Below the pieces are notes generated by a model. It searched no databases and had not been told where the DNA came from. It was given only the letters and a program-made list of their open reading frames with translations. DNA of 47,676 nucleotides. It comes from Candidatus Velthaea versatilis (GTDB lineage Bacteria > Vulcanimicrobiota > Vulcanimicrobiia > Vulcanimicrobiales > Vulcanimicrobiaceae). Position 1 is the stretch's first letter. Each line of letters begins with the position of its first letter. The stretch lies in contig PLAE01000229.1 in assembly GCA_003134035.1 (NCBI GenBank), positions 1-47,676 on the forward strand. Reading direction: 5' to 3'. This document shows positions 1 to 47,676 of this stretch, one piece after another. The position numbers were made by a program, and so were the translations under genes.

Positions 1-383
1 GCAGACAACCGTCGCCGCCGCGGACAGTTCGGCCCCCGTGACGCAATACAAGCCGGTAACGAGCGAAGAACTCCTCAAGCCCAGCGGACTGGCTGCTGCC
101 GCGCCGTACGTACGACGGCACCGCCTACAGCCCGCTCAACCAAATCAACACGGAGAATATCAAGAGTCTGCATCTCGCGTGGTCCTTCGCCACCGGCGTG
201 GTCGAAGGCCACGAGGCGCCGCCGATCGTCAACAACGGCGTGATGTTCGTCGCAACGCCCGAAGCGCAGATCCTCGCGCTCGACGTGCGAACCGGGAATC
301 TGCTGTGGCGCTATAAGCAAGTCAATCTCGGACGCTCGGTAACGGCTTCAAATGCTAACCCGCCCGAGACATCGCGGGTGTGA
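1..383 (+). pseudogene. PQQ-dependent alcohol dehydrogenase, broken N-terminal fragment
   Basis: The gene enters from outside the window. Frame 2 reads the end of a leader and then a segment ending EELLKPS. Near base 85 the recognisable sequence jumps to frame 3 (ADWLLPRRTYDGTAYSPLNQ), so one or more bases were lost or gained. Frame 3 then carries hallmarks of the N-terminal blade of PQQ-dependent methanol/ethanol dehydrogenases: NQINTENIKSLHLAWSF, APPIVNNGVMFVATPEAQILALD and TGNLLWRYK. After LLWRYK the similarity to the family stops and a stop follows at 381. The enzyme would be a periplasmic quinoprotein of about 550-600 residues; the calcium/PQQ-binding and catalytic regions are absent. 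The frameshift and truncation are seen; the family assignment is by motif memory and fairly sure. Confidence 0.7.
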
Positions 384-719
384 GTTCGGCGTGAGATTTC
401 CTTTCAGCCACAACGATATCGGCTCGCGTCGCCCATCCTAATCACGAAGGGGGAGCGACGCCTGTGGTGCCCGACTCAACATCCATTGGCGATAATCCGC
501 TCCACCTGGCAGGGGAGATTTTCCGAACCGTTCCTCACCATGGTCAGTTCGACCGTTGATTCCCGTACCGGTGAATGGCGATACGAGTATCGCCTCGATG
601 CAGGTCCAGGCGTAGGTGCGAGTGGCCTCACGATCGGAACAAACCGACCAGCTCCATGATCCTCAATGGAGTTGTCGAGCAGAGCATTGACGTCGTAAAG
701 GTTTGAAACAGCACTCGCA
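384..719. other. Gene-free stretch
   Basis: No reading frame here has recognisable protein character on either strand. It separates the broken PQQ dehydrogenase from the 3' end of the YdeI-like gene and is probably decayed remainder of the dehydrogenase locus. Confidence 0.4.
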
Positions 720-1223
720 TTACTTGCCGCGATCAGGAAGCTCCGTTCTCCCTCGCTGGGCCTCATTAACGGCTTCTTGAATCCGCTTCCGGCGCGTTTC
801 GGGTTTAACCGCCTCGTCAATGCGCCGAACGATGAAGTTCCGCCGTCCGGGAAAAAGGGCTTTGAAGTCCCTCGTGGCTCCTTGCGCCCGCAGGGCGGAG
901 AGCAAATCGGCCGGATATGTCACGGCAGCCCGGTCGAGGACGGTGATTCGCATATGCACCGGATCGCCAGCCCTGGTTCGTGTCTCTTTTCGGACCCTCG
1001 CTTTGATGCGCATGTAATGCTGGCCGCCCCCGACGGGGAAGAGGCTTACCTTGAACGGCGCAGAGTCGTTGAGACAGGCCATGACAAGGACAGAGCCATG
1101 TGTTCCGAGAGCCTCGGTAATCGCCGCCGGAATTGGAATGGCGCAATAGTCCATTCCCTCCGCCCACTTTTCGAGCGTAGCTTCGAAACACAGTTCCTTG
1201 CCTGCGATAGGTGAGCTCTTCAT
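720..1223 (-). CDS. DUF1905 / YdeI-like (OmpD-associated) protein
   Basis: A 167-residue protein. Residues about 8-95 resemble the DUF1905 fold (FEATLEKWAEGMDYCAIPIP, then GQHYMRIKARVRKETR and GDPVHMRITVLD). Residues about 108-160 carry the C-terminal YdeI/OmdA signature: DFKALFPGRRNFIVRRIDEA followed by KPETRRKRI and a short basic tail. Members are small cytoplasmic proteins sometimes annotated as bacteriocin-protection proteins because of YdeI; the biochemical role is unknown. The ATG at 1223 gives the normal two-domain length. The gene stands alone, with non-coding DNA on both sides. Family call is confident, function is not. Confidence 0.8.
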   Translation of the reverse strand: MKSSPIAGKELCFEATLEKWAEGMDYCAIPIPAAITEALGTHGSVLVMACLNDSAPFKVSLFPVGGGQHYMRIKARVRKETRTRAGDPVHMRITVLDRAAVTYPADLLSALRAQGATRDFKALFPGRRNFIVRRIDEAVKPETRRKRIQEAVNEAQRGRTELPDRGK

Positions 1224-1605
1224 GGATGATTGCCAGCCAAGCGAGATTTAACATTCGACGAGGGATACCCGGTCAATCCCCGGCCGTGGGGTTGTGCCCC
1301 AGTCGTCCGGCTCAGCCGCAAGAACGAGGGAGCCGGGTTTGGCTTGATCGTCCGTCGCATGAGACCGTTCCTGATTCTATAGACACACCTCCGCCCGAAC
1401 GCGTATCTGGCGTAGCAATTACACCCGCGGATTCGCACCGCAGAACGTCCGACGTCTCCATCTCGGTCGGCTTTCGACGACGAGGAGCGATCCGGATACC
1501 TTGTCACATTCTAGGCGGCGGCAGCGAACTGCGCGCACCCGAGTGCCGCAGAGTGAGCGGCGGGTTCTGGCTCCGTCCCCGCAATCGCAAAGTAAGTAGC
1601 TGCTT
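1224..1605. other. Gene-free stretch before the first toxin-antitoxin pair
   Basis: A long plus-strand frame runs through here into the antitoxin, but its upstream part has no protein-like character and the antitoxin has a good ATG at 1640. I see nothing else supportable. Confidence 0.4.
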
Positions 1606-1630
1606 TACACCGTGTAGCGTTTGTGCTACA
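1606..1630. promoter_or_regulatory. Overlapping palindromes, candidate operator of the first toxin-antitoxin pair
   Basis: Two overlapping inverted repeats lie just upstream of the antitoxin ATG (1640): TACAC-C-GTGTA at 1606-1616 and TGTAGC (1613-1618) with GCTACA (1625-1630), spacer 6 nt. The half-site TGTAG/CTACA thus occurs several times, as expected for cooperative autorepression by an antitoxin-toxin complex. The repeats are seen; the operator role is inferred from the family. Confidence 0.55.
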
Positions 1631-1639
1631 GTTAACTGG

Positions 1640-1894
1640 ATGGAACGAATCATCACGCAACGCGAACTACGCAATGATAACGCCGAAATCATTCGTGCAC
1701 TCGAAAGTGGCGACTCCTTTATCATTACCCGCAATGGCGTGCCTGTGGGGCGCCTAACTCCTGTTGCCAGACGAACGTTCATCCCGACTTCTGAACTCAA
1801 GAAATCCGCCGCCCATTTGCCTCGAATCGATTACAAGAAGTTCCGCGATGACATCGATGCGTTCATCGACCAAGACCCTGCCCCGCGTGTCTAA
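1640..1894 (+). CDS. Phd/YefM-type antitoxin (VapB-like)
   Basis: An 84-residue antitoxin. The N-terminal half matches the Phd/YefM fold: MERIITQRELRNDNAEIIRA, then ESGDSFIITRNGVPVGRLTPV, which supplies DNA binding and dimerisation. The C-terminal half (about residues 50-84, rich in Lys, Asp and Phe) is the usual disordered toxin-binding tail. It would bind and neutralise the PIN-domain nuclease encoded next and repress the shared promoter through the palindromes immediately upstream. The ATG at 1640 follows those palindromes closely. Its last codons overlap the GTG of the toxin gene by 8 nt, as expected for a translationally coupled pair. Confidence 0.88.
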   Translation: MERIITQRELRNDNAEIIRALESGDSFIITRNGVPVGRLTPVARRTFIPTSELKKSAAHLPRIDYKKFRDDIDAFIDQDPAPRV

Positions 1895-2291
1895 TCATCA
1901 GCGCGGCGTCTTGGATACGTCCGTCATTATCGACTTTACAGACATTAGCGACGACACACTTCCGCAGCTAGCCTCAATCGCAGCGCTTACGCTCGCGGAA
2001 TTGACATCCGGCCCGCTCTCGACAAACGAGCCGGTTGAACGGGCTGAGCGTTTAGAACGTTTGCAGTGGGCTGAAAGTACGTTCGAGGCAATCCCCTTCG
2101 ATGTGGCCGCTGCGCATACATATGCAAGAGTTTATGCTGCTTGTCTTACTACCAAGCAGAAACCACGCGGTGCCAGAGCTGTCGATCTCCTCATTGCGGC
2201 AACGGCATTATCTCGCGGCTTGCCGCTATACACGCGCAATCCGGCGGATTTCACAAGCGTAGCCACCTTGATGAAGATCATCGGAGTATAG
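1887..2291 (+). CDS. vapC: VapC-type PIN-domain ribonuclease toxin
   Basis: A 134-residue PIN-domain toxin, presumably an RNase that cleaves tRNA or rRNA when released from its antitoxin. The acidic Mg-binding residues are present: Asp10 in VLDTSVIID, Glu39 in LTLAELTSG, Asp100 in RAVDLLIAATA, and Asp121 in TRNPADF. The predicted start is the GTG at 1887, inside the last codons of the antitoxin; with it the protein begins seven residues before the first catalytic strand. An upstream ATG would lengthen it unnaturally. All catalytic positions look intact, so the toxin is probably active. The RNA target cannot be told from the sequence. Confidence 0.88.
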   Translation: MSNHQRGVLDTSVIIDFTDISDDTLPQLASIAALTLAELTSGPLSTNEPVERAERLERLQWAESTFEAIPFDVAAAHTYARVYAACLTTKQKPRGARAVDLLIAATALSRGLPLYTRNPADFTSVATLMKIIGV

Positions 2292-2444
2292 TCTGACGAG
2301 ACGTACTGTGCCTGAACTCCCTCATGGGACCATGTTGGGGGAATTCCTGGGACTCTACGGATCATGCCGGTGGAATGGATCGCGGATAGCGGGCAGCGCT
2401 ACGGCGGCAAGGACGAATGATACGGATACGATGGACGACGGTTG

Positions 2445-2624
2445 ATGGTTGATGTCGGCCGCATTCAGTTGCTCATCGCTGCCGTTTCGGTGACGAGTCG
2501 TCGTCTTCGGCAATGTGATTGACGCGCTCGGCGCCGCCGGTTCCCTCCCTAAAGGCGCGCCGTTCGCATCGGGTAATCTCGCGCTGATCCACATCGTTCT
2601 CGCGAAATTCGGCTGGCTCTCGTG
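2445..2624 (+). pseudogene. Possible frameshifted small hydrophobic ORF upstream of the 77-aa membrane protein
   Basis: One frame reads MVDVGRIQLLIAAVSV from 2445. After about base 2491 the protein-like sequence continues in another frame as RVVVFGNVIDALGAAGSLPK and ends GNLALIHIVLAKFGWLS at a TGA (2623-2625). That TGA overlaps the GTG start of the next gene, the spacing expected of a coupled partner gene. Neither half is recognisable. This may be a decayed or mis-sequenced small membrane protein. The stop/start overlap is seen; the gene itself is a guess. Confidence 0.3.
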
Positions 2625-2855
2625 ATCGCAATTTTGCTCGAGACGTTCAGCGCGTTTTGGCTGTGGACAGCGGTTCTCAAGCGTAATGACCGTGCAGAAG
2701 ATTTGGCATTTGCGACGCTACTGGTGATCTTCGGCGGATTCGTCGTGGTCGACGAGCTCGCTGGATTGTACGAGCTCGAAGCCGTCCATAGGTCACTCGT
2801 CGTCTTCGTGGCGGCGCTCTACCTAGTCGTTCACTGGACTTTCCCGCGTGAATAA
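2622..2855 (+). CDS. Small membrane protein, two to three helices
   Basis: A 77-residue hydrophobic protein starting at GTG 2622. Helices are likely at residues 3-18 (AILLETFSAFWLWTAVL), 28-45 (LAFATLLVIFGGFVVV) and 58-73 (SLVVFVAALYLVVHW), with an acidic stretch DELAGLYELE between the last two. I do not recognise the family. The GTG overlaps the stop of an upstream, apparently frameshifted hydrophobic ORF (GTGA), so the two may once have formed an operon. Coherent hydrophobic periodicity supports it as a gene or recent gene. Confidence 0.5.
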   Translation: MIAILLETFSAFWLWTAVLKRNDRAEDLAFATLLVIFGGFVVVDELAGLYELEAVHRSLVVFVAALYLVVHWTFPRE

Positions 2856-3066
2856 ACCAGCCACGCTGGGCGCCTAATAGAGTAAATCTTCCGGCGCCAT
2901 CCGTGGTGATTCGCCAATGGCGGTTGCCGCACGTGTAACCTGGTCGTTCAAAACGGCCCGCCGCGGCTGCCGGGATACGCGCTGATCTCGACGGACGACC
3001 AGACGACGGGGCTGCAAGCCGATGAGCTGGCACGCGCCCCGTCGATGTGGTCGTCCTTGACCCACG

Positions 3067-3091
3067 GATGATATCATGAGATGCTATCATC
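3067..3091. promoter_or_regulatory. Inverted repeat over the start of the second toxin-antitoxin pair
   Basis: GATGATA (3067-3073) and TATCATC (3085-3091) are perfect 7-bp arms separated by 11 nt. The left arm is also part of a perfect 10-bp palindrome ATGATATCAT (3068-3077). The repeat covers the ATG at 3081, so either the operator overlaps the start or the true start is the in-frame GTG at 3093. It is the natural binding site for the ribbon-helix-helix antitoxin encoded here. Confidence 0.6.
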
Positions 3092-3317
3092 AGTGAACAT
3101 ACTCATCCGCAACGTACCGGCACACGTTCTAGACGCGCTGCGCTCACGAGCTCGCGAGCGCGGTCGATCTGTCCAAGCCGAAGCACTCGATGCACTGCAA
3201 GCGGGACTGAAGCCTATGGGCCGTTCCCTGGTGGAATGGCTGCACACCGTTGCCGACCCCGACATCGACGTCAAAGCGGGCTTGAAAGCGATCCGCGAAC
3301 AACGCGACGAGCGGTGA
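3081..3317 (+). CDS. FitA/VapB-like ribbon-helix-helix antitoxin
   Basis: A 78-residue antitoxin. The N-terminal ribbon-helix-helix is clear: NILIRNVPAHVLDALRSRAR, then RGRSVQAEALDALQAGL, closely resembling FitA-type antitoxins. The remaining tail (residues about 45-78) would wrap the PIN toxin. It should repress its own operon at the inverted repeat that covers its start. Two starts are possible: ATG 3081 lies inside that repeat, while GTG 3093 begins directly at the first beta strand (VNILIRNVP); I kept the ATG. The TGA overlaps the toxin GTG in a GTGA arrangement. Confidence 0.85.
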   Translation: MLSSVNILIRNVPAHVLDALRSRARERGRSVQAEALDALQAGLKPMGRSLVEWLHTVADPDIDVKAGLKAIREQRDER

Positions 3318-3686
3318 AGATCATCATCGATGCAAGCGCTGCCTTTATCATGCTTGCGGATCCCGCACGGGTTGCGGAGATTTTCGCCGACGCGGCCGAC
3401 GTCCTCGCGCCGGAACTCATCGTAGCGGAGCTGCTCAACGCGCGTTGGAAAATGGCACGCGCGGGAGCAGCGGCGCCATCCCTCAACGTCGTTCTCGGTC
3501 TGTTCGGCCGCATTCACCTTGTCGCGACCGTTTCGTACGCGGCGGACGCCGCGGCGCTTGCGCAACGTCTCGATCATCCGGTCTACGACTGTCTGTATGC
3601 GGTGCTCGCGAAACGCGAGAATGCACGATTAGCCACGGCGGATCGGCGCTTCGCGGCGAAATTCGTTGACGAGACGGTTGACGTCG

Positions 3687-3697
<11 letters not shown>
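3314..3697 (+). CDS. vapC: VapC-type PIN-domain ribonuclease toxin
   Basis: A 127-residue PIN-domain toxin paired with the ribbon-helix-helix antitoxin. Four acidic active-site positions are visible: Asp6 (IIIDASA), Glu39 ([11 protein letters not shown]), Asp92 ([12 protein letters not shown]) and Asp110 (LATADRRF). The GTG at 3314 shares four bases with the antitoxin stop, so translation is probably coupled. This pair belongs to a different subfamily from the one at 1640-2291 (ribbon-helix-helix instead of Phd antitoxin), so the two should not cross-neutralise. Its 3' end meets the end of a dead ABC-transporter gene on the other strand. Confidence 0.9.
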
Positions 3698-4197
<500 letters not shown>

Positions 4198-4212
4198 TCG
4201 ATCACCGCGCAG

Positions 4213-4794
4213 TCATGAAGCGCGACGTCGGCTGCGTAGAGCGGCGACCTTTTTGCGGTTGCCGCATCCCGCCATGCGGCACCAGCGCCGCGTGCCGTTC
4301 TTACTCGCGTCGTAAAAGTAGTGGGTGCAGGCCTCGTTCGCGCAGCGCCGGATCGCTTGTCTGTCCTTGCGCGTAAAGAGTTCGCGCGCTGCTTCGGCAA
4401 CGAAGTAGAGCAAGGCCTCCGGAACGTCCGTCGCCACCCGCCGCACGCTCGCAACGCCGCCGGCGAGCGCAACGAGTTCGTCGTGTATCGGCGCGTGCTG
4501 CAAGTGCGCGTTGATGACGGCGAGGTCGTCCGCCACGGGCGCGCGTCCGGCGACGTATGCCTCGACCATGCGCCGCAGCGCCGAGCGGAATGCGTGAACG
4601 CGAGCGATGGTCCGTTCCCGCTCGGGCTCTGTCGCACGCGCGAGGGCGGCGTGTGCTTCGTCCGCGGTCAGCATCCCGACCGCCTCGAGCCAGCCGACGA
4701 AGGCGATAACGTCCGGGACCGTATCGCCGCCCGCGAACGCCGTATTCACGAAGTCCAGCGCGCGATCGTTTGCGACGAACAGGTACCGGCTCAT
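4213..4794 (-). CDS. CGNR zinc-finger (ABATE-domain) putative regulator
   Basis: A 193-residue protein. Residues 1-135 form the ABATE-type domain (YLFVANDRALDFVNTAF at the start is typical). Residues 148-185 form the CGNR zinc finger, with Cys151, Cys156, Cys172 and Cys177 and the eponymous Cys-Gly-Asn-Arg at 177-180, followed by a basic tail. Such proteins are regarded as stress-linked or putative transcription regulators. The start is ATG 4794; an upstream ATG at 4827 would run into the palindrome. The gene is divergent from the VOC/flavin-oxidoreductase operon with a long inverted repeat between them, so it probably controls that operon and itself. Confidence 0.87.
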   Translation of the reverse strand: MSRYLFVANDRALDFVNTAFAGGDTVPDVIAFVGWLEAVGMLTADEAHAALARATEPERERTIARVHAFRSALRRMVEAYVAGRAPVADDLAVINAHLQHAPIHDELVALAGGVASVRRVATDVPEALLYFVAEAARELFTRKDRQAIRRCANEACTHYFYDASKNGTRRWCRMAGCGNRKKVAALRSRRRAS

Positions 4795-4810
4795 GTAACC
4801 CCCATAAACC

Positions 4811-4850
4811 CTATTGACAGGATACATTTGGCGTTGTATACCGTCAATAG
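4811..4850. promoter_or_regulatory. Long near-perfect palindrome between the CGNR regulator and the VOC operon
   Basis: The 16-bp arms at 4811-4826 (CTATTGACAGGATACA) and 4835-4850 (TGTATACCGTCAATAG) match as an inverted repeat at 14 of 16 positions, around an 8-nt centre. The site is 16 bp upstream of the CGNR start (4794) and 43 bp upstream of the VOC ATG (4894). The left arm holds TTGACA and the right arm resembles a -10 box (TGTATA), so promoter elements may be embedded. It is the obvious candidate operator for the CGNR protein. Confidence 0.7.
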
Positions 4851-4893
4851 TTGCTCAAACCAGTTACATCACGTCCACCAGCGAAAGGCTCAT

Positions 4894-5358
4894 ATGCCAA
4901 CGCAAGCACCCGATGTCATCGCAACCACCGGCCACGTCGGCATCAACGTCACCGAAATCGACCGCTCAGTCGCCTTCTATCGTGCGATCCTGGGCCTCGA
5001 CGTCCTCAACCGCAGCGACGAGAACGGCAAACGCTTCGCCTTCCTGGGCGCCCACGGCAAGCTCGTCCTCACCCTGTGGGAACAGGCGACATCGCCGTTC
5101 GGCGTGACCGTCGCCGGTCTCCATCATCTCTCGTTTGTGGTTAGCGACATCGCAGCCGTCCGGTCCGCCGAGCTTCGTGTCCGCGCGGCGGGCGCGAAGC
5201 TCCGTTACGACGGCATCGTGCCTCACCGCGAAGGTGCGAGCTCCGGCGGCATTTTCTTCGAGGACCCCGACGGCACGCGTTTGGAGATTTACGCACCCGC
5301 CGGCGCCAACACGGCACCGGCTCCTAGCGGCACCGCGCCTACCTGCGGCTTCTTCTGA
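4894..5358 (+). CDS. VOC-family (glyoxalase/dioxygenase-fold) protein
   Basis: A 154-residue single-module pair of betaalphabetabetabeta units. The first unit begins GHVGINVTEIDRSVAFYRAI with LGLDVLNR; the second has GLHHLSFVVSDIAAV and ends FFEDPDGTRLEIYAP, the classic metal-site strand with its Glu. Family members include glyoxalase I-like lyases, extradiol dioxygenases and antibiotic-binding proteins; the substrate cannot be told. ATG 4894 is preceded by GAAAGG. It is the first gene of an apparent two-gene operon with the flavin oxidoreductase 2 nt downstream, divergent from a CGNR regulator across a palindrome, suggesting an inducible detoxification unit. The C-terminal 20 residues are an Ala/Pro-rich tail. 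Confidence 0.88.
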   Translation: MPTQAPDVIATTGHVGINVTEIDRSVAFYRAILGLDVLNRSDENGKRFAFLGAHGKLVLTLWEQATSPFGVTVAGLHHLSFVVSDIAAVRSAELRVRAAGAKLRYDGIVPHREGASSGGIFFEDPDGTRLEIYAPAGANTAPAPSGTAPTCGFF

Positions 5359-5360
5359 GC

Positions 5361-6281
5361 GTGAACGCCGAGTCCGCGCGCCACGAAACGTATCACGCGG
5401 GCGAGCTATACGTCCAAGATCGCGCCGGACAGGCGGCTGCGGCGACGGCCGCGCTCGGGGCGATTCACACCGCCATCCCGCCGCCCGCGGCGGCGTTCCT
5501 AGCCGAACGTGAGCTGCTCATCGTCGCGGCGCCCGACGGCGACGGCCGGGTCTGGACGACCCACCTCACGGGCGCGCCTGGTTTCATCCGCGTCGACGGC
5601 GATCGCTCCATGCACGTGGCAGGGCTGCCGCACGCGCGCGATCCGCTCGCCACGAGGCTCGCCGGCCAAACGGTCGTCGGCACGATAGCGATCGATTTCG
5701 CCACGCGTCGACGTATGCGCCTCAACGGCACCAGTCTGGGCAGAACCGGCGGCATCACGATCGTAAGTGATCAGGTCTACGCAAACTGTCCAAAGTTCAT
5801 CGCCGCTCGCTCCGTTGAAGCGATCGCCGACGCATCGACCCCGCATAGCCACGAAGCCGAACGCCTCGACGCAGCGTCGCGCCCACTGATCGCGCAGGCC
5901 GATACGTTCTTCATCGGCACCGCTCACGACGAGGCCGGGGCGGACGCGTCGCATCGCGGCGGTGCCGCGGGTTTCGTTGCGATACTGGACGATCGCACCC
6001 TCCGCTTTCCCGACTATCGCGGAAACGCGATGTACATGACGCTCGGCAACCTCGCCGTCTCGCCGCGAGCGGGGTTGCTCTTCATCGACTGGGAACGCGG
6101 CGATGCGCTGCAAATCACCGGCACCGCGAGGACCGACTGGGACGCAGCGCTCGCCGCTCGTTTCCCGGGGGCGCAACGCATGGTGACTTTTACGATCGAG
6201 CGCATCGTGGTGACCACAAGCGCATCAGCGCTCCGTTGGTCAAAGGCCGTCCCCTCACGCGTCAATCCGCCACTCGAATAG
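5361..6281 (+). CDS. Pyridoxamine 5'-phosphate oxidase-like split-barrel flavoprotein
   Basis: A 306-residue protein with two split-barrel halves. The first contains RELLIVAAPDGDGRVWTTHL and later TVVGTIAIDFATRRRMRLNG; the second contains RTLRFPDYRGNAMYMTLGNL, then PRAGLLFIDWERGDALQITG, the FMN-binding pattern of pyridoxamine-oxidase-family proteins. Members of this long form are FMN-dependent oxidoreductases or reductases, often beside electron-transfer partners; here the partner is a VOC protein 2 nt upstream. The GTG at 5361 is the natural start because the VOC gene stops at 5358. A cysteine occurs at the start of the second half (YANCPKFI), a feature of this subfamily. Substrate unknown. 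Confidence 0.85.
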   Translation: MNAESARHETYHAGELYVQDRAGQAAAATAALGAIHTAIPPPAAAFLAERELLIVAAPDGDGRVWTTHLTGAPGFIRVDGDRSMHVAGLPHARDPLATRLAGQTVVGTIAIDFATRRRMRLNGTSLGRTGGITIVSDQVYANCPKFIAARSVEAIADASTPHSHEAERLDAASRPLIAQADTFFIGTAHDEAGADASHRGGAAGFVAILDDRTLRFPDYRGNAMYMTLGNLAVSPRAGLLFIDWERGDALQITGTARTDWDAALAARFPGAQRMVTFTIERIVVTTSASALRWSKAVPSRVNPPLE

Positions 6282-6391
6282 CCCCCAATCGGATGCTGCG
6301 ACCTGCTCCGACTCATGACGGTCGCTTAACAAAGTGTCCCACGAGTCTGACCGTCCGTGGCCCGATGCGCGACCGGCTGCGGGGCGAGGCT

Positions 6392-7255
6392 TCATGACGC
6401 TGGGCACAGCGTGTCCAGCGCTGCGCGGGTCTTTTGGTCTTCCGCCTCACCGTCCGGACGCGAATACGTCGCCCGGTACACCGTATCACCTGCCAAGTAG
6501 AGTGTGTCCTCGAACTGCCATGTCGGGTCGCCGTTCGGCTTTTCGTAAGCGAGGAACCACCCGAGGCGCTTTCCGCCGCAAACTCGCTGCGCTTTGCTAA
6601 CGTAGACCTTGGCGCCCTCGGCGTGGAGCGAGGCAACAATATCGTGAATCGCATCGTTCAGCGTTGGCCCGCTCAAAAACGCAGCGTTCACATGCCAGAG
6701 CATCACCTGCGGCACGAAAGGGCCCCGCGCCTTTTTGAAATCCATCCAGACCGTCGTATTGGCCGCTGCGGCATTCCCGTTGTCTTGCGTCGCCCAGCTC
6801 GCCGGCAACTTGAGCGCGGCGGACTGATGCGGCGTGAATGTCAGGTTCCCCGACCACCGTTGCGGGTCAGCCGATTTGCTCTGCGAGCGTGGGTGCAGCG
6901 GGCGCCGCGGCTTGTTTCGCGGGTGCGAGCGCGGTAGCCGCTGCGGCAAGCGTCGTACGTTGGGGGGATGGAGCAGCAGCCGCGGCTGCGTTTGCGCGTG
7001 AAGCCGCGGCCGCGGTTGCGCGTGAAGCTGCGGCTGCGCGCGGCGCCGGGGAACGTGTTCGATGCGTATCGACGAAACGCTGGTCTTTCTTTTCTGCACT
7101 TCTCGTGGAAAGGAAAGATGGGGATACACCGTCTCCCACAGGAACATATTGATGACCATAGATGCGAAGAGCGACCACAGCAGTCTTCGTGGAACGCCGC
7201 GCCATTGCCAGACGCTACTCGATATCATCGCCGAGGAGACACTCGATTGGCGCAT
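6392..7255 (-). CDS. TonB-like membrane-anchored protein with low-complexity linker
   Basis: The frame stays open from 7381, but a membrane protein most plausibly starts at ATG 7255 or 7228. Near the N terminus RRLLWSLFASMVINMFLWET is a single membrane segment, followed by a basic proline-rich stretch and a globular C-terminal domain of about 140 residues (from SGNLTFTPHQSAALKLPASW to ATYSRPDGEAEDQ). The build (short cytoplasmic tail, one helix, Pro-rich spacer, periplasmic domain) resembles TonB. The spacer reads as a Gln/Leu/His/Arg-rich oddity here, while the adjacent frame reads as a normal Ala/Pro-rich linker, hinting at two compensating frame changes. A protein of similar layout lies at 46788. 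Function not recognised. Confidence 0.6.
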   Translation of the reverse strand: MRQSSVSSAMISSSVWQWRGVPRRLLWSLFASMVINMFLWETVYPHLSFPREVQKRKTSVSSIRIEHVPRRRAQPQLHAQPRPRLHAQTQPRLLLHPPNVRRLPQRLPRSHPRNKPRRPLHPRSQSKSADPQRWSGNLTFTPHQSAALKLPASWATQDNGNAAAANTTVWMDFKKARGPFVPQVMLWHVNAAFLSGPTLNDAIHDIVASLHAEGAKVYVSKAQRVCGGKRLGWFLAYEKPNGDPTWQFEDTLYLAGDTVYRATYSRPDGEAEDQKTRAALDTLCPAS

Positions 7256-7605
7256 GAACTCACTCCGAAACTGCCGTGTTTTGCCGCACGTCGCCGCGAA
7301 CGCCAAGAGCGCGATCCCGTCGTCTTGCGCGATGGCCGCGGCGCGTGCTAATCCGATAGTGCAGAGCGATAACGGTCGCAACCGGGGTCTCCTGCACGCC
7401 GAGCATCAAAAGTCCTATCTTGCGCTGCCGCACCTCGTCCGCACCACGAAAGGCGTGGAACGTCGTCTCTCGTTATCGGCGCAGTCGCGCAGTCCCTCGC
7501 TGACTTTTCCGCTCGCGCCGACGCAGTCTCATGCTGCTCAAAGCACAAGCTTGCAATCGATCATCGCTTGTCGCGGCAAGTAGCGAAAGAGCTGGCCTAC
7601 CCGGC
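7256..7605. other. Gene-free stretch between two minus-strand genes
   Basis: No frame here is convincing. A minus-strand frame reads LLMLGVQETPVATVIAL with no recognisable surroundings. The stretch should contain the promoter of the TonB-like gene at 6392-7255, but no box pair stands out. Confidence 0.35.
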
Positions 7606-8571
7606 CTAAGCCGTGGCTTGCGGCGGCCGAATGGGCTCGGTGATTGCCGCATCGAGCGCGAGCACGATCTTTCCGCGCGCCTTGCGCCGCGCCAGCTCGA
7701 CGTAGGCATCGCGCACCAGCGCAAAGGGATAGATGGCGGTCAGCGGCATGACGATCTCACCCCACGCCACGAGGTTCGCGACCCACGCAAGCGTTTCGCG
7801 CGCCGCGGCCGCCGCCGAACCGTCCGTCTTGACGCCGTGCTTTTGCGCGGCGGCGAAATCGATGATCGTGTCGATGCGCTCGGGAGCGACGCCCAGCGTG
7901 AGGGCGAGTTCGACGTAACCGCCGCCGAAGAGGTCGATGAAGGCGTCGAGTCCGCTCGGGACAAGCGTCCGCAATCGCTCCGCCAAATCGTCGCCGTAGG
8001 CGAGCGGTTCGACGCCGAGGGAACGTAAAAAGGACGCGTTCTCGGTGCTCGCGATGCCGATGACACGCGCTCCCGCGCGCCGCGCGAGCTGCACCGCAAG
8101 CGACCCCACCCCGCCGGCCGCGCCGCTGATCGCCACCACCTCGCCCGGATGCAACGCTACCGCGCTCACGGCGGCGACGGCGGTCGTTGCAACGACGAAC
8201 AGGCTGCCCGCGCGGAACCAATCCAGGGACGGCGGCTTGGGAATGAGGTTTGCCGGGCTGCTCACGACGTACTCCGACTGGGCCGAGCGCCGCTCGGTCC
8301 ATCCGAACACTTCGTCGCCCGGAGCAAATTCGGTCACGCTCGAACCGACAGCATCGATGCGTCCGGCAAAATCGGTGCCTTCCCCGAACGGGAAGTCCAT
8401 CGGAAACCGATCTTTGAGGAGGCCTTCGCGAATGGAAATCTCGCCCGGATTCGTGCCTGCGGCAACGACCCGAACGACGACCTCGCCGGCCCCCGGCTCG
8501 GGCTTCGCCGCATCGACGATACGGAGCTGGTCGACCCCGCCGTAAGCGGAGAGCTGCACTTTTTTCGGCAT
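7606..8571 (-). CDS. Quinone oxidoreductase-like NADPH-dependent medium-chain dehydrogenase
   Basis: A 321-residue zinc-free medium-chain dehydrogenase. Residues 1-120 form the catalytic GroES-like domain (PGAGEVVVRVVAAGTNPGEI, then FPFGEGTDFAGRIDAVG and PGDEVFGWTERR). Residues about 130-260 form the Rossmann domain with the nucleotide motif ISGAAGGVGSLAVQLARRAG. No zinc-binding Cys/His set is visible, so it belongs with NADPH:quinone reductases or related enoyl reductases. I chose ATG 8571 (MPKKVQLSAYGG) over the longer frame from 8682, because only from there does the family sequence begin. It points away from the thioredoxin gene at 8800, so the 230-bp gap is probably a divergent promoter region. 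Confidence 0.9.
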   Translation of the reverse strand: MPKKVQLSAYGGVDQLRIVDAAKPEPGAGEVVVRVVAAGTNPGEISIREGLLKDRFPMDFPFGEGTDFAGRIDAVGSSVTEFAPGDEVFGWTERRSAQSEYVVSSPANLIPKPPSLDWFRAGSLFVVATTAVAAVSAVALHPGEVVAISGAAGGVGSLAVQLARRAGARVIGIASTENASFLRSLGVEPLAYGDDLAERLRTLVPSGLDAFIDLFGGGYVELALTLGVAPERIDTIIDFAAAQKHGVKTDGSAAAAARETLAWVANLVAWGEIVMPLTAIYPFALVRDAYVELARRKARGKIVLALDAAITEPIRPPQATA

Positions 8572-8799
8572 AGCGCAACGAACGTTCTTGCAGGTACGAA
8601 GCGCCCCTTGCCGGCGTACCCAAGTCGGCGTTCCCCGGGCGCCGGGGCTCGATCCGGACCCGCGCGTTTTTCCGCAAGCCACGCATATCGTGAAAAAGCC
8701 CGATCACCGGAGATCGCCTCACGTGCTATAGTGGTCTCCGCTGCACCAAGCTCATCGAAGGGGCATTCGTGGACACTGTTGCTCGGGCTGACCCGTCAT

Positions 8800-9207
8800 G
8801 TGCGTCGTGAAGCAGCGCTTGCGCGGCGCTGCGCGTTGAGTCGCGAGACGCTCGCGACGGCGCACATCGCCACCGTTACCAGCGACACGTTCGAGGGGCT
8901 CGTCGGTGCCGGCGAAGGACCGATCGTCGTCGAGTTTATGTCGTACGGCTGCACACACTGCCGAACGCTTGAGCCGATTTTGCAGTACGTTGCCGGCGAA
9001 CTCGCATCGAGCACGCGAATCTTCCGCGTTAATGTCGCGCTCGATGGAGACCTTGCGAACCAATACGACATCCAAGCGACACCAACGTTGCTCATGTTCT
9101 TGAACGGACAGGAACTCGCGCGTTTCGAGGGTCCGCATCCGACCGTCGCAAACATCACCGCGACGATAACGGAGTGCTTTGCATCGGCCGACCCGGTCCA
9201 TCATTGA
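8800..9207 (+). CDS. Thioredoxin-family protein with a CTHC active site
   Basis: About 135 residues. The thioredoxin fold is clear: PIVVEFMSYGCTHCRTLEPI with active-site Cys51 and Cys54, then FRVNVALDGDLANQYDIQAT with cis-proline Pro95 (ATPTLLMF) and NGQELARFEGPHP. CTHC instead of CGPC should change the redox potential; the Trp before the first Cys is replaced by Tyr-Gly. No signal peptide is evident, so it is probably cytoplasmic. The start is uncertain: GTG 8800 is used, but TTG 8779 and TTG 8836 are in frame. The stop overlaps a possible TTG start of a DCC-family gene, suggesting a coupled redox pair. Confidence 0.8.
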   Translation: MRREAALARRCALSRETLATAHIATVTSDTFEGLVGAGEGPIVVEFMSYGCTHCRTLEPILQYVAGELASSTRIFRVNVALDGDLANQYDIQATPTLLMFLNGQELARFEGPHPTVANITATITECFASADPVHH

Positions 9208-9755
9208 GCCAGAGCCGGAGCCACACCGCACCGATCCTGCTCTACAACGACGAATGCGCCGTATGCCGCGCGATTGCCAAGTGGGTTCGGACATCGGCCC
9301 GCATCGGCAAAGGCGAGATCAGCATCGTCGTGCGCCCGATCGGGAACGACCCCGAGGCCCTCGCGCTCCTGAATCCGCAGCTCGATATTTGGGACGCTTA
9401 CGCGACGATCCATCTCCTACTGCCGGATGGCTCGATGAAAATCGGCGGGGAAGCGGTCGCGGAGGTTCTGCGCGATCTTCCCAACACCAAATGGTTCGCG
9501 TGGTCATTTGCGATTGGGCCGGCTGGATTTCGCCCATTCCAGATCGTTCTGAACGTGGGCTACGCCATATTGAGCGACATCCGTCCGTTGCTGGGCTGTG
9601 CGAGTTGCGGTTCGAGCAATGCCGCCGTTCGCTTGATCGAGAGATCGATCGCGTTGCTAAGGGCGCCCTTGCGCGGTAATCGGAATAGTCGAAGCGGACG
9701 TCCGGCTGCGGCAACGCGTCGCCGTCCGGCACGGACGCCAACCCGAACTTCGTAA
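9204..9755 (+). CDS. DCC-family (DUF393) thiol-disulfide protein
   Basis: A DUF393 protein of about 183 residues. The defining N-terminal strand and motif are ILLYNDECAVCRAIAKWV, with the redox Cys pair at residues 18 and 21. A DUF393-like middle follows (SIVVRPIGNDPEALALLNPQ, then DGSMKIGGEAVAEVL), and then a hydrophobic helix about PFQIVLNVGYAILSDIRPL. The final 35 residues are Arg/Pro/Ser-rich and unlike the family, so the original 3' end may have been replaced. The TTG at 9204 shares bases with the thioredoxin stop (TTGA); GTG 9174 is an alternative. With the thioredoxin it makes a plausible two-gene disulfide-exchange unit. Confidence 0.75.
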   Translation: MSQSRSHTAPILLYNDECAVCRAIAKWVRTSARIGKGEISIVVRPIGNDPEALALLNPQLDIWDAYATIHLLLPDGSMKIGGEAVAEVLRDLPNTKWFAWSFAIGPAGFRPFQIVLNVGYAILSDIRPLLGCASCGSSNAAVRLIERSIALLRAPLRGNRNSRSGRPAAATRRRPARTPTRTS

Positions 9756-9774
9756 TTGCAGATTGCCGTTCGCA

Positions 9775-9860
9775 CGTCGAGCCCCGGCGTTCCCTGCGTA
9801 GCGGTCGACGATACGCCCGAAGCTCGTCACCGGAACAAAGTCCATAGCCTCCAGCGTCCG
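9775..9860 (-). pseudogene. Possible IS4-family transposase scrap (DUF4372-like)
   Basis: On the minus strand this segment reads MDFVPVTSFGRIVDRYAGNA, then GARR. It resembles the start of IS4-group transposases carrying an N-terminal DUF4372 domain (pattern: hydrophobic-F-hP-x-x-F-x-R-hV-x-R-Y-x-G). The similarity stops abruptly after about 25 codons. No terminal repeats or remaining transposase are visible. The match is short and from memory, so it is weak, but its place at the odd 3' end of the DCC gene fits an old insertion/deletion. Confidence 0.3.
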
Positions 9861-9906
9861 TTCGACACGACGGCGCCAACCCCGATCCTGCGCTCAATCC
9901 TTGCGG

Positions 9907-10956
9907 TCACAGGTCGATCGCGCGGCGTTCGAGCATCGAGCGTTCGGCGGCAAGCACGATCGCGAGGGATCGCACGGCGTCGTCCATGTGTTTGCCGAGG
10001 TCGACGTCGCCGCGAATCGCGTCGAGGACGAACTGCTGCTCGCGCTCGCACAGTTCCTGATGCCCGGGCTCATCGTGCATCGACAAGATCTCGTCGGGCG
10101 CGATGAACCCCCCGTCGTCGCCGGTCGCGGCAGCATGCACGCGGATTCGCGCCGTCTTGGTGTGCGTATCGACGCTGGCGGAAGCGGCGCCTTCGTCCAT
10201 CACGATCGAGACCGCGCCGCGCGGACCCATGACGTCTTTCACGAAAAACGCGGTCTCCGAGATCATCGGTCCCCACCCCGCTTCGTACCAGCCGACCGAA
10301 CCATCCGCGAATAACACCTGCAAGTGCCCGTAATTCACCTGGCGTTCGGCGATCTCGGCGGAGAGGCGAACGCCCATCCCGCGAACCTGAACCGGCCGGC
10401 TGTCGCAGATCTGCAGCATCACGTCGATGTAATGCACGCCGCAGTCGACGACCGGGCTCGTGCTGTCCATCAGCCGCTTGTGGATCTCCCAGGCCGGCCC
10501 GGACGATTGCTGATTTAAATTCATGCGCATGGCCAGCGGCGAGCCGAGTTTGCGCGCTTGGCGGATGAACTCCACGTAGCTCGGGTGATGCCGCAAGATG
10601 TAACCGACCACGAGTTTGCGGCCGGTTCGGCGCGCCGTCGCGACGACGCGCTCGGCTTCGACCACGCTGGCCGCCAACGGCTTTTCGACGAATACGTGGG
10701 CGCCCGCTTCCAACGCGGCGATGGCGTACCGTGCGTGGCTGTCGGTATAGGTATTGACCGAAACGAGCTCCGGGCGTTGCGCCAAGCCCGCTTCGCCGCT
10801 TTCGAAGCGCTGATAGCCGGCGAGTTCGGCCGGGAGCGCTACCGCGGTGCGGTTGACGAAACCGATGAGCTCGAAGCCGGGATTGCGGTGATACGCGAGG
10901 GCATGACTTTGACCCATCTGGCCCAGGCCCACGACCAATGTGCGAATGGGCTCCAC
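9907..10956 (-). CDS. Gfo/Idh/MocA-family NAD(P)-dependent oxidoreductase
   Basis: A 349-residue protein. Residues 4-120 form the Rossmann domain: TLVVGLGQMGQSHALAYHRN at the start, ELVSVNTYTDSHARYAIAA, then HVFVEKPLAASVVEAE with the EKP active-site motif. The remainder is the alpha/beta substrate domain, with SPVVDCGVHYIDVMLQICDS containing the conserved Asp and His. Enzymes of this type oxidise or reduce sugars, inositols or related polyols; the substrate cannot be told. GTG 10956 is chosen because the frame upstream overlaps the luciferase-like gene, which stops at 10979. The 22-nt gap suggests co-transcription. A myo-inosose dehydratase-like gene about 11 kb away makes an inositol-type substrate possible. 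Confidence 0.9.
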   Translation of the reverse strand: MEPIRTLVVGLGQMGQSHALAYHRNPGFELIGFVNRTAVALPAELAGYQRFESGEAGLAQRPELVSVNTYTDSHARYAIAALEAGAHVFVEKPLAASVVEAERVVATARRTGRKLVVGYILRHHPSYVEFIRQARKLGSPLAMRMNLNQQSSGPAWEIHKRLMDSTSPVVDCGVHYIDVMLQICDSRPVQVRGMGVRLSAEIAERQVNYGHLQVLFADGSVGWYEAGWGPMISETAFFVKDVMGPRGAVSIVMDEGAASASVDTHTKTARIRVHAAATGDDGGFIAPDEILSMHDEPGHQELCEREQQFVLDAIRGDVDLGKHMDDAVRSLAIVLAAERSMLERRAIDL

Positions 10957-10978
10957 CGGCCGAACTTCGCTTTGCGGC

Positions 10979-12034
10979 TTACGGCCGCCTGGAGAGCGGT
11001 GCCCGCTCCGGCAGCGCGCGCAATGCGGGTGCGATGCGCGTACCCAGCAACTCGACCGCGCGCAGCAGCTTGTCGTGCGGCAGCGATGCGACGTCCATTT
11101 GCAGGCTGATGCGCGAGATGCCGCCGAGTGCGTCGCTATGCCGGGCGATCTTCTCGATGAGATCGTCCGGACCGCCGACGAGCAGCGCCCCGTCGGCGGA
11201 GACAAGCGCGTCAAAGTGCGCGCGCGTCACGGGCGGCCAGCCGCGCTCCCGGCCCGCTTCGGTAAACGCGCGCGCATAACCGGGGAAGAACTCTTCGAGC
11301 GCGGCGGCGCGCGTTTCGCCCACGAAACCCAACGCGTGAACCCCGACGCTCAGCCGCTCGGGCGGATGGCCCGCCCGGCGCCCCGCTTCGCGATACAGAT
11401 CGACGAGCGGCCGAAAGCGGCGCGTTTCGCCGCCGATGATCGCCACCATCAACGGCAGACCGAGCGTGCCCGCGCGAACGAATGACTCCGGCGTGCCGCC
11501 GACCCCGAGCCGGATCGGGAACGGTTCTTGGAGCGGCCGCGGGTAGACGCCTTGACCGGAAAGCGCCGGACGAAACGCCCCCGACCAGTGCACGTGTTCG
11601 CGTTCACGAATCATCAGGAGCAGCTCGAGTTTCTCCTCGAAGAGCGCGTCGTAATCGGCCAGCGCGTAACCGAAGAGCGGAAATGCTTCGATGAACGAAC
11701 CGCGGCCCACGACCATCTCGGCACGGCCGTGCGAGAGCAAATCCAACGTTGCGAACGACTCAAAGACGCGCACCGGATCGGCGGCGCTCAAGACGGTAAC
11801 CGCGCTGGTGAGGCGAATGCGCGACGTGCGCGCGGCCGCCGCCGCGAGAATGACCACCGGCGCCGAGTCGAGGAACTGCGCGCGGTGATGTTCGCCGATG
11901 CCGAAGACGTCGAGGCCGACCTCGTCGGCGCGCACGATGCGGTCGATGAGTTTGCGCAGGTTGACCGAAGCGCTGGCCGGCGTGCCGTCATCGTCGCCGT
12001 GGAACGCCGCAAAACTATCGATTCCGACCTGCAC
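10979..12034 (-). CDS. LLM-class flavin-dependent oxidoreductase (luciferase-like)
   Basis: A 351-residue bacterial-luciferase-like TIM barrel. Typical elements appear in order: GLDVFGIGEHHRAQFLDSAP, RLTSAVTVLSAADPVRVFES, TLDLLSHGRAEMVVGRGSFI, then PFPIRLGVGGTPESFVRAGT and LLVGGPDDLIEKI. The EHH segment and the GRAE-GRG segment are standard for the family. It would use FMNH2 or F420 to oxidise a small organic substrate. ATG 12034 begins directly with the first beta strand (MQVGIDSFAAFHGDD). The Gfo/Idh/MocA gene follows 22 nt downstream on the same strand, so the two probably form an operon for catabolism of an unknown compound. Confidence 0.92.
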   Translation of the reverse strand: MQVGIDSFAAFHGDDDGTPASASVNLRKLIDRIVRADEVGLDVFGIGEHHRAQFLDSAPVVILAAAAARTSRIRLTSAVTVLSAADPVRVFESFATLDLLSHGRAEMVVGRGSFIEAFPLFGYALADYDALFEEKLELLLMIREREHVHWSGAFRPALSGQGVYPRPLQEPFPIRLGVGGTPESFVRAGTLGLPLMVAIIGGETRRFRPLVDLYREAGRRAGHPPERLSVGVHALGFVGETRAAALEEFFPGYARAFTEAGRERGWPPVTRAHFDALVSADGALLVGGPDDLIEKIARHSDALGGISRISLQMDVASLPHDKLLRAVELLGTRIAPALRALPERAPLSRRP

Positions 12035-12245
12035 AAAAAAACTCCTTAATCAATCCCAAGGAACGGCGCGTCGCCGTGGCGTTACGCTAGTACACGATTC
12101 GTCGTTCAGCGAGCCAAATATTTCCACCAATGAGAAACGCCCTGTAACATCCATCGTAGCGTTGTGTTGCGGTCGTCAGATGTCCCACCGTCGCACTTCT
12201 AGATCATACCCGGAACGCTTGAACGCTTGGGTTCGTTTGCGCTCA

Positions 12246-12824
12246 TCAATCCAGCGTCGCGCTAAATGCCGCGAGGCGATCGTACCACTGCGTTTGGTCG
12301 GCCGCCGTGAAGTGCGCATTCGCGCCGCTCGGATTCGGTACGAGAAACAGCCGCGTCGCATCCAAGCGCAGCGCTTGCGCACCCAGACCGATCGGTACTG
12401 TTTGCCCCGTCAAGACGCGCGCGACGTGCTTGTAGCCGGTGATCCCGTGAAAGCATGCGACGCGCGGCCGAAATCGCTCGAGCTTGCGCAGCAGCACCGC
12501 GACACCCGCGCCCAATTCGGCCGCGTCAATGTCGGCCGCGCGCGCGGTCGGGCGTTTCACGACGTCGGTGAAGCCGATGCCGTAGTCGAGCAGCGCGGCA
12601 TCGTGCTGTGGTCCGAGTTGCGCGACCGCGAGAGCGGCGCGGGCGGCCCGGCTCAACACCGAGCGTGAAAAGCAGGGCCAAAAGCGGTTTCCCGCGCGCG
12701 CGAAATAGTGCCCGCGCCGGGCCGAGTAGATCGATGGATTGATGCCCACGAATACCACGTCGAGCGCACCCGCCAAGAGATCGTCGAGCGTGGGCACCGG
12801 GTCGGCGGCGGGCACGGCGTTCAT
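12246..12824 (-). CDS. mug: G/U mismatch-specific uracil-DNA glycosylase
   Basis: A 192-residue glycosylase of the Mug/TDG branch of the uracil-DNA glycosylase superfamily. The catalytic loop is seen as VVFVGINPSIYSARRGHYFA followed by AGNRFWP; here the canonical Asn of GINP is present. The insertion-loop motif appears as LVPNPSGANAHFTAADQT. It would excise uracil or ethenocytosine opposite guanine. ATG 12824 gives a normal length; ATG 12836 is equally possible. The longer frame reaching 13160 overlaps the PfkB gene and is discounted. It diverges from the PfkB kinase, with about 100 bp between the starts. Confidence 0.92.
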   Translation of the reverse strand: MNAVPAADPVPTLDDLLAGALDVVFVGINPSIYSARRGHYFARAGNRFWPCFSRSVLSRAARAALAVAQLGPQHDAALLDYGIGFTDVVKRPTARAADIDAAELGAGVAVLLRKLERFRPRVACFHGITGYKHVARVLTGQTVPIGLGAQALRLDATRLFLVPNPSGANAHFTAADQTQWYDRLAAFSATLD

Positions 12825-12927
12825 CCGGCACAGCATTGGCGCCCGTCGTCCGCCGTCCCCGGGACGTGCGTCCGACGGATCCGCGTTGCCGCAGGTTCGC
12901 GACGCCGGCGGCGACAACGCGGGGAGC

Positions 12928-13983
12928 GTGTTGGAGAAATCCGGTCCTTCGTACGACGGTCGGCCGTCGGCGCGGCGCGGTATCGCGTGCGCGGGCAATT
13001 GGATCGTCGACATCGTGCACACCATCACGCATTGGCCGAACCAAGGCGATCTCGTGCGCATCAGCCGGCAGGCGATCGGTTTGGGCGGCGGCGCGGCCAA
13101 CGTCTTGACCGATCTGCACACGCTGGGCGCGGATTTTCCGCTCGCGGCAATCGGCTGCATCGGCGACGATGCTTACGGTGGGATGGTGCGCGAGCATTGT
13201 CGCCGGCTCAACGTCGCGCGCGACGACCTGCTCACGCTCGTCGGCACCGCGACGGCGCAGAGCCATGTGATGACGGTGCCCGGCAAGAGCCGCACGTTCT
13301 TCTATCACGGCGGCGCCAACGACGCCCTGACGGCGGATGCGGTGCCGATCGACGAACTCGCCGCCGACGGTTTCCGGCTGTTCTACCTCGGCTATCTCCT
13401 CGCACTCGACGCGCTCGATCGGCTCGATACCGCGGGCACCACCGGCGCGTCGGTGCTTTTGGAACGCGCGCAGCGCGCGGGATTAATCACCTGCGCCGAC
13501 GCCGTTTCGGACACGCGCAGCGATTTCGACCGCATCGTCGCGCCCGCGCTGCCCCATTGCGATTACTTGATCGTCAACGAGATCGAAGCATCGCGCGCGA
13601 CCGGTGTCGCCGTGCGCGCGGCGGACGCGGGCGCACTCGAGCGGAACTCGGTCGAGGCCGCGGCGGCGCGGCTGCTCGAACGCGGCGTCGGGCGCGCGGT
13701 CATCATCCATGCACCCGAGGCCGCGGTCTGGGCGGCGCCCGGCAGCGAGCCGGAGTGGGCGGATGCCGAGCGACTCGACCCGGACCAAATCGTCAGCCCC
13801 GTCGGAGCGGGCGATGCGTTTTGCGCTTGCCTCTTGTACGGCATCCATGAAGGCTGGCCGGTACCGACAATGTTGCGGATCGCTCACTTGGGCGCCGCCG
13901 CTTCGCTGGCGGGTGCCACGGCCACCGACGGACTACCCGCAATGACCGACTTGGCCGAAAGCGCCCGGTTTGATATCCGCTAA
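12928..13983 (+). CDS. PfkB-family carbohydrate kinase
   Basis: A 351-residue ribokinase-fold kinase. The N-terminal PfkB signature is RISRQAIGLGGGAANVLTDL followed by GCIGDDAYG. The C-terminal signature, DQIVSPVGAGDAFCACLLYG, has the catalytic Asp in GAGD and the anion hole. It phosphorylates a sugar or sugar-like alcohol. TATAQSHVMTVPGKSRTFFY, near residue 115, is the usual substrate lid region. GTG 12928, just after GGGGA, is my start; the ATG at 12739 would overlap the divergent mug gene almost fully. The next gene, gnd, is 206 bp downstream on the same strand, so this may serve sugar entry into the same pathway. Confidence 0.88.
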   Translation: MLEKSGPSYDGRPSARRGIACAGNWIVDIVHTITHWPNQGDLVRISRQAIGLGGGAANVLTDLHTLGADFPLAAIGCIGDDAYGGMVREHCRRLNVARDDLLTLVGTATAQSHVMTVPGKSRTFFYHGGANDALTADAVPIDELAADGFRLFYLGYLLALDALDRLDTAGTTGASVLLERAQRAGLITCADAVSDTRSDFDRIVAPALPHCDYLIVNEIEASRATGVAVRAADAGALERNSVEAAAARLLERGVGRAVIIHAPEAAVWAAPGSEPEWADAERLDPDQIVSPVGAGDAFCACLLYGIHEGWPVPTMLRIAHLGAAASLAGATATDGLPAMTDLAESARFDIR

Positions 13984-14189
13984 TCGCTCGCGTGCGCTCG
14001 CGGACGGGGTCGTGTAACCATGCTCTTCGGCACGGCGCGCTCGTCAAGCACGGCCGTCCAATCGACGTTGGGTCTGCCAAGTGTCGAAAGGACGAACTCC
14101 GACACACAGGCGGAAGCTGAACTCACGCAAACGACAGATCGGACGCGTGGGCACGCGGACCACTCACCAGCACAAGGAGAACGTCGAAT

Positions 14190-15218
14190 ATGCAACTCGG
14201 GATGATCGGCCTCGGCCGCATGGGCGGCAACATGGTGCGCCGGCTCGTTCGCGCCGGCCACCATTGCGTCGTCTATGATCGCAGCTTGGATGCCGTCAAG
14301 GGGCTTGCCGCCGACGGTGCCATCGGAGCGTCCTCGCTAGCCGATCTTGCCAAGCATCTTACGCCGCCGCGCACCATCTGGCTGATGGTTCCCGCGGCGG
14401 TCACCGACGCAAGCATCGACGACGGCGCCGCCGTGCTCGAACGCGGCGACACGATCATCGACGGCGGCAATTCCTATTATGTCGACGATATCCGGCGCGC
14501 GGCGAAACTGCGCGCGGCGGGCATCGATTATGTCGACGTCGGGACGAGCGGTGGGGTGTGGGGCCTCGAGCGCGGGTACTGCATGATGATCGGCGGTCCG
14601 ACCAAAACCGTCGAACGACTGGACCCGATCTTCAAAACGCTTGCGCCCGGTGTGGGCGACATTCCGCGCACCCCCGGCCGGCCGCGCGGCCAGGGGACCG
14701 CCGAGGAAGGCTATTTGCACTGCGGCCCCAACGGCGCCGGACATTTCGTCAAAATGGTGCACAACGGGATCGAGTACGGTCTCATGGCCGCGTACGCCGA
14801 GGGGCTCGGCATTCTGCGGGCCGCGAACGTCGGCAAACGCGATCATGCCATGGACGCCGAAACGACGCCGCTGCGCGATCCCGAAAATTACCAGTACGAT
14901 CTCGAACTTGCCGACATCGCCGAAGTGTGGCGCCGCGGCAGCGTCGTTGCGTCCTGGCTGCTCGATCTGACCGCCGCCGCGCTGATCGCCGATCCGACGC
15001 TGTCGGCGTTTGCCGGCCGCGTTTCGGATTCGGGCGAGGGCCGTTGGACGATCAAAGCGGCGATTGACGAAGCCGTGCCGGCTCCGGTCCTCACCACCGC
15101 GTTGTACGAGCGCTTCAGTTCGCGCGGCGAATCCGACTATCAGGACAAGCTGCTCTCCGCGATGCGCTTCCAGTTCGGCGGACATCTCGAACAGAAACCG
15201 GAGAAAGCCCCGGTCTGA
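14190..15218 (+). CDS. gnd: 6-phosphogluconate dehydrogenase, decarboxylating (short NAD-type)
   Basis: A 342-residue enzyme of the 3-hydroxyacid dehydrogenase family. It shows GLGRMG at residues 7-12, [10 protein letters not shown] at 91-100, [20 protein letters not shown] from 116, and [19 protein letters not shown] at 179-197, with catalytic Lys188 and Asn192. The length (342, not about 470) and the GTSGGVWG motif put it in the short, usually NAD-linked Gnd branch. It converts 6-phosphogluconate to ribulose 5-phosphate plus CO2. ATG 14190 follows AAGGAGAA at an ideal distance. In such bacteria it often replaces the NADP-type enzyme of the oxidative pentose-phosphate pathway. Confidence 0.95.
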
Positions 15219-15352
15219 GCCGGCCCGCACACAACGATCGGGGATTCCAACGATGGCGCGCACGTCGTGCGGATGCTATCGTCGTTCGGAGACGTCCGGT
15301 TACCTTTGCGCTGCCGGATTCGCACGCACGACGTTGCTGAAAGCGGTGCACT

Positions 15353-15880
15353 TTGTTCTCCATCAAAAGAAAGCATCCGGGCGCCGCGATTGTCGCGGGC
15401 GCGATCGGCGGCCTCATGGGCGCCTGGTTCAAACTCGGCTGGGAAGTCACGTGGGCGCCGCGCGCCGCGAATCGGATCCCCGAACCGATGGTCCTCGTTA
15501 CCATGTTCACCCACGCGCCGACCCCGGTCTGGGCGTCGCTGGTGATCCACTTTACGTTCAGCATTCTCTCGGGCATCGCGTTCGGCGCGCTCGTCGAGTT
15601 CTTTCCGATCGTGGCACTCGGAGCGGGCGTCGCATTCGGACTCGCGATCTGGATCGGCGCGCACGAATTCGTGATGCCCCTGATGGGATTGACCCCGCCG
15701 ACGTGGCAGTTGCCCGCAAGCGAACAGGGCTCGGAGTTTTTCGGCCACGCGCTGTGGGGACTCGTCATCGCCGTCTTCTATACGTACTTTCGCGCTCGCT
15801 TCGTGAAGCCCGAGCGGGTCCGATCGGTTCGAGGCGACCACATCGTTACGCCGTTCGCCGAATCGCTCGAGGTTTACTGA
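15353..15880 (+). CDS. YagU-like (DUF1440) inner-membrane protein
   Basis: A 175-residue membrane protein with about four helices (AAIVAGAIGGLMGAWFKLGW; LVIHFTFSILSGIAFGALVE; IVALGAGVAFGLAIWIG; GHALWGLVIAVFYTYF) and the YagU-type segments WEVTWAPRAANRIPEPMVLV and GAHEFVMPLMGLTPPTWQLP. E. coli YagU contributes to acid resistance; that is knowledge about a homologue, not shown here. The likely start is TTG 15353 (reading MFSIKRKHPG). It lies in a same-strand run with a general-stress-type protein 53 nt downstream, consistent with an envelope or stress role. Confidence 0.8.
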   Translation: MFSIKRKHPGAAIVAGAIGGLMGAWFKLGWEVTWAPRAANRIPEPMVLVTMFTHAPTPVWASLVIHFTFSILSGIAFGALVEFFPIVALGAGVAFGLAIWIGAHEFVMPLMGLTPPTWQLPASEQGSEFFGHALWGLVIAVFYTYFRARFVKPERVRSVRGDHIVTPFAESLEVY

Positions 15881-15933
15881 CCCGCCGATCGATACGTTGA
15901 TCGAGCAGCACGCTCATCTCTGAAAGCACACCA

Positions 15934-16482
15934 ATGACGCAAGTAGCAACCGATACCGGAACCGGCACCGCGGTCGCCGTTTATCCCGATCACGGCGAGG
16001 CCGATACCGCCGTCAAGGCCCTTCAGCACGGCGGTTTCGACATGCGCAAGCTGTCGATCGTCGGCGCCGACTATCACAGCGAAGAAGATGTGGTCGGCTA
16101 CTACAACACGGGTGACCGCATGAAGTCATGGGGCACGAACGGCGCCTTTTGGGGCGGGATCTGGGGTCTGTTCTTCGGCGCGGCATTCTTCATCATTCCG
16201 GGCATCGGGCCGCTCGTTGCCGCCGGTCCGATCGTGGTCGCCATCGTCTCGGCGCTCGAAGGTGCCGTTCTCGTCGGCGCACTCGGCGCGTTCGGAGCCG
16301 GTCTCGTCGGACTCGGTGTTCCAAAAAACAGCGTCGTCCAATATGAAACCGCGGTCAAGGCCGGGAAATTCCTGGTGATCGCGCATGGTTCGCGCGCGGA
16401 AGCCAACAAGGCGAAAGATATCCTCGCAAACGCCGGTCTCGAGCTGCCGGACATGCACAGCGCGGTACCGTCGCCTAGCTGA
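15934..16482 (+). CDS. GspM-type general stress protein with glycine-zipper membrane segment
   Basis: A 182-residue protein. Residues 12-50 form a small alpha/beta unit (TAVAVYPDHGEADTAVKALQ, then FDMRKLSIVGAD), as in the general stress protein 17M family. Residues 70-132 are a Gly/Ala-rich double-helix hairpin (NGAFWGGIWGLFFGAAFFII through GLVGLGVPKNSV). The last part repeats the alpha/beta pattern (YETAVKAGKFLVIAHGSRAE). DUF1269-like proteins share this layout. The function is unproven; homologues are stress-induced. ATG 15934 is clear. A small hairpin follows the stop, and the next gene converges from the other strand. Confidence 0.82.
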   Translation: MTQVATDTGTGTAVAVYPDHGEADTAVKALQHGGFDMRKLSIVGADYHSEEDVVGYYNTGDRMKSWGTNGAFWGGIWGLFFGAAFFIIPGIGPLVAAGPIVVAIVSALEGAVLVGALGAFGAGLVGLGVPKNSVVQYETAVKAGKFLVIAHGSRAEANKAKDILANAGLELPDMHSAVPSPS

Positions 16483-16485
16483 TTG

Positions 16486-16500
16486 GCACCGCGCCGGTGC
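16486..16500. terminator. Short GC-rich hairpin between convergent genes
   Basis: GCACCG (16486-16491) pairs perfectly with CGGTGC (16495-16500) across a 3-nt loop, starting 3 nt after the stress-protein stop. No T-run follows, so it would be a weak or factor-aided terminator. The convergent gene ends at 16585. Confidence 0.35.
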
Positions 16501-16584
16501 GCGTGTTCACGCATGATGCCGAGCCGCACGGCGGCGCGGCATCGGCGCGGCGATTTCCAGCGCCGCAGTCGCAGTGCCGGCACA

Positions 16585-16818
16585 TTAGCCGATGTTGGTG
16601 TGCTTGTTTCCGCCGTGCAGTTCGGCGTGAATCTTCGCGGCATCGGACATGTATTGCCCCGCATGCTGCATGTGCGCGTGCGCGAGCAGCGCGAAATGCG
16701 CCGCTTGTTCGTGGGCTCCGTGAGCATAGGTTTCGGCCGCACGCTGACTATAGTCGGCCGCCGAGCGCAGGTACGCGGCCGCTTGGGTGTGGAGATCGGT
16801 CGATGGATGTTCGGACAT
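16585..16818 (-). CDS. Small all-helical protein
   Basis: A 77-residue, Ala/His-rich protein (THAQAAAYLRSAADYSQRAA-like helix 1, then HEQAAHFALLAHAHMQHAGQ helix 2), probably a helical hairpin. Seven or more histidines and regular spacing might bind metal, but no known motif is present. ATG 16818 is preceded by GAGGAG, a good ribosome-binding site that supports this start over the long frame to 17145. It is convergent with the stress protein and divergent from the soluble histidine kinase. I do not recognise the family. Confidence 0.65.
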   Translation of the reverse strand: MSEHPSTDLHTQAAAYLRSAADYSQRAAETYAHGAHEQAAHFALLAHAHMQHAGQYMSDAAKIHAELHGGNKHTNIG

Positions 16819-17081
16819 ACGGGGCTCCTCGGCGAATGCGGACGCGTTCAGAATCGGCGAAAGCATCGTAGCACGCCCGGCAGGGCACGCATATCCCCGC
16901 GCCGGCGGTTCGAGCGTCGCTGCGATCGGCGCCGTTTTCATTGGCGTTTTGCACGATTGCGTACGCGTTGGTTTGAGTGCTACGCTCGCGAAGCCGGTCT
17001 GCGCCCACCCGCGAGTTCGCGCGTCGCCGAATGAATCGAGCAAAGCGTGAAGGACCGCGATTACCGTATGAATGTCGACCG

Positions 17082-17864
17082 ATGAGAGCCGCCATCCATG
17101 AGATGCGCAATCACTTGTGCGTCGCGATGGCGGGCGTCGAGGCATTCCTCGACGGCAAGCACGAACCGAACGATGCGCGCCTGCGGGCGATCTTTGCCGC
17201 TTTGAGCAGCCTCAATCTCTTGATCGACGATTTACCGCGCGATCGAGCCGTCCGCTTCGCGGTCAACGCCGTCCCAATCGACGTTTGCCGGTTGGTCGGC
17301 CTGCACGTTGCGGCAATGGACGGCCTCGCCGCGCGCCGTGGTGTGCGGCTGCACGTCGACGGCTGCACGGAAGCACACTCGCGGGGCAGGCCGTTTCTGG
17401 GGGATCCTGTTCGGATCGCACAGATCGTCACGAACGTCCTCATGAACGCGATTCGCCATACGCCGCCACACAGCGACGTGCGGATTACTTATCGTCGCTG
17501 GGGAACGAACCTGCGTTTCGCGGTCTCGGACGAGGGTCCGGGCGTGGACCGCTCCGAGCGCGTCCGCATTTTCGAGGACGGGTACCGCGGGCGATCAGTT
17601 TCACTTCCGCCGGGCAGCGGGATCGGACTTGCGATCGTCAAGCAGTTCGTCGAACACCACGGCGGAACGATCGGCGTTTCCAACGGTCCGCTGCGCGGCG
17701 CGACGTTTACCATCGACCTGCCGGGAACACCGCCCACCAAAATCCCGTCCGGGACAATCGAACCTTCGGTGGTCGCCGCGCGTGCGACCGTTCCGTCGGT
17801 CGGGCGTCGGGCGACAATTCCGGCGAGCGGCGATAATTGCGTGAAATCCACGATTGCACGTTAG
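17082..17864 (+). CDS. Compact soluble sensor histidine kinase
   Basis: A 260-residue kinase with no membrane segment or input domain. His6 in AAIHEMRNHLCVAMAGVEAF is the likely phospho-acceptor, on a shortened dimerisation helix pair (residues 1-55). The ATPase domain follows: N-box VTNVLMNAIRHTP with Asn122, G1 box SDEGPGV (149-155), F-box region VRIFEDGY and G2 box GSGIGLAIVK (178-187). With ATG 17082 the histidine is almost at the N terminus. Such short kinases usually take input from a partner protein. No response regulator is adjacent; the receiver-only protein at 20411 is the nearest candidate. The last 45 residues are a Pro/Thr/Arg-rich tail. Confidence 0.85.
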   Translation: MRAAIHEMRNHLCVAMAGVEAFLDGKHEPNDARLRAIFAALSSLNLLIDDLPRDRAVRFAVNAVPIDVCRLVGLHVAAMDGLAARRGVRLHVDGCTEAHSRGRPFLGDPVRIAQIVTNVLMNAIRHTPPHSDVRITYRRWGTNLRFAVSDEGPGVDRSERVRIFEDGYRGRSVSLPPGSGIGLAIVKQFVEHHGGTIGVSNGPLRGATFTIDLPGTPPTKIPSGTIEPSVVAARATVPSVGRRATIPASGDNCVKSTIAR

Positions 17865-17925
17865 CGCGTATCGGCCTACGCTGGAAGAAAACGCGACGCG
17901 GGCGGCGGTCCGCCGGAGGAGACTC

Positions 17926-18354
17926 GTGACGATCAAAACCCAAAACGACCTGTTGGTGAAACTTAGCGAAGACACGCTGACCCTGAGCGACCCGGCCCAG
18001 GATATCCGCGGCCGCAACGTCATCGATCGGCACGGCGATGCGATCGGTCACGTCAGCGACCTGTTCATCGACAAAAACGAACGTAAAGTCCGCCTGCTGC
18101 AAGTCTCGGCGGGCGGATTTTTGGGACTCGGCGACCGGCACTTCCTCGTCCCCGTCGACGCCGTCGCGCGGGTGTCGCAAGCCGAGGTTCACATCGACCA
18201 AACGCGCGACAAAGTTGCAAAGTCCCCGGCCTACGATCCAAAACTCAGCGAGGTTCCGCTACACAATTGGTGGGCGGGTTACTACGGATATTACGGCTAT
18301 TCGCCATACGGCAGCCCGGCCTATCTCAATCCGGTTTTCCCCGGCGTCTACTAG
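17926..18354 (+). CDS. PRC-barrel domain protein with Tyr/Gly-rich tail
   Basis: A 142-residue protein. Residues about 26-92 are a PRC barrel: IRGRNVIDRHGDAIGHVSDL, FIDKNERKVRLLQVSAGGF, GDRHFLVPVDAVARVS. The last 30 residues switch to an aromatic Tyr/Gly/Pro/Ser tail around WWAGYYGYYGYSPYG. PRC barrels bind small ligands or proteins (photosynthetic reaction centre H subunit, RimM); stand-alone copies are common in soil bacteria and of unknown role. GTG 17926 follows GGAGGAG closely. The TAG stop is the first triplet of a hairpin element that is repeated elsewhere in the window. Confidence 0.85.
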   Translation: MTIKTQNDLLVKLSEDTLTLSDPAQDIRGRNVIDRHGDAIGHVSDLFIDKNERKVRLLQVSAGGFLGLGDRHFLVPVDAVARVSQAEVHIDQTRDKVAKSPAYDPKLSEVPLHNWWAGYYGYYGYSPYGSPAYLNPVFPGVY

Positions 18355-18400
18355 AGGACCGACTTCGTGGTCCGTCGCGTTTGCGGCTGCGCCGCAAGCC
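18352..18400 (+). repeat. REP-like two-module hairpin element, copy A
   Basis: Immediately after the PRC-barrel sense codons: the stop TAG, then GGACC (18356-18360) pairing with GGTCC (18369-18373) around a loop containing GACTTCGT. Next comes a 28-nt module (18373-18400) holding the perfect hairpin TTGCGGC-TGC-GCCGCAA. The 28 nt are identical to the complement of 39401-39428. The first hairpin shares only its core with copies B and C, while both arms change together, so base pairing is conserved. It may act as a transcription terminator or mRNA 3'-end stabiliser. Confidence 0.75.
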
Positions 18401-18433
18401 CCCCTCGCCGCCGATGATTCTTCCACCCGGCCA

Positions 18434-18691
18434 ATGAAACGCTGGCATGTTGCAATCGCGATCGTGGCCTGCATAGCGATCGTTGCCTACTTGGCGATGA
18501 TCGTCGGCCGGCATGCGCTGCCGAAAACCAAGCTGCCTTCGGTAGCCCAGCATCGGACTGACGGCGTCTTCTTCAGCACGGCCGGCGCGAACGAGAATCA
18601 TCGGCGGCCTGCTCACCGCAACGACGCCATCGTGGAATTTCCCGATGACTTGGCCGCAGCCGGCGCACTACAAGGCACAACCGTGCCATGA
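18434..18691 (+). CDS. Small single-pass membrane protein
   Basis: An 85-residue protein with one N-terminal helix (KRWHVAIAIVACIAIVAYLA, residues 2-21) followed by a short polar domain without cysteines. No family recognised. ATG 18434. Its last four bases (ATGA) form the start of the next gene at 18688, strong evidence that it is translated and coupled to that gene. Confidence 0.6.
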   Translation: MKRWHVAIAIVACIAIVAYLAMIVGRHALPKTKLPSVAQHRTDGVFFSTAGANENHRRPAHRNDAIVEFPDDLAAAGALQGTTVP

Positions 18692-19164
18692 ATGCCGGCG
18701 AAGCGAATGTCGAGCGGGCCGACTTGCTCACGCGTACGACGCTGCGCATGGATTCGATCCCTTCGGCAGACGCGATTCGGCAGATGATCGCTGCACTGCA
18801 GCGAGTGCCGGGCGTGCTGCTGGCCGAGATCGCGCCCGGAGCGGATCGCGCGGTCGTCGCGCACGATGCTGCTGTCCCGAACGCGGCCCTGCTAGCAGCC
18901 GCGGCTCGCACCGGCATTCGGTTGACGCTCGTGCGCGATGCGCGGGCGCCGGAGGCAAAATCCGTCCGTTCACCGTTCCCGCTGGGGATGTCGATTCAGC
19001 ACTTTGCCGCGCTGTGGGCGGCAGCTATCTTCGGTCCGCTGCTTCTGGCGGCGATCAGTCCGCATCTCGCGACAAATCGGCTTTTCTTCCCCGTCGTCCT
19101 GGGGTCGATCTGGGCGTTCTTCGTCGTACGGGCAATCGTCGGCGGCCGGCCCAAACTTCCGTAG
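18688..19164 (+). CDS. Membrane protein with a degenerate HMA-like domain
   Basis: A 158-residue protein. Residues about 15-85 look like a ferredoxin-like/heavy-metal-associated fold without the metal-binding Cys pair (RTTLRMDSIPSADAIRQMIA, VPGVLLAEIAPGADRAVVAH). Residues 105-150 form two membrane helices (HFAALWAAAIFGPLLLAAIS; LFFPVVLGSIWAFFVVRAIV). The domain call rests on pattern alone and could be wrong. It overlaps the upstream small membrane protein by four bases, so the two are probably co-translated partners in the envelope. Confidence 0.65.
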   Translation: MNAGEANVERADLLTRTTLRMDSIPSADAIRQMIAALQRVPGVLLAEIAPGADRAVVAHDAAVPNAALLAAAARTGIRLTLVRDARAPEAKSVRSPFPLGMSIQHFAALWAAAIFGPLLLAAISPHLATNRLFFPVVLGSIWAFFVVRAIVGGRPKLP

Positions 19165-19230
19165 CAACGACGACACCTTCGTACTTCGCACCGCGCGGCT
19201 GAGGTCGCGGACCGATCCGCGGCGCCGGAG

Positions 19231-20349
19231 TTAGACCGGGGGCGACGCCGGCGTGCATTCCCAGCCGAGCACGCGGGCAACGAGTTCGGTGCGATTGCGG
19301 CTCTCGGTCTTTTCAACCATGCTGCGAATGTGATCTTGCACCGTTGAGGACGTAATGTGCAGGCGACTGCCGATTTCGTCGAGGTGGGCGCCGTCGAGAA
19401 GTAACGCAAGCACTTGCAGTTCGCGCGGCGAGATGTGAAAGCGCGAAGCGGCACCCGTGAGTGAATTTGGGGCATGAAAACGGTCGATGCGAACGCCGAT
19501 GAACAAGCCCGTCGGCCCGGACATCGGCTGCGTCCGCACGACGAGGAACGGCACGGGCCGGGCGATCCCGGCACCCAGCGTCGCCGGATCGATGCCCCAC
19601 GCCGCGGTCAGCTCGCGAACCGATTCTTCAAGCACCGCCGGTAGGTGATCCGCGATCCGTGTACGCAGGCCGGTCAGCGCGATGCGGCGCTGATCTTCCG
19701 ATGTCCAAGCAAGCACGATTTCCATGTTTCGGTCGAGGACGTAAAACGCGGCTTCGGGCGGTTCGGCGGAAGTCGCGTGCGCTTCGCCGGTCGGCCCGCG
19801 CGCGAGACTGGTCTGTTCGGGCGCCTGCAGGCGCAACGCCGAGAGCTGGTCCGATGCGGCCGTGAGGGCGAAGGTGAGCATGCTCACTTCACTCGAGGTG
19901 AAAGGCCCCAATTCCGCGGTCCGCAGCAGCGTGAGGATGCCGAATGTCGCGCGGGCGTCGGCGAACAGCAACGTGATGCCGCTTTCGAACTCGTCGAGCG
20001 GACCGAGCACCGCGGCGATCCGCGGCCCGGCTTTGACCTTGAGACGCTGGCGCCGCAATTCACCCTGCAGCACGGCGGCATCCGGCTCACCGGCCGGCGA
20101 GGGCAGCAGATGATTGAGGTCGCCGTCAGGCGCAACCCGGGCGAACGCCCAGCGCGAGGCCGGAACGACGCGCAGGATCGCTTCAATCGTCGGCCAGGCG
20201 GCGTCCGCGCGCGAAAGCCCGTTGGCCACCAGGGCGCTTTCGTCATCTGGAGCGGGCCTCGTTCGGGACGTTCGGCGAGCCGGCTTCGCGCCGGTATCGG
20301 GCTTTTTCACGATGGTCCCCGCTCGGTTAACGATGCTATCGTTGTTCAT
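19231..20349 (-). CDS. LuxR-family transcription regulator with GAF-like N-terminal domain
   Basis: A 372-residue regulator. Residues about 40-190 look like a GAF-type sensor domain (WPTIEAILRVVPASRWAFAR, SEVSMLTFALTAASDQLSAL). A PAS-like section follows (EAAFYVLDRNMEIVLAWTSE). The LuxR helix-turn-helix is at the C terminus: SPRELQVLALLLDGAHLDEI and LHITSSTVQDHIRSMVEK. ATG 20349 is chosen because the longer frame crosses the divergent receiver gene. A perfect inverted repeat lies in the 61-bp gap to that gene, so this protein probably controls both itself and the receiver/phosphatase pair. Confidence 0.88.
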   Translation of the reverse strand: MNNDSIVNRAGTIVKKPDTGAKPARRTSRTRPAPDDESALVANGLSRADAAWPTIEAILRVVPASRWAFARVAPDGDLNHLLPSPAGEPDAAVLQGELRRQRLKVKAGPRIAAVLGPLDEFESGITLLFADARATFGILTLLRTAELGPFTSSEVSMLTFALTAASDQLSALRLQAPEQTSLARGPTGEAHATSAEPPEAAFYVLDRNMEIVLAWTSEDQRRIALTGLRTRIADHLPAVLEESVRELTAAWGIDPATLGAGIARPVPFLVVRTQPMSGPTGLFIGVRIDRFHAPNSLTGAASRFHISPRELQVLALLLDGAHLDEIGSRLHITSSTVQDHIRSMVEKTESRNRTELVARVLGWECTPASPPV

Positions 20350-20360
20350 GCTTCCCTGCT

Positions 20361-20387
20361 CAGCGAAAACGGTACCATCTTTCGCTG
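20361..20387. promoter_or_regulatory. Perfect inverted repeat between the LuxR regulator and the receiver gene
   Basis: CAGCGAAA (20361-20368) and TTTCGCTG (20380-20387) are perfect 8-bp arms around an 11-nt spacer. The spacing places the half-sites about two helical turns apart, suiting a LuxR-type dimer. It lies in the 61 bp between the divergent starts at 20349 and 20411. Confidence 0.6.
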
Positions 20388-20410
20388 TCGATCGTGAAAG
20401 CGTTGCACTA

Positions 20411-20803
20411 ATGCCACGAATCTCTTGCTTAGCCGGTTTGCAGAGCGACGAAACCGCGCTCTTCGGTCCCGTTCTCAAAGCGGCCGGTTTTCCGGGGCTT
20501 GCGCTCGTCGCACACCTCAACGTCAGCGAGCTCGGTAAGATCAAACCCGCTTTACTCGTGTGCGACATCGACGCGCTCGAAATCGATGCGCTCGAATTTT
20601 TGCGCCAAGTGCGTTTTGTGCTGGAAGGCAGCACCATCGTCGTCTACACCAAGACGATGAAGAGTTCGTGGAGTGTAGCATGTCATCTCGCCGGTGCCAA
20701 TGGCCTGCTGTTGAAAGATTCGACGCCGGCCCAGCTCACCGTGGGCGTGCGATCCGCCGTCCGTTCCGGCTGCTTCACCGATCCCCGATTCGCCGCAGCG
20801 TGA
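20411..20803 (+). CDS. Atypical receiver-only response regulator
   Basis: A 130-residue CheY-like domain with no output domain. The likely phospho-acceptor is an Asp in ALLVCDIDALEIDALEFLRQ, followed by STIVVYTKTMK with the switch Thr and ANGLLLKDSTPAQL with the conserved Lys. The acidic pair normally found after the first strand is missing (ISCLAGLQSDETALFG), so phosphorylation may be weakened or constitutive. ATG 20411. Its TGA shares four bases with the GTG of the SpoIIE phosphatase, pointing to translational coupling and probably a physical partnership in which the receiver gates the phosphatase, as in RsbU/RssB-like stress circuits. Confidence 0.8.
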   Translation: MPRISCLAGLQSDETALFGPVLKAAGFPGLALVAHLNVSELGKIKPALLVCDIDALEIDALEFLRQVRFVLEGSTIVVYTKTMKSSWSVACHLAGANGLLLKDSTPAQLTVGVRSAVRSGCFTDPRFAAA

Positions 20804-21570
20804 TTGATTCGAGTTCACCCCGCACGGAGTTCGCGGCCTACGAAGTGCAGGCGACACGCTGGAACTCTCCGGCGGGACAAGCCGCGGCGGGCGGCGATTG
20901 GTGCGACGTCGTCGCCGTCGACGAGGGCATTCTCGCTCTCACGGTCGGTGACGTTTCGGGCCACGGCGAATCTGCCGCAGCAACTATGGACTTGCTAAGA
21001 GCCATAATCGTCGAAGCCGTTCAAGCCGGCCCGCGCGCTCCGTCGACGATCTTGGCAACCGCCAACTCGCAGGCATATAACGGCGGCGAGGGCATCATCG
21101 CGACGGCCATCGTCGGCTTCCTCGATCAACGGCGGCGGACGTTCACCTTCGCGAGTGCGGGCCACCCCCCGCCGCTTGTCTTCAGCGGGAGCCGTCACGC
21201 CTTTCTTTCTCACTCACCCGGCGATTTGCCGCTGGGCATCTTTCCGCTGCACCACGCGGCTGTGTACGCGTTGGCGCTTCCACCCGACGTTCTGCTGACG
21301 CTGTACACGGACGGAGTCACCGAACACAAGCGCAATCTCCTTACGGGCGAACGCGAACTCGCGCGGGCCTGCCGGCATGCCTACGAACGGCCGGACCTCG
21401 ATGCGGCGCACTGCATCGCCGAGCACGTCTTTCGGACCGGACGCGGCAGCGACGACGCCGCCGTTCTGGCAGTGCGCACCTGGCCGAGCGCCGCACGCTT
21501 CCCCGCGAGCGACGCGAGCCGGTCGGTGGGAGCCATCGCACCGGGGGACTCGCGCTGGTCGCCGCGCTGA
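20800..21570 (+). CDS. SpoIIE/PP2C-type serine phosphatase
   Basis: A 256-residue phosphatase consisting almost only of the catalytic PPM domain. Metal-binding motifs are present: GGDWCDVVAVDEGILALTVG with DVSGHGESAAATMD, RRRTFTFASAGHPPPLVFSG, DVLLTLYTDGVTEHK, and GSDDAAVLAV near the end. SpoIIE-type enzymes dephosphorylate anti-anti-sigma factors or their kin; no STAS, anti-sigma kinase or sigma gene lies in this window. GTG 20800 overlaps the receiver stop, so this is a split version of the receiver-phosphatase fusions known from other bacteria. The last 25 residues are a disordered tail. Confidence 0.9.
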   Translation: MIDSSSPRTEFAAYEVQATRWNSPAGQAAAGGDWCDVVAVDEGILALTVGDVSGHGESAAATMDLLRAIIVEAVQAGPRAPSTILATANSQAYNGGEGIIATAIVGFLDQRRRTFTFASAGHPPPLVFSGSRHAFLSHSPGDLPLGIFPLHHAAVYALALPPDVLLTLYTDGVTEHKRNLLTGERELARACRHAYERPDLDAAHCIAEHVFRTGRGSDDAAVLAVRTWPSAARFPASDASRSVGAIAPGDSRWSPR

Positions 21571-21582
21571 GGGCCGGCTACC

Positions 21583-22515
21583 TCACACGAACGCGGACTC
21601 GATGACATAGCCGGCGCGCTCGAGCACCGACGTGAGCGCGCGCTGCCCGATGCGCGCGTACTCGAGCGGCGGTGCCGCGACGGGATCCTGTTCCGCCTCG
21701 ACGATGAACCAGCCGTCGTAACCGGCGCCGGCGAGTTTGCCGGCAATCGCGCCGAAATCGAGCGTGCCGTCCCCCGGTACCGTGAACACGCCTTTGAGGA
21801 CCGCGTCCAGAAATGAATCGCGGTCGCGGTCGAGCGCGGCGAGCACGTCCGCGCGAATGTCTTTGGCGTGAACGTGCACGACACGGTCGCCGTGATGTTC
21901 GAGCACACGCAGCGGATCCGCGCCGGCGAAGGCCAAATGGCCGGTGTCGAAAAGTAACCCGACGGCGCGACCCGTGCGCGCCATAAGCCGATCGATGTCG
22001 CGCTCGTCTTCGATCGCGGTCCCCATATGGTGATGAAACGCGAACGCGACGCCGGACGCCGCGCAGAATTCGGCGAACCGCGTGAGTTTCGCCGCGTACG
22101 CGTCGACCTCGCCGTCCGTGAGTCTGCGGCGTCGCGCGAGCGGCACATCTTGGCGATTTTGAATCGTTCCCGCGGTTTCGCCGTAGACGAGCACCGACGC
22201 GCCGCAGTCGCGAAACAACGCGAGTTGGGCGCGCACGCGCGTTTGCTCGTGTTCCAACTCCGTATCGAGCAGCGTCCCCGAGTACCAGCCGCCGACGAGT
22301 CGCAAGTCGTACCGCGCCAGCAGTGGCCGCAGTTCGTTTACCGTCGTCGGAAATTTGCCGCCCATCTCGGTGCCGAGAAAACCCGCTTCTTGCGATTCGG
22401 CAAGGCAGGTCGAGAGCGGCGTATCGCCGCCCAGCTGCGGCAGATCGTCATTGGTCCACGCGATCGGTGAAATCCCGAGTTTGGCTTTGCGCACCGCGCC
22501 GGCTCTGGCGGTCAT
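21583..22515 (-). CDS. iolE: Myo-inosose-2 dehydratase-like TIM-barrel protein
   Basis: A 310-residue xylose-isomerase-like barrel. The N terminus AKLGISPIAWTNDDLPQLGG, with STCLAESQEAGFLGTEMGGK, is very close to IolE. Further metal-site segments are VAFAFHHHMGTAIEDERDID, GLLFDTGHLAFAGADPLRVL, RVVHVHAKDIR and DGWFIVEAEQDP. IolE dehydrates 2-keto-myo-inositol to a diketone. The rest of the inositol pathway (IolG, IolD, IolB, IolC, IolJ) is not in the window, apart from possible relatives (a Gfo/Idh/MocA enzyme and a PfkB kinase around 10-14 kb). ATG 22515; GTG 22518 is equally good. It converges with the phosphatase gene, 12 bp apart. Confidence 0.82.
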   Translation of the reverse strand: MTARAGAVRKAKLGISPIAWTNDDLPQLGGDTPLSTCLAESQEAGFLGTEMGGKFPTTVNELRPLLARYDLRLVGGWYSGTLLDTELEHEQTRVRAQLALFRDCGASVLVYGETAGTIQNRQDVPLARRRRLTDGEVDAYAAKLTRFAEFCAASGVAFAFHHHMGTAIEDERDIDRLMARTGRAVGLLFDTGHLAFAGADPLRVLEHHGDRVVHVHAKDIRADVLAALDRDRDSFLDAVLKGVFTVPGDGTLDFGAIAGKLAGAGYDGWFIVEAEQDPVAAPPLEYARIGQRALTSVLERAGYVIESAFV

Positions 22516-22757
22516 TACCCCGTGCCGGATGCGGCGGCCGGGTTCGGCTCGGGCATGGTCGTTTTCATCATGTGCTCGCCTTTGGAAGCGCGGCGGCTCG
22601 CCGCGCGGATGCCGCGCTGCCGCTGCAGCGCCGGGCTTTCTTGCGCTTGCATCTTTCGCGGCGCGGGTCCTCCGGTTCAAGCGCGCGGCCAGTTCCGACT
22701 GCGACTTGCGGGCAGCGGAATTGGCGCTGGACGTGGCGGATTACGCGGGGACCACCG

Positions 22758-23597
22758 ATGAGCTCGAACAAAGCGCAGCAACCGCTTCAGGCCGACGGCG
22801 CGCTCGCACCGCCGCGCCGCCTGTCGCGAAAAGAATACGAGAAAGAACTGCGGCGCCTGCAGACCGAACTGCTGCGGCTCGAGGAATCGATCCGCCAGCA
22901 AGGGCAGCGGGTCATCATTATTTTCGAGGGCCGCGATACCGCCGGCAAGGGCGGCATGATCAAGCGCATCACCGCGATGCTCAACCCGCGCTTCTGCCGC
23001 GTCGTCGCGCTGCCGGCACCGACCGAACGCGAGCGCACGCAGTGGTACTTTCAGCGCTACGTGGCACATTTGCCCTCGGCCGGCGAGATGGTGCTCTTCG
23101 ACCGCAGCTGGTACAATCGCGCCGGCGTCGAGCACGTGATGGGTTTCTGCAGCGAGACCGAGTACGAAGAGTTCATGCGCACGTGTCCGCAATTCGAGCG
23201 CATGCTGATCCGGTCCGGAATCGTGATCGTGAAATACTGGCTGTCGGTGAGCGACGAAGAGCAGGAGCGGCGCTTCGCCGCGCGCATCAACGATCCGCGC
23301 AAGCGCTGGAAGCTCAGCCCGATGGATCTCCAGGCGCGCGCGCATTGGGTCGACTACTCCGAAGCCAAAGACCAAATGTTCTCGTATACGGACGTCAAAG
23401 AGTCGCCCTGGTACGTCGTCGAGACGGACAACAAGAAGAGCGCGCAGCTCAATCTGATCAGTCATCTGCTTTCGCTCATCCCCTACCAGGCGGTGGCGCA
23501 CGAACACATCGAGGTCCCGGCGCGGCAAAAGCGCTCCTACGAGCGGCCGCCCAAAGACCTGCAGACGATGGTGCCGATGCGTTACGAAGTGGAGTGA
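22758..23597 (+). CDS. ppk2: Polyphosphate kinase 2
   Basis: A 279-residue PPK2-family kinase. The Walker A is FEGRDTAGKGGMIKRIT (residues 56-72), Walker B is EMVLFDRSWYNRAGVEHVMG with Asp115, and the lid is RINDPRKRWKLSPMD. These match class I PPK2, which uses polyphosphate to phosphorylate nucleoside diphosphates (or runs in reverse). The DDE-like end KDLQTMVPMRYEVE is normal. A coiled basic helix at residues 23-50 is typical. ATG 22758 is used; the long open frame upstream is not protein-like. A CBS-domain gene starts 3 nt downstream, suggesting an operon whose nucleotide-sensing CBS protein may follow the energy state set by PPK2. Confidence 0.94.
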   Translation: MSSNKAQQPLQADGALAPPRRLSRKEYEKELRRLQTELLRLEESIRQQGQRVIIIFEGRDTAGKGGMIKRITAMLNPRFCRVVALPAPTERERTQWYFQRYVAHLPSAGEMVLFDRSWYNRAGVEHVMGFCSETEYEEFMRTCPQFERMLIRSGIVIVKYWLSVSDEEQERRFAARINDPRKRWKLSPMDLQARAHWVDYSEAKDQMFSYTDVKESPWYVVETDNKKSAQLNLISHLLSLIPYQAVAHEHIEVPARQKRSYERPPKDLQTMVPMRYEVE

Positions 23598-23600
23598 ACG

Positions 23601-24005
23601 ATGCAAGTGAGCGAACTGCCGATTTATCCGCTCGTTTCGGTCACCCCGGACGCGACGCTCGCGCAGGTTGCCGGCCGGATGCGCGTCGCGGACTGCGGCT
23701 CGGCTGCGGTGATGCGTGACGACAAACTCTTGGGAATTATCACCGAGCGCGATTTGGTTCAGGCCATCGCCGACGGCATCAATCCCCGCCAAACCAGCGC
23801 CGGCGTGTTCATGTCGGCCGATCCGGTGACCGCCAGCCCCGCCGACGACGTCGCCGTCATCGCGCTGCGCATGGTCGCGCTGGGGATCCGCCATCTGCCG
23901 GTTGTCGATGCGGCGGGCAAGCCGATCGGCATGCTTTCGGCGCGCAGTCTGGCCGCCGCGCTCGAAACGCATCCCGCGCCGGCGGCATCCGACCCCGCCG
24001 GCTGA
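23601..24005 (+). CDS. Two-CBS-domain protein
   Basis: A 134-residue Bateman module: CBS1 about residues 6-60 (VSVTPDATLAQVAGRMRVAD, LLGIITERDLVQAIADG), CBS2 about 68-122 (VFMSADPVTASPADDVAVIA, GIRHLPVVDAAGKPIGMLSA). Such proteins bind AMP, ATP or similar nucleotides. It follows ppk2 by 3 nt, so the pair is probably co-transcribed and could link polyphosphate-driven nucleotide pools to a partner that the module contacts. The partner is not evident. Confidence 0.92.
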   Translation: MQVSELPIYPLVSVTPDATLAQVAGRMRVADCGSAAVMRDDKLLGIITERDLVQAIADGINPRQTSAGVFMSADPVTASPADDVAVIALRMVALGIRHLPVVDAAGKPIGMLSARSLAAALETHPAPAASDPAG

Positions 24006-24077
24006 TCGCCGCGCGCAGGGGCGCGCCGGTCGCCCGCGCGAAGCGCATGCATCCGCTCTTGCCCGGAGGCTTAAAAC

Positions 24078-25139
24078 ATGAAAGCGACCGATCTTCGGAC
24101 CCTCGGCCGAACCGGGGTCGAACTGACGCAACTCGGTCAAGGCACGGCACCGCTGGGCGATCTGTTCGTCACGCTCGACGAGGTCCAGGCAACGCAGGTG
24201 ATCGACGAAGCCTGGTCCGCCGGCGTCCGCTTCTACGATACCGCGCCGTGGTACGGCCTGGGCCAAAGCGAGCACCGCTGCGGGCGCGCGCTCTACCGCC
24301 GTCCGCGCCACGAATTCGTGCTCTCCACCAAAGTTGGTCGCTACCTGACCGCACCGGCACCGGGCCGTACGCCCGCTCCGACGATCTGGAAAAGCGGCGC
24401 GCCGTTCAACGTCGTTTTCGATTACAGCTACGACGGCGTGATGCGCTCGGTCGAACAGAGCATGCAGCGCTTGGGTCTGAGCCGCATCGACCTGCTGCTC
24501 ATCCACGACCTCGATTTCGCCTACCACGGGACGGAAGCGAGTGTGGCGGCGTATCTCGGGCAGCTGAAGACGGGCGGGGCGCGCGCCTTGGCGGCGTTGC
24601 GCGAGCAAGGCGTGATCCGCGGTTTCGGCGCGGGCATCAACGAGCGCGGAATGATCGCGCGGCTGCTGGGCCTCTTGGATATCGACTTCTTCTTGGTCGC
24701 GATGCCGTACACGCTGCTCGATCAAGCGATTTTGGACGATGAATTCGCGCTCTGCGAACAGCGCGGCGTGGGGCTCATCATCGGTGCCGTGCTCGCATCG
24801 GGCATCCTGGGCACCGGCGCGCGGCCCGGCGCGACGTACAATTACGCTCCGGCGCCACCGGAGATCATGGCCAAAACTGAACGGATCGAAGCGGTTTGCA
24901 AACGGCACGGCGTTCCGCTCGCGGCTGCCGCGCTGCAGTTTCCACTCGGCCATCCGCTCGTCGCGTCCGTCATTCCCGGCGCGCTGTCCGCCGCCCACGT
25001 GCAGCAAAACGTGCACAGCCTGCAGACGCCGATCCCCGCCGCGCTGTGGGACGAACTGCGCGCGGAAGGTCTGCTGCACCCGCGCGCGCCGGTCCCCGCG
25101 GCGCGCGATGCCGTCGCGGCCGCCGCTACCGCCCGCTGA
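24078..25139 (+). CDS. Aldo/keto reductase (D-threo-aldose 1-dehydrogenase-like)
   Basis: A 353-residue aldo/keto reductase. The catalytic tetrad is complete: Asp54 and Tyr59 in RFYDTAPWYGLGQSEHRCG, Lys85 in VLSTKVGRYL and His143 in DLLLIHDLD. The layout (insertions PAPTIWKSGAPFNVVFDYSY; late LAAAALQFPLGHPLVASVIP) resembles the D-threo-aldose 1-dehydrogenase / L-fucose dehydrogenase branch, so an aldose or related sugar is a sensible substrate. ATG 24078 follows GGAGG at a good distance. It is downstream of ppk2-CBS on the same strand with a 72-nt gap. The C-terminal 20 residues are Ala/Pro-rich. Confidence 0.92.
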   Translation: MKATDLRTLGRTGVELTQLGQGTAPLGDLFVTLDEVQATQVIDEAWSAGVRFYDTAPWYGLGQSEHRCGRALYRRPRHEFVLSTKVGRYLTAPAPGRTPAPTIWKSGAPFNVVFDYSYDGVMRSVEQSMQRLGLSRIDLLLIHDLDFAYHGTEASVAAYLGQLKTGGARALAALREQGVIRGFGAGINERGMIARLLGLLDIDFFLVAMPYTLLDQAILDDEFALCEQRGVGLIIGAVLASGILGTGARPGATYNYAPAPPEIMAKTERIEAVCKRHGVPLAAAALQFPLGHPLVASVIPGALSAAHVQQNVHSLQTPIPAALWDELRAEGLLHPRAPVPAARDAVAAAATAR

Positions 25140-25158
25140 ATCAAGCGCGCGAAGAGAT

Positions 25159-25410
25159 GTGAACGGTGACGATGAGGTCCGGTATTTCGCCGAGGGCTCG
25201 GGCGCATTTTACTTGCGTTACAACAATTACGTCTACCAGCTAGTCTGCACGCAAGGCGATCTGCTCAGCGTTCCGGCCCAGACGCGCCATTGGTTCGACA
25301 TGGGCGCAAATCCAAGCTTTACCGCGATCCGCTGGTTCAACGATCTCGACGGCTGAGTCGGCAATTTCACGGGCGATCCGATCGCCGACCACTTCCCGCG
25401 GTTCGAATAA
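25159..25410 (+). pseudogene. mtnD: Acireductone dioxygenase, C-terminal remnant with an internal stop
   Basis: From GTG 25159 the frame reads GDDEVRYFAEGSGAFYLRYN, then YVYQLVCTQGDLLSVPAQTR and HWFDMGANPSFTAIRWFNDL. This is the C-terminal two thirds of the cupin acireductone dioxygenase of the methionine salvage pathway. In family members the following residue is Trp in a G-W-V segment; here it is TGA at 25354-25356, after which the same frame continues VGNFTGDPIADHFPRFE to a true stop at 25408-25410. The N-terminal half, with the first metal-binding His residues, is missing. One nonsense change plus 5' truncation: a pseudogene. No other mtn gene is present. Confidence 0.85.
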
Positions 25411-25431
25411 CCGACGCTTGGGGCGAGCGCG

Positions 25432-25902
25432 CTACGGCGCCGGCGGGGCCGCGGCACGCTCGACGAGTTGCCGGATGTTGCGCGCGAAGCCGTCGAGCAG
25501 CAGCGCGCCCGTCGGCGCGATCATCGGCCCCGCCAGCATCGTCGTCGCAACATCGAGGCCGATGTCGTTGACGATCGCCAAGCGGCTCGCGCTTTCGCCG
25601 TCGGCGCTGACTTGAGCCGAGATGCGCACCGCAAGGGTCAAGCCGCCGAGCGCGACGCCCTCGAAGCCAAATGCGACCCGCCGCCGCTCGTGGTCGATCT
25701 CTTCGACCGTCAAGCGGCCCGCGTACAGCAGCGACAGCAATCCGACCGAAACGCTGATCCGGGCGGCGAAGCTGCGCTCGTCGAGCGCGGCCCCCAGGGA
25801 GAGCCCCGGCAGACAGGCCGCCGCGGCCGGAACATCGCCGATGACCGCCCAAACCCGCTCGGCCGGAGCGCTGAACTCGATCGAGCGTTCAACGACCGTC
25901 AT
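25432..25902 (-). CDS. CoxG-like SRPBCC-fold protein
   Basis: A 156-residue START/SRPBCC domain (VERSIEFSAPAERVWAVIGD; LPGLSLGAALDERSFAARIS; VAFGFEGVALGGLTLAVRIS; GLDVATTMLAGPMIAPTGAL). Pattern and length fit the CoxG branch (carbon-monoxide dehydrogenase subunit G), which often sits by aerobic CO-dehydrogenase or other molybdoenzyme genes and is proposed to deliver them to the membrane. None of those genes is in this window. The C-terminal helix FARNIRQLVERAAAPP is normal. ATG 25902. It converges with the dead mtnD gene with 21 bp between them. Confidence 0.83.
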   Translation of the reverse strand: MTVVERSIEFSAPAERVWAVIGDVPAAAACLPGLSLGAALDERSFAARISVSVGLLSLLYAGRLTVEEIDHERRRVAFGFEGVALGGLTLAVRISAQVSADGESASRLAIVNDIGLDVATTMLAGPMIAPTGALLLDGFARNIRQLVERAAAPPAP

Positions 25903-26045
25903 GCGAGACTCCGGCTCGCGCGCGGTTGCAGATTTTTCACCACCACGTCACGACGGCTTTTGATAGAATAGCGCCACCGACCCTCGCGCGCCGAATCGGC
26001 CTAGCGGCGCGGGTACTTCGCGCCAGCTTGAGATGTGAGGAATGC

Positions 26046-26225
26046 ATGCCGTTGCGGTTCGGCTCGATTCCGCGGGCGGTCGCCGTGCGCGCGATCATCA
26101 TCCTGAGCCTCGCCGCCCTCACCGGCGCCGGCGCCCTGGCGCGAGCCGGCGCTCCCGGCGCGACCACCCCGGCCGCTCTCGCATCAACGAGCGACACCGC
26201 CGAACGCGACGGGGCTCGGCGGTGA
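26046..26225 (+). CDS. Short secreted or membrane-anchored peptide (uncertain)
   Basis: A 59-residue frame from ATG 26046 with a hydrophobic N terminus (AVAVRAIIILSLAALTGAGA) that looks like a signal peptide, then an Ala/Thr-rich tail. No family recognised. Independent support is limited to the signal-like start. Confidence 0.35.
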   Translation: MPLRFGSIPRAVAVRAIIILSLAALTGAGALARAGAPGATTPAALASTSDTAERDGARR

Positions 26226-26262
26226 AGGTGGTCTTGTCGCGGCCGTTCCCCGAGGCGCACGC

Positions 26263-26613
26263 GTGAACGAACGGCACGCGCTACAGGACGTGCGGATCAA
26301 CGTGCTGCGCGCCGAAGAAGTCGGCGCTTGGCATTGCATCCTCAGATTGGCGCTCGAGCTCGGTAGGCCGGGTGCTCCGCTGCGCTCCGTGCGGTTGGGC
26401 TGCTTCGACTATGTAACGGCCGACGGCCGAACCGGCAGCTTTTCCCCGGCGCTGATGGCTCAAGTCTTCGAGCTCCCACCGGAGCTGGTCGCGTCGACCG
26501 TCGATACGTTACTCGAACTCGGGCTGCTCGCGCGCGACGGTGCGACGCTTTGGATCGAGGATGCGGCGGACTGGTTCGTTCCGCTCGCGGAGCACGCGCC
26601 GCTGCGCAATTGA
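26263..26613 (+). CDS. Small conserved-looking protein with a winged-helix-like pattern
   Basis: A 116-residue protein. It begins with a short beta/alpha unit (QDVRINVLRAEEVGAWHCIL), then RLGCFDYVTADGRTGSFSPA. The stretch LMAQVFELPPELVASTVDTL, then LELGLLARDGATLWIEDAAD, reads like the recognition helix and wing of a replication-initiator/winged-helix domain. No family is recognised with certainty. GTG 26263 is preceded by GAGGCGC, a weak site. A strong hairpin follows and the next gene (isocitrate lyase) converges. Confidence 0.6.
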   Translation: MNERHALQDVRINVLRAEEVGAWHCILRLALELGRPGAPLRSVRLGCFDYVTADGRTGSFSPALMAQVFELPPELVASTVDTLLELGLLARDGATLWIEDAADWFVPLAEHAPLRN

Positions 26614-26644
26614 TTCGACGACCCGAGCGCCGTTCGCGACGGGC

Positions 26645-26665
26645 CGCGGGCTTCGAGAGCCCGCG
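26645..26665. terminator. GC-rich hairpin between convergent genes
   Basis: CGCGGGCT (26645-26652) pairs perfectly with AGCCCGCG (26658-26665) over a 5-nt loop TCGAG. It lies between the 116-aa gene (stop 26613) and isocitrate lyase (stop 26715), as expected of a bidirectional terminator. Just after it, the 11-mer CTTCCTGTGCC is repeated directly (26683 and 26698 regions). No T-run is visible. Confidence 0.5.
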
Positions 26666-26714
26666 ACCCTGGACGAACGGTCTTCCTGTGCCAGGCTTCC
26701 TGTGCCGATTAGTA

Positions 26715-27956
26715 TTAGTGGGCGCCGGCGGCCGTGAACTGCGCCTCTTCGGTCGACCCCGTCAGCGCCGTCGTCGACGACTCGCCGCCGCCGACGACCT
26801 TGGCGACTTCGTCGAAATAGCCCGTCCCGACTTCGCGCTGATGACGCGTGGCGGTGTAGCCTTTGCTTTCGCTCAAAAACTCGTTGGCTTGAAAATCAGC
26901 ATACGCCGACATGCCGCGCGCGTTGAAATCGTGCGCCAGGGTGAACATGCTGTGGTTGAGCGCATGGAATCCGGCCAGCGTGATGAACTGGAAGCGATAA
27001 CCGAGCGCGAAGAGTTCCGAACGGAACCGCGCGATCGTGTCTTCGCTGAGCTTGGCCTTCCAGTTGAACGACGGCGAACAATTGTACGCCAGCATCTTGT
27101 TGGGATATTGCGCGTGGATGCCGTCGGCAAAGCGTTTGGCTTCCTCGAGCGAGGGATGCGACGTTTCGCACCAGATCAAGTCGCAGTAGGGAGCGTACGA
27201 GAGACCGCGCGCGATCGCTTGGTCGACGCCCGCGTTGACGCGGTAGAAGCCCTCCGGCGTGCGTTCACCGGTACAGAACTTGCGATCGACGGGATCGATG
27301 TCGCTTGTGAGCAGGGCCGCCGAATCGGCGTCGGTGCGCGCGATCAGCACCGTCGGAACGTCGAGCACGTCCATCGCCAGCCGCGCCGCGATGAGGTTCT
27401 TGACCGCTTGCTGGGTGGGGATGAGCACTTTGCCGCCGAGATGGCCGCACTTCTTTTCCGAGGCAAGCTGATCTTCGAGGTGGACACCGGCCGCGCCGGC
27501 TTCGATCATCGACTTGGTGAGCTCGAACACGTTGAGCGCGCCGCCGAAGCCCGCTTCCATGTCGGCGATAATCGGCGCGAACCACTCGGTACCCGACTTG
27601 CCTTCCATGTGGTCGATTTGATCGGCGCGGGTAAAGGCATTATTGATGCGCCGGACGATATCCGGAACGGAGTTCGCCGGATAGAGACTCTGATCGGGGT
27701 ACATCTGACCCGCGAGATTCGCATCGGCGGCGACTTGCCAACCGCTGAGATAGATCGCCTTGAGCCCGGCCTTCACCGCCTGAACCGCCTGGTTTCCCGT
27801 CAGACAGCCCAGAGCCGCGACCGGCTCGTCCGCGGCGAGCAAGCCGCGAAGACGTTCCGCCCCGCGCCGCGCGAGCGTGTGCTCGACTTGGACGGTTCCA
27901 CGCAGCTTTTCGACCTCGGCTTGCGTGTAGGGGCGCTCGCGTAAGATTTCAGACAC
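26715..27956 (-). CDS. aceA: Isocitrate lyase
   Basis: A 413-residue isocitrate lyase from GTG 27956. Residues 62-90 contain [20 protein letters not shown], 131-140 [10 protein letters not shown], and 168-172 the catalytic KKCGH with Cys170 in [14 protein letters not shown]; later come [20 protein letters not shown] and [10 protein letters not shown]. It cleaves isocitrate to glyoxylate and succinate, allowing growth on acetate or fatty acids through the glyoxylate bypass; malate synthase is not in this window. The frame also has ATG at 28007, but GGAGGAAC (27964-27971) is well placed for the GTG, and an inverted repeat upstream overlaps that ATG. Confidence 0.97.
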
Positions 27957-27986
27957 CGTTCGGGTTCCTCCAAAAGTCGGACGATA

Positions 27987-28012
27987 ATTGGGTGTTATAA
28001 GGGCCACCCAAT
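27987..28012. promoter_or_regulatory. Perfect inverted repeat upstream of isocitrate lyase
   Basis: ATTGGGTG (27987-27994) and CACCCAAT (28005-28012) are perfect 8-bp arms with a 10-nt spacer containing TTATAA. The repeat sits 31-56 bp upstream of the GTG start, where a repressor of the glyoxylate bypass would act. Its cognate regulator is unknown. Confidence 0.55.
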
Positions 28013-28224
28013 CTTAGCGCTCGGGCCGAAGACCGGCTGACGAGTGAGCGCAGAATGGCGAAAATACGCCCCGAGATGCGTTTCCATTGCATCGCTGTTG
28101 CGCTCACTAATTACCGTCGCACGACGCGTATCTGCGCGCCATTCTACCAAAGAACGAAGTATCGCGTTTTGAACACAGGCGTACGCGCGCGTACTGCGAC
28201 TTAAGTAGGCGTTGCGGCGCTTAT

Positions 28225-28491
28225 GTGCGTGCAAGAGCACTCGTCGCCGCGGCTGTGTTGCTCGTCGGCGCCGCCGGCACCGCTGCGGGACAGCCATGGG
28301 AGCCGGGCGATACATCATCCCCAGTACGGCCGCACTGTCGCGTGCGCGTCATTGGCACGTCGACAATGGCATCGGCTCGAATACCGCCGACGCGCCGGGT
28401 ATACGAAACCCAAGTGGCTTCACGACGAGCAGCCGGCGCGGGCCAACGTGCGCGTCATCCGGATCACGGCCAAGCGTTCTCCTTGCGGTAA
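28225..28491 (+). pseudogene. Remnant of a small exported protein (uncertain)
   Basis: From GTG 28225 the frame encodes a good signal peptide (RARALVAAAVLLVGAAGTAA, cleavage after GTAAG or so). Beyond PWEPGD the reading is not protein-like; the neighbouring frame reads YGRTVACASLARRQWHRLEY, and then RRRAGYTKPKW. One frame change would join them. The end overlaps the 3' end of the GNAT gene on the other strand. Probably a decayed secreted protein. Confidence 0.3.
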
Positions 28492-28986
28492 CGCGACATC
28501 GACGTCACCGACGATGGCGTAACCGCGCGCGAGATAAAACGGCACGCCGGTGCGCGTCGCGCCAAGTTCGGCGCATGTAAAACCCGCTGCTGCCGCGGCC
28601 CGTTCGCACGCGGCGAGAAGCCGCGTCGCCAAGCCGCACCGCGCGTACGCCGGCGCGACGAAGAACGCGCGAATTTTGGCCGCGTCGCTGCGCGGGTCGA
28701 GCAGCGCTTCGCTGCGTCCGTGAAAGCCGTCGCCCCCGTACAGCGTGGCACGCCGGCTCCAACCGCCGCACGCGACGAGTTCGGCATCCGCGGCAATTGC
28801 GTAGTACGTGCCGTCAGCGATGAGCGTCGTGTCGACGCCGTAGACCGTGGCCAGCGCGAGTTCGATTTCGGTGGCCGTGTAATCGGCGTGCTGCAGTTCG
28901 CGCACCGATCCGTCGATCAGACGCGCGAGCTCGGTGACGTCGTCGAGCGTCGCTAAGCGGATGTCGAACGCGTGAAGCTCGCTCAT
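28420..28986 (-). CDS. GNAT-family acetyltransferase
   Basis: A 188-residue acetyltransferase. The fold elements are SELHAFDIRLATLDDVTELA at the start, GTYYAIAADAELVACGGWSR, and the acetyl-CoA site AKIRAFFVAPAYARCGLATR followed by LLAACERAAAAAGF. The pyrophosphate-binding R/Q-x-x-G-x-G/A pattern appears as ARCGLATR. Substrate unknown. ATG 28986 is chosen; the long frame to 29322 crosses the divergent tautomerase gene. The 150-bp gap to that gene probably holds both promoters. Confidence 0.88.
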   Translation of the reverse strand: MSELHAFDIRLATLDDVTELARLIDGSVRELQHADYTATEIELALATVYGVDTTLIADGTYYAIAADAELVACGGWSRRATLYGGDGFHGRSEALLDPRSDAAKIRAFFVAPAYARCGLATRLLAACERAAAAAGFTCAELGATRTGVPFYLARGYAIVGDVDVALPQGERLAVIRMTRTLARAGCSS

Positions 28987-29136
28987 GGCGCGTGCCCTCG
29001 CGGTTCGATCCGGCACCGCGCACCTCCGGCCCCGCCGCACGACGCCGAGGCGGCACGAACGCGGCGGCGGTAACGACGCTCCGAGGACATTTCTGCGGCC
29101 TCCCAAACCCGACACGAGCCTGGAAAGGAGTTTCCC

Positions 29137-29520
29137 GTGCCGCTCGTTCGAATCTCCCATCCGCGTCGTGACGATCCCGCATTCGCGACGGCGCTCGGCG
29201 ACGCCGTTCATCGGGCCCTCGTCGAGTCGATGAACGTCCCGGCCGACGACAAATTTCAAATCATCACCACCCACGACGCCGGCCAAATCGTGCATCCGCC
29301 GGCGTACCTCGGCATCGCGCACACCGACGCGGTCGTGATCATCCAGATTACGCTCAATACCGGCCGAACCGTCGAACAGAAGCGCGCGCTCTACGCGCAG
29401 ATCGCCGACCTGCTCGCGGACGGCCCCGGCGTTCCGCGTTCGGACATCATCATCAGCCTGGTCGAAGTCGTCAAAGAAAACTGGTCATTCGGCGATGGTA
29501 TCGCGCAGTACGCGACCTGA
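29137..29520 (+). CDS. Tautomerase-superfamily protein
   Basis: A 127-residue 4-oxalocrotonate tautomerase-like protein. Removal of the initiator leaves Pro1 (sequence PLVRISHPRRDD), the catalytic base of the superfamily. It has the double-length form: RTVEQKRALYAQIADLLADG with PGVPRSDIIISLVEVVKENW in the second half. GTG 29137 follows AAAGGAG at a textbook distance, so the start and hence the Pro are secure. Members act as tautomerases, dehalogenases or decarboxylases; the substrate is unknown. Confidence 0.9.
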   Translation: MPLVRISHPRRDDPAFATALGDAVHRALVESMNVPADDKFQIITTHDAGQIVHPPAYLGIAHTDAVVIIQITLNTGRTVEQKRALYAQIADLLADGPGVPRSDIIISLVEVVKENWSFGDGIAQYAT

Positions 29521-29611
29521 TGAATGCCTTCAGCATCCTCGATGCGTGCGCGTCGATGAGTCGCAGCGCGGCGCGTTCGGGACCGCGGCGACATGCCGGC
29601 GGGAGGAACAA

Positions 29612-30016
29612 TCATGGTTCCGGGGGCACCGTTCGCGGCCGGCGCTCCGCGTCGATAGCGACAAAGGTAAACACACCACTGGTTACCTGATTGGTTACAT
29701 GAGTGTCCCGACTGCGGCGCCAAGCCTCGACGGCGATACGCATCGACGTGCGCCCAACGGCGATAATATCGGCGTACAGGCTGACCTCGTCGCCGACCGT
29801 CACCGGGCTCAAAAACGACATCGCTTCAACGGCCACGGTCGCACAGCGGCCACGCGCGCGGCGCGCCGCCGCGTTTCCCGCAGCAAGGTCCATTTGCGCC
29901 ATCAGCCAGCCCCCGAAGATATCGCCGTCCGGATTCGTATCGGCCGGCATCGCGATCGTCCGAATCACTGGGTGCTCAGGAAGCACCGCGTTTCGTTGGC
30001 CTTCAGATCTTGCCAT
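29612..30016 (-). CDS. yciA: Acyl-CoA thioesterase, YciA-type hotdog
   Basis: A 134-residue single hotdog domain. The signature is MPADTNPDGDIFGGWLMAQM, then DLAAGNAAARRARGRCATVA, with active-site Asn28, Asp32 and Asp43, followed by VEAMSFLSPVTVGDEVSLYA and RTSMRIAVEAWRRS. It hydrolyses short- to medium-chain acyl-CoA in the cytoplasm. ATG 30016 gives the normal family length; the upstream frame to 30196 is discarded. It converges with the tautomerase gene with 91 bp between. Confidence 0.92.
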   Translation of the reverse strand: MARSEGQRNAVLPEHPVIRTIAMPADTNPDGDIFGGWLMAQMDLAAGNAAARRARGRCATVAVEAMSFLSPVTVGDEVSLYADIIAVGRTSMRIAVEAWRRSRDTHVTNQVTSGVFTFVAIDAERRPRTVPPEP

Positions 30017-30352
30017 GCAGGGGGCATTTCGCTCCGGATACCGCCTGGGCCGCTTGACATATCGTTGACACGCACGCTGTCTGGCTTTATCACTGAGACT
30101 GACGAGAAACCTCGGTACCGCAAGGCTTTGCAGCCGAGATTTTCGGTGTCGATTTGAAGTCACGGTCGCGCGATTCCTGCAGGAGTAGCGAGCCATGACC
30201 TAGAGCAGCGCCGCGCGATGCACCGTGGAAGCGTTCTGTTGGGACATTGAGACAAACCCGCGAGCCGTGAAAGAGTTTGGCAAATGCGGCGTAAAGCCCC
30301 GTCCTTAGGGCGAGCAGCACTTGCGACCTTAGCGATGTTCGCATTGCACCTG
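30017..30352. other. Gene-free stretch between two minus-strand genes
   Basis: No convincing coding frame. CTCGG and CCGAG around 30112-30137 could form a 5-bp stem followed by ATTTT, possibly a weak terminator on the plus strand. The start of yciA at 30016 must have its promoter here. Confidence 0.35.
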
Positions 30353-32005
30353 TCACGCGTGCACCGCCAGCGTGGCGAGATACTCGTGGATGAACGCGAT
30401 GACCATGCTGCCTTCGCCCACGCCCGATGCGACGCGCTTGATCGAATTACTGCGCACATCGCCGGCAGCGAAGATACCCGGCACGCGTGTTTCCAGCGCG
30501 TAGGGCGGGCGCTCGAACGGCCAGCCGCTCACGTCACGGCCGGTGCAGATGAAGCCGCGCCCGTCGCGCTCGATCTCGGCCGGCAGCCACGCCGTGTCGG
30601 CATCCGCACCGATGAAGCTGAAGAGCGCGTCGGCCCGGCGTTCGGCCACGCCGCCGGCGTCGTCGCGCGTGACGATCGATTCGAGATGCGCCTCGCCCCG
30701 AACGGCGGTGATGACCGTCTGGGTTTCAACCGCGATGTTGTCTTTAGTGCGCAGCTGCTCGATCAGATAATACGACATGCTCTTCTCCAGCGACGTGCCG
30801 CGCACCAGCAGCGTGACGCTGCGCGCGTAATTGGAGAAGAACATCGCGGCTTGACCAGCCGAATTACCGCCGCCGATGAGGAAGATGTCCTTGCCGCGCG
30901 CGCCCAGGGCTTCGGTGCGCGCGGCGCCGTAATAGACGCCGCGGCCGACGAGCCGGTCCGCACCATCGGCTTCGAGCCGGCGCCAACTGACGCCGGTGGC
31001 GATCACGATCGCGCGCGTGCGAATCTCGGCCCCGCCGTCGAGTTGCACGGCGTGTCCGGCGGAGCCCACCTCGAGCGCCGATACCCAACGCGTCACGAGG
31101 ATCTCGGTCCCGAAGCGCTTGGCTTGCAGCAGCGCGCGATTCGCCAAGTCACCACCCGAGATACCGCCGGGAAAGCCGAGGTAATTCTCGATGCGCGACG
31201 ACGTGCCGGCCTGGCCGCCCGGCGCTTCGCGCTCGATCATGATCGTGCGCAAACCTTCCGAACCGCCGTACACGGCGGCGGCCAATCCGGCGGGGCCGCC
31301 GCCGATGATGACGACATCGTAGCCGGCAATCTTCGGCTGCGTCTGCAGCTGCAGGTTCTGCGCGAGCTGCCGCGAGGTTGGGGCTTCGAGCACGCGGTCA
31401 TCGGGCAGCAGGACAACGGGATAACGCGCGGCGTCGCGCACCGCGGGCGGGATGCACTCGGCGTCGCCCGGATCGCCGGGATCGAGCCATTCGAACGCGA
31501 TCTGATTGCGGGCCAAGAAATCGCGCATATCGTGACAGGCGAAATCGTAGCGATCACCAACGATCGTCGCTTGGGTCAGCGTCGCCGCCGCGTACGAATC
31601 GCGGATGATTCCCACCCGGCGAACGAGCGTCGCGGCAAGCTGCGCTGCGACTTCCCGGCATTCGGTGATGATGGTGTGAAAATCGATCGCATCGATGCGC
31701 GCCAAACGCGTCGGACGCAGCGCGCGCAGGCCCATAAACGCCGAAGTCCCCAGCATCAGCGGGACCTCGCCGAAGTATTCTCCGGGATCGAAGGTCGTGG
31801 CTTGATGGATCTCGCCGCCGGTCCGTTTGAGCGCTTCGACCTCACCCGAGATCACGGCCCAAAAATAGGCCGGATCGCCCTCGTTCACGATCCATTCACC
31901 GGTATTGGCGTGGATGTCGGCGGCTCGCGAGGCGACGCGCGATCGCAGCGCGTGCGGCAACGCCGCGAAGATCGCAATCTCTTGCAGCTCGGACGTGGTG
32001 ATCAT
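30353..32005 (-). CDS. Cyclic-nucleotide-domain / thioredoxin-reductase-like fusion
   Basis: A 550-residue fusion. Residues 5-130 are a cyclic-nucleotide-binding-fold domain (IFAALPHALRSRVASRAADI; WIVNEGDPAYFWAVISGEVE; FDPGEYFGEVPLMLGTSAFM); the phosphate-contacting Arg is replaced (TSAFM), so a nucleotide may not be the ligand. Residues about 145-220 resemble a thioredoxin/glutaredoxin-like link (ATIVGDRYDFACHDMRDFLA). Residues 228-550 form the two-dinucleotide flavoprotein: VVIIGGGPAGLAAAVYGGSE, NYLGFPGGISGGDLANRALL, IFLIGGGNSAGQAAMFFSNY. The CxxC of true thioredoxin reductases is replaced by Tyr-Gly-Ala-Ala-Arg. ATG 32005; the frame continuing to 33466 is a shadow. It diverges from the PLP enzyme. 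Confidence 0.92.
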   Translation of the reverse strand: MITTSELQEIAIFAALPHALRSRVASRAADIHANTGEWIVNEGDPAYFWAVISGEVEALKRTGGEIHQATTFDPGEYFGEVPLMLGTSAFMGLRALRPTRLARIDAIDFHTIITECREVAAQLAATLVRRVGIIRDSYAAATLTQATIVGDRYDFACHDMRDFLARNQIAFEWLDPGDPGDAECIPPAVRDAARYPVVLLPDDRVLEAPTSRQLAQNLQLQTQPKIAGYDVVIIGGGPAGLAAAVYGGSEGLRTIMIEREAPGGQAGTSSRIENYLGFPGGISGGDLANRALLQAKRFGTEILVTRWVSALEVGSAGHAVQLDGGAEIRTRAIVIATGVSWRRLEADGADRLVGRGVYYGAARTEALGARGKDIFLIGGGNSAGQAAMFFSNYARSVTLLVRGTSLEKSMSYYLIEQLRTKDNIAVETQTVITAVRGEAHLESIVTRDDAGGVAERRADALFSFIGADADTAWLPAEIERDGRGFICTGRDVSGWPFERPPYALETRVPGIFAAGDVRSNSIKRVASGVGEGSMVIAFIHEYLATLAVHA

Positions 32006-32095
32006 GCCGGGTAATTCGATCTCGGCGGGGGCGGCAACTCTCGCGCCATTTCGACCGGCACGAATTAGGCACCGCCGGCGCGAAGCGGCTGCGGA

Positions 32096-33163
32096 ATGAC
32101 GATCGACGAGCTCGACACGCCCACGCTGCTGCTCGATCTCGATGCGCTCGAACGGAATCTCGACCGCATGGCGGACCAGATCGCGCGCATGCCGGCCAAG
32201 CTGCGCCCACACGCCAAAACGCACAAGACGGCGATTATCGCCCGCATGCAGCTCGAACGCGGCGCGATCGGCGTGTGCGCGGCGAAGTTGGCCGAAGCCG
32301 AGGTGCTCGCCGACGGCGGCGTCCCGGATATCCTGATCACCAGTGAGCTCGTCGGCGCGCCCAAGCTCGAACGGCTCATCGCGCTGGCGCGGCGAGTTCG
32401 CCTCACGATCGTGGTCGACGGCATCGCCGTCGCGCAACCGATCGCGCAGGCCGCCGTGGCGGGCGCCGTGCGTCTGCGCACACTCGTCGACGTCAACGTC
32501 GGGCAAAACCGGGCCGGCGTCGACCCCGGCGAACCGGCCGTCGCGCTCGGGCGCTTCGTCGCCGCCGCGCCCGGTTTGGCGCTCGCGGGCCTGCAAGGCT
32601 ATGAAGGCCACCTGCAGCACGTCGCCGCCGCGCCCGCGCGGGCCGCCGCCGACGCCACGGCGCTCGAACTGCTGCGCGGCACCGCGGCGGCGTTTCGCGC
32701 GGCCGGACTTTCGACCGAAATCGTGACCACCGGCGGCACCGGGACGAGCCGATTCGCCGCGTCGTTTGCGGGAATTACCGATGTGCAGCCCGGATCGTAC
32801 GCGGTAATGGACGCGCAGTACGGAGCCGTGCACGAACTCGATTATCAATACGCGCTCACGGTGCTCTCGACCGTCATCAGCGTGCGCGGTTCGACCGCCG
32901 TTCTCGATGCGGGCTACAAGTCGCTCAGCGATGACGCCGGGCCGCCCCGGCTGCTCGCCGGCGGGGCCGGCTTTTCGTTTGCGGGCGACGAATTCGGCAA
33001 GCTGAGCGCCGCCGCCGGACAGCCCTTCGCGGTCGGCGACAAAGTTCGGCTGATCCCCGGCCATTGCGACACGACCATCAACTTGCACGACGAGTATGTC
33101 GTGCATCGCGGACAAACCATTTGCGACCGTTGGACGATCGCCGCGCGCGGCAAGAGCCGTTGA
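32096..33163 (+). CDS. DSD1-family PLP enzyme (D-threonine aldolase / 3-hydroxyaspartate aldolase-like)
   Basis: A 355-residue fold-type III PLP enzyme. DELDTPTLLLDLDALERNLD opens the barrel, RPHAKTHKTAI carries the PLP lysine, and GLAGLQGYEGHLQH-like, TGGTGTSRFAASFAGITDVQ and PGSYAVMDAQY complete the cofactor site. A His-Cys-Asp near residue 323 (LIPGHCDTTINLHDEYV) is the metal site of the D-threonine aldolase group. It should cleave or dehydrate a D-3-hydroxy amino acid, with glycine as one possible product. ATG 32096. A dehydrogenase gene follows 7 nt after its stop, suggesting a catabolic operon. Confidence 0.9.
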   Translation: MTIDELDTPTLLLDLDALERNLDRMADQIARMPAKLRPHAKTHKTAIIARMQLERGAIGVCAAKLAEAEVLADGGVPDILITSELVGAPKLERLIALARRVRLTIVVDGIAVAQPIAQAAVAGAVRLRTLVDVNVGQNRAGVDPGEPAVALGRFVAAAPGLALAGLQGYEGHLQHVAAAPARAAADATALELLRGTAAAFRAAGLSTEIVTTGGTGTSRFAASFAGITDVQPGSYAVMDAQYGAVHELDYQYALTVLSTVISVRGSTAVLDAGYKSLSDDAGPPRLLAGGAGFSFAGDEFGKLSAAAGQPFAVGDKVRLIPGHCDTTINLHDEYVVHRGQTICDRWTIAARGKSR

Positions 33164-33170
33164 CGCGCAC

Positions 33171-33947
33171 GTGAGTGGGGCTCTGGGCGATGCGCTGTAT
33201 CCGAGTTTGCGCGATCGCGTCGTGCTCGTGACCGGCGGCGGCTCCGGCATCGGTGCCGAGATGGTCGGGGCATTCGCGCGCCAGGGCGCACGCACGGCGT
33301 TTCTCGACACGGCAACCGAAGCGTCGGTCGCCTTGGTCGACGCGCTGCGCACGGCGGGCCCGCATGTCCCGCTGTTCGTGCGCTGCGACGTGACGGACGT
33401 CGCCGCCCTGCGCGCGGCGTTCGCACTCGTTGCCCAGCAACTGGGAGCGGTGACGATTCTGGTCAATAACGCCGCAAGCGACGACCTTCACTTCACGCGC
33501 GACATTACCCCGCAATACTGGGACGAACGCATGGCGGTCAATCTGCGCCATCAGTTCTTCGCCATCCAAGCCGTGATCGACGGCATGACGGCGGCCGGCG
33601 GCGGCTCGATCATCAACATCAGTTCGATCTCCTGGCTCATTCCGTCGATAAACCGAGCTGCCTATATCACGGCCAAGGCCGGAATCGTCGGCCTGACGCG
33701 CACGCTGGCGCACGAATTCGGAGCGGCAAACATTCGCGTAAACTGTGTCTTGCCGGGCGCGATCATGACCGAACGCCAACGCCGCTTGTGGGTGACGCCC
33801 GAATATGCGGCGCAGATCATGGCGGCGCAAGCACTCAAACGCGAACTCGTTCCGGCCGACGTCGCACGCTTGGTCCTGTTTTTGGCTTCCGACGACAGTT
33901 CAGCGATGACGAGCCAAAGCTATATCGTCGACGGCGGTTGGGTCTGA
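33171..33947 (+). CDS. Short-chain dehydrogenase/reductase
   Basis: A 258-residue SDR. The motifs are complete: VTGGGSGIG (20-28), CDVTD (72-76), ILVNNAA (96-102), Asn124, catalytic Ser in INISSISW, Tyr165-x-x-x-Lys169 (AAYITAK) and the Rossmann-end LPGAIMTERQ. The conserved end ending in YIVDGGWV is typical of sugar or alcohol SDRs. Probable NAD(P)-linked oxidation of a hydroxyl in the same pathway as the PLP enzyme 7 nt upstream. GTG 33171 is chosen because the previous gene stops at 33163; the earlier frame start lies inside that gene. Confidence 0.93.
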   Translation: MSGALGDALYPSLRDRVVLVTGGGSGIGAEMVGAFARQGARTAFLDTATEASVALVDALRTAGPHVPLFVRCDVTDVAALRAAFALVAQQLGAVTILVNNAASDDLHFTRDITPQYWDERMAVNLRHQFFAIQAVIDGMTAAGGGSIINISSISWLIPSINRAAYITAKAGIVGLTRTLAHEFGAANIRVNCVLPGAIMTERQRRLWVTPEYAAQIMAAQALKRELVPADVARLVLFLASDDSSAMTSQSYIVDGGWV

Positions 33948-34137
33948 ATGCGTGGCGTTGCGACACAAACAGCACGATTGCGTCGCCGTGCGGAGTAGAA
34001 TGGGCTTCAAGTTCGTGCCGGCACGGGCCGCGTACATCGCCGCAACGATGGCATCAAGGCTGCGCGTCCGAATCGTTGAAGACATCGAGCCCAAGACAAC
34101 CGGGTAGCGTCGCCCTACGGGCAGGAGAAATTCTACT

Positions 34138-35238
34138 TTGTCCATCACGTATTTAGACGCGATCAGTCAAATTCAGCGACGCGGTATCGAGGCGCTCAAA
34201 GCCGCCCAATCGACTCAGTTGGCGTCGCTTCGTGCCTCACGCGACATCGCACTCGCGGCCTCGCGCACCGCACCGCTCGGCGTGTCGCCGTTCGTAAGCG
34301 CAATTTCGGAGCTTACTACATCGTTTACGTTTGCGCTGCTCGAACAGCAAGTCGCATACGCCAAGAAGATCACCGACTCGCTTGTGACGAGCGCACCGCC
34401 AACGGCAGCGCAAGGCGCCGGTCGAACCGAAAACGTCGTCGATGTGCCTCCTTCGGCAGAACAAGCGCAAGCGGTGGAAGCTCCCGAAGCAGCCGCCGTC
34501 GCGGAGTCGCTCGATTCGCCGATCGGCCGGCACATCACGACCGTGCCCGCCACGGTATTGGCCGAACCGATTGCCGAAGCATCCGGCGTCGGCCCGGTCG
34601 CGGCCGCCGGCCCAATCGCCGTTGATCCGCCTCACGCCGTGCAACCGATCGCAACGATTTCGGAACATCGCTCGACCACTATCCCGGACGTCGTTCCCGT
34701 CACGTCTACGGACGCCGAGCCGATTGCCGCGGAAACGGCGCCGACCACCGCGGACGTCGCCACGTCGCTTGCCGCGAAGTCCAGTTCGAGCTCGATCACA
34801 GCGGACGAGCCGCGCGGCCTGGGAGCGGTCACCGCCGAGCCGCTCGACGTGCGGCACGTAGCCTTCGGCGAGCGACCAGTCGACGCCAATGAGCTCGCTT
34901 CGCCGCCGCCATTTGCGGGCGCTATTGCCGCAACGCCGGTCTCGCAGGCGGACCATCCCGCGGCGCCGGTCGCACAGGTGGAACGCCCCGCCGTGCCGCT
35001 CGCGCAGGTGGAACATCCCGCCGCGCCGGTCGCGCAGACGGAACATTCCGCCGTGCCGGCGGCAGAAGAACCAGCGGTAACGGTCGCCGACCTCGACCGA
35101 TCCAACGAAGAGATTCTCTCAAAGACGCTACCGGCTCCGAAGGCGCCGGCGATGAGCGCGAACGCCGCACGAAAGACGCACAAGGCGTCCTCGGTCTCCA
35201 ATAAGCGCCCCCCGAAACCAGGGCTCGGCAAAAACTAA
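34138..35238 (+). CDS. Phasin-like protein with long Pro/Ala-rich tail and tandem repeats
   Basis: A 366-residue protein from TTG 34138, preceded by CAGGAG. The first about 85 residues resemble a phasin (YLDAISQIQRRGIEALKAAQ; FTFALLEQQVAYAKKITDSL), an amphipathic helical bundle that coats polyhydroxyalkanoate or other granules. The rest is a low-complexity Ala/Pro/Val/Glu tail. Near residues 270-310 an imperfect 10-residue unit (pattern HPAAPVAQVE) is repeated four times, matching a 30-bp DNA repeat. It ends with a basic segment (KTHKASSVSNKRPPKPGLGK), reminiscent of DNA-binding PhaF-type tails. No PHA synthase is in this window. The phasin call is by pattern only. Confidence 0.65.
   Translation: MSITYLDAISQIQRRGIEALKAAQSTQLASLRASRDIALAASRTAPLGVSPFVSAISELTTSFTFALLEQQVAYAKKITDSLVTSAPPTAAQGAGRTENVVDVPPSAEQAQAVEAPEAAAVAESLDSPIGRHITTVPATVLAEPIAEASGVGPVAAAGPIAVDPPHAVQPIATISEHRSTTIPDVVPVTSTDAEPIAAETAPTTADVATSLAAKSSSSSITADEPRGLGAVTAEPLDVRHVAFGERPVDANELASPPPFAGAIAATPVSQADHPAAPVAQVERPAVPLAQVEHPAAPVAQTEHSAVPAAEEPAVTVADLDRSNEEILSKTLPAPKAPAMSANAARKTHKASSVSNKRPPKPGLGKN
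34945..35064 (+). repeat. Four tandem copies of a 30-bp unit inside the phasin-like gene
   Basis: Units begin at 34945, 34975, 35005 and 35035, each starting CAG and coding ten residues of the type Q-(A/V/T)-(E/D)-(H/R)-(P/S)-A-(A/V)-P-(V/L/A)-A. They differ at several positions but keep length and frame, so this is a slip-prone coding minisatellite. Confidence 0.85.
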
Positions 35239-35245
35239 AACTCGC

Positions 35246-35398
35246 CTATTCGCGACGCGCCGCGCGCAGCGCGGAGCGGTGAGCCGCGGTGGCGACGTGT
35301 GCCATCCGCGCTGACTTCGCTGCGGCCGCGTCTTCGCACAGTTCGCGCAGCCGGCAAACGCGACACACGAAACCTACCCGCTTGCCGCTTCGAATCAT
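35246..35398 (-). CDS. Small basic protein with a Cys-rich motif (uncertain)
   Basis: A 50-residue minus-strand frame, MIRSGKRVGFVCRVCRLREL, then CEDAAAAKSARMAHVATAAH, and ending RSALRAARRE. The cysteines are spaced C-x2-C-x5-C with three more Arg between, similar to a half zinc-ribbon or iron-sulphur site. The ATG at 35398 overlaps the TGA of a preceding small frame (ATGA). It converges with the phasin-like gene, whose stop is 7 nt away. No family recognised. Confidence 0.4.
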   Translation of the reverse strand: MIRSGKRVGFVCRVCRLRELCEDAAAAKSARMAHVATAAHRSALRAARRE

Positions 35399-35486
35399 GG
35401 TGACCGCAAGCATCGAGTCCGAGGCTTTGGCGCACCGCGTACGGACCCTGCGACGTTGGCCGCGATGACGTTGGCCGGGATAATGA

Positions 35487-35520
35487 AACCGGGTGCCCGT
35501 CTTCCGATGGGCACCCGGTT
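35487..35520. other. Perfect 12-bp-stem hairpin
   Basis: AACCGGGTGCCC (35487-35498) and GGGCACCCGGTT (35509-35520) pair perfectly over a 10-nt loop. No T-run follows on either strand, so it is not a classical terminator. It lies upstream of the small Cys-containing frame on the minus strand and downstream of the phasin-like gene on the plus strand, and could be a terminator, an attenuator or an operator. Confidence 0.55.
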
Positions 35521-35591
35521 CGGCGCACTGGGCGTTCGCCCGAAAGCCGCTTAATCGCTACCGGGGCTGATCAAGTACGCGGCTGCGCGGA

Positions 35592-35840
35592 CTAAAGATC
35601 CGTTCCGAGCTTGCGCATTTCGACGCGGCGCTCGTCAGCGTTGATCGCGTTGAGCACGGCCTCGCGATTACTTTGGGCCGAACCCGACGAGAGCGAGACC
35701 GTATTGCTCGTGGTATTCGTCGGCAGGTTGCCCGGCGTGGCGGTGGTCTGTGCGGAGGCCGCTAGTCCGGCGCCGACGATGCCCGTCGCAAATGCGCCGG
35801 CTATAACGAAGCGATGAATTTTCTGCGAATTGATGAACAT
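35592..35840 (-). CDS. Small exported protein
   Basis: An 82-residue protein with a clear signal peptide (HRFVIAGAFATGIVGAGLAA, cleavage after ASA before QTT), then a short Thr/Asn/Ser-rich segment and a charged end (AVLNAINADERRVEMRKLGT). The secreted product would be about 50 residues. ATG 35840 follows GGAACCAAG. No family recognised. Its upstream region is the AT-rich gap, which probably holds a strong promoter. Confidence 0.75.
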   Translation of the reverse strand: MFINSQKIHRFVIAGAFATGIVGAGLAASAQTTATPGNLPTNTTSNTVSLSSGSAQSNREAVLNAINADERRVEMRKLGTDL

Positions 35841-36624
35841 TGAACTTGGTTCCTTTTCCTGTGCTGATATTGCGGATACGTTTTGTCGATATGATTTGCA
35901 TCCAGCAGTTCAACACGTACATACCTTAGAAACCGGGCTAAAACGGAGTGGTGGCAGCTTTACATGTCGGCCAGCCGGAGACTTATGCCTAATTGATTTT
36001 TACTTTGAGAACAAAAGCTTTTTCCAGCGCAAGATACCATTCTCGGTGCACGACAGCAGGCAGAAAATAGGTTCCGGCGTGCCGGCGCCCCGCCGACAAA
36101 ACATCATCACCGTCGGATGACCAGTTGATCACGTAACGCTTCCTTGCCTCACTGGCGCATTTGCAATCTCTGCTGCGCCGCACACAATGCCTGTCGACCA
36201 GCGCAGATCTTACGTTTTAATAATTAATAACTATGGCGAGTTATACTATTGCCGATTCGGCACGCTGATTAGCGTTCTTTGCATGACGACTCCCGCATTA
36301 CGTCACTTTCATTAGCAGAGCTTGCCGAGTACAAAAAGCGATAAACGCGCGATCACCGCTTTCCCTTTGATGACGATAGCGGATCTGAATGACGAATTTT
36401 GGTCGCTGGTATCGAAGCTATTGCTCGTATCGACGCTATCGATCGTATCAAAGCCGTCCCTCGTAATCGACGGGTCGCATAAAGCCATCGCGCGTATCGA
36501 CGCCCTGCCGGGCGACCGCTGCCGTGTGACGGTCTGCGCGAAGGCCGAGACTTGAAGCGGCCAACCGTCGGCATGCCTACCTCGCGCACAGGGAACATTC
36601 GGCCGCGACGCGCAATCGCGCAGA
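35841..36624. other. AT-rich, largely gene-free region
   Basis: This 0.78-kb stretch is visibly lower in GC than everything around it. It includes TTTTAATAATTAATAACTAT near 36212-36231 and a 6-bp inverted repeat ATAACT/AGTTAT just after. Minus-strand and plus-strand frames (such as 35830-36120 and 36322-36555) are open, but nothing in them looks like a known protein. It may be a promoter or regulatory region, or recently acquired DNA. Confidence 0.45.
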
Positions 36625-36819
36625 ATGGCCGCAAAGAGACGAGTCCCTCCGCCCCAGCCCGTTCCCAACCGAACGTGGCCGCAACTGAGCAAAGCCGAGC
36701 AAAGCGCCGCCTATGCCGCCGCACTGCACAACTACGGTAAGGGTGCCGGTCCGAATCCCAAGACGCGCGGCGACTTCTTCCGCGCGCGCGCAGCGGTCGC
36801 TACGAGGCCTGCTCCCTAA
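36625..36819 (+). CDS. Small basic protein
   Basis: A 64-residue protein (KRRVPPPQPVPNRTWPQLSK; AEQSAAYAAALHNYGKGAGP; KTRGDFFRARAAVATRPAP). The Ser-Lys-Ala-Glu-Gln helix and the Asn-Tyr-Gly segment give it real protein character, but the family is not recognised. ATG 36625. It overlaps the 3' end of the permease gene on the opposite strand by about 20 bp, an unusual tail-to-tail overlap. Confidence 0.5.
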   Translation: MAAKRRVPPPQPVPNRTWPQLSKAEQSAAYAAALHNYGKGAGPNPKTRGDFFRARAAVATRPAP

Positions 36820-38428
36820 GTTCCAGCGGTTCGTCGCGCGCGCGGAGCAACGAATGCCGAAATCCATACGCCGCGTAGACCGCGAGCCCGACCGCGAACC
36901 ACAGCACGAACCGAACCCACGTCGCACCCGACAATCCGTCGACCATGAGGTAGAGACACATTCCAACGCCGAGGACCGCCACTAGCGGCGCCGCCGGACA
37001 CCGAAAAGGCCGCGCCGCGCCGGGGTCGGTATAGCGCAGGATCAGCACGCCGCCGCAGACGATCGCGAACGCCGAGAGCGTTCCGATGTTGACCAGCGAC
37101 AGCAGCACATCGAGCGGAATCGCGCCGGCCAAGATCGCGATCAGACAACCCGTGATCGCGGTCGTCCGGACCGGCGTCCGCGTCTTCGGGTTGATTCGCG
37201 CGACGGCGGCCGGCAGCATCCGGTCGCGCGCCATCACATAAAAGATGCGCACCTGCCCGAGCATGGTCGTGAGCATGACCGTGGTCGTGCCGGCGATCGC
37301 CCCGACCGTTACCGCGATGACCAGCACCGGGTTGTTGCCGGCGAGCCGCACGGCGTCGAGCATGCCGGCGTTGTCGCTGATGTTCCGAAACGGCACGATG
37401 CCGACTGTTACCGCCGAGACCGCCATGAACAGCACGGCGCCGATGATCAGCGTCGCGACGACCGAGAACGGCACATCGCGAATGGGATTCTTGGCCTCCT
37501 CGCACGCCACGGTCACCGTATCGAAACCGATGTACGCGAAGAACACCAGCGCCGCGCCGCTGACCGCGCCGTGCATGCCCATCGGCAGAAACGGATGATA
37601 GGCGCCGGGATGCACCGCGCCGATGAGTGCAGCGACGAACGCGATCATGCTTGCGATTTGCACCACGACCATGATGCCGTTCGCGGTGCACGATTCACGG
37701 ATGCCGATGATAAGCACGGCCGAGAGAGCCAACACCGCGAACATTGCGAGCAGATCAATCTGCGAGTGCGCGACATCGATGCCGTTGGCCCCGAAAACGA
37801 GGTGCGCGCCGGTGGCCCAGTGCGGCAGCACCAGACCGACGTTCGAAAGCGCCGACTGCATGTAGCCCGACCAGGATGCGGCAACCGGCGCGACGCTGAT
37901 CCCATATTCGAGGATGAGATCCCAGCCGATAACCCATGCGACGAGTTCACCCATCGTCGCGTACGCGTATGTGTAGGCGCTGCCGGCGACCGGCACCATC
38001 CCCGCAAGTTCGGCATAGCAGAGCGCGACGAAAACACAGGCCAGCCCGGACAGCGCGAACGACAGCAGCACGCCCGGGCCGGCGACCCGCGTTCCGACGC
38101 CCACCGTCGTGAAGATGCCGCCGATCATCGTGCCGAGCCCAATGCCGATAAGTCCCCAGCGCGTCAACGTGCGCCGCAGCGTGGGCGCTTGATCGGCCGA
38201 TTCCGGCCGCACGCGATCGACGGGCTGACGTGCGAATAGACGCTCGGCGATTGACGTTGCTATCGCATGATCCTCATCACGATCGGAAGCGGCGGCCGGA
38301 CCACCCTTCTCTGCCCGCGCCGCGCGTTCTTCGAGCGCCGGCGGTGCATTTGGCCAACGCGAGCCCCCAAGATCAGCGCGGCGGCCGGGCGGCGAACGTG
38401 AAGGCGCCGGGCTTCCATTCGCAAACAC
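36800..38428 (-). CDS. APC-superfamily amino-acid permease (cationic amino-acid transporter type)
   Basis: The open frame encodes up to 542 residues. The core begins SIAERLFARQPVDRVRPESA and then LIGIGLGTMIGGIFTTVGVG, the APC helix-1 motif; GSAYTYAYATMGELVAWVIG and DLILEYGISVAPVAASWSGY follow, as in YfnA-like cationic amino-acid transporters. About twelve helices can be traced, ending near FRHSLLRARDEP. It would import an amino acid with protons. The start is unresolved: ATG 38428 adds a 60-residue Ala/Pro/Arg stretch and overlaps another gene, no ATG precedes SIAERLF, and GTG 38212 cuts into the family N terminus. Coordinates use the longest form. Confidence 0.85.
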   Translation of the reverse strand: MFANGSPAPSRSPPGRRADLGGSRWPNAPPALEERAARAEKGGPAAASDRDEDHAIATSIAERLFARQPVDRVRPESADQAPTLRRTLTRWGLIGIGLGTMIGGIFTTVGVGTRVAGPGVLLSFALSGLACVFVALCYAELAGMVPVAGSAYTYAYATMGELVAWVIGWDLILEYGISVAPVAASWSGYMQSALSNVGLVLPHWATGAHLVFGANGIDVAHSQIDLLAMFAVLALSAVLIIGIRESCTANGIMVVVQIASMIAFVAALIGAVHPGAYHPFLPMGMHGAVSGAALVFFAYIGFDTVTVACEEAKNPIRDVPFSVVATLIIGAVLFMAVSAVTVGIVPFRNISDNAGMLDAVRLAGNNPVLVIAVTVGAIAGTTTVMLTTMLGQVRIFYVMARDRMLPAAVARINPKTRTPVRTTAITGCLIAILAGAIPLDVLLSLVNIGTLSAFAIVCGGVLILRYTDPGAARPFRCPAAPLVAVLGVGMCLYLMVDGLSGATWVRFVLWFAVGLAVYAAYGFRHSLLRARDEPLELREQAS

Positions 38429-38615
38429 TGCCGTCGCGCATCACGAACGATTCGCAGCCGTCGACCTCGGCGTTGAAACTTTCGTTGAGGAGCTTGGTGC
38501 GCGGCCAATCGACGTTCTCGTCTTTCCGCGCCGCGGCGCGCGCCTTCACGTACGAGAACTGCGACGACTTCGTGAGCGCGTTGAGCGCGCGTGCCAATGA
38601 CTGCGCCTGAATCAT
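38373..38615 (-). CDS. Small hypothetical protein
   Basis: An 80-residue protein (MIQAQSLARALNALTKSSQF; SYVKARAAARKDENVDWPRT; KLLNESFNAEVDGCESFVMR; DGSVCEWKPGAFTFA). The tail with two Cys and an aromatic stretch suggests a small compact domain. No family recognised. ATG 38615. It lies just upstream of the permease on the same strand and overlaps that gene's longest form, an argument for a shorter permease start. Confidence 0.5.
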   Translation of the reverse strand: MIQAQSLARALNALTKSSQFSYVKARAAARKDENVDWPRTKLLNESFNAEVDGCESFVMRDGSVCEWKPGAFTFAARPPR

Positions 38616-38688
38616 ACGCGCGCCGTTTCGGCGCCGGCGATGCCGCGCCCGTTCGGCACCCGACCCAAACGCAGAGCCGCGGGCGCGG

Positions 38689-39366
38689 ATGAAACCGGTC
38701 GCGATCGTCTTCGACCTGTTCGGAACCCTGTTGGACATCGCGTCGCTGCGAACCGCGGCAGCGCGCTACACCAGCGATCCGGCCGCGTTCGTCGGCACTT
38801 GGCGCGAGAAACAACTCGGGTACGCCTTCGCCGCGACGATCATGGACCGCTATGAAGACTTCGACGCTCTGACGGCGCGCGCGCTGGCGTATGCCGCCGC
38901 GCGTCACGGCCTGAGCGCGACCGACCGGGACTGGGAACGGCTCGCCGCCCAATGGCGTCGGCTCGCCCCGTATGCCGACGCGCCGGCGGCGCTAACGGCG
39001 CTGCGCGCGGCCGGGGCCGCGTGCGCGATCCTGACCAACGGAACGCCGGCAACCGCGCACGCCGCGCTTCGCGCGGCCAACCTGGCCGACGCGATCGACG
39101 TGACGCTCAGCGTCGACGCGGTGCGCGTGTACAAGCCGGACCCGCGCGTTTACGCGTCGGTGACCGCGCATTTCGGCGCACCCGCGGAACGAATCGTCTT
39201 CGTAACCGCCAACGGTTGGGACGCGACCGGAGCGGCGGAGTTCGGACTGCGCGTGGTGTGGTGCAATCGAACGCAGGCACCGGCCGAAACGTTCGGCGCC
39301 GCGCCCGCGTGCGTCATCGGCGGTCTAGACGAGTTGTCCGCGGCCGTCGCCAAGCTCGCCGACTGA
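38689..39366 (+). CDS. HAD-type (S)-2-haloacid dehalogenase-like hydrolase
   Basis: A 225-residue HAD hydrolase. The nucleophile is Asp9 in IVFDLFGTLLD; motif II Thr is in CAILTNGTPATAH, Lys is in VRVYKPDPRVY, and motif IV is unusual: FVTANGWDATGAAEFGLRVV, a form typical of type II (S)-2-haloacid dehalogenases. The cap is helical (residues 15-90). The reaction would be hydrolytic removal of halogen from a 2-haloacid, though many relatives act on other substrates. ATG 38689. It diverges from the small 80-residue gene by about 70 bp. Confidence 0.9.
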   Translation: MKPVAIVFDLFGTLLDIASLRTAAARYTSDPAAFVGTWREKQLGYAFAATIMDRYEDFDALTARALAYAAARHGLSATDRDWERLAAQWRRLAPYADAPAALTALRAAGAACAILTNGTPATAHAALRAANLADAIDVTLSVDAVRVYKPDPRVYASVTAHFGAPAERIVFVTANGWDATGAAEFGLRVVWCNRTQAPAETFGAAPACVIGGLDELSAAVAKLAD

Positions 39367-39400
39367 CGCCCCGCCAGCCTTCGATCCCAGATGTGAGGGC

Positions 39401-39481
39401 GGCTTGCGGCGCAGCCGCAAACGCGACGGATTCAGCGCAGCCGAAGCCCGAACGCGAAGGGTCGACGAAGTCGACCCTCTA
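39401..39481 (-). repeat. REP-like two-module hairpin element, copy B
   Basis: Read on the minus strand it starts with the VOC stop TAG (39479-39481), then AGGGTCGA-CTTCG-TCGACCCT (39458-39478, 8-bp perfect stem, UUCG-type loop). After about 30 nt, comes the 28-nt module (39401-39428) identical to that of copy A. It lies between the convergent haloacid-dehalogenase and VOC genes, so it could terminate both. Confidence 0.8.
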
Positions 39482-39886
39482 GTGAGCCGCCAGTTCCGCT
39501 TCGAGCGCGAGATCGGCGGCGCTGAAATTCAATTCGATCTTAACCCCGTTGGGATCGCGCACGAAGATCTGAACGTCGCCGGTGCGCGGCACAACGGCCT
39601 CCTCGGCGGCAACCCGCGCGCGCCGGATGCGCTCACGCATCGCGTTCACCCCGACCACGCGAAATGCGACGTGGTCGATCGTACCGCTGCCGTGCACCGG
39701 CGGTTCATCGGGGTCCAAACCGATGACGTGGATGACCGCCGCCGTTTCGTCGTACAGCCACAAACCGGGAACCGCGAACGGCGGACGAGCGCCGACCTGC
39801 AGCCCGATCACGTCGACGTAAAAGTCGCGCGTCGCATCGAGGTCGTGGGTCCGGATATTGACATGGTCCAATCGCTGAACGTGCAT
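39479..39886 (-). CDS. VOC-family protein
   Basis: A 135-residue VOC protein. It begins VQRLDHVNIRTHDLDATRDF with metal-site His7, then GSGTIDHVAFRVVGVNAMRE in the second unit, and ends VQIFVRDPNGVKIELNF with the terminal metal-site Glu. The layout fits a Fe(II)/Mn(II) dioxygenase, glyoxalase or fosfomycin-resistance-like fold; substrate unknown. ATG 39886 is used, not the long frame to 40240, which overlaps the helical-repeat gene. It sits 38 bp downstream of that gene and may share its transcript. Confidence 0.87.
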   Translation of the reverse strand: MHVQRLDHVNIRTHDLDATRDFYVDVIGLQVGARPPFAVPGLWLYDETAAVIHVIGLDPDEPPVHGSGTIDHVAFRVVGVNAMRERIRRARVAAEEAVVPRTGDVQIFVRDPNGVKIELNFSAADLALEAELAAH

Positions 39887-39924
39887 TGCCGCGAACCCTC
39901 CGGGAGGCCGATTCTGCCGAATGC

Positions 39925-40683
39925 TCAGTGCCGTTCGACGGTGCGGCGCAATTTCGTTTGCGGAACCTGCTCTAGATCCGCTAATCCGTCGGCCGCAATC
40001 GCGCGCTCGGCGGCATCGCCCGAGGCCATAGCGATGCGAAAGGTCGCGGCGGCGGTACGGCTGCGGCACGAGGTAAGTCCGATCAGCGCGGCTTGACGGT
40101 GAGCGGGCTTGGACTCCTCTTCGTACGCCTGAGCGAGCAGGGGAACGCACCAGTCTTTGGCGATGACGCCCAAATCGCCGATGAGGCGCAGCCGCGCGGT
40201 CTCGTCGAGCACTCCGGAGCGCGGATCGAACTGCTGGCACCAGCGAATCTCGGCCGGACCGGTAACCGCCGCCGGCTCGAGGTCCAAATCGAAAAGCGGC
40301 GGCGATGCCGCCGCCGCGGGCACCCCCGCGTCCGGTTCGGCGGCCTGGGAAACGGCCGGCGCGGGACGCGACGGAGTTGGGCGCGAGAAATCGGGACGGG
40401 ACTGAACGGGACGCGTACTCTCGGGACGCGTACTCTCGGGACGCGCCGGCGTCCCCCGCGACGAATCGGATCGCGGCGCTACCGGCCGCGGCGGTACGGG
40501 CCGCGGCGGGGCCGCGCGCGGAGTCGCCGGCGGAGCGTCGGCCAGCGGCTTAACCTTGAGCCCGGGCGGGGCGACGGTTATGAGGCGCTGCGGCGGGCGC
40601 TTCCGTTTCGAGGCGTAAAACAAGTACCCCGTTGCCGCCGCCGCGATGAGCACGACGATGGCCAGAATGTCCACGACGTCCAT
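39925..40683 (-). CDS. Membrane-anchored Pro-rich protein with HEAT-like helical repeats
   Basis: A 252-residue protein. One N-terminal helix (VDILAIVVLIAAAATGYLFY), a basic stop-transfer (ASKRKRPPQR), then about 100 residues of Pro/Arg/Ser/Thr-rich linker, including a short tandem repeat (RPEST type). The C-terminal 100 residues (TARLRLIGDLGVIAKDWCVP; LLAQAYEEESKPAHRQAALI; RTAAATFRIAMASGDAAERA) look like HEAT-type helical hairpins. The orientation should put the helical part in the cytoplasm. It follows the DUF11 giant almost directly (40687 to 40683), so both are surely co-transcribed. No known family. Confidence 0.75.
   Translation of the reverse strand: MDVVDILAIVVLIAAAATGYLFYASKRKRPPQRLITVAPPGLKVKPLADAPPATPRAAPPRPVPPRPVAPRSDSSRGTPARPESTRPESTRPVQSRPDFSRPTPSRPAPAVSQAAEPDAGVPAAAASPPLFDLDLEPAAVTGPAEIRWCQQFDPRSGVLDETARLRLIGDLGVIAKDWCVPLLAQAYEEESKPAHRQAALIGLTSCRSRTAAATFRIAMASGDAAERAIAADGLADLEQVPQTKLRRTVERH
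40408..40445 (-). repeat. Short 15-bp tandem repeat in the Pro-rich linker
   Basis: GGGACGCGTACTCTC (plus-strand reading) occurs at 40408-40422 and 40423-40437, then the first 8 bases again. On the coding strand it specifies repeating Arg-Pro-Glu-Ser-Thr units in the linker of the membrane-anchored protein. Confidence 0.8.
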
Positions 40684-40686
40684 TCG

Positions 40687-43600
40687 CTAGTTTAGCACGC
40701 GCTGTTGTTCGGCTAAAGTACGGACCATTGATTCACGTCCTTCGTCTAGGAGCGGATCGACCGGTTCGCGCAGCGATGCCTCGAAGGCACCGGGGTCGAG
40801 ACTCGTCCGCTGCCCCAGCTCGTGCACGAGGGCATTGCGGTAATCGGCAAAATCGCTAACCACTCCGCCGTCGCGCTCCAGGCTCGTGCCCATGAGCATG
40901 GCCATGACTTGCCACGCGCTGGCGGTGGCGATCTCGTCCCGGCCCAGTTTCTCGGTGGCCGCGGCCAGGGTCGGGCCGTCGAGCGTTTCCGCCAAGCGCA
41001 GCCCCGAGCGCAGCGAAGCCCGTTCGGTGTTGCCGACGGCCAGCTCTTCGACGAGCGCGACGAGGCTCGTGCGCAGTTCGGGCGTTTCGACGTCGGCGGG
41101 TGCGAGGGGGAAATCCGGCAGCCGGACTTTGATGAACAGCCGATCGGCCAGTTCGGCCAACATCTCGCGATGGCTGCGCAGCCGCGCGCGCAGGAGCCGA
41201 TCCGCACCGCCGACCCGATCGGGGAACAACGCGCGCACCGTGAGCAGATGCGAAACGATGCCGCCGACGCGCGTTTGTTCGAGATACTGAACCACCCACG
41301 ACAGATGCTCGTCGGACAGCTCGAGAAACACCGTGGTCTGGGCGGCCGCGGCCGGCTCAAAGGCGACGCTGCCGCCTGCGAGCTGCGGATACTCGATGGT
41401 CGGTATCGAATCGGAATCGGCGACGATTTTCGCGCCGCTGCTCGTATTGCCGCCGCCCGCGGAGCCGCCACCACCGCCGTTGAGCCGGACGGGGAGCGCC
41501 GGGCGCAATTCGACGTACGCGGGCTGGAAGTTACCGATCTCGGTGCGGGTGGTAACCGTGGTCTGGCGGACCGGCGCCGCGATGGCCCCGAGGACGGAGA
41601 ACGGCAGTTCGGGCTCGATGATCGGCAAGGCCGACGTCGAGCGCACCCGTACCACCGGCGCGACGACCGACATTTCGGGCGCTTCATCCCAATTCACGGT
41701 AGCGCCGGTTTCGATCGGGGTCGCCGGCGGCAGCGGCATATTCACGATCACGCGCCAGCGCGCGATCACCTCGACTCCCGCGCCCACGTTGGCTAGCGTT
41801 AAGCCGGCTTCGCTCAGCAGCGGCGACGTACCGGCGAAGTCTTGCAGCGCGATGCCGTTGACGGTCGTGCTGCCCGGCGCATAGACCGCGTCCTGGAGAA
41901 GCGCGACGCGCGCCGTGAGCCGCTTCGCCGATCCGTCGCCGCAATTGCGCAGCGACAGCGTGTAGGCGATTTCCGCACCCGCATCGACGCTTTCGGCCGG
42001 CGACGACGACAACGTCGCGCCTTCGGCGAACGAGGCTTCGGCGTGCGTCGCGAGTTCGATCGTGTTGAGCGCGAACGGCACGACGTTGAGGCCGCCGACG
42101 CGCGCCGAGATGGCGAGCAGTTCGGCGCCGGATACAACGCCGACGAGCCGGATGGCGAGCGTTGCTTCGCGCGTTTCACCGGCCGGGATCTCGCCGAAGA
42201 CCACGACGTTGCCGTCGCGCGTCGCTTCGTCCACGCGCTCGAGCCGCAATTCGTCGGGCAATTGCAGCGACACGCGCACATCGCGGCCGCGATCCGTGCC
42301 CTCATTGGCCAGGATGAGTTTGCAGGTGCTCAGCCGATTGGGCCGCAGCGCTTCGTCGCTGTCGACCTCGATATGCGACGTGATCGCCGAGAAGCGCGGC
42401 CGCGAACTGACGACGTGAACGGGTGAGCCGAGCTCGATGCGCGGGACTTGGAGGGTGAGCAACGTCGCGTGCAGCCGCAGCTGCGTTTGATCCTCGATAA
42501 CCGGCGCCACGTGGGCTTCGACCCGCAGCAGCCGCGAGACGCCCGGTTCGAGCGTGTCGAGCGCGATCGTTCCCGCCTCATCGCCGATCGGAAGTTCCGT
42601 GTCGCGGTCGTAGACGCGCAGGTGCTCGAGACCCTCGTCGGCGGTTAGCTGCAGACGCACTTCCGTTGCGACGTCGGCACCCATGTTTTGCAGCGAGATC
42701 GTGTATCCGACCGCGTCGTTCGGCCCGACTCGGCGCGACGTTTCGCGTTCGATCTTGTTGAAGTTCGCCGGAAAGTGCGGCGCCGAGCGCGCGACGAGCA
42801 TCCGCTCAAATTTGCGCTGGCCCTTGGACCACGCGACCGTGCCGCTGAGGTTAAGTTCGTGCCCGTCGGAAATCGGCGCGAAGACGACCGCCGACAGAGC
42901 GAGTTCGACCGAGCGTCCCGGTTCGAGATCGCCCAGCTTCACCGCATCGGGGACGGTGGTGCGGTCGGGCACCGGCGCGCCGTCGACCGCCATTGACCCG
43001 GGCGTGTAGATCATGCCGTCGGGTAACGCGATGCGCAAGCTAAGCTTGCGCGCGCGGGCCGTCCCGACGTTCTTCGTGTGCAGGATCACCCGCACGCGCT
43101 GACCCGGTTCGACTTCGTCCTCGGATTCGACGCGCAGTGAGGTCTCATCGCTGCTGAACGCCGCAGCCGACGGAATCTTGACCGTGACCGGCGCGAGCGC
43201 GAACTCGGCCACTTCTTGCGAGCAGATCGCGCCGTTCGCGACGACCGCGGTCGAATCTTCGAGCGGTGCGTCGATGCGAACGCGATAGCCGACGTCGAGC
43301 GTCGCGCCCGGGCCGAGCATCGGCGCGACGACGACCGGCCGAGCGAAGCCGAACGGTTCACTTTCGGCGCCGGCGGAGACCGATCGGCCTTCGACCGTCA
43401 CGCTTTGCGGTGAGAACGTGGTGTTGGCGGGAACCGGCAGCAGCACGACGAGATCGTGCGCGCTGCTCTGGCCGGAATTATGGACGCGCGCGTTGAGTTG
43501 CAGTTCCTCCCCGGGCAGCGCTTCGCGCACCGGTACGAGCGTCAGCGTCGTCTTCGGATTCTGCAGCACCGGACGGCTGCGCACGACGAGCCGGACGATG

Positions 43601-44013
43601 TTCGAGCCGATGACCGGCACGTCGAACGACGCGATCGCGGCTTGCAGCGTAACCGGCGTTCCGTTTTCGATCGTCGTCGCAACCGTGTAGGCCAGCGATA
43701 CCCGGCGTTCGCCGCCGGCCGGGATCTCGCCGATGTCGGCGCCCGACGTTTGGAGCAGCGTGGTTAAACCGCCCTGCTCGTCGAGGAGCGCGTCGTCGAT
43801 GCGCGCCGTGCCGACGAGGTACGTCAGGCCCTCGGGCAACCGGAAACGCACCCGGAACCCGCTCGCGATGCCGCCGCCCAGATTCCGAAACGTGAACGAC
43901 GCGTGCACGGTCATGCCCGGCTCGATCATCCGGCTGGGGCTGACCTCCAAGGTCCGAAGCCCCTCGGGCAACAGCGGGCCGCGGGAGGCAAAAACCTCAG
44001 ATAGCGTGCGCAT
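40687..44013 (-). CDS. Giant DUF11-repeat protein lacking a signal peptide
   Basis: A 1108-residue protein. Residues about 20-860 hold six or so DUF11-type beta domains, each with a pattern like VHASFTFRNLGGGIASGFRV ... LPEGLTYLVGTARIDDAL ... EIPAGGERRVSLAYTVAT. A Gly-rich spacer (near NGGGGGSAGGGNTSSG) leads to a C-terminal helical domain of about 200 residues (LELSDEHLSWVVQYLEQTRV; RLRSHREMLAELADRLFIKV). DUF11 proteins are normally secreted adhesins, yet the start (MRTLSEVFASRGPLLPEGLR) has no signal peptide or membrane helix, so this one appears cytoplasmic. It is co-transcribed with the membrane-anchored helical-repeat protein. Function unknown. Confidence 0.9.
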   Translation of the reverse strand: MRTLSEVFASRGPLLPEGLRTLEVSPSRMIEPGMTVHASFTFRNLGGGIASGFRVRFRLPEGLTYLVGTARIDDALLDEQGGLTTLLQTSGADIGEIPAGGERRVSLAYTVATTIENGTPVTLQAAIASFDVPVIGSNIVRLVVRSRPVLQNPKTTLTLVPVREALPGEELQLNARVHNSGQSSAHDLVVLLPVPANTTFSPQSVTVEGRSVSAGAESEPFGFARPVVVAPMLGPGATLDVGYRVRIDAPLEDSTAVVANGAICSQEVAEFALAPVTVKIPSAAAFSSDETSLRVESEDEVEPGQRVRVILHTKNVGTARARKLSLRIALPDGMIYTPGSMAVDGAPVPDRTTVPDAVKLGDLEPGRSVELALSAVVFAPISDGHELNLSGTVAWSKGQRKFERMLVARSAPHFPANFNKIERETSRRVGPNDAVGYTISLQNMGADVATEVRLQLTADEGLEHLRVYDRDTELPIGDEAGTIALDTLEPGVSRLLRVEAHVAPVIEDQTQLRLHATLLTLQVPRIELGSPVHVVSSRPRFSAITSHIEVDSDEALRPNRLSTCKLILANEGTDRGRDVRVSLQLPDELRLERVDEATRDGNVVVFGEIPAGETREATLAIRLVGVVSGAELLAISARVGGLNVVPFALNTIELATHAEASFAEGATLSSSPAESVDAGAEIAYTLSLRNCGDGSAKRLTARVALLQDAVYAPGSTTVNGIALQDFAGTSPLLSEAGLTLANVGAGVEVIARWRVIVNMPLPPATPIETGATVNWDEAPEMSVVAPVVRVRSTSALPIIEPELPFSVLGAIAAPVRQTTVTTRTEIGNFQPAYVELRPALPVRLNGGGGGSAGGGNTSSGAKIVADSDSIPTIEYPQLAGGSVAFEPAAAAQTTVFLELSDEHLSWVVQYLEQTRVGGIVSHLLTVRALFPDRVGGADRLLRARLRSHREMLAELADRLFIKVRLPDFPLAPADVETPELRTSLVALVEELAVGNTERASLRSGLRLAETLDGPTLAAATEKLGRDEIATASAWQVMAMLMGTSLERDGGVVSDFADYRNALVHELGQRTSLDPGAFEASLREPVDPLLDEGRESMVRTLAEQQRVLN

Positions 44014-44063
44014 AAGCCCTGATTCGATGCACGAGGAGATTCTCCGACGAAGGCAAGCGCGGG

Positions 44064-44381
44064 TTACACCTTGCCGCGGCTCGCCGCCGCACGAACTTCC
44101 GGGATGAAATGCTCGGCGCGCAGCACCGCGATGTCGGAAATAAGCACGATGTTGGCTCGGTCGTTGAGCGAGGGCAAGATCGCCTCGATGATCGCGTCGA
44201 GATGATCCTCGGTCACGATCGTGACGAGCATGACCATGTCCCGCTCGCGATACCCGTGCTGACCGAGCCCCGTCGCACCGGGCACCAGCGTGTAGCCCGT
44301 CGCATGACCTTCGACGATCTTAATCAACCCGTCGACGAGCGCCGATTCGACGACGATCTCGACGCGTTTCATCCTGCTCAT
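44064..44381 (-). CDS. PII-superfamily regulator-like protein
   Basis: A 105-residue GlnB-like protein. The fold is clear: MKRVEIVVESALVDGLIKIV, EGHATGYTLVPGATGLGQHG, MLVTIVTEDHLDAIIEAILP, then NIVLISDIAVLRAEHFIPEV. The T-loop region (GATGLGQHGYRERD) lacks the uridylylated Tyr of enteric GlnB, and the C terminus is a short helix. PII-like proteins sense nucleotides, 2-oxoglutarate or bicarbonate and control a partner, often a transporter. ATG 44381 gives the normal length. It precedes the DUF11 gene by 50 bp on the same strand, so it may be the first gene of that operon. Confidence 0.85.
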   Translation of the reverse strand: MSRMKRVEIVVESALVDGLIKIVEGHATGYTLVPGATGLGQHGYRERDMVMLVTIVTEDHLDAIIEAILPSLNDRANIVLISDIAVLRAEHFIPEVRAAASRGKV

Positions 44382-44443
44382 GAACCGTTCGCGGCGCACG
44401 CTTGATGCCTCCCGTTTACTGCTAATGCAGTATGCGCCCAAGC

Positions 44444-44481
44444 GGCGATCCGTACCCGCTGGGTACGGCCGAAAGATCGCC
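44444..44481. promoter_or_regulatory. Nested palindrome between the PII-like gene and the response regulator
   Basis: An inner perfect hairpin CCGTACCC-GCT-GGGTACGG (44450-44468) is enclosed by outer arms GGCGATC (44444-44450) and GATCGCC (44475-44481). It lies 45-82 bp upstream of the response-regulator ATG and 63-100 bp upstream of the PII-like ATG, in the only gap between these divergent genes. It is a good operator candidate. Confidence 0.55.
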
Positions 44482-44525
44482 GACTTTCTCAGGCGGCTCT
44501 CAGGCCGGACCGCTAGATATCGGCT

Positions 44526-45203
44526 ATGGCCGACACATCGATGGAGGTGCTCATCGTCGACGACGAGCGTCCGATGCGAGATTTTCTCGAAATCGGCTTG
44601 ACCCAAGCCGGTTTCCGCACGCGCAGCGCCGCCGACGGGCCGGCGGCGCTTAGTGAGTTGAGCGCGCGCGTGCCCAACCTCGTCGTGCTCGACTACATGC
44701 TCCCCAAGATCGACGGGATCGCCCTCCTCCCGCTGATTCGGCGGGCTACCGAAGTGCCGATCCTCATGCTTTCGGCCAAGCACGACGTGGCCGCCCGAGT
44801 CGCCGGGCTCGAGGCGGGCGCCGACGATTATCTGGCCAAGCCGTTCGAGTTCGTCGAACTCGTGGCGCGCGTCCAAACACTCCTGCGCCGGCCGAACCTC
44901 GCCCGCGTCAGCACGCTGCGCTTTCTGGATATCGAAATGGATCTCGAAAAGCGGCTGGTCTGGCGCGACGGCGAGAACGTTCCGCTGTCATCGCGCGAAT
45001 TCGATCTGCTCGCGGTGCTGCTGCGCTATCCCGAGCGCGTTTTCACCCGTCAGCAATTGCTCGACCGGGTTTGGGGCACGGACCGCGACGTGTTGCCGGG
45101 CTCGGTCGAAACCTACATCAGCTATTTGCGCGCCAAACTCGACCGCGGCCCACAGCGCCGCGTGATCCGCACCATCCGCGGAGTCGGTTACAGCGTTCGA
45201 TGA
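44526..45203 (+). CDS. OmpR-family response regulator
   Basis: A 225-residue regulator. The receiver has Asp12-Asp13, phospho-acceptor Asp56 (VVLDYMLP), Ser83 and Lys105 (YLAKPF). The winged-helix output domain occupies about 130-225 (LEKRLVWRDGENVPLSSREF; DLLAVLLRYPERVFTRQQLL; WGTDRDVLPGSVETYISYLR; IRTIRGVGYSVR). ATG 44526 starts at the first conserved strand. Its TGA overlaps the ATG of the histidine kinase (ATGA), a classic coupled pair. It diverges from the PII-like gene across a nested palindrome and might control it. Confidence 0.95.
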   Translation: MADTSMEVLIVDDERPMRDFLEIGLTQAGFRTRSAADGPAALSELSARVPNLVVLDYMLPKIDGIALLPLIRRATEVPILMLSAKHDVAARVAGLEAGADDYLAKPFEFVELVARVQTLLRRPNLARVSTLRFLDIEMDLEKRLVWRDGENVPLSSREFDLLAVLLRYPERVFTRQQLLDRVWGTDRDVLPGSVETYISYLRAKLDRGPQRRVIRTIRGVGYSVR

Positions 45204-46726
45204 AAAGCCGCGCCGCCGTCGTGGCGATCGTGGCGTTCGTGCTCATCGCGGTGGCGTGCGCCGTCCTCACGGTCCGGATGACGGCGAACGCGATCGACGC
45301 GACGGCGGCCGTGCAGGCCGCCGAAGCTCCAGAAATCGCGCGGCTCTATCTCGCGAAATACGGCTCGCTCGCAAAGGCGGCGCCGTCGATCGTGCAACGC
45401 GTTTCGCGCGCGGGCTTGCGCGTTTGGCTGTACGATCGCAAGACCGGAACGTCCTACGGCGCGCGCGGCGCGCTGGGCGATTTCCGCCCCCTGCATGGCC
45501 CCGATCCGCCGCCCGCGATAGCGGACGGCGATCACGCCTTCGGAGCGCCGGGCGACCCGGGCGCGGCCGGGGGACCGCGCGTCGCGGGCGGTCCCCCGCC
45601 GGGCGGCTTCGACGGCGGCCCACTCGGCGCGAACGAAACGCACCGCCAAGATTGGTTGGCGATCTTCGTCGCGGCCTCGGCGGGCGAACGACCCCGTCGC
45701 GTGCGCATCCCGAACGGCTCGATCACGATTTTTCCGCAACCCGGCCCGATCGTCGCGGTGCTCGAAACGGTCTGCCTGGTCCTCGGGATCGTCATGCTTT
45801 GCAGCGGAACCGCGCTCTGGATGTGCGTGCGCGGTGTCCGCCGGGCCGCGCTGCGGCCGCTCCACGAAACGACGCTGGCCCTGCAACGCCTTGCGCTGCG
45901 CGACTTTTCGCCGCGCACGATTCTGGCCGGCGAGGGGAGCGCGTACGACGAACTCGCGCGCGCGTACAACGCGGCGGTCGAGGCCGTGTCGTCGTCGTTC
46001 GAGGAGCGGCGCGCGGCGGAACTCGAGATGCAGCGCTTCATCGCCGACGCCGGGCATGAACTTCGCACGCCGCTCACGATCGTGATGGGCTACCTCGACA
46101 TCATCGCCGGCGGCGCGCTTGCCGATCCCAAGCTCGCCGACCGGATCACCACCGGAATGCGCACCGAAGCGGCGCGGATGCGCAAGCTCATCGATAAGTT
46201 GATCATCCTCGCGCGGATGGAAACGCCGAACGATCTCGACGCGCGCATCAACATCGACGTCGTCTCGCTCGTGCAACGGGTTATCGAAAGCCTCGAACCG
46301 TTGGCGAACCAGCCGATCGAGGTGACCGGCGTTTCGTTCGCGCACGTATTCGCGGCCGAGGACGATCTGGCCGAGGCGCTCACCAACATCGTCGAAAATG
46401 GTTTGAAGTACGCGCCGTCGTCGTCGATCGAGATCGACATCCGATCCGCCGCCGACCGCATCTCGATCGCGATCCGCGACCACGGTCCGGGGATGACGAC
46501 CGACGAGCAGCGCCATGCCTTCGAGCGCTTTTACCGTGGCGACCAGCGCGGCGAAATCAGCGGGTCGGGATTGGGTTTGGCGATCGCCAAGCGCGCAATT
46601 GAACGCTCGCGCGGTACGATTCGGCTCGAGAGCATTCCGGGACGCGGGACGACCTTCACGATCGAACTTCCCGAGATGCCGATCGCCGTCGAGGACTCGC
46701 GCCGGGCGCGACTCGCCCGCCGTTAG
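45200..46726 (+). CDS. Membrane sensor histidine kinase
   Basis: A 508-residue kinase. Helix 1 is at residues 5-27, helix 2 at about 184-211. The periplasmic sensor between them has a Gly/Pro/Asp-rich low-complexity loop (about 96-146, PGDPGAAGGPRVAGGPPPGG). A HAMP-like segment follows, then His286 (FIADAGHELRTPLTIVMGYL), the N-box TNIVENGLKYAP, G1 RDHGPGMTTDE and G2 GSGLGLAIAKRA. It phosphorylates the regulator encoded just upstream; the signal is unknown. ATG 45200 overlaps the regulator stop by four bases. Confidence 0.95.
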   Translation: MKSRAAVVAIVAFVLIAVACAVLTVRMTANAIDATAAVQAAEAPEIARLYLAKYGSLAKAAPSIVQRVSRAGLRVWLYDRKTGTSYGARGALGDFRPLHGPDPPPAIADGDHAFGAPGDPGAAGGPRVAGGPPPGGFDGGPLGANETHRQDWLAIFVAASAGERPRRVRIPNGSITIFPQPGPIVAVLETVCLVLGIVMLCSGTALWMCVRGVRRAALRPLHETTLALQRLALRDFSPRTILAGEGSAYDELARAYNAAVEAVSSSFEERRAAELEMQRFIADAGHELRTPLTIVMGYLDIIAGGALADPKLADRITTGMRTEAARMRKLIDKLIILARMETPNDLDARINIDVVSLVQRVIESLEPLANQPIEVTGVSFAHVFAAEDDLAEALTNIVENGLKYAPSSSIEIDIRSAADRISIAIRDHGPGMTTDEQRHAFERFYRGDQRGEISGSGLGLAIAKRAIERSRGTIRLESIPGRGTTFTIELPEMPIAVEDSRRARLARR

Positions 46727-46787
46727 CGTATCGGGCGCGTTCCGGCTATGGTCGGACGCGCGTGAACGCGAAGATGGAACCGACCCC

Positions 46788-47654
46788 ATGACGTCCACTC
46801 GTCCCCGGCGCCGGGCGCGAGATCTTCTTTTCCTCGCGCTTGTGCTGTCGATCCTCATCCATCTCGTCGGCGGCGGTCTCCTGGGCCTGTTCGCGCGCAT
46901 TCTCGCGCGCATCACGCCACATCCCATTCTGATGGCCAGCCTGCGCGAAACGCCGCAGCAACCCGCCCCGGTGATCCACCTCGAGCGGCGGCCCAAGGCC
47001 GTGCCCCGGCCGGCGCACGAGAACCGCGCCGTCGTCGTCGCGCCGCGGCCGCATCCGGTCGCCACGCCCGTGCCGGCGCTGCCCAAGCCACGCCACGAGA
47101 TCGCGCGCATTCGCCAGAACGCGTCGCCGCAAGCCGCGCCCGCGCAGGCCAAGTCCACCGCCGTCGAAGTCCCGCATCACCCCAAACCCGTTGCGCTGGC
47201 GCCGGTGCCCGACAGCAAACCCGCGCTGTCGGACCGGCAGATCGCGCAACTCGGCGCGGACTTCTCGAAAACGATCGCCGCATCGCGCGAAACGCTCGCC
47301 GGTGTTCAGGCCGCGAGCGAACAGGCTCACGTTACCACGATCAAACACTATGCGGTCGCATTCAGCGGGATTCACGAAGGCATGAATCCGGGCGACGGCG
47401 AGATCTTCGCGATTTCAAAGCAACGCATCGGCGACACGATGTGGTACTACACGCGCTATACGTACATGCACGGCGACGGCACCTACGAAGCAGACACGAT
47501 CCCCTGGCCGTTCCACTACCCGATCAACGACGATCCGTTCGCGCGGCACGATAAGCGCATTCCGCTCCAGCCGCCACCGCCGGGTTTCAAGCCCAACCGC
47601 CCGCTAAAACCGATCCTCGAGCAATTCTTCGGCGGTCCGCCGGTCACGGACTAG
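46788..47654 (+). CDS. TonB-like membrane-anchored Pro-rich protein
   Basis: A 288-residue protein. A basic N terminus (TRPRRRAR) precedes one membrane helix (DLLFLALVLSILIHLVGGGL, residues 12-34). A Pro/Ala/Lys/His-rich linker of about 130 residues follows (such as PAPVIHLERRPKAVPRPAHE), with a helical piece LSDRQIAQLGADFSKTIAAS. The C-terminal domain (FSGIHEGMNPGDGEIFAISK; GDTMWYYTRYTYMHGDGTYE; DTIPWPFHYPINDDPF) is not a recognised TonB fold. The layout resembles that of the gene at 6392. ATG 46788. It follows the histidine kinase by 61 bp. Confidence 0.75.
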   Translation: MTSTRPRRRARDLLFLALVLSILIHLVGGGLLGLFARILARITPHPILMASLRETPQQPAPVIHLERRPKAVPRPAHENRAVVVAPRPHPVATPVPALPKPRHEIARIRQNASPQAAPAQAKSTAVEVPHHPKPVALAPVPDSKPALSDRQIAQLGADFSKTIAASRETLAGVQAASEQAHVTTIKHYAVAFSGIHEGMNPGDGEIFAISKQRIGDTMWYYTRYTYMHGDGTYEADTIPWPFHYPINDDPFARHDKRIPLQPPPPGFKPNRPLKPILEQFFGGPPVTD

Positions 47655-47676
47655 GAGGGTCGACTTCGTCGACCCG
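47652..47676 (+). repeat. REP-like hairpin element, copy C (cut by the window end)
   Basis: TAG stop of the TonB-like gene, then GAGGGTCGACTTCGTCGACC to the end of the window. The perfect stem GGGTCGA/TCGACCC and the CTTCG loop equal the first hairpin of copy B. Whether the second 28-nt module follows cannot be seen. Confidence 0.75.

What the first reader, a model, noticed from the sequence alone, without database searches (positions are those of the whole stretch)
4794..6281. CGNR regulator with a 40-bp palindrome facing a VOC plus flavin-oxidoreductase pair
Seen: the 16-bp arms match at 14 of 16 positions with an 8-nt centre, in a 99-bp gap between divergent genes. The downstream pair is separated by 2 nt. 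Known: CGNR proteins are putative regulators with few defined operators. Inference: this is a compact inducible detoxification unit with an unusually clear operator, useful for learning what CGNR/ABATE proteins recognise and sense.
Basis: partly seen in the sequence, partly recalled or inferred. Interest (0 to 1): 0.6.

Follow-up and report, generated by a model that had tools for sequence, protein, structure and literature searches.

The report
Paired operators of CGNR zinc-finger regulators
A poorly understood family of bacterial zinc-finger proteins appears to recognise a specific paired DNA switch, seen here between a regulator gene and two probable detoxification genes and found again next to relatives of the regulator in many bacterial groups.

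Summary
The palindrome is real (4811-4850, arms 14/16, 99-bp divergent gap), but it is not the operator unit. In 52 of 55 other divergent CGNR:VOC loci the gap carries two 30-31-bp inverted repeats, nTAACC-N18/19-GGTTAn, usually 41-42 bp apart. A weight matrix made without the window finds the same pair in it: O1 4795-4825, O2 4837-4867, 42 bp apart (0 of 5000 shuffles; 0 of 5000 with the 40-bp core held fixed). The site follows the CGNR gene, not VOC: it also stands by CGNR genes facing an SDR, a DUF1348, a hydrolase, an MFS and EamA genes, and is absent from two VOC-PPOX loci in genomes where no CGNR was found. In a prediction noted beforehand, 33 of 40 held-out CGNR genes of the window's phylum had the site at p<=0.01. 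An Arg in the recognition helix goes with G at base 1 of the half-site. I read this as an autorepressor with paired operators controlling a VOC + PPOX-flavoprotein operon. Ligand and substrate are unknown; no binding data exist.

The parts
4213..4794 (-). CGNR/ABATE regulator gene, 193 aa; Cys4 zinc site C151, C156, C172, C177; recognition-helix residues L186, R187
   Evidence: Pfam ABATE and zf-CGNR over cut-off; closest PDB relative 3h0n by sequence and by fold of the AF2 model, pLDDT 90.3
4795..4825 (.). Operator O1: GTAACC-N19-GGATAC; abuts the CGNR start codon
   Evidence: matrix trained without the window, best two-dyad hit; left half supported with the core fixed, 23 of 5000 shuffles of the left flank reach it
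4837..4867 (.). Operator O2: TATACC-N19-AGTTAC (alternative left register GTATAC at 4836-4841); weaker than O1
   Evidence: O2 scores 7.5, O1 15.6; right half supported with the core fixed, 8 of 5000
4811..4850 (.).
4814..4842 (+). Putative sigma-70 promoter of VOC-PPOX: TTGACA (4814-4819), 17 nt, TATACC (4837-4842)
   Evidence: read in the sequence; the scan did not list it (its rule asks for T at position 6 of the -10)
4819..4847 (-). Putative sigma-70 promoter of the CGNR gene: TTGACG (4847-4842), 17 nt, TATCCT (4824-4819)
   Evidence: 1 found against 0.1 in shuffles
4894..5358 (+). VOC (glyoxalase-fold) protein, 154 aa, C-terminal PTCGFF; candidate metal ligands H14, H77/H78, E131
   Evidence: invariant residues in the 3-row alignment; that these are metal ligands is from general knowledge of VOC enzymes
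5361..6281 (+). PPOX-type (PNPOx_N) flavoprotein, 306 aa, GTG start
   Evidence: Pfam PF01243 49.6 bits, cut-off 28.1; below the TIGR04025 cut-off, 84.7 against 170

Best explanation
The CGNR protein is a dimeric autorepressor. Each dimer binds a ~31-bp inverted repeat (half-site GTAACYnGTCAA-like; GTAACC, GTATCC, G/TATAC(C), GTAACT in the window), its two zinc-finger C-terminal helices reading half-sites about 25 bp apart. Two dimers sit on O1 and O2, 42 bp (about four helical turns) apart, presumably side by side on one face of the DNA and cooperatively. O1 and O2 overlap the -35/-10 elements of both divergent promoters, so binding shuts off the CGNR gene and the VOC-PPOX operon together. 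An unknown small molecule bound in the ABATE domain releases the protein, and the VOC enzyme and PPOX flavoprotein are made to transform it. Shown here by sequence comparison: the paired sites, their geometry, conservation and linkage to CGNR genes, and the overlap with promoter-like elements.
For: Two dyads in 52 of 55 other divergent CGNR:VOC loci, left-to-left offset 41-42 in 44 of the 52; 78 dyads with N18 against 0.3 expected. Window pair found by a matrix trained without it: 0 of 5000 shuffles; flanks only shuffled 0 of 5000. Of 86 VOC loci, 57 have CGNR orthologue + site and 16 neither. Two VOC-PPOX loci without site lie in genomes where no CGNR was found. Sites follow CGNR to other neighbours: DUF1348, SDR, hydrolase, MFS, EamA. 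Held-out prediction: 33 of 40 at p<=0.01, N17 in 26, second dyad at 30-31 bp in 23 of the 25 with one. Arms vary together, 0 of 5000. Helix residue and base 1 covary: 25/3 against 13/53 genes. Jann_2411 is a dimer with a likely DNA-binding treble clef (PMC2954205, parts 1-3 of 4 read).
Against: No binding or expression data. The window's O2 is weak (7.5 against 15.6 for O1) and the generic model R1 did not find the window pair (0 hits). Exceptions: 9 of 31 and 7 of 40 own-phylum CGNR genes, and 44 of 58 more distant paralogues, lack a site at p<=0.01, including the own genome's other two (L001, L003 not among the hits). No site by 5 of 12 plasmid CGNR genes, one of them divergent from its neighbour (L234). 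The R-to-G1 rule has exceptions (13 notR genes with a G1 half-site) and is not fully corrected for descent. A promoter-like TTGACN-TANNNT pair spanning O1-right to O2 was found in only 35 of 55 loci.
Confidence: 0.8

Rival explanations
1. The symmetry is only that of two overlapping divergent sigma-70 promoters (TTGACA-17-TATACC and TTGACG-17-TATCCT); no regulator reads it.
For: The hexamers lie on both strands at the same spacing within the palindrome.
Against: The conserved words CTAACC/GTAACC and GGTTAG/GGTTAC are not promoter hexamers, include half-sites outside the promoters (supported with the 40-bp core fixed), and the two arms vary together (CTTACC/GGTAAG, GTAACG/CGTTAC). Two VOC-PPOX loci in genomes where no CGNR was found lack them.
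Confidence: 0.07
2. The conserved dyads are read by another regulator that travels with these genes, not by CGNR.
For: Five Kitasatospora-type loci have the site with the CGNR gene about 4 kb away; two Streptomyces genomes have a further double site at an alpha/beta hydrolase with no CGNR in the fetched 3 kb.
Against: Sites stand by CGNR genes with many different neighbours in nine phyla counting the window's, and a CGNR helix residue covaries with the half-site. All five Kitasatospora-type genomes do have a CGNR gene about 4 kb from VOC (coordinates).
Confidence: 0.08
3. CGNR binds the sites but activates, or acts both ways, rather than simply repressing.
For: In the Streptomyces-type loci O1 reaches the -35 and O2 the -10, but the direction of the effect was not measured anywhere.
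Against: In the window O1 and O2 overlap the -35 and -10 of both promoter-like elements, a repressor layout.
Confidence: 0.2
4. One reading: the 40-bp palindrome itself is the operator, half-site CTATTGACA.
For: 14/16 arms in the gap, 1 of 2000 gap shuffles.
Against: CTATTGACA is in 1 of 55 other gaps; the orthologous unit has the opposite polarity, GGTTA outward, and is shifted.
Confidence: 0.05

Closest known systems
Jann_2411 (PDB 3h0n), ABATE + zf-CGNR protein (PMC2954205)
   Same: Two-domain fold, Cys4 treble clef; AF2 model of the window protein matches it alone at E<=0.001; dimer and likely DNA binding proposed in the paper
   Different: Its operator, target and ligand are not given in the parts read (1-3 of 4); 21% identity in the fold alignment
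TetR/LacI-type ligand-responsive autorepressors (general knowledge)
   Same: Regulator divergent from a small enzyme operon, inverted-repeat operators over both promoters, presumed allosteric release
   Different: DNA presumably read by a treble-clef zinc-finger helix rather than an HTH; two wide (29-32 bp) dyads held 3 or 4 helical turns apart
CGNR:VOC:PPOX:ferredoxin:FAD-reductase loci of Streptomyces plasmids NZ_CP107767 and NZ_CP043960
   Same: Same gene order and orientation; VOC 47% identical incl. C-terminal PTCGFF; the double dyad is clear in NZ_CP043960
   Different: N18, half-sites of the TAACC type with variable base 1; two extra electron-transfer genes absent from the window operon; in NZ_CP107767 the automatic pairing was at 48 bp and looks mispaired

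Membership tests
CGNR/ABATE regulators (PF07336 + PF11706) | both domains over curated cut-off | tested here: met
   63.0 and 62.5 bits against 24.4 and 24
CGNR/ABATE regulators (PF07336 + PF11706) | four zinc cysteines and CGNR motif | tested here: met
   C151, C156, C177 invariant, C172 nearly, CGNR 177-180
CGNR/ABATE regulators (PF07336 + PF11706) | fold of 3h0n | tested here: met
   Foldseek E 2.5e-6, probability 1.00, TM 0.56-0.58
CGNR/ABATE regulators (PF07336 + PF11706) | dimer that binds DNA and a ligand | not testable with these tools
   inferred from 3h0n and the dyads
VOC superfamily | Glyoxalase Pfam match | tested here: met
   58.8 bits, cut-off 20.6
Named VOC equivalogs (FosA, GloA, catechol dioxygenases, ArsI and others) | curated NCBIfam cut-off | tested here: not met
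   28 families matched, none of the 25 shown over its cut-off
PPOX MSMEG_1061/DR2398 subfamily (TIGR04025) | curated cut-off 170 bits | tested here: not met
   84.7 bits
PNPOx-like split-barrel proteins (PF01243) | Pfam cut-off | tested here: met
   49.6 bits, cut-off 28.1; FMN binding not tested

The most novel reading that the evidence does not exclude
CGNR treble-clef regulators as a family read one operator grammar, nTAACC-N17/18/19-GGTTAn, deployed mostly as pairs held 3 turns (30-31 bp, N17 clade) or 4 turns (41-43 bp, N18/19 clade) apart, with a simple recognition-helix code: the residue ten positions after the Cys of CGNR (R187 here) sets base 1 (Arg to G; Tyr, His and others to C or variable), and the Lys two after CGNR may set base 6 (Arg there seen with G, by eye).
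Probability: 0.6. Interest if true: 0.82.

Novelty: new variant of a known kind. Interest (0 to 1): 0.74.

Why it matters
CGNR proteins were found in 62 of 147 genomes of the window's phylum and several per genome in the Actinomycetota genomes searched, yet the open-access papers I could search name no operator, ligand or target for them. A conserved, testable operator turns an orphan family into one whose regulons can be predicted by sequence, gives exact DNA for binding assays and co-crystals, and provides reporters to find the ligands of the ABATE fold.

Tried and rejected
Single-protein scan of genome contigs with the CGNR protein: 79 stretches, no relative; replaced by the VOC alignment. 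Sequence-only model R1: finds the CGNR-VOC double site in many Streptomyces-like genomes but 0 hits in the window and only one weak partial hit elsewhere in the own genome; too close to its training set. tblastn of the CGNR protein against phage records: none. Spacing of exact 6-bp inverted repeats upstream of paralogues without the matrix: no clear peak. Idea that the site belongs to VOC: rejected because other CGNR genes carry it. Idea that distant paralogues lack sites (my note): corrected, the CTAACC-only filter missed GTAACY sites.

Rows dropped before counts: L082 and L101 (CGNR protein not parsed, 55 of 57 kept); 32 of 170 fingers not parsed, and only the 94 parsed genes with score >=17 were used; the three EamA-type fingers (L235, L239, L241) are not among the parsed rows with a site shown there; their residues and half-sites were compared by eye. 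Five genes in the sets were fetched twice (L143, L153, L151, L138, L145 are L098, L104, L081, L080, L135); one search leaves them out, and the cluster count joins close relatives. In one search the automatic pair of L048 (offset 48) looks mispaired. I fetched 40 of the roughly 72 CGNR places that had no locus, and 40 held-out places, not all.

Full report
Observation. The 40-bp palindrome, the 99-bp divergent gap and the 2-nt gene spacing are as described. The genes are a CGNR/ABATE protein (4213-4794, -), a VOC protein (4894-5358, +) and a PNPOx-type split-barrel flavoprotein (5361-6281, +). Alone the palindrome is a modest signal: 4 of its quality in the window against 1.9 per shuffle, but 1 of 2000 for the gap itself.

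Related loci. In two Streptomyces plasmids the same order continues with a ferredoxin and an FAD-dependent reductase. A scan with the VOC alignment gave 80 named loci (88 relatives, best 80 kept). 55 of these 80 have a CGNR gene divergent from the VOC side, two of them (L057, L076) with another gene between. They come from Actinomycetota, Armatimonadota/Abditibacteriota, Sumerlaeota, Chloroflexota, Acidobacteriota and Bacillota.

The real unit. In the 56 gaps under 450 bp (window included), inverted repeats CTAACC...GGTTAG with at least 10 of 12 matches occur 78 times with 18 nt and 13 times with 19 nt between the half-sites, against 0.3 expected for each. The peak at 11 nt (46) is what two such sites 41-42 bp apart must give. 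Of 55 loci tested, 52 hold two dyads; the left-to-left offset is 41 or 42 bp in 44 of the 52. The cluster-weighted half-site is nTAACCnnYnAA. The window was not used for this matrix. In the window the best two-dyad placement is O1 at 4795 and O2 at 4837, 42 bp apart, N19 each, score 23.1 against a shuffle maximum of 11.9 (0 of 5000); it is also the best in the whole window. With the 40-bp core held fixed and only the flanks shuffled, 0 of 5000 reach it; left flank alone 23, right flank alone 8 of 5000. The palindrome is O1's right half facing O2's left half.

Promoters. On the minus strand TTGACG-17-TATCCT (4847-4819) was found by the scan; on the plus strand TTGACA-17-TATACC (4814-4842) is read by eye and fails the scan's T6 rule. 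Both pairs lie across O1 and O2. In the relatives a TTGACN-(16-19)-TANNNT pair spans O1-right to O2 in 35 of 55 loci with a pair.

The site follows CGNR. Over 86 VOC loci: CGNR orthologue and site 57; neither 16; orthologue without site at score 18 five (L057, L076, L106, L131 and the window at 17.9); site without CGNR in the fetched stretch four; distant CGNR without site three, with site one. L057 and L076 have the double site between CGNR and a DUF1348 gene (Pfam run on L057 only). Solirubrobacter L116 and L122 have CTCACC-type dyads before CGNR, and L131 has GGATAT words (by eye). L113 is cut by a contig end. L093, L115 and L118, with L075 and L132 just under the threshold (17.1, 17.7), are Kitasatospora-type loci whose CGNR gene lies about 4 kb off (coordinates). 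VOC-PPOX loci of Pyxidicoccus (L112) and a myxobacterium (L123) have no site, and no CGNR was found in their genomes (in the first only 150 of 353 candidates were scored). Three genomes of the window's order have VOC-PPOX without site and without a CGNR match in the fetched stretch. Loci L117 and L129 have no site although their genomes hold CGNR genes.

Other CGNR genes. A CGNR gene facing an SDR (L136) has the double site. Four Pseudomonadota plasmid CGNR genes carry GTAACC/GTAACT dyads (p<=0.01 in 4 of 4). Of 12 more plasmid CGNR genes, 5 have a site at p=0.003 (L233, L235, L237, L242, L243), 2 at p=0.02-0.04 with perfect GTAACG...CGTTAC (L239, L241), and 5 none (L234, L236, L238, L240, L244; the last four are not divergent from a neighbour in the table). 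Deinococcus L233 has CTTACC...GGTAAG twice, 42 bp apart. Of the window phylum's CGNR genes, 22 of 31 have a site at p<=0.01, mostly N17, many with a second dyad 30-31 bp away. More distant paralogues from the other genomes: 14 of 58. Prediction noted before looking: of 40 unexamined CGNR genes of the phylum, 33 have a site at p<=0.01, N17 in 26 of the 33, second dyad at 30-31 bp in 23 of the 25 that show one. Many of these genomes are related, so the 40 are not 40 independent events.

Two geometries. A tree of 66 CGNR proteins splits 28 own-phylum proteins from 38 that include the window protein, the VOC-type proteins and the plasmid proteins (support 99/93). N17 with 30-31 bp goes with the first set, N18/19 with mostly 41-43 bp with the second. 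The window (N19, 42 bp) agrees with its place in the second; its exact neighbours are unresolved. VOC relatives at E<=1e-25 are in 4 of 149 genomes of the phylum, own included, which fits horizontal arrival.

Reading the base. AlphaFold2 gives ABATE + treble clef (mean pLDDT 90.3, lower around residues 171-190), matching 3h0n alone at E<=0.001. In CGNRxKxxx(res1)(res2), res2 is R187 here. Among 94 genes with a parsed finger and a site, Arg at res2 goes with a G1 half-site in 25 of 28, and other residues in 13 of 66 (Fisher 2e-10; not corrected for descent). By clusters at 45% identity: Arg 8 of 8 with G most common, others 1 of 10; at 60%: Arg 19 of 22, others 2 of 19. In the held-out set Arg genes have G at 39 of 62 half-site positions, the rest A 13, C 7, T 3; the other four positions, from two non-Arg genes, are A or C, so this part of the prediction held only partly. 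The window (R187; GTAACC, GTATCC, GTAACT) fits. The two arms of a site vary together beyond shuffling (0 of 5000; position 1 p=0.0045).

Mechanism. I take the CGNR protein as a dimeric autorepressor with two operators, released by an unknown ligand. The operators and their link to CGNR are shown by comparison; repression, cooperativity and detoxification are inferred. Jann_2411 was reported as a dimer with a probable ligand cavity and DNA-binding finger (PMC2954205, parts 1-3 of 4 read); the DNA it binds is not given in those parts. Passages on CGNR in PMC9976334 and PMC4260502 name genes only. Other papers were seen only in search listings.

Limits. No wet data. O2 of the window is weak. The genome set is unnamed for part of the counts. 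Papers under subscription were not searchable, so the operator may be known outside the library.

Noticed in passing
window 1631-1891 (+), 1764-2288 (+), 3236-3697 (+): Phd/YefM-like antitoxin (28.5 bits, just under the 29.8 cut-off) overlapping a PIN-domain ORF, and a second PIN-domain ORF: toxin-antitoxin type genes beside the CGNR locus.
   Followed up: partly
window 3629-4198 (-): ABC-transporter ATPase motifs spread over two reading frames (by eye): looks like a broken gene fragment downstream of the CGNR gene.
   Followed up: no
L190 1501-1587, L191 1501-1592: Double CGNR-type operators before alpha/beta hydrolase genes with no CGNR in the 3-kb stretch, in two Streptomyces genomes; L191 has a nitroreductase gene next to it: possible regulon members in trans.
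   Followed up: partly
L235, L239, L241: Rhizobiaceae CGNR genes facing EamA transporters carry GTAACG...CGTTAC sites; their fingers have Arg where others have Lys two after CGNR, as in L120 (CTAACG), a possible base-6 contact.
   Followed up: partly
L056, L060, L070, L074, L117 upstream of VOC: Actinomycete VOC loci show CTAAYG...CRTTAG-like dyads with N18/19 instead of CTAACC, three of them with only a distant CGNR in the stretch.
   Followed up: no
L057 and L076: CGNR gene divergent from a DUF1348/SnoaL-like gene (Pfam on L057) with the same double operator, VOC-PPOX further downstream.
   Followed up: partly
L052 gap 2785-2961: Pantoea CGNR:hydrolase gap seems to hold three TAAC-type dyads rather than two (by eye).
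   Followed up: no

Follow-up and report, generated by a model that had tools for sequence, protein, structure and literature searches.

A DUF11 array protein and a predicted inner-membrane HEAT-like partner form a two-gene cassette in the order Vulcanimicrobiales

Analysis of the window (the whole stretch of DNA studied, 47,676 nucleotides) and of related loci from Candidatus Eremiobacterota / Vulcanimicrobiota points to a two-gene cassette whose products probably (about two chances in three) form a single complex. A cytoplasmic array of Ig-like domains would be docked through its C-terminal domain (CTD) to an inner-membrane partner made of a membrane helix and HEAT-like repeats (TM-HEAT partner), and would have a structural role as scaffold or spacer. 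At the level of sequence, the analysis establishes the architecture of the proteins, the absence of an export signal, the near-obligate pairing of CTD and partner, the two types of natural fusion and the predicted topology. A preliminary description of this DNA had already suggested that the HEAT protein tethers a DUF11 scaffold inside the cell to the membrane, and the comparison supports that part of its proposal, the pair being conserved, fused in two different ways and, in the genomes inspected, absent together.

Architecture of the array protein and of its partner

The cassette and its upstream neighbour are encoded at the following positions, all on the minus strand:

44064-44381 (-): PII-like protein, 105 aa (Pfam P-II, E 1.8e-11), 50 bp upstream of the DUF11 gene
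40687..44013 (-): DUF11 array protein, 1108 aa (Pfam DUF11, NCBIfam TIGR01451, homologues across the order)
43948..44013 (-): N-terminal tail, residues 1-22 (MRTLSEVFASRGPLLPEGLRTL) (alignment of 23, low pLDDT)
41629..43971 (-): six Ig-like DUF11 domains in tandem, spanning about residues 15-795 (AlphaFold2 strands and pLDDT)
41344..41628 (-): disordered linker, residues 796-890 (pLDDT 31-41)
40690..41340 (-): CTD, residues 892-1108, mixed alpha/beta (model, Pfam and PDB searches)
40684..40686 (-): 3-nt gap from the DUF11 stop to the partner start (gene coordinates)
39925..40683 (-): TM-HEAT partner, 252 aa (membrane helix at about residues 3-25, then a linker of Pro, Arg and Ser and a C-terminal part that is HEAT-like)

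The calls and lengths given beforehand for the 1108-aa, 252-aa and PII-like genes were all correct. The 1108-aa protein is a member of PF01345, scoring 81.1 bits (E 9.5e-23) against a curated cut-off of 24.6, and it also matches NCBIfam TIGR01451 (E 9.2e-23). Its open frame contains no ATG, GTG or TTG upstream of M1, which opens a conserved segment (MRTLxEVFAPGxPTLPEGLRTL) common to most A-type homologues in the alignment and is very likely the true start. Because this start is conserved and no start codon precedes it, no signal peptide appears to have been overlooked. The N-terminal 50 residues of 54 homologues were likewise devoid of any TM-grade stretch (best value 1.31 on the 19-residue Kyte-Doolittle scale). 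The earlier observation of a protein with neither signal peptide nor membrane helix therefore stands; a missed start or signal peptide, which the preliminary description had named as one finding that would count against its reading, was looked for and rejected on the open frame, the conserved N-terminus and the hydrophobicity scan. The tail formed by residues 1-22 combines strong conservation (alignment of 23) with low predicted order (AlphaFold2 pLDDT), and is a candidate motif for binding an additional partner.

An AlphaFold2 model of the window protein, built with 54 homologues (mean pLDDT 84), resolved six tandem beta domains at about residues 20-792, in agreement with the previous estimate of about six DUF11-type domains, then a disordered stretch (795-890) and a compact CTD (892-1107, pLDDT about 95). 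The latter had been described as helical: a distinct C-terminal domain is indeed present, its predicted fold being mixed alpha/beta rather than purely helical. Searches with the CTD returned no Pfam family above threshold, no PDB sequence relative and no fold match at E <= 0.001, although the fold query was a multi-domain model in which a distant match could be hidden. Assignment to a known fold was consequently dropped, and the CTD is regarded as a new domain with no Pfam or confident PDB match. An internal duplication is not claimed either, hhalign of the two halves reaching a probability of only 12%. Most mre-linked DUF11 proteins of genus g9 (L139-L142) have their array separated from the CTD by a longer linker; the apparent 1864-aa frame of L139 is partly a read-through over an antisense aminotransferase gene.

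The partner had been described as a protein with one membrane helix, a Pro/Arg/Ser linker and a HEAT-like part, and this description holds with a weak HEAT_2 (PF13646) assignment (E 0.0038 in the window, below the curated cut-off). Of the 59 rows scanned, 25 matched HEAT_2 at E <= 0.05 (best 1.6e-5), relatives scoring better than the window protein, and helical pairs are seen in the AlphaFold2 model of a fused relative. The 3-nt gap agrees with the earlier statement that the DUF11 stop lies within four bases of the partner start; in relatives this junction is often a 4-nt overlap, and the two genes are likely to be translationally coupled. Membrane topology can be read from the Lys/Arg bias by the positive-inside rule. 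Lys and Arg are more frequent after the helix than before it in 36 of 36 partners, from which an N-out/C-in topology with a cytoplasmic HEAT domain is predicted for all of them.

Distribution, pairing and natural fusions

Homologues were retrieved by an alignment scan of genome contigs, a single-protein scan having given none. The DUF11 family was found in 76 of the 103 genomes of the order Vulcanimicrobiales and the cassette was found only in that order (76/103 versus 0/46 in the rest of the phylum); the CTD profile matched 77 of the 149 genomes of the phylum, all within the order. The few matches in other phyla are weak and cover DUF11 domains partially. Both CTD and partner are present in 73 genomes, with four genomes carrying the CTD alone and four the partner alone (Fisher P 1.2e-14, a value that ignores kinship, which inflates such statistics). 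A same-strand partner match follows 110 of 132 CTD matches, with a median of 14.5 nt between match ends, and the other 22 include 10 fusions and several contig ends. Among 42 full-length A-type loci the partner is separate in 33, fused in 8 and cut off by a contig end in 1; nine of 11 B-type copies are followed by a partner. The preliminary description had allowed that its system would be in doubt if most DUF11 homologues occurred without the neighbouring genes, which proved to be so for the PII-like gene and not for the partner.

One clade carries a duplicated cassette in the order A, partner, B, partner. Sister family f2, L086 and L139 have a longer HEAT region in complete form, of which A-partners retain the second half and B-partners the first, a division that suggests subfunctionalisation. 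In f2 (L032, L033, L036) the DUF11 pair has as neighbours a flagellin gene and the gene of a large repeat protein. A third, very divergent DUF11 and CTD type with its own TM-HEAT partner (L040:4954-7797 and L041:6127-8826, minus strand) adjoins tig-clpP-clpX and a priA-like helicase gene. No PADLOC model matched, and an anti-phage defence system was rejected on that ground.

The cassette is also lost as a unit. DUF11 and partner are both gone in G035 and G003, where the PBP2 gene abuts the aminotransferase gene, and G076 retains fragments of the DUF11 gene beside an intact partner. Within genus g36 the cassette is absent from G035, G061, G064-G070 and G073, present in G062, G063, G071, G072, G074, G075 and G077, and a relic in G076. 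It must therefore be dispensable, and this genus offers a natural comparison set for studying its function.

Two types of natural fusion bear on the contact between the proteins. In ten species of genus g25 the reading frame of the partner continues into a CTD. There the DUF11-B gene downstream no longer encodes a DUF11 array, and its remaining CTD is joined to the TM-HEAT protein. Pairwise omega values of 0.15-0.27 indicate purifying selection, so these fused genes look functional, and the one sequence that was folded gave an AlphaFold2 mean pLDDT of 86.6. A CTD-HEAT contact within the fused protein would fit this arrangement. As evidence of contact the fusion is nevertheless weakened, because a single deletion in an A-partner-B array could produce it. 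The second type is the other DUF11 copy of the window genome (contig C254, L043:6833-9994, minus strand), known from this one genome and with a putative start codon. It is 68% identical to the window DUF11 protein over the aligned part, stops just before the CTD position and has no detected partner. At its N-terminus a membrane helix precedes RRPRPSRR and a linker of Pro, Ala and Ser. When this segment was compared with 36 partners, the window partner was the best match (score 76, the next of the other 35 reaching 48), a score attained in 0 of 2000 block shuffles. The Lys/Arg bias after the helix is the same as in partners and places the array on the predicted cytoplasmic side. This copy lacks CTD and HEAT domain and has its array joined directly to an anchor, so both fusions fit a role of CTD and HEAT domain as the connector between array and anchor. 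The N-out/C-in topology predicted for partner and second copy alike would place the HEAT domain as well as the array in the cytoplasm.

In the mechanism that we favour, the rod of six Ig-like DUF11 domains would stay in the cytoplasm, where the CTD, carried on its flexible linker, would dock onto the HEAT-like domain exposed on the cytoplasmic side by the small inner-membrane protein. Such docking would hold the array on the inner membrane, probably as a scaffold or spacer on its inner face.

Genomic context and alternative readings

The cassette is flanked in most genomes by an aminotransferase gene on one side and by the convergent PBP2-MreD-MreC-Maf-NadD-Obg genes on the other, in a conserved layout (PBP2 -> <- partner <- DUF11) that is convergent and not operonic. 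This neighbourhood hints, speculatively, at a link to cell-wall synthesis or cell shape. A stronger version of such a link, in which the complex would be an elongasome component that regulates or scaffolds MreC, MreD and PBP2 and partly replaces the lost mre-linked MreB in the clade with tandem DUF11 genes, is considered unlikely. It draws on the layout itself, on the position of DUF11 within 7 kb of MreC in 50 of the 52 genomes in which both lie on one contig, and on the scarcity of mre-linked MreB where DUF11 sits at the mre locus (missing in 58 DUF11-positive genomes, present in 13). The clade of Vulcanimicrobiales without the mreC-adjacent MreB paralogue is large and keeps mreC, mreD and PBP2. 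The convergent genes are, however, not co-transcribed, and conservation is just as high on the other flank (aminotransferase, TrpRS, ThiD/E, ParAB); for these two reasons the proximity to mre may be synteny inertia. The loss of mre-linked MreB was probably a single event, for which reason the correlation is not used as proof, and a second MreB is still encoded elsewhere in nearly all genomes. Moreover, some genomes (G035) lack both cassette genes, and the window copy falls in a clade of its own kind (11 rows, SH-aLRT 100), made up of copies situated away from the mre locus.

Somewhat less probable still is a cytoskeleton-like layer or ruler, in which cytoplasmic Ig arrays would line the inner membrane next to the machinery of cell-wall elongation and the A/B duplication, each copy with its own anchor, would have accompanied the loss of mre-linked MreB. 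Vulcanimicrobium, the one cultured member of the order, has rod-shaped or filamentous cells as long as 92 um (PMC9758169).

Improbable, in our estimation, is export of the DUF11 protein by an unrecognised route to form a surface stalk, with the partner as an export or assembly factor. This alternative gains from the fact that other known DUF11 domains come from surface proteins, which led to the family being renamed in 2025 after 'extracellular region' (PMC12617251). CLIPPER/DUF11 stalks have isopeptide chemistry (Lys-Asp-Asn), some DUF11 domains lacking the bond (PMC12617251). Against it stand the lack of a signal peptide in 54 homologues, the predicted N-out/C-in topology of the partner and the predicted cytoplasmic array of the C254 copy. 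In addition, no alignment column over residues 1-800 of 54 homologues holds Lys at 50% or more, so the array has no isopeptide triad.

A three-gene system under PII-like control, as proposed in the preliminary description, is very improbable, since the adjacency (50 bp, same strand, as originally reported) was seen in the window genome alone and the PII-like gene occurs in only 4 of 60 relatives. Outside the window genome the best DUF11 match (57%) came from G008, a closed genome of 3.5 Mb with PII-like genes at 0.93 and 2.67 Mb and DUF11 at 2.04 Mb, over 0.6 Mb apart. Other PII-like copies follow the dabB-dabA inorganic-carbon transporter genes (G016, L161) or have genes for an AMP-binding enzyme and a KaiC-like protein nearby (one of the G008 copies, L159). 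The closest PDB relatives of the PII-like protein are 5d4n and 5d4l (E 1.5e-4), structures of the bicarbonate-responsive CPII protein. On the strength of the dabB-dabA neighbours in G016 and of these relatives, the gene more likely belongs to inorganic-carbon regulation; by genome comparison it is a bystander outside the conserved cassette. The same three-gene order was sought in the other genomes and not seen, the DUF11-partner order being the one that is kept, and the VOC gene, earlier suggested as a possible part of the transcript, is not conserved downstream of related copies. Both PII control and the VOC gene were rejected as parts of the system. A divergent response regulator and histidine kinase pair adjoins the PII-like gene (window 44526-46726, plus strand) and was not seen with the cassette elsewhere.

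Relation to known systems

Most of one bacterial order appears to use DUF11 intracellularly, together with a membrane anchor dedicated to it and a putative docking domain not described before. Should the mre link prove functional, the complex would represent a new class of morphogenetic scaffold; the closed genome of the cultured member of the order probably carries the pair, which makes localisation and shape tests possible in principle. A literature search found no paper joining Eremiobacterota and DUF11. The DUF11 domain is already known, and the cassette appears new in kind, as no named system of such architecture was found in the libraries and literature searched.

The PII-like neighbour shares the P-II fold of 5d4n and 5d4l and differs from the cassette genes in lying outside the conserved unit. 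Like HEAT_2 proteins the partner appears to have short helical repeats, and unlike them it has a single N-terminal membrane helix and a linker; the window protein scores below the curated cut-off of the family.

Ciliary central-apparatus proteins are cytoplasmic Ig-like (ASH) arrays acting as scaffolds. They provide the best fold matches of the array (7som_D, E 1.6e-23), ahead of complement proteins and integrins, and generic Ig resemblance accounts for much of this match. The window array, also predicted to be cytoplasmic, resembles these ASH/MSP arrays (HYDIN/CFAP type; 7som, 9ijj) as an architectural analogy only, given that the latter are eukaryotic axonemal scaffolds and that TM-scores are low with no sequence relation.

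The closest relatives by family are the fibrillar adhesin stalks of the DUF11/CLIPPER type (PF01345), with which the window protein shares its length and a tandem series of E-set, Ig-like domains belonging to the DUF11 family. Unlike these adhesins, it has no signal peptide and no conserved isopeptide Lys, and Pfam and NCBIfam scans detected no adhesion or cell-wall sorting domain in it; what it has instead is a new CTD and a membrane partner predicted to face the cytoplasm.
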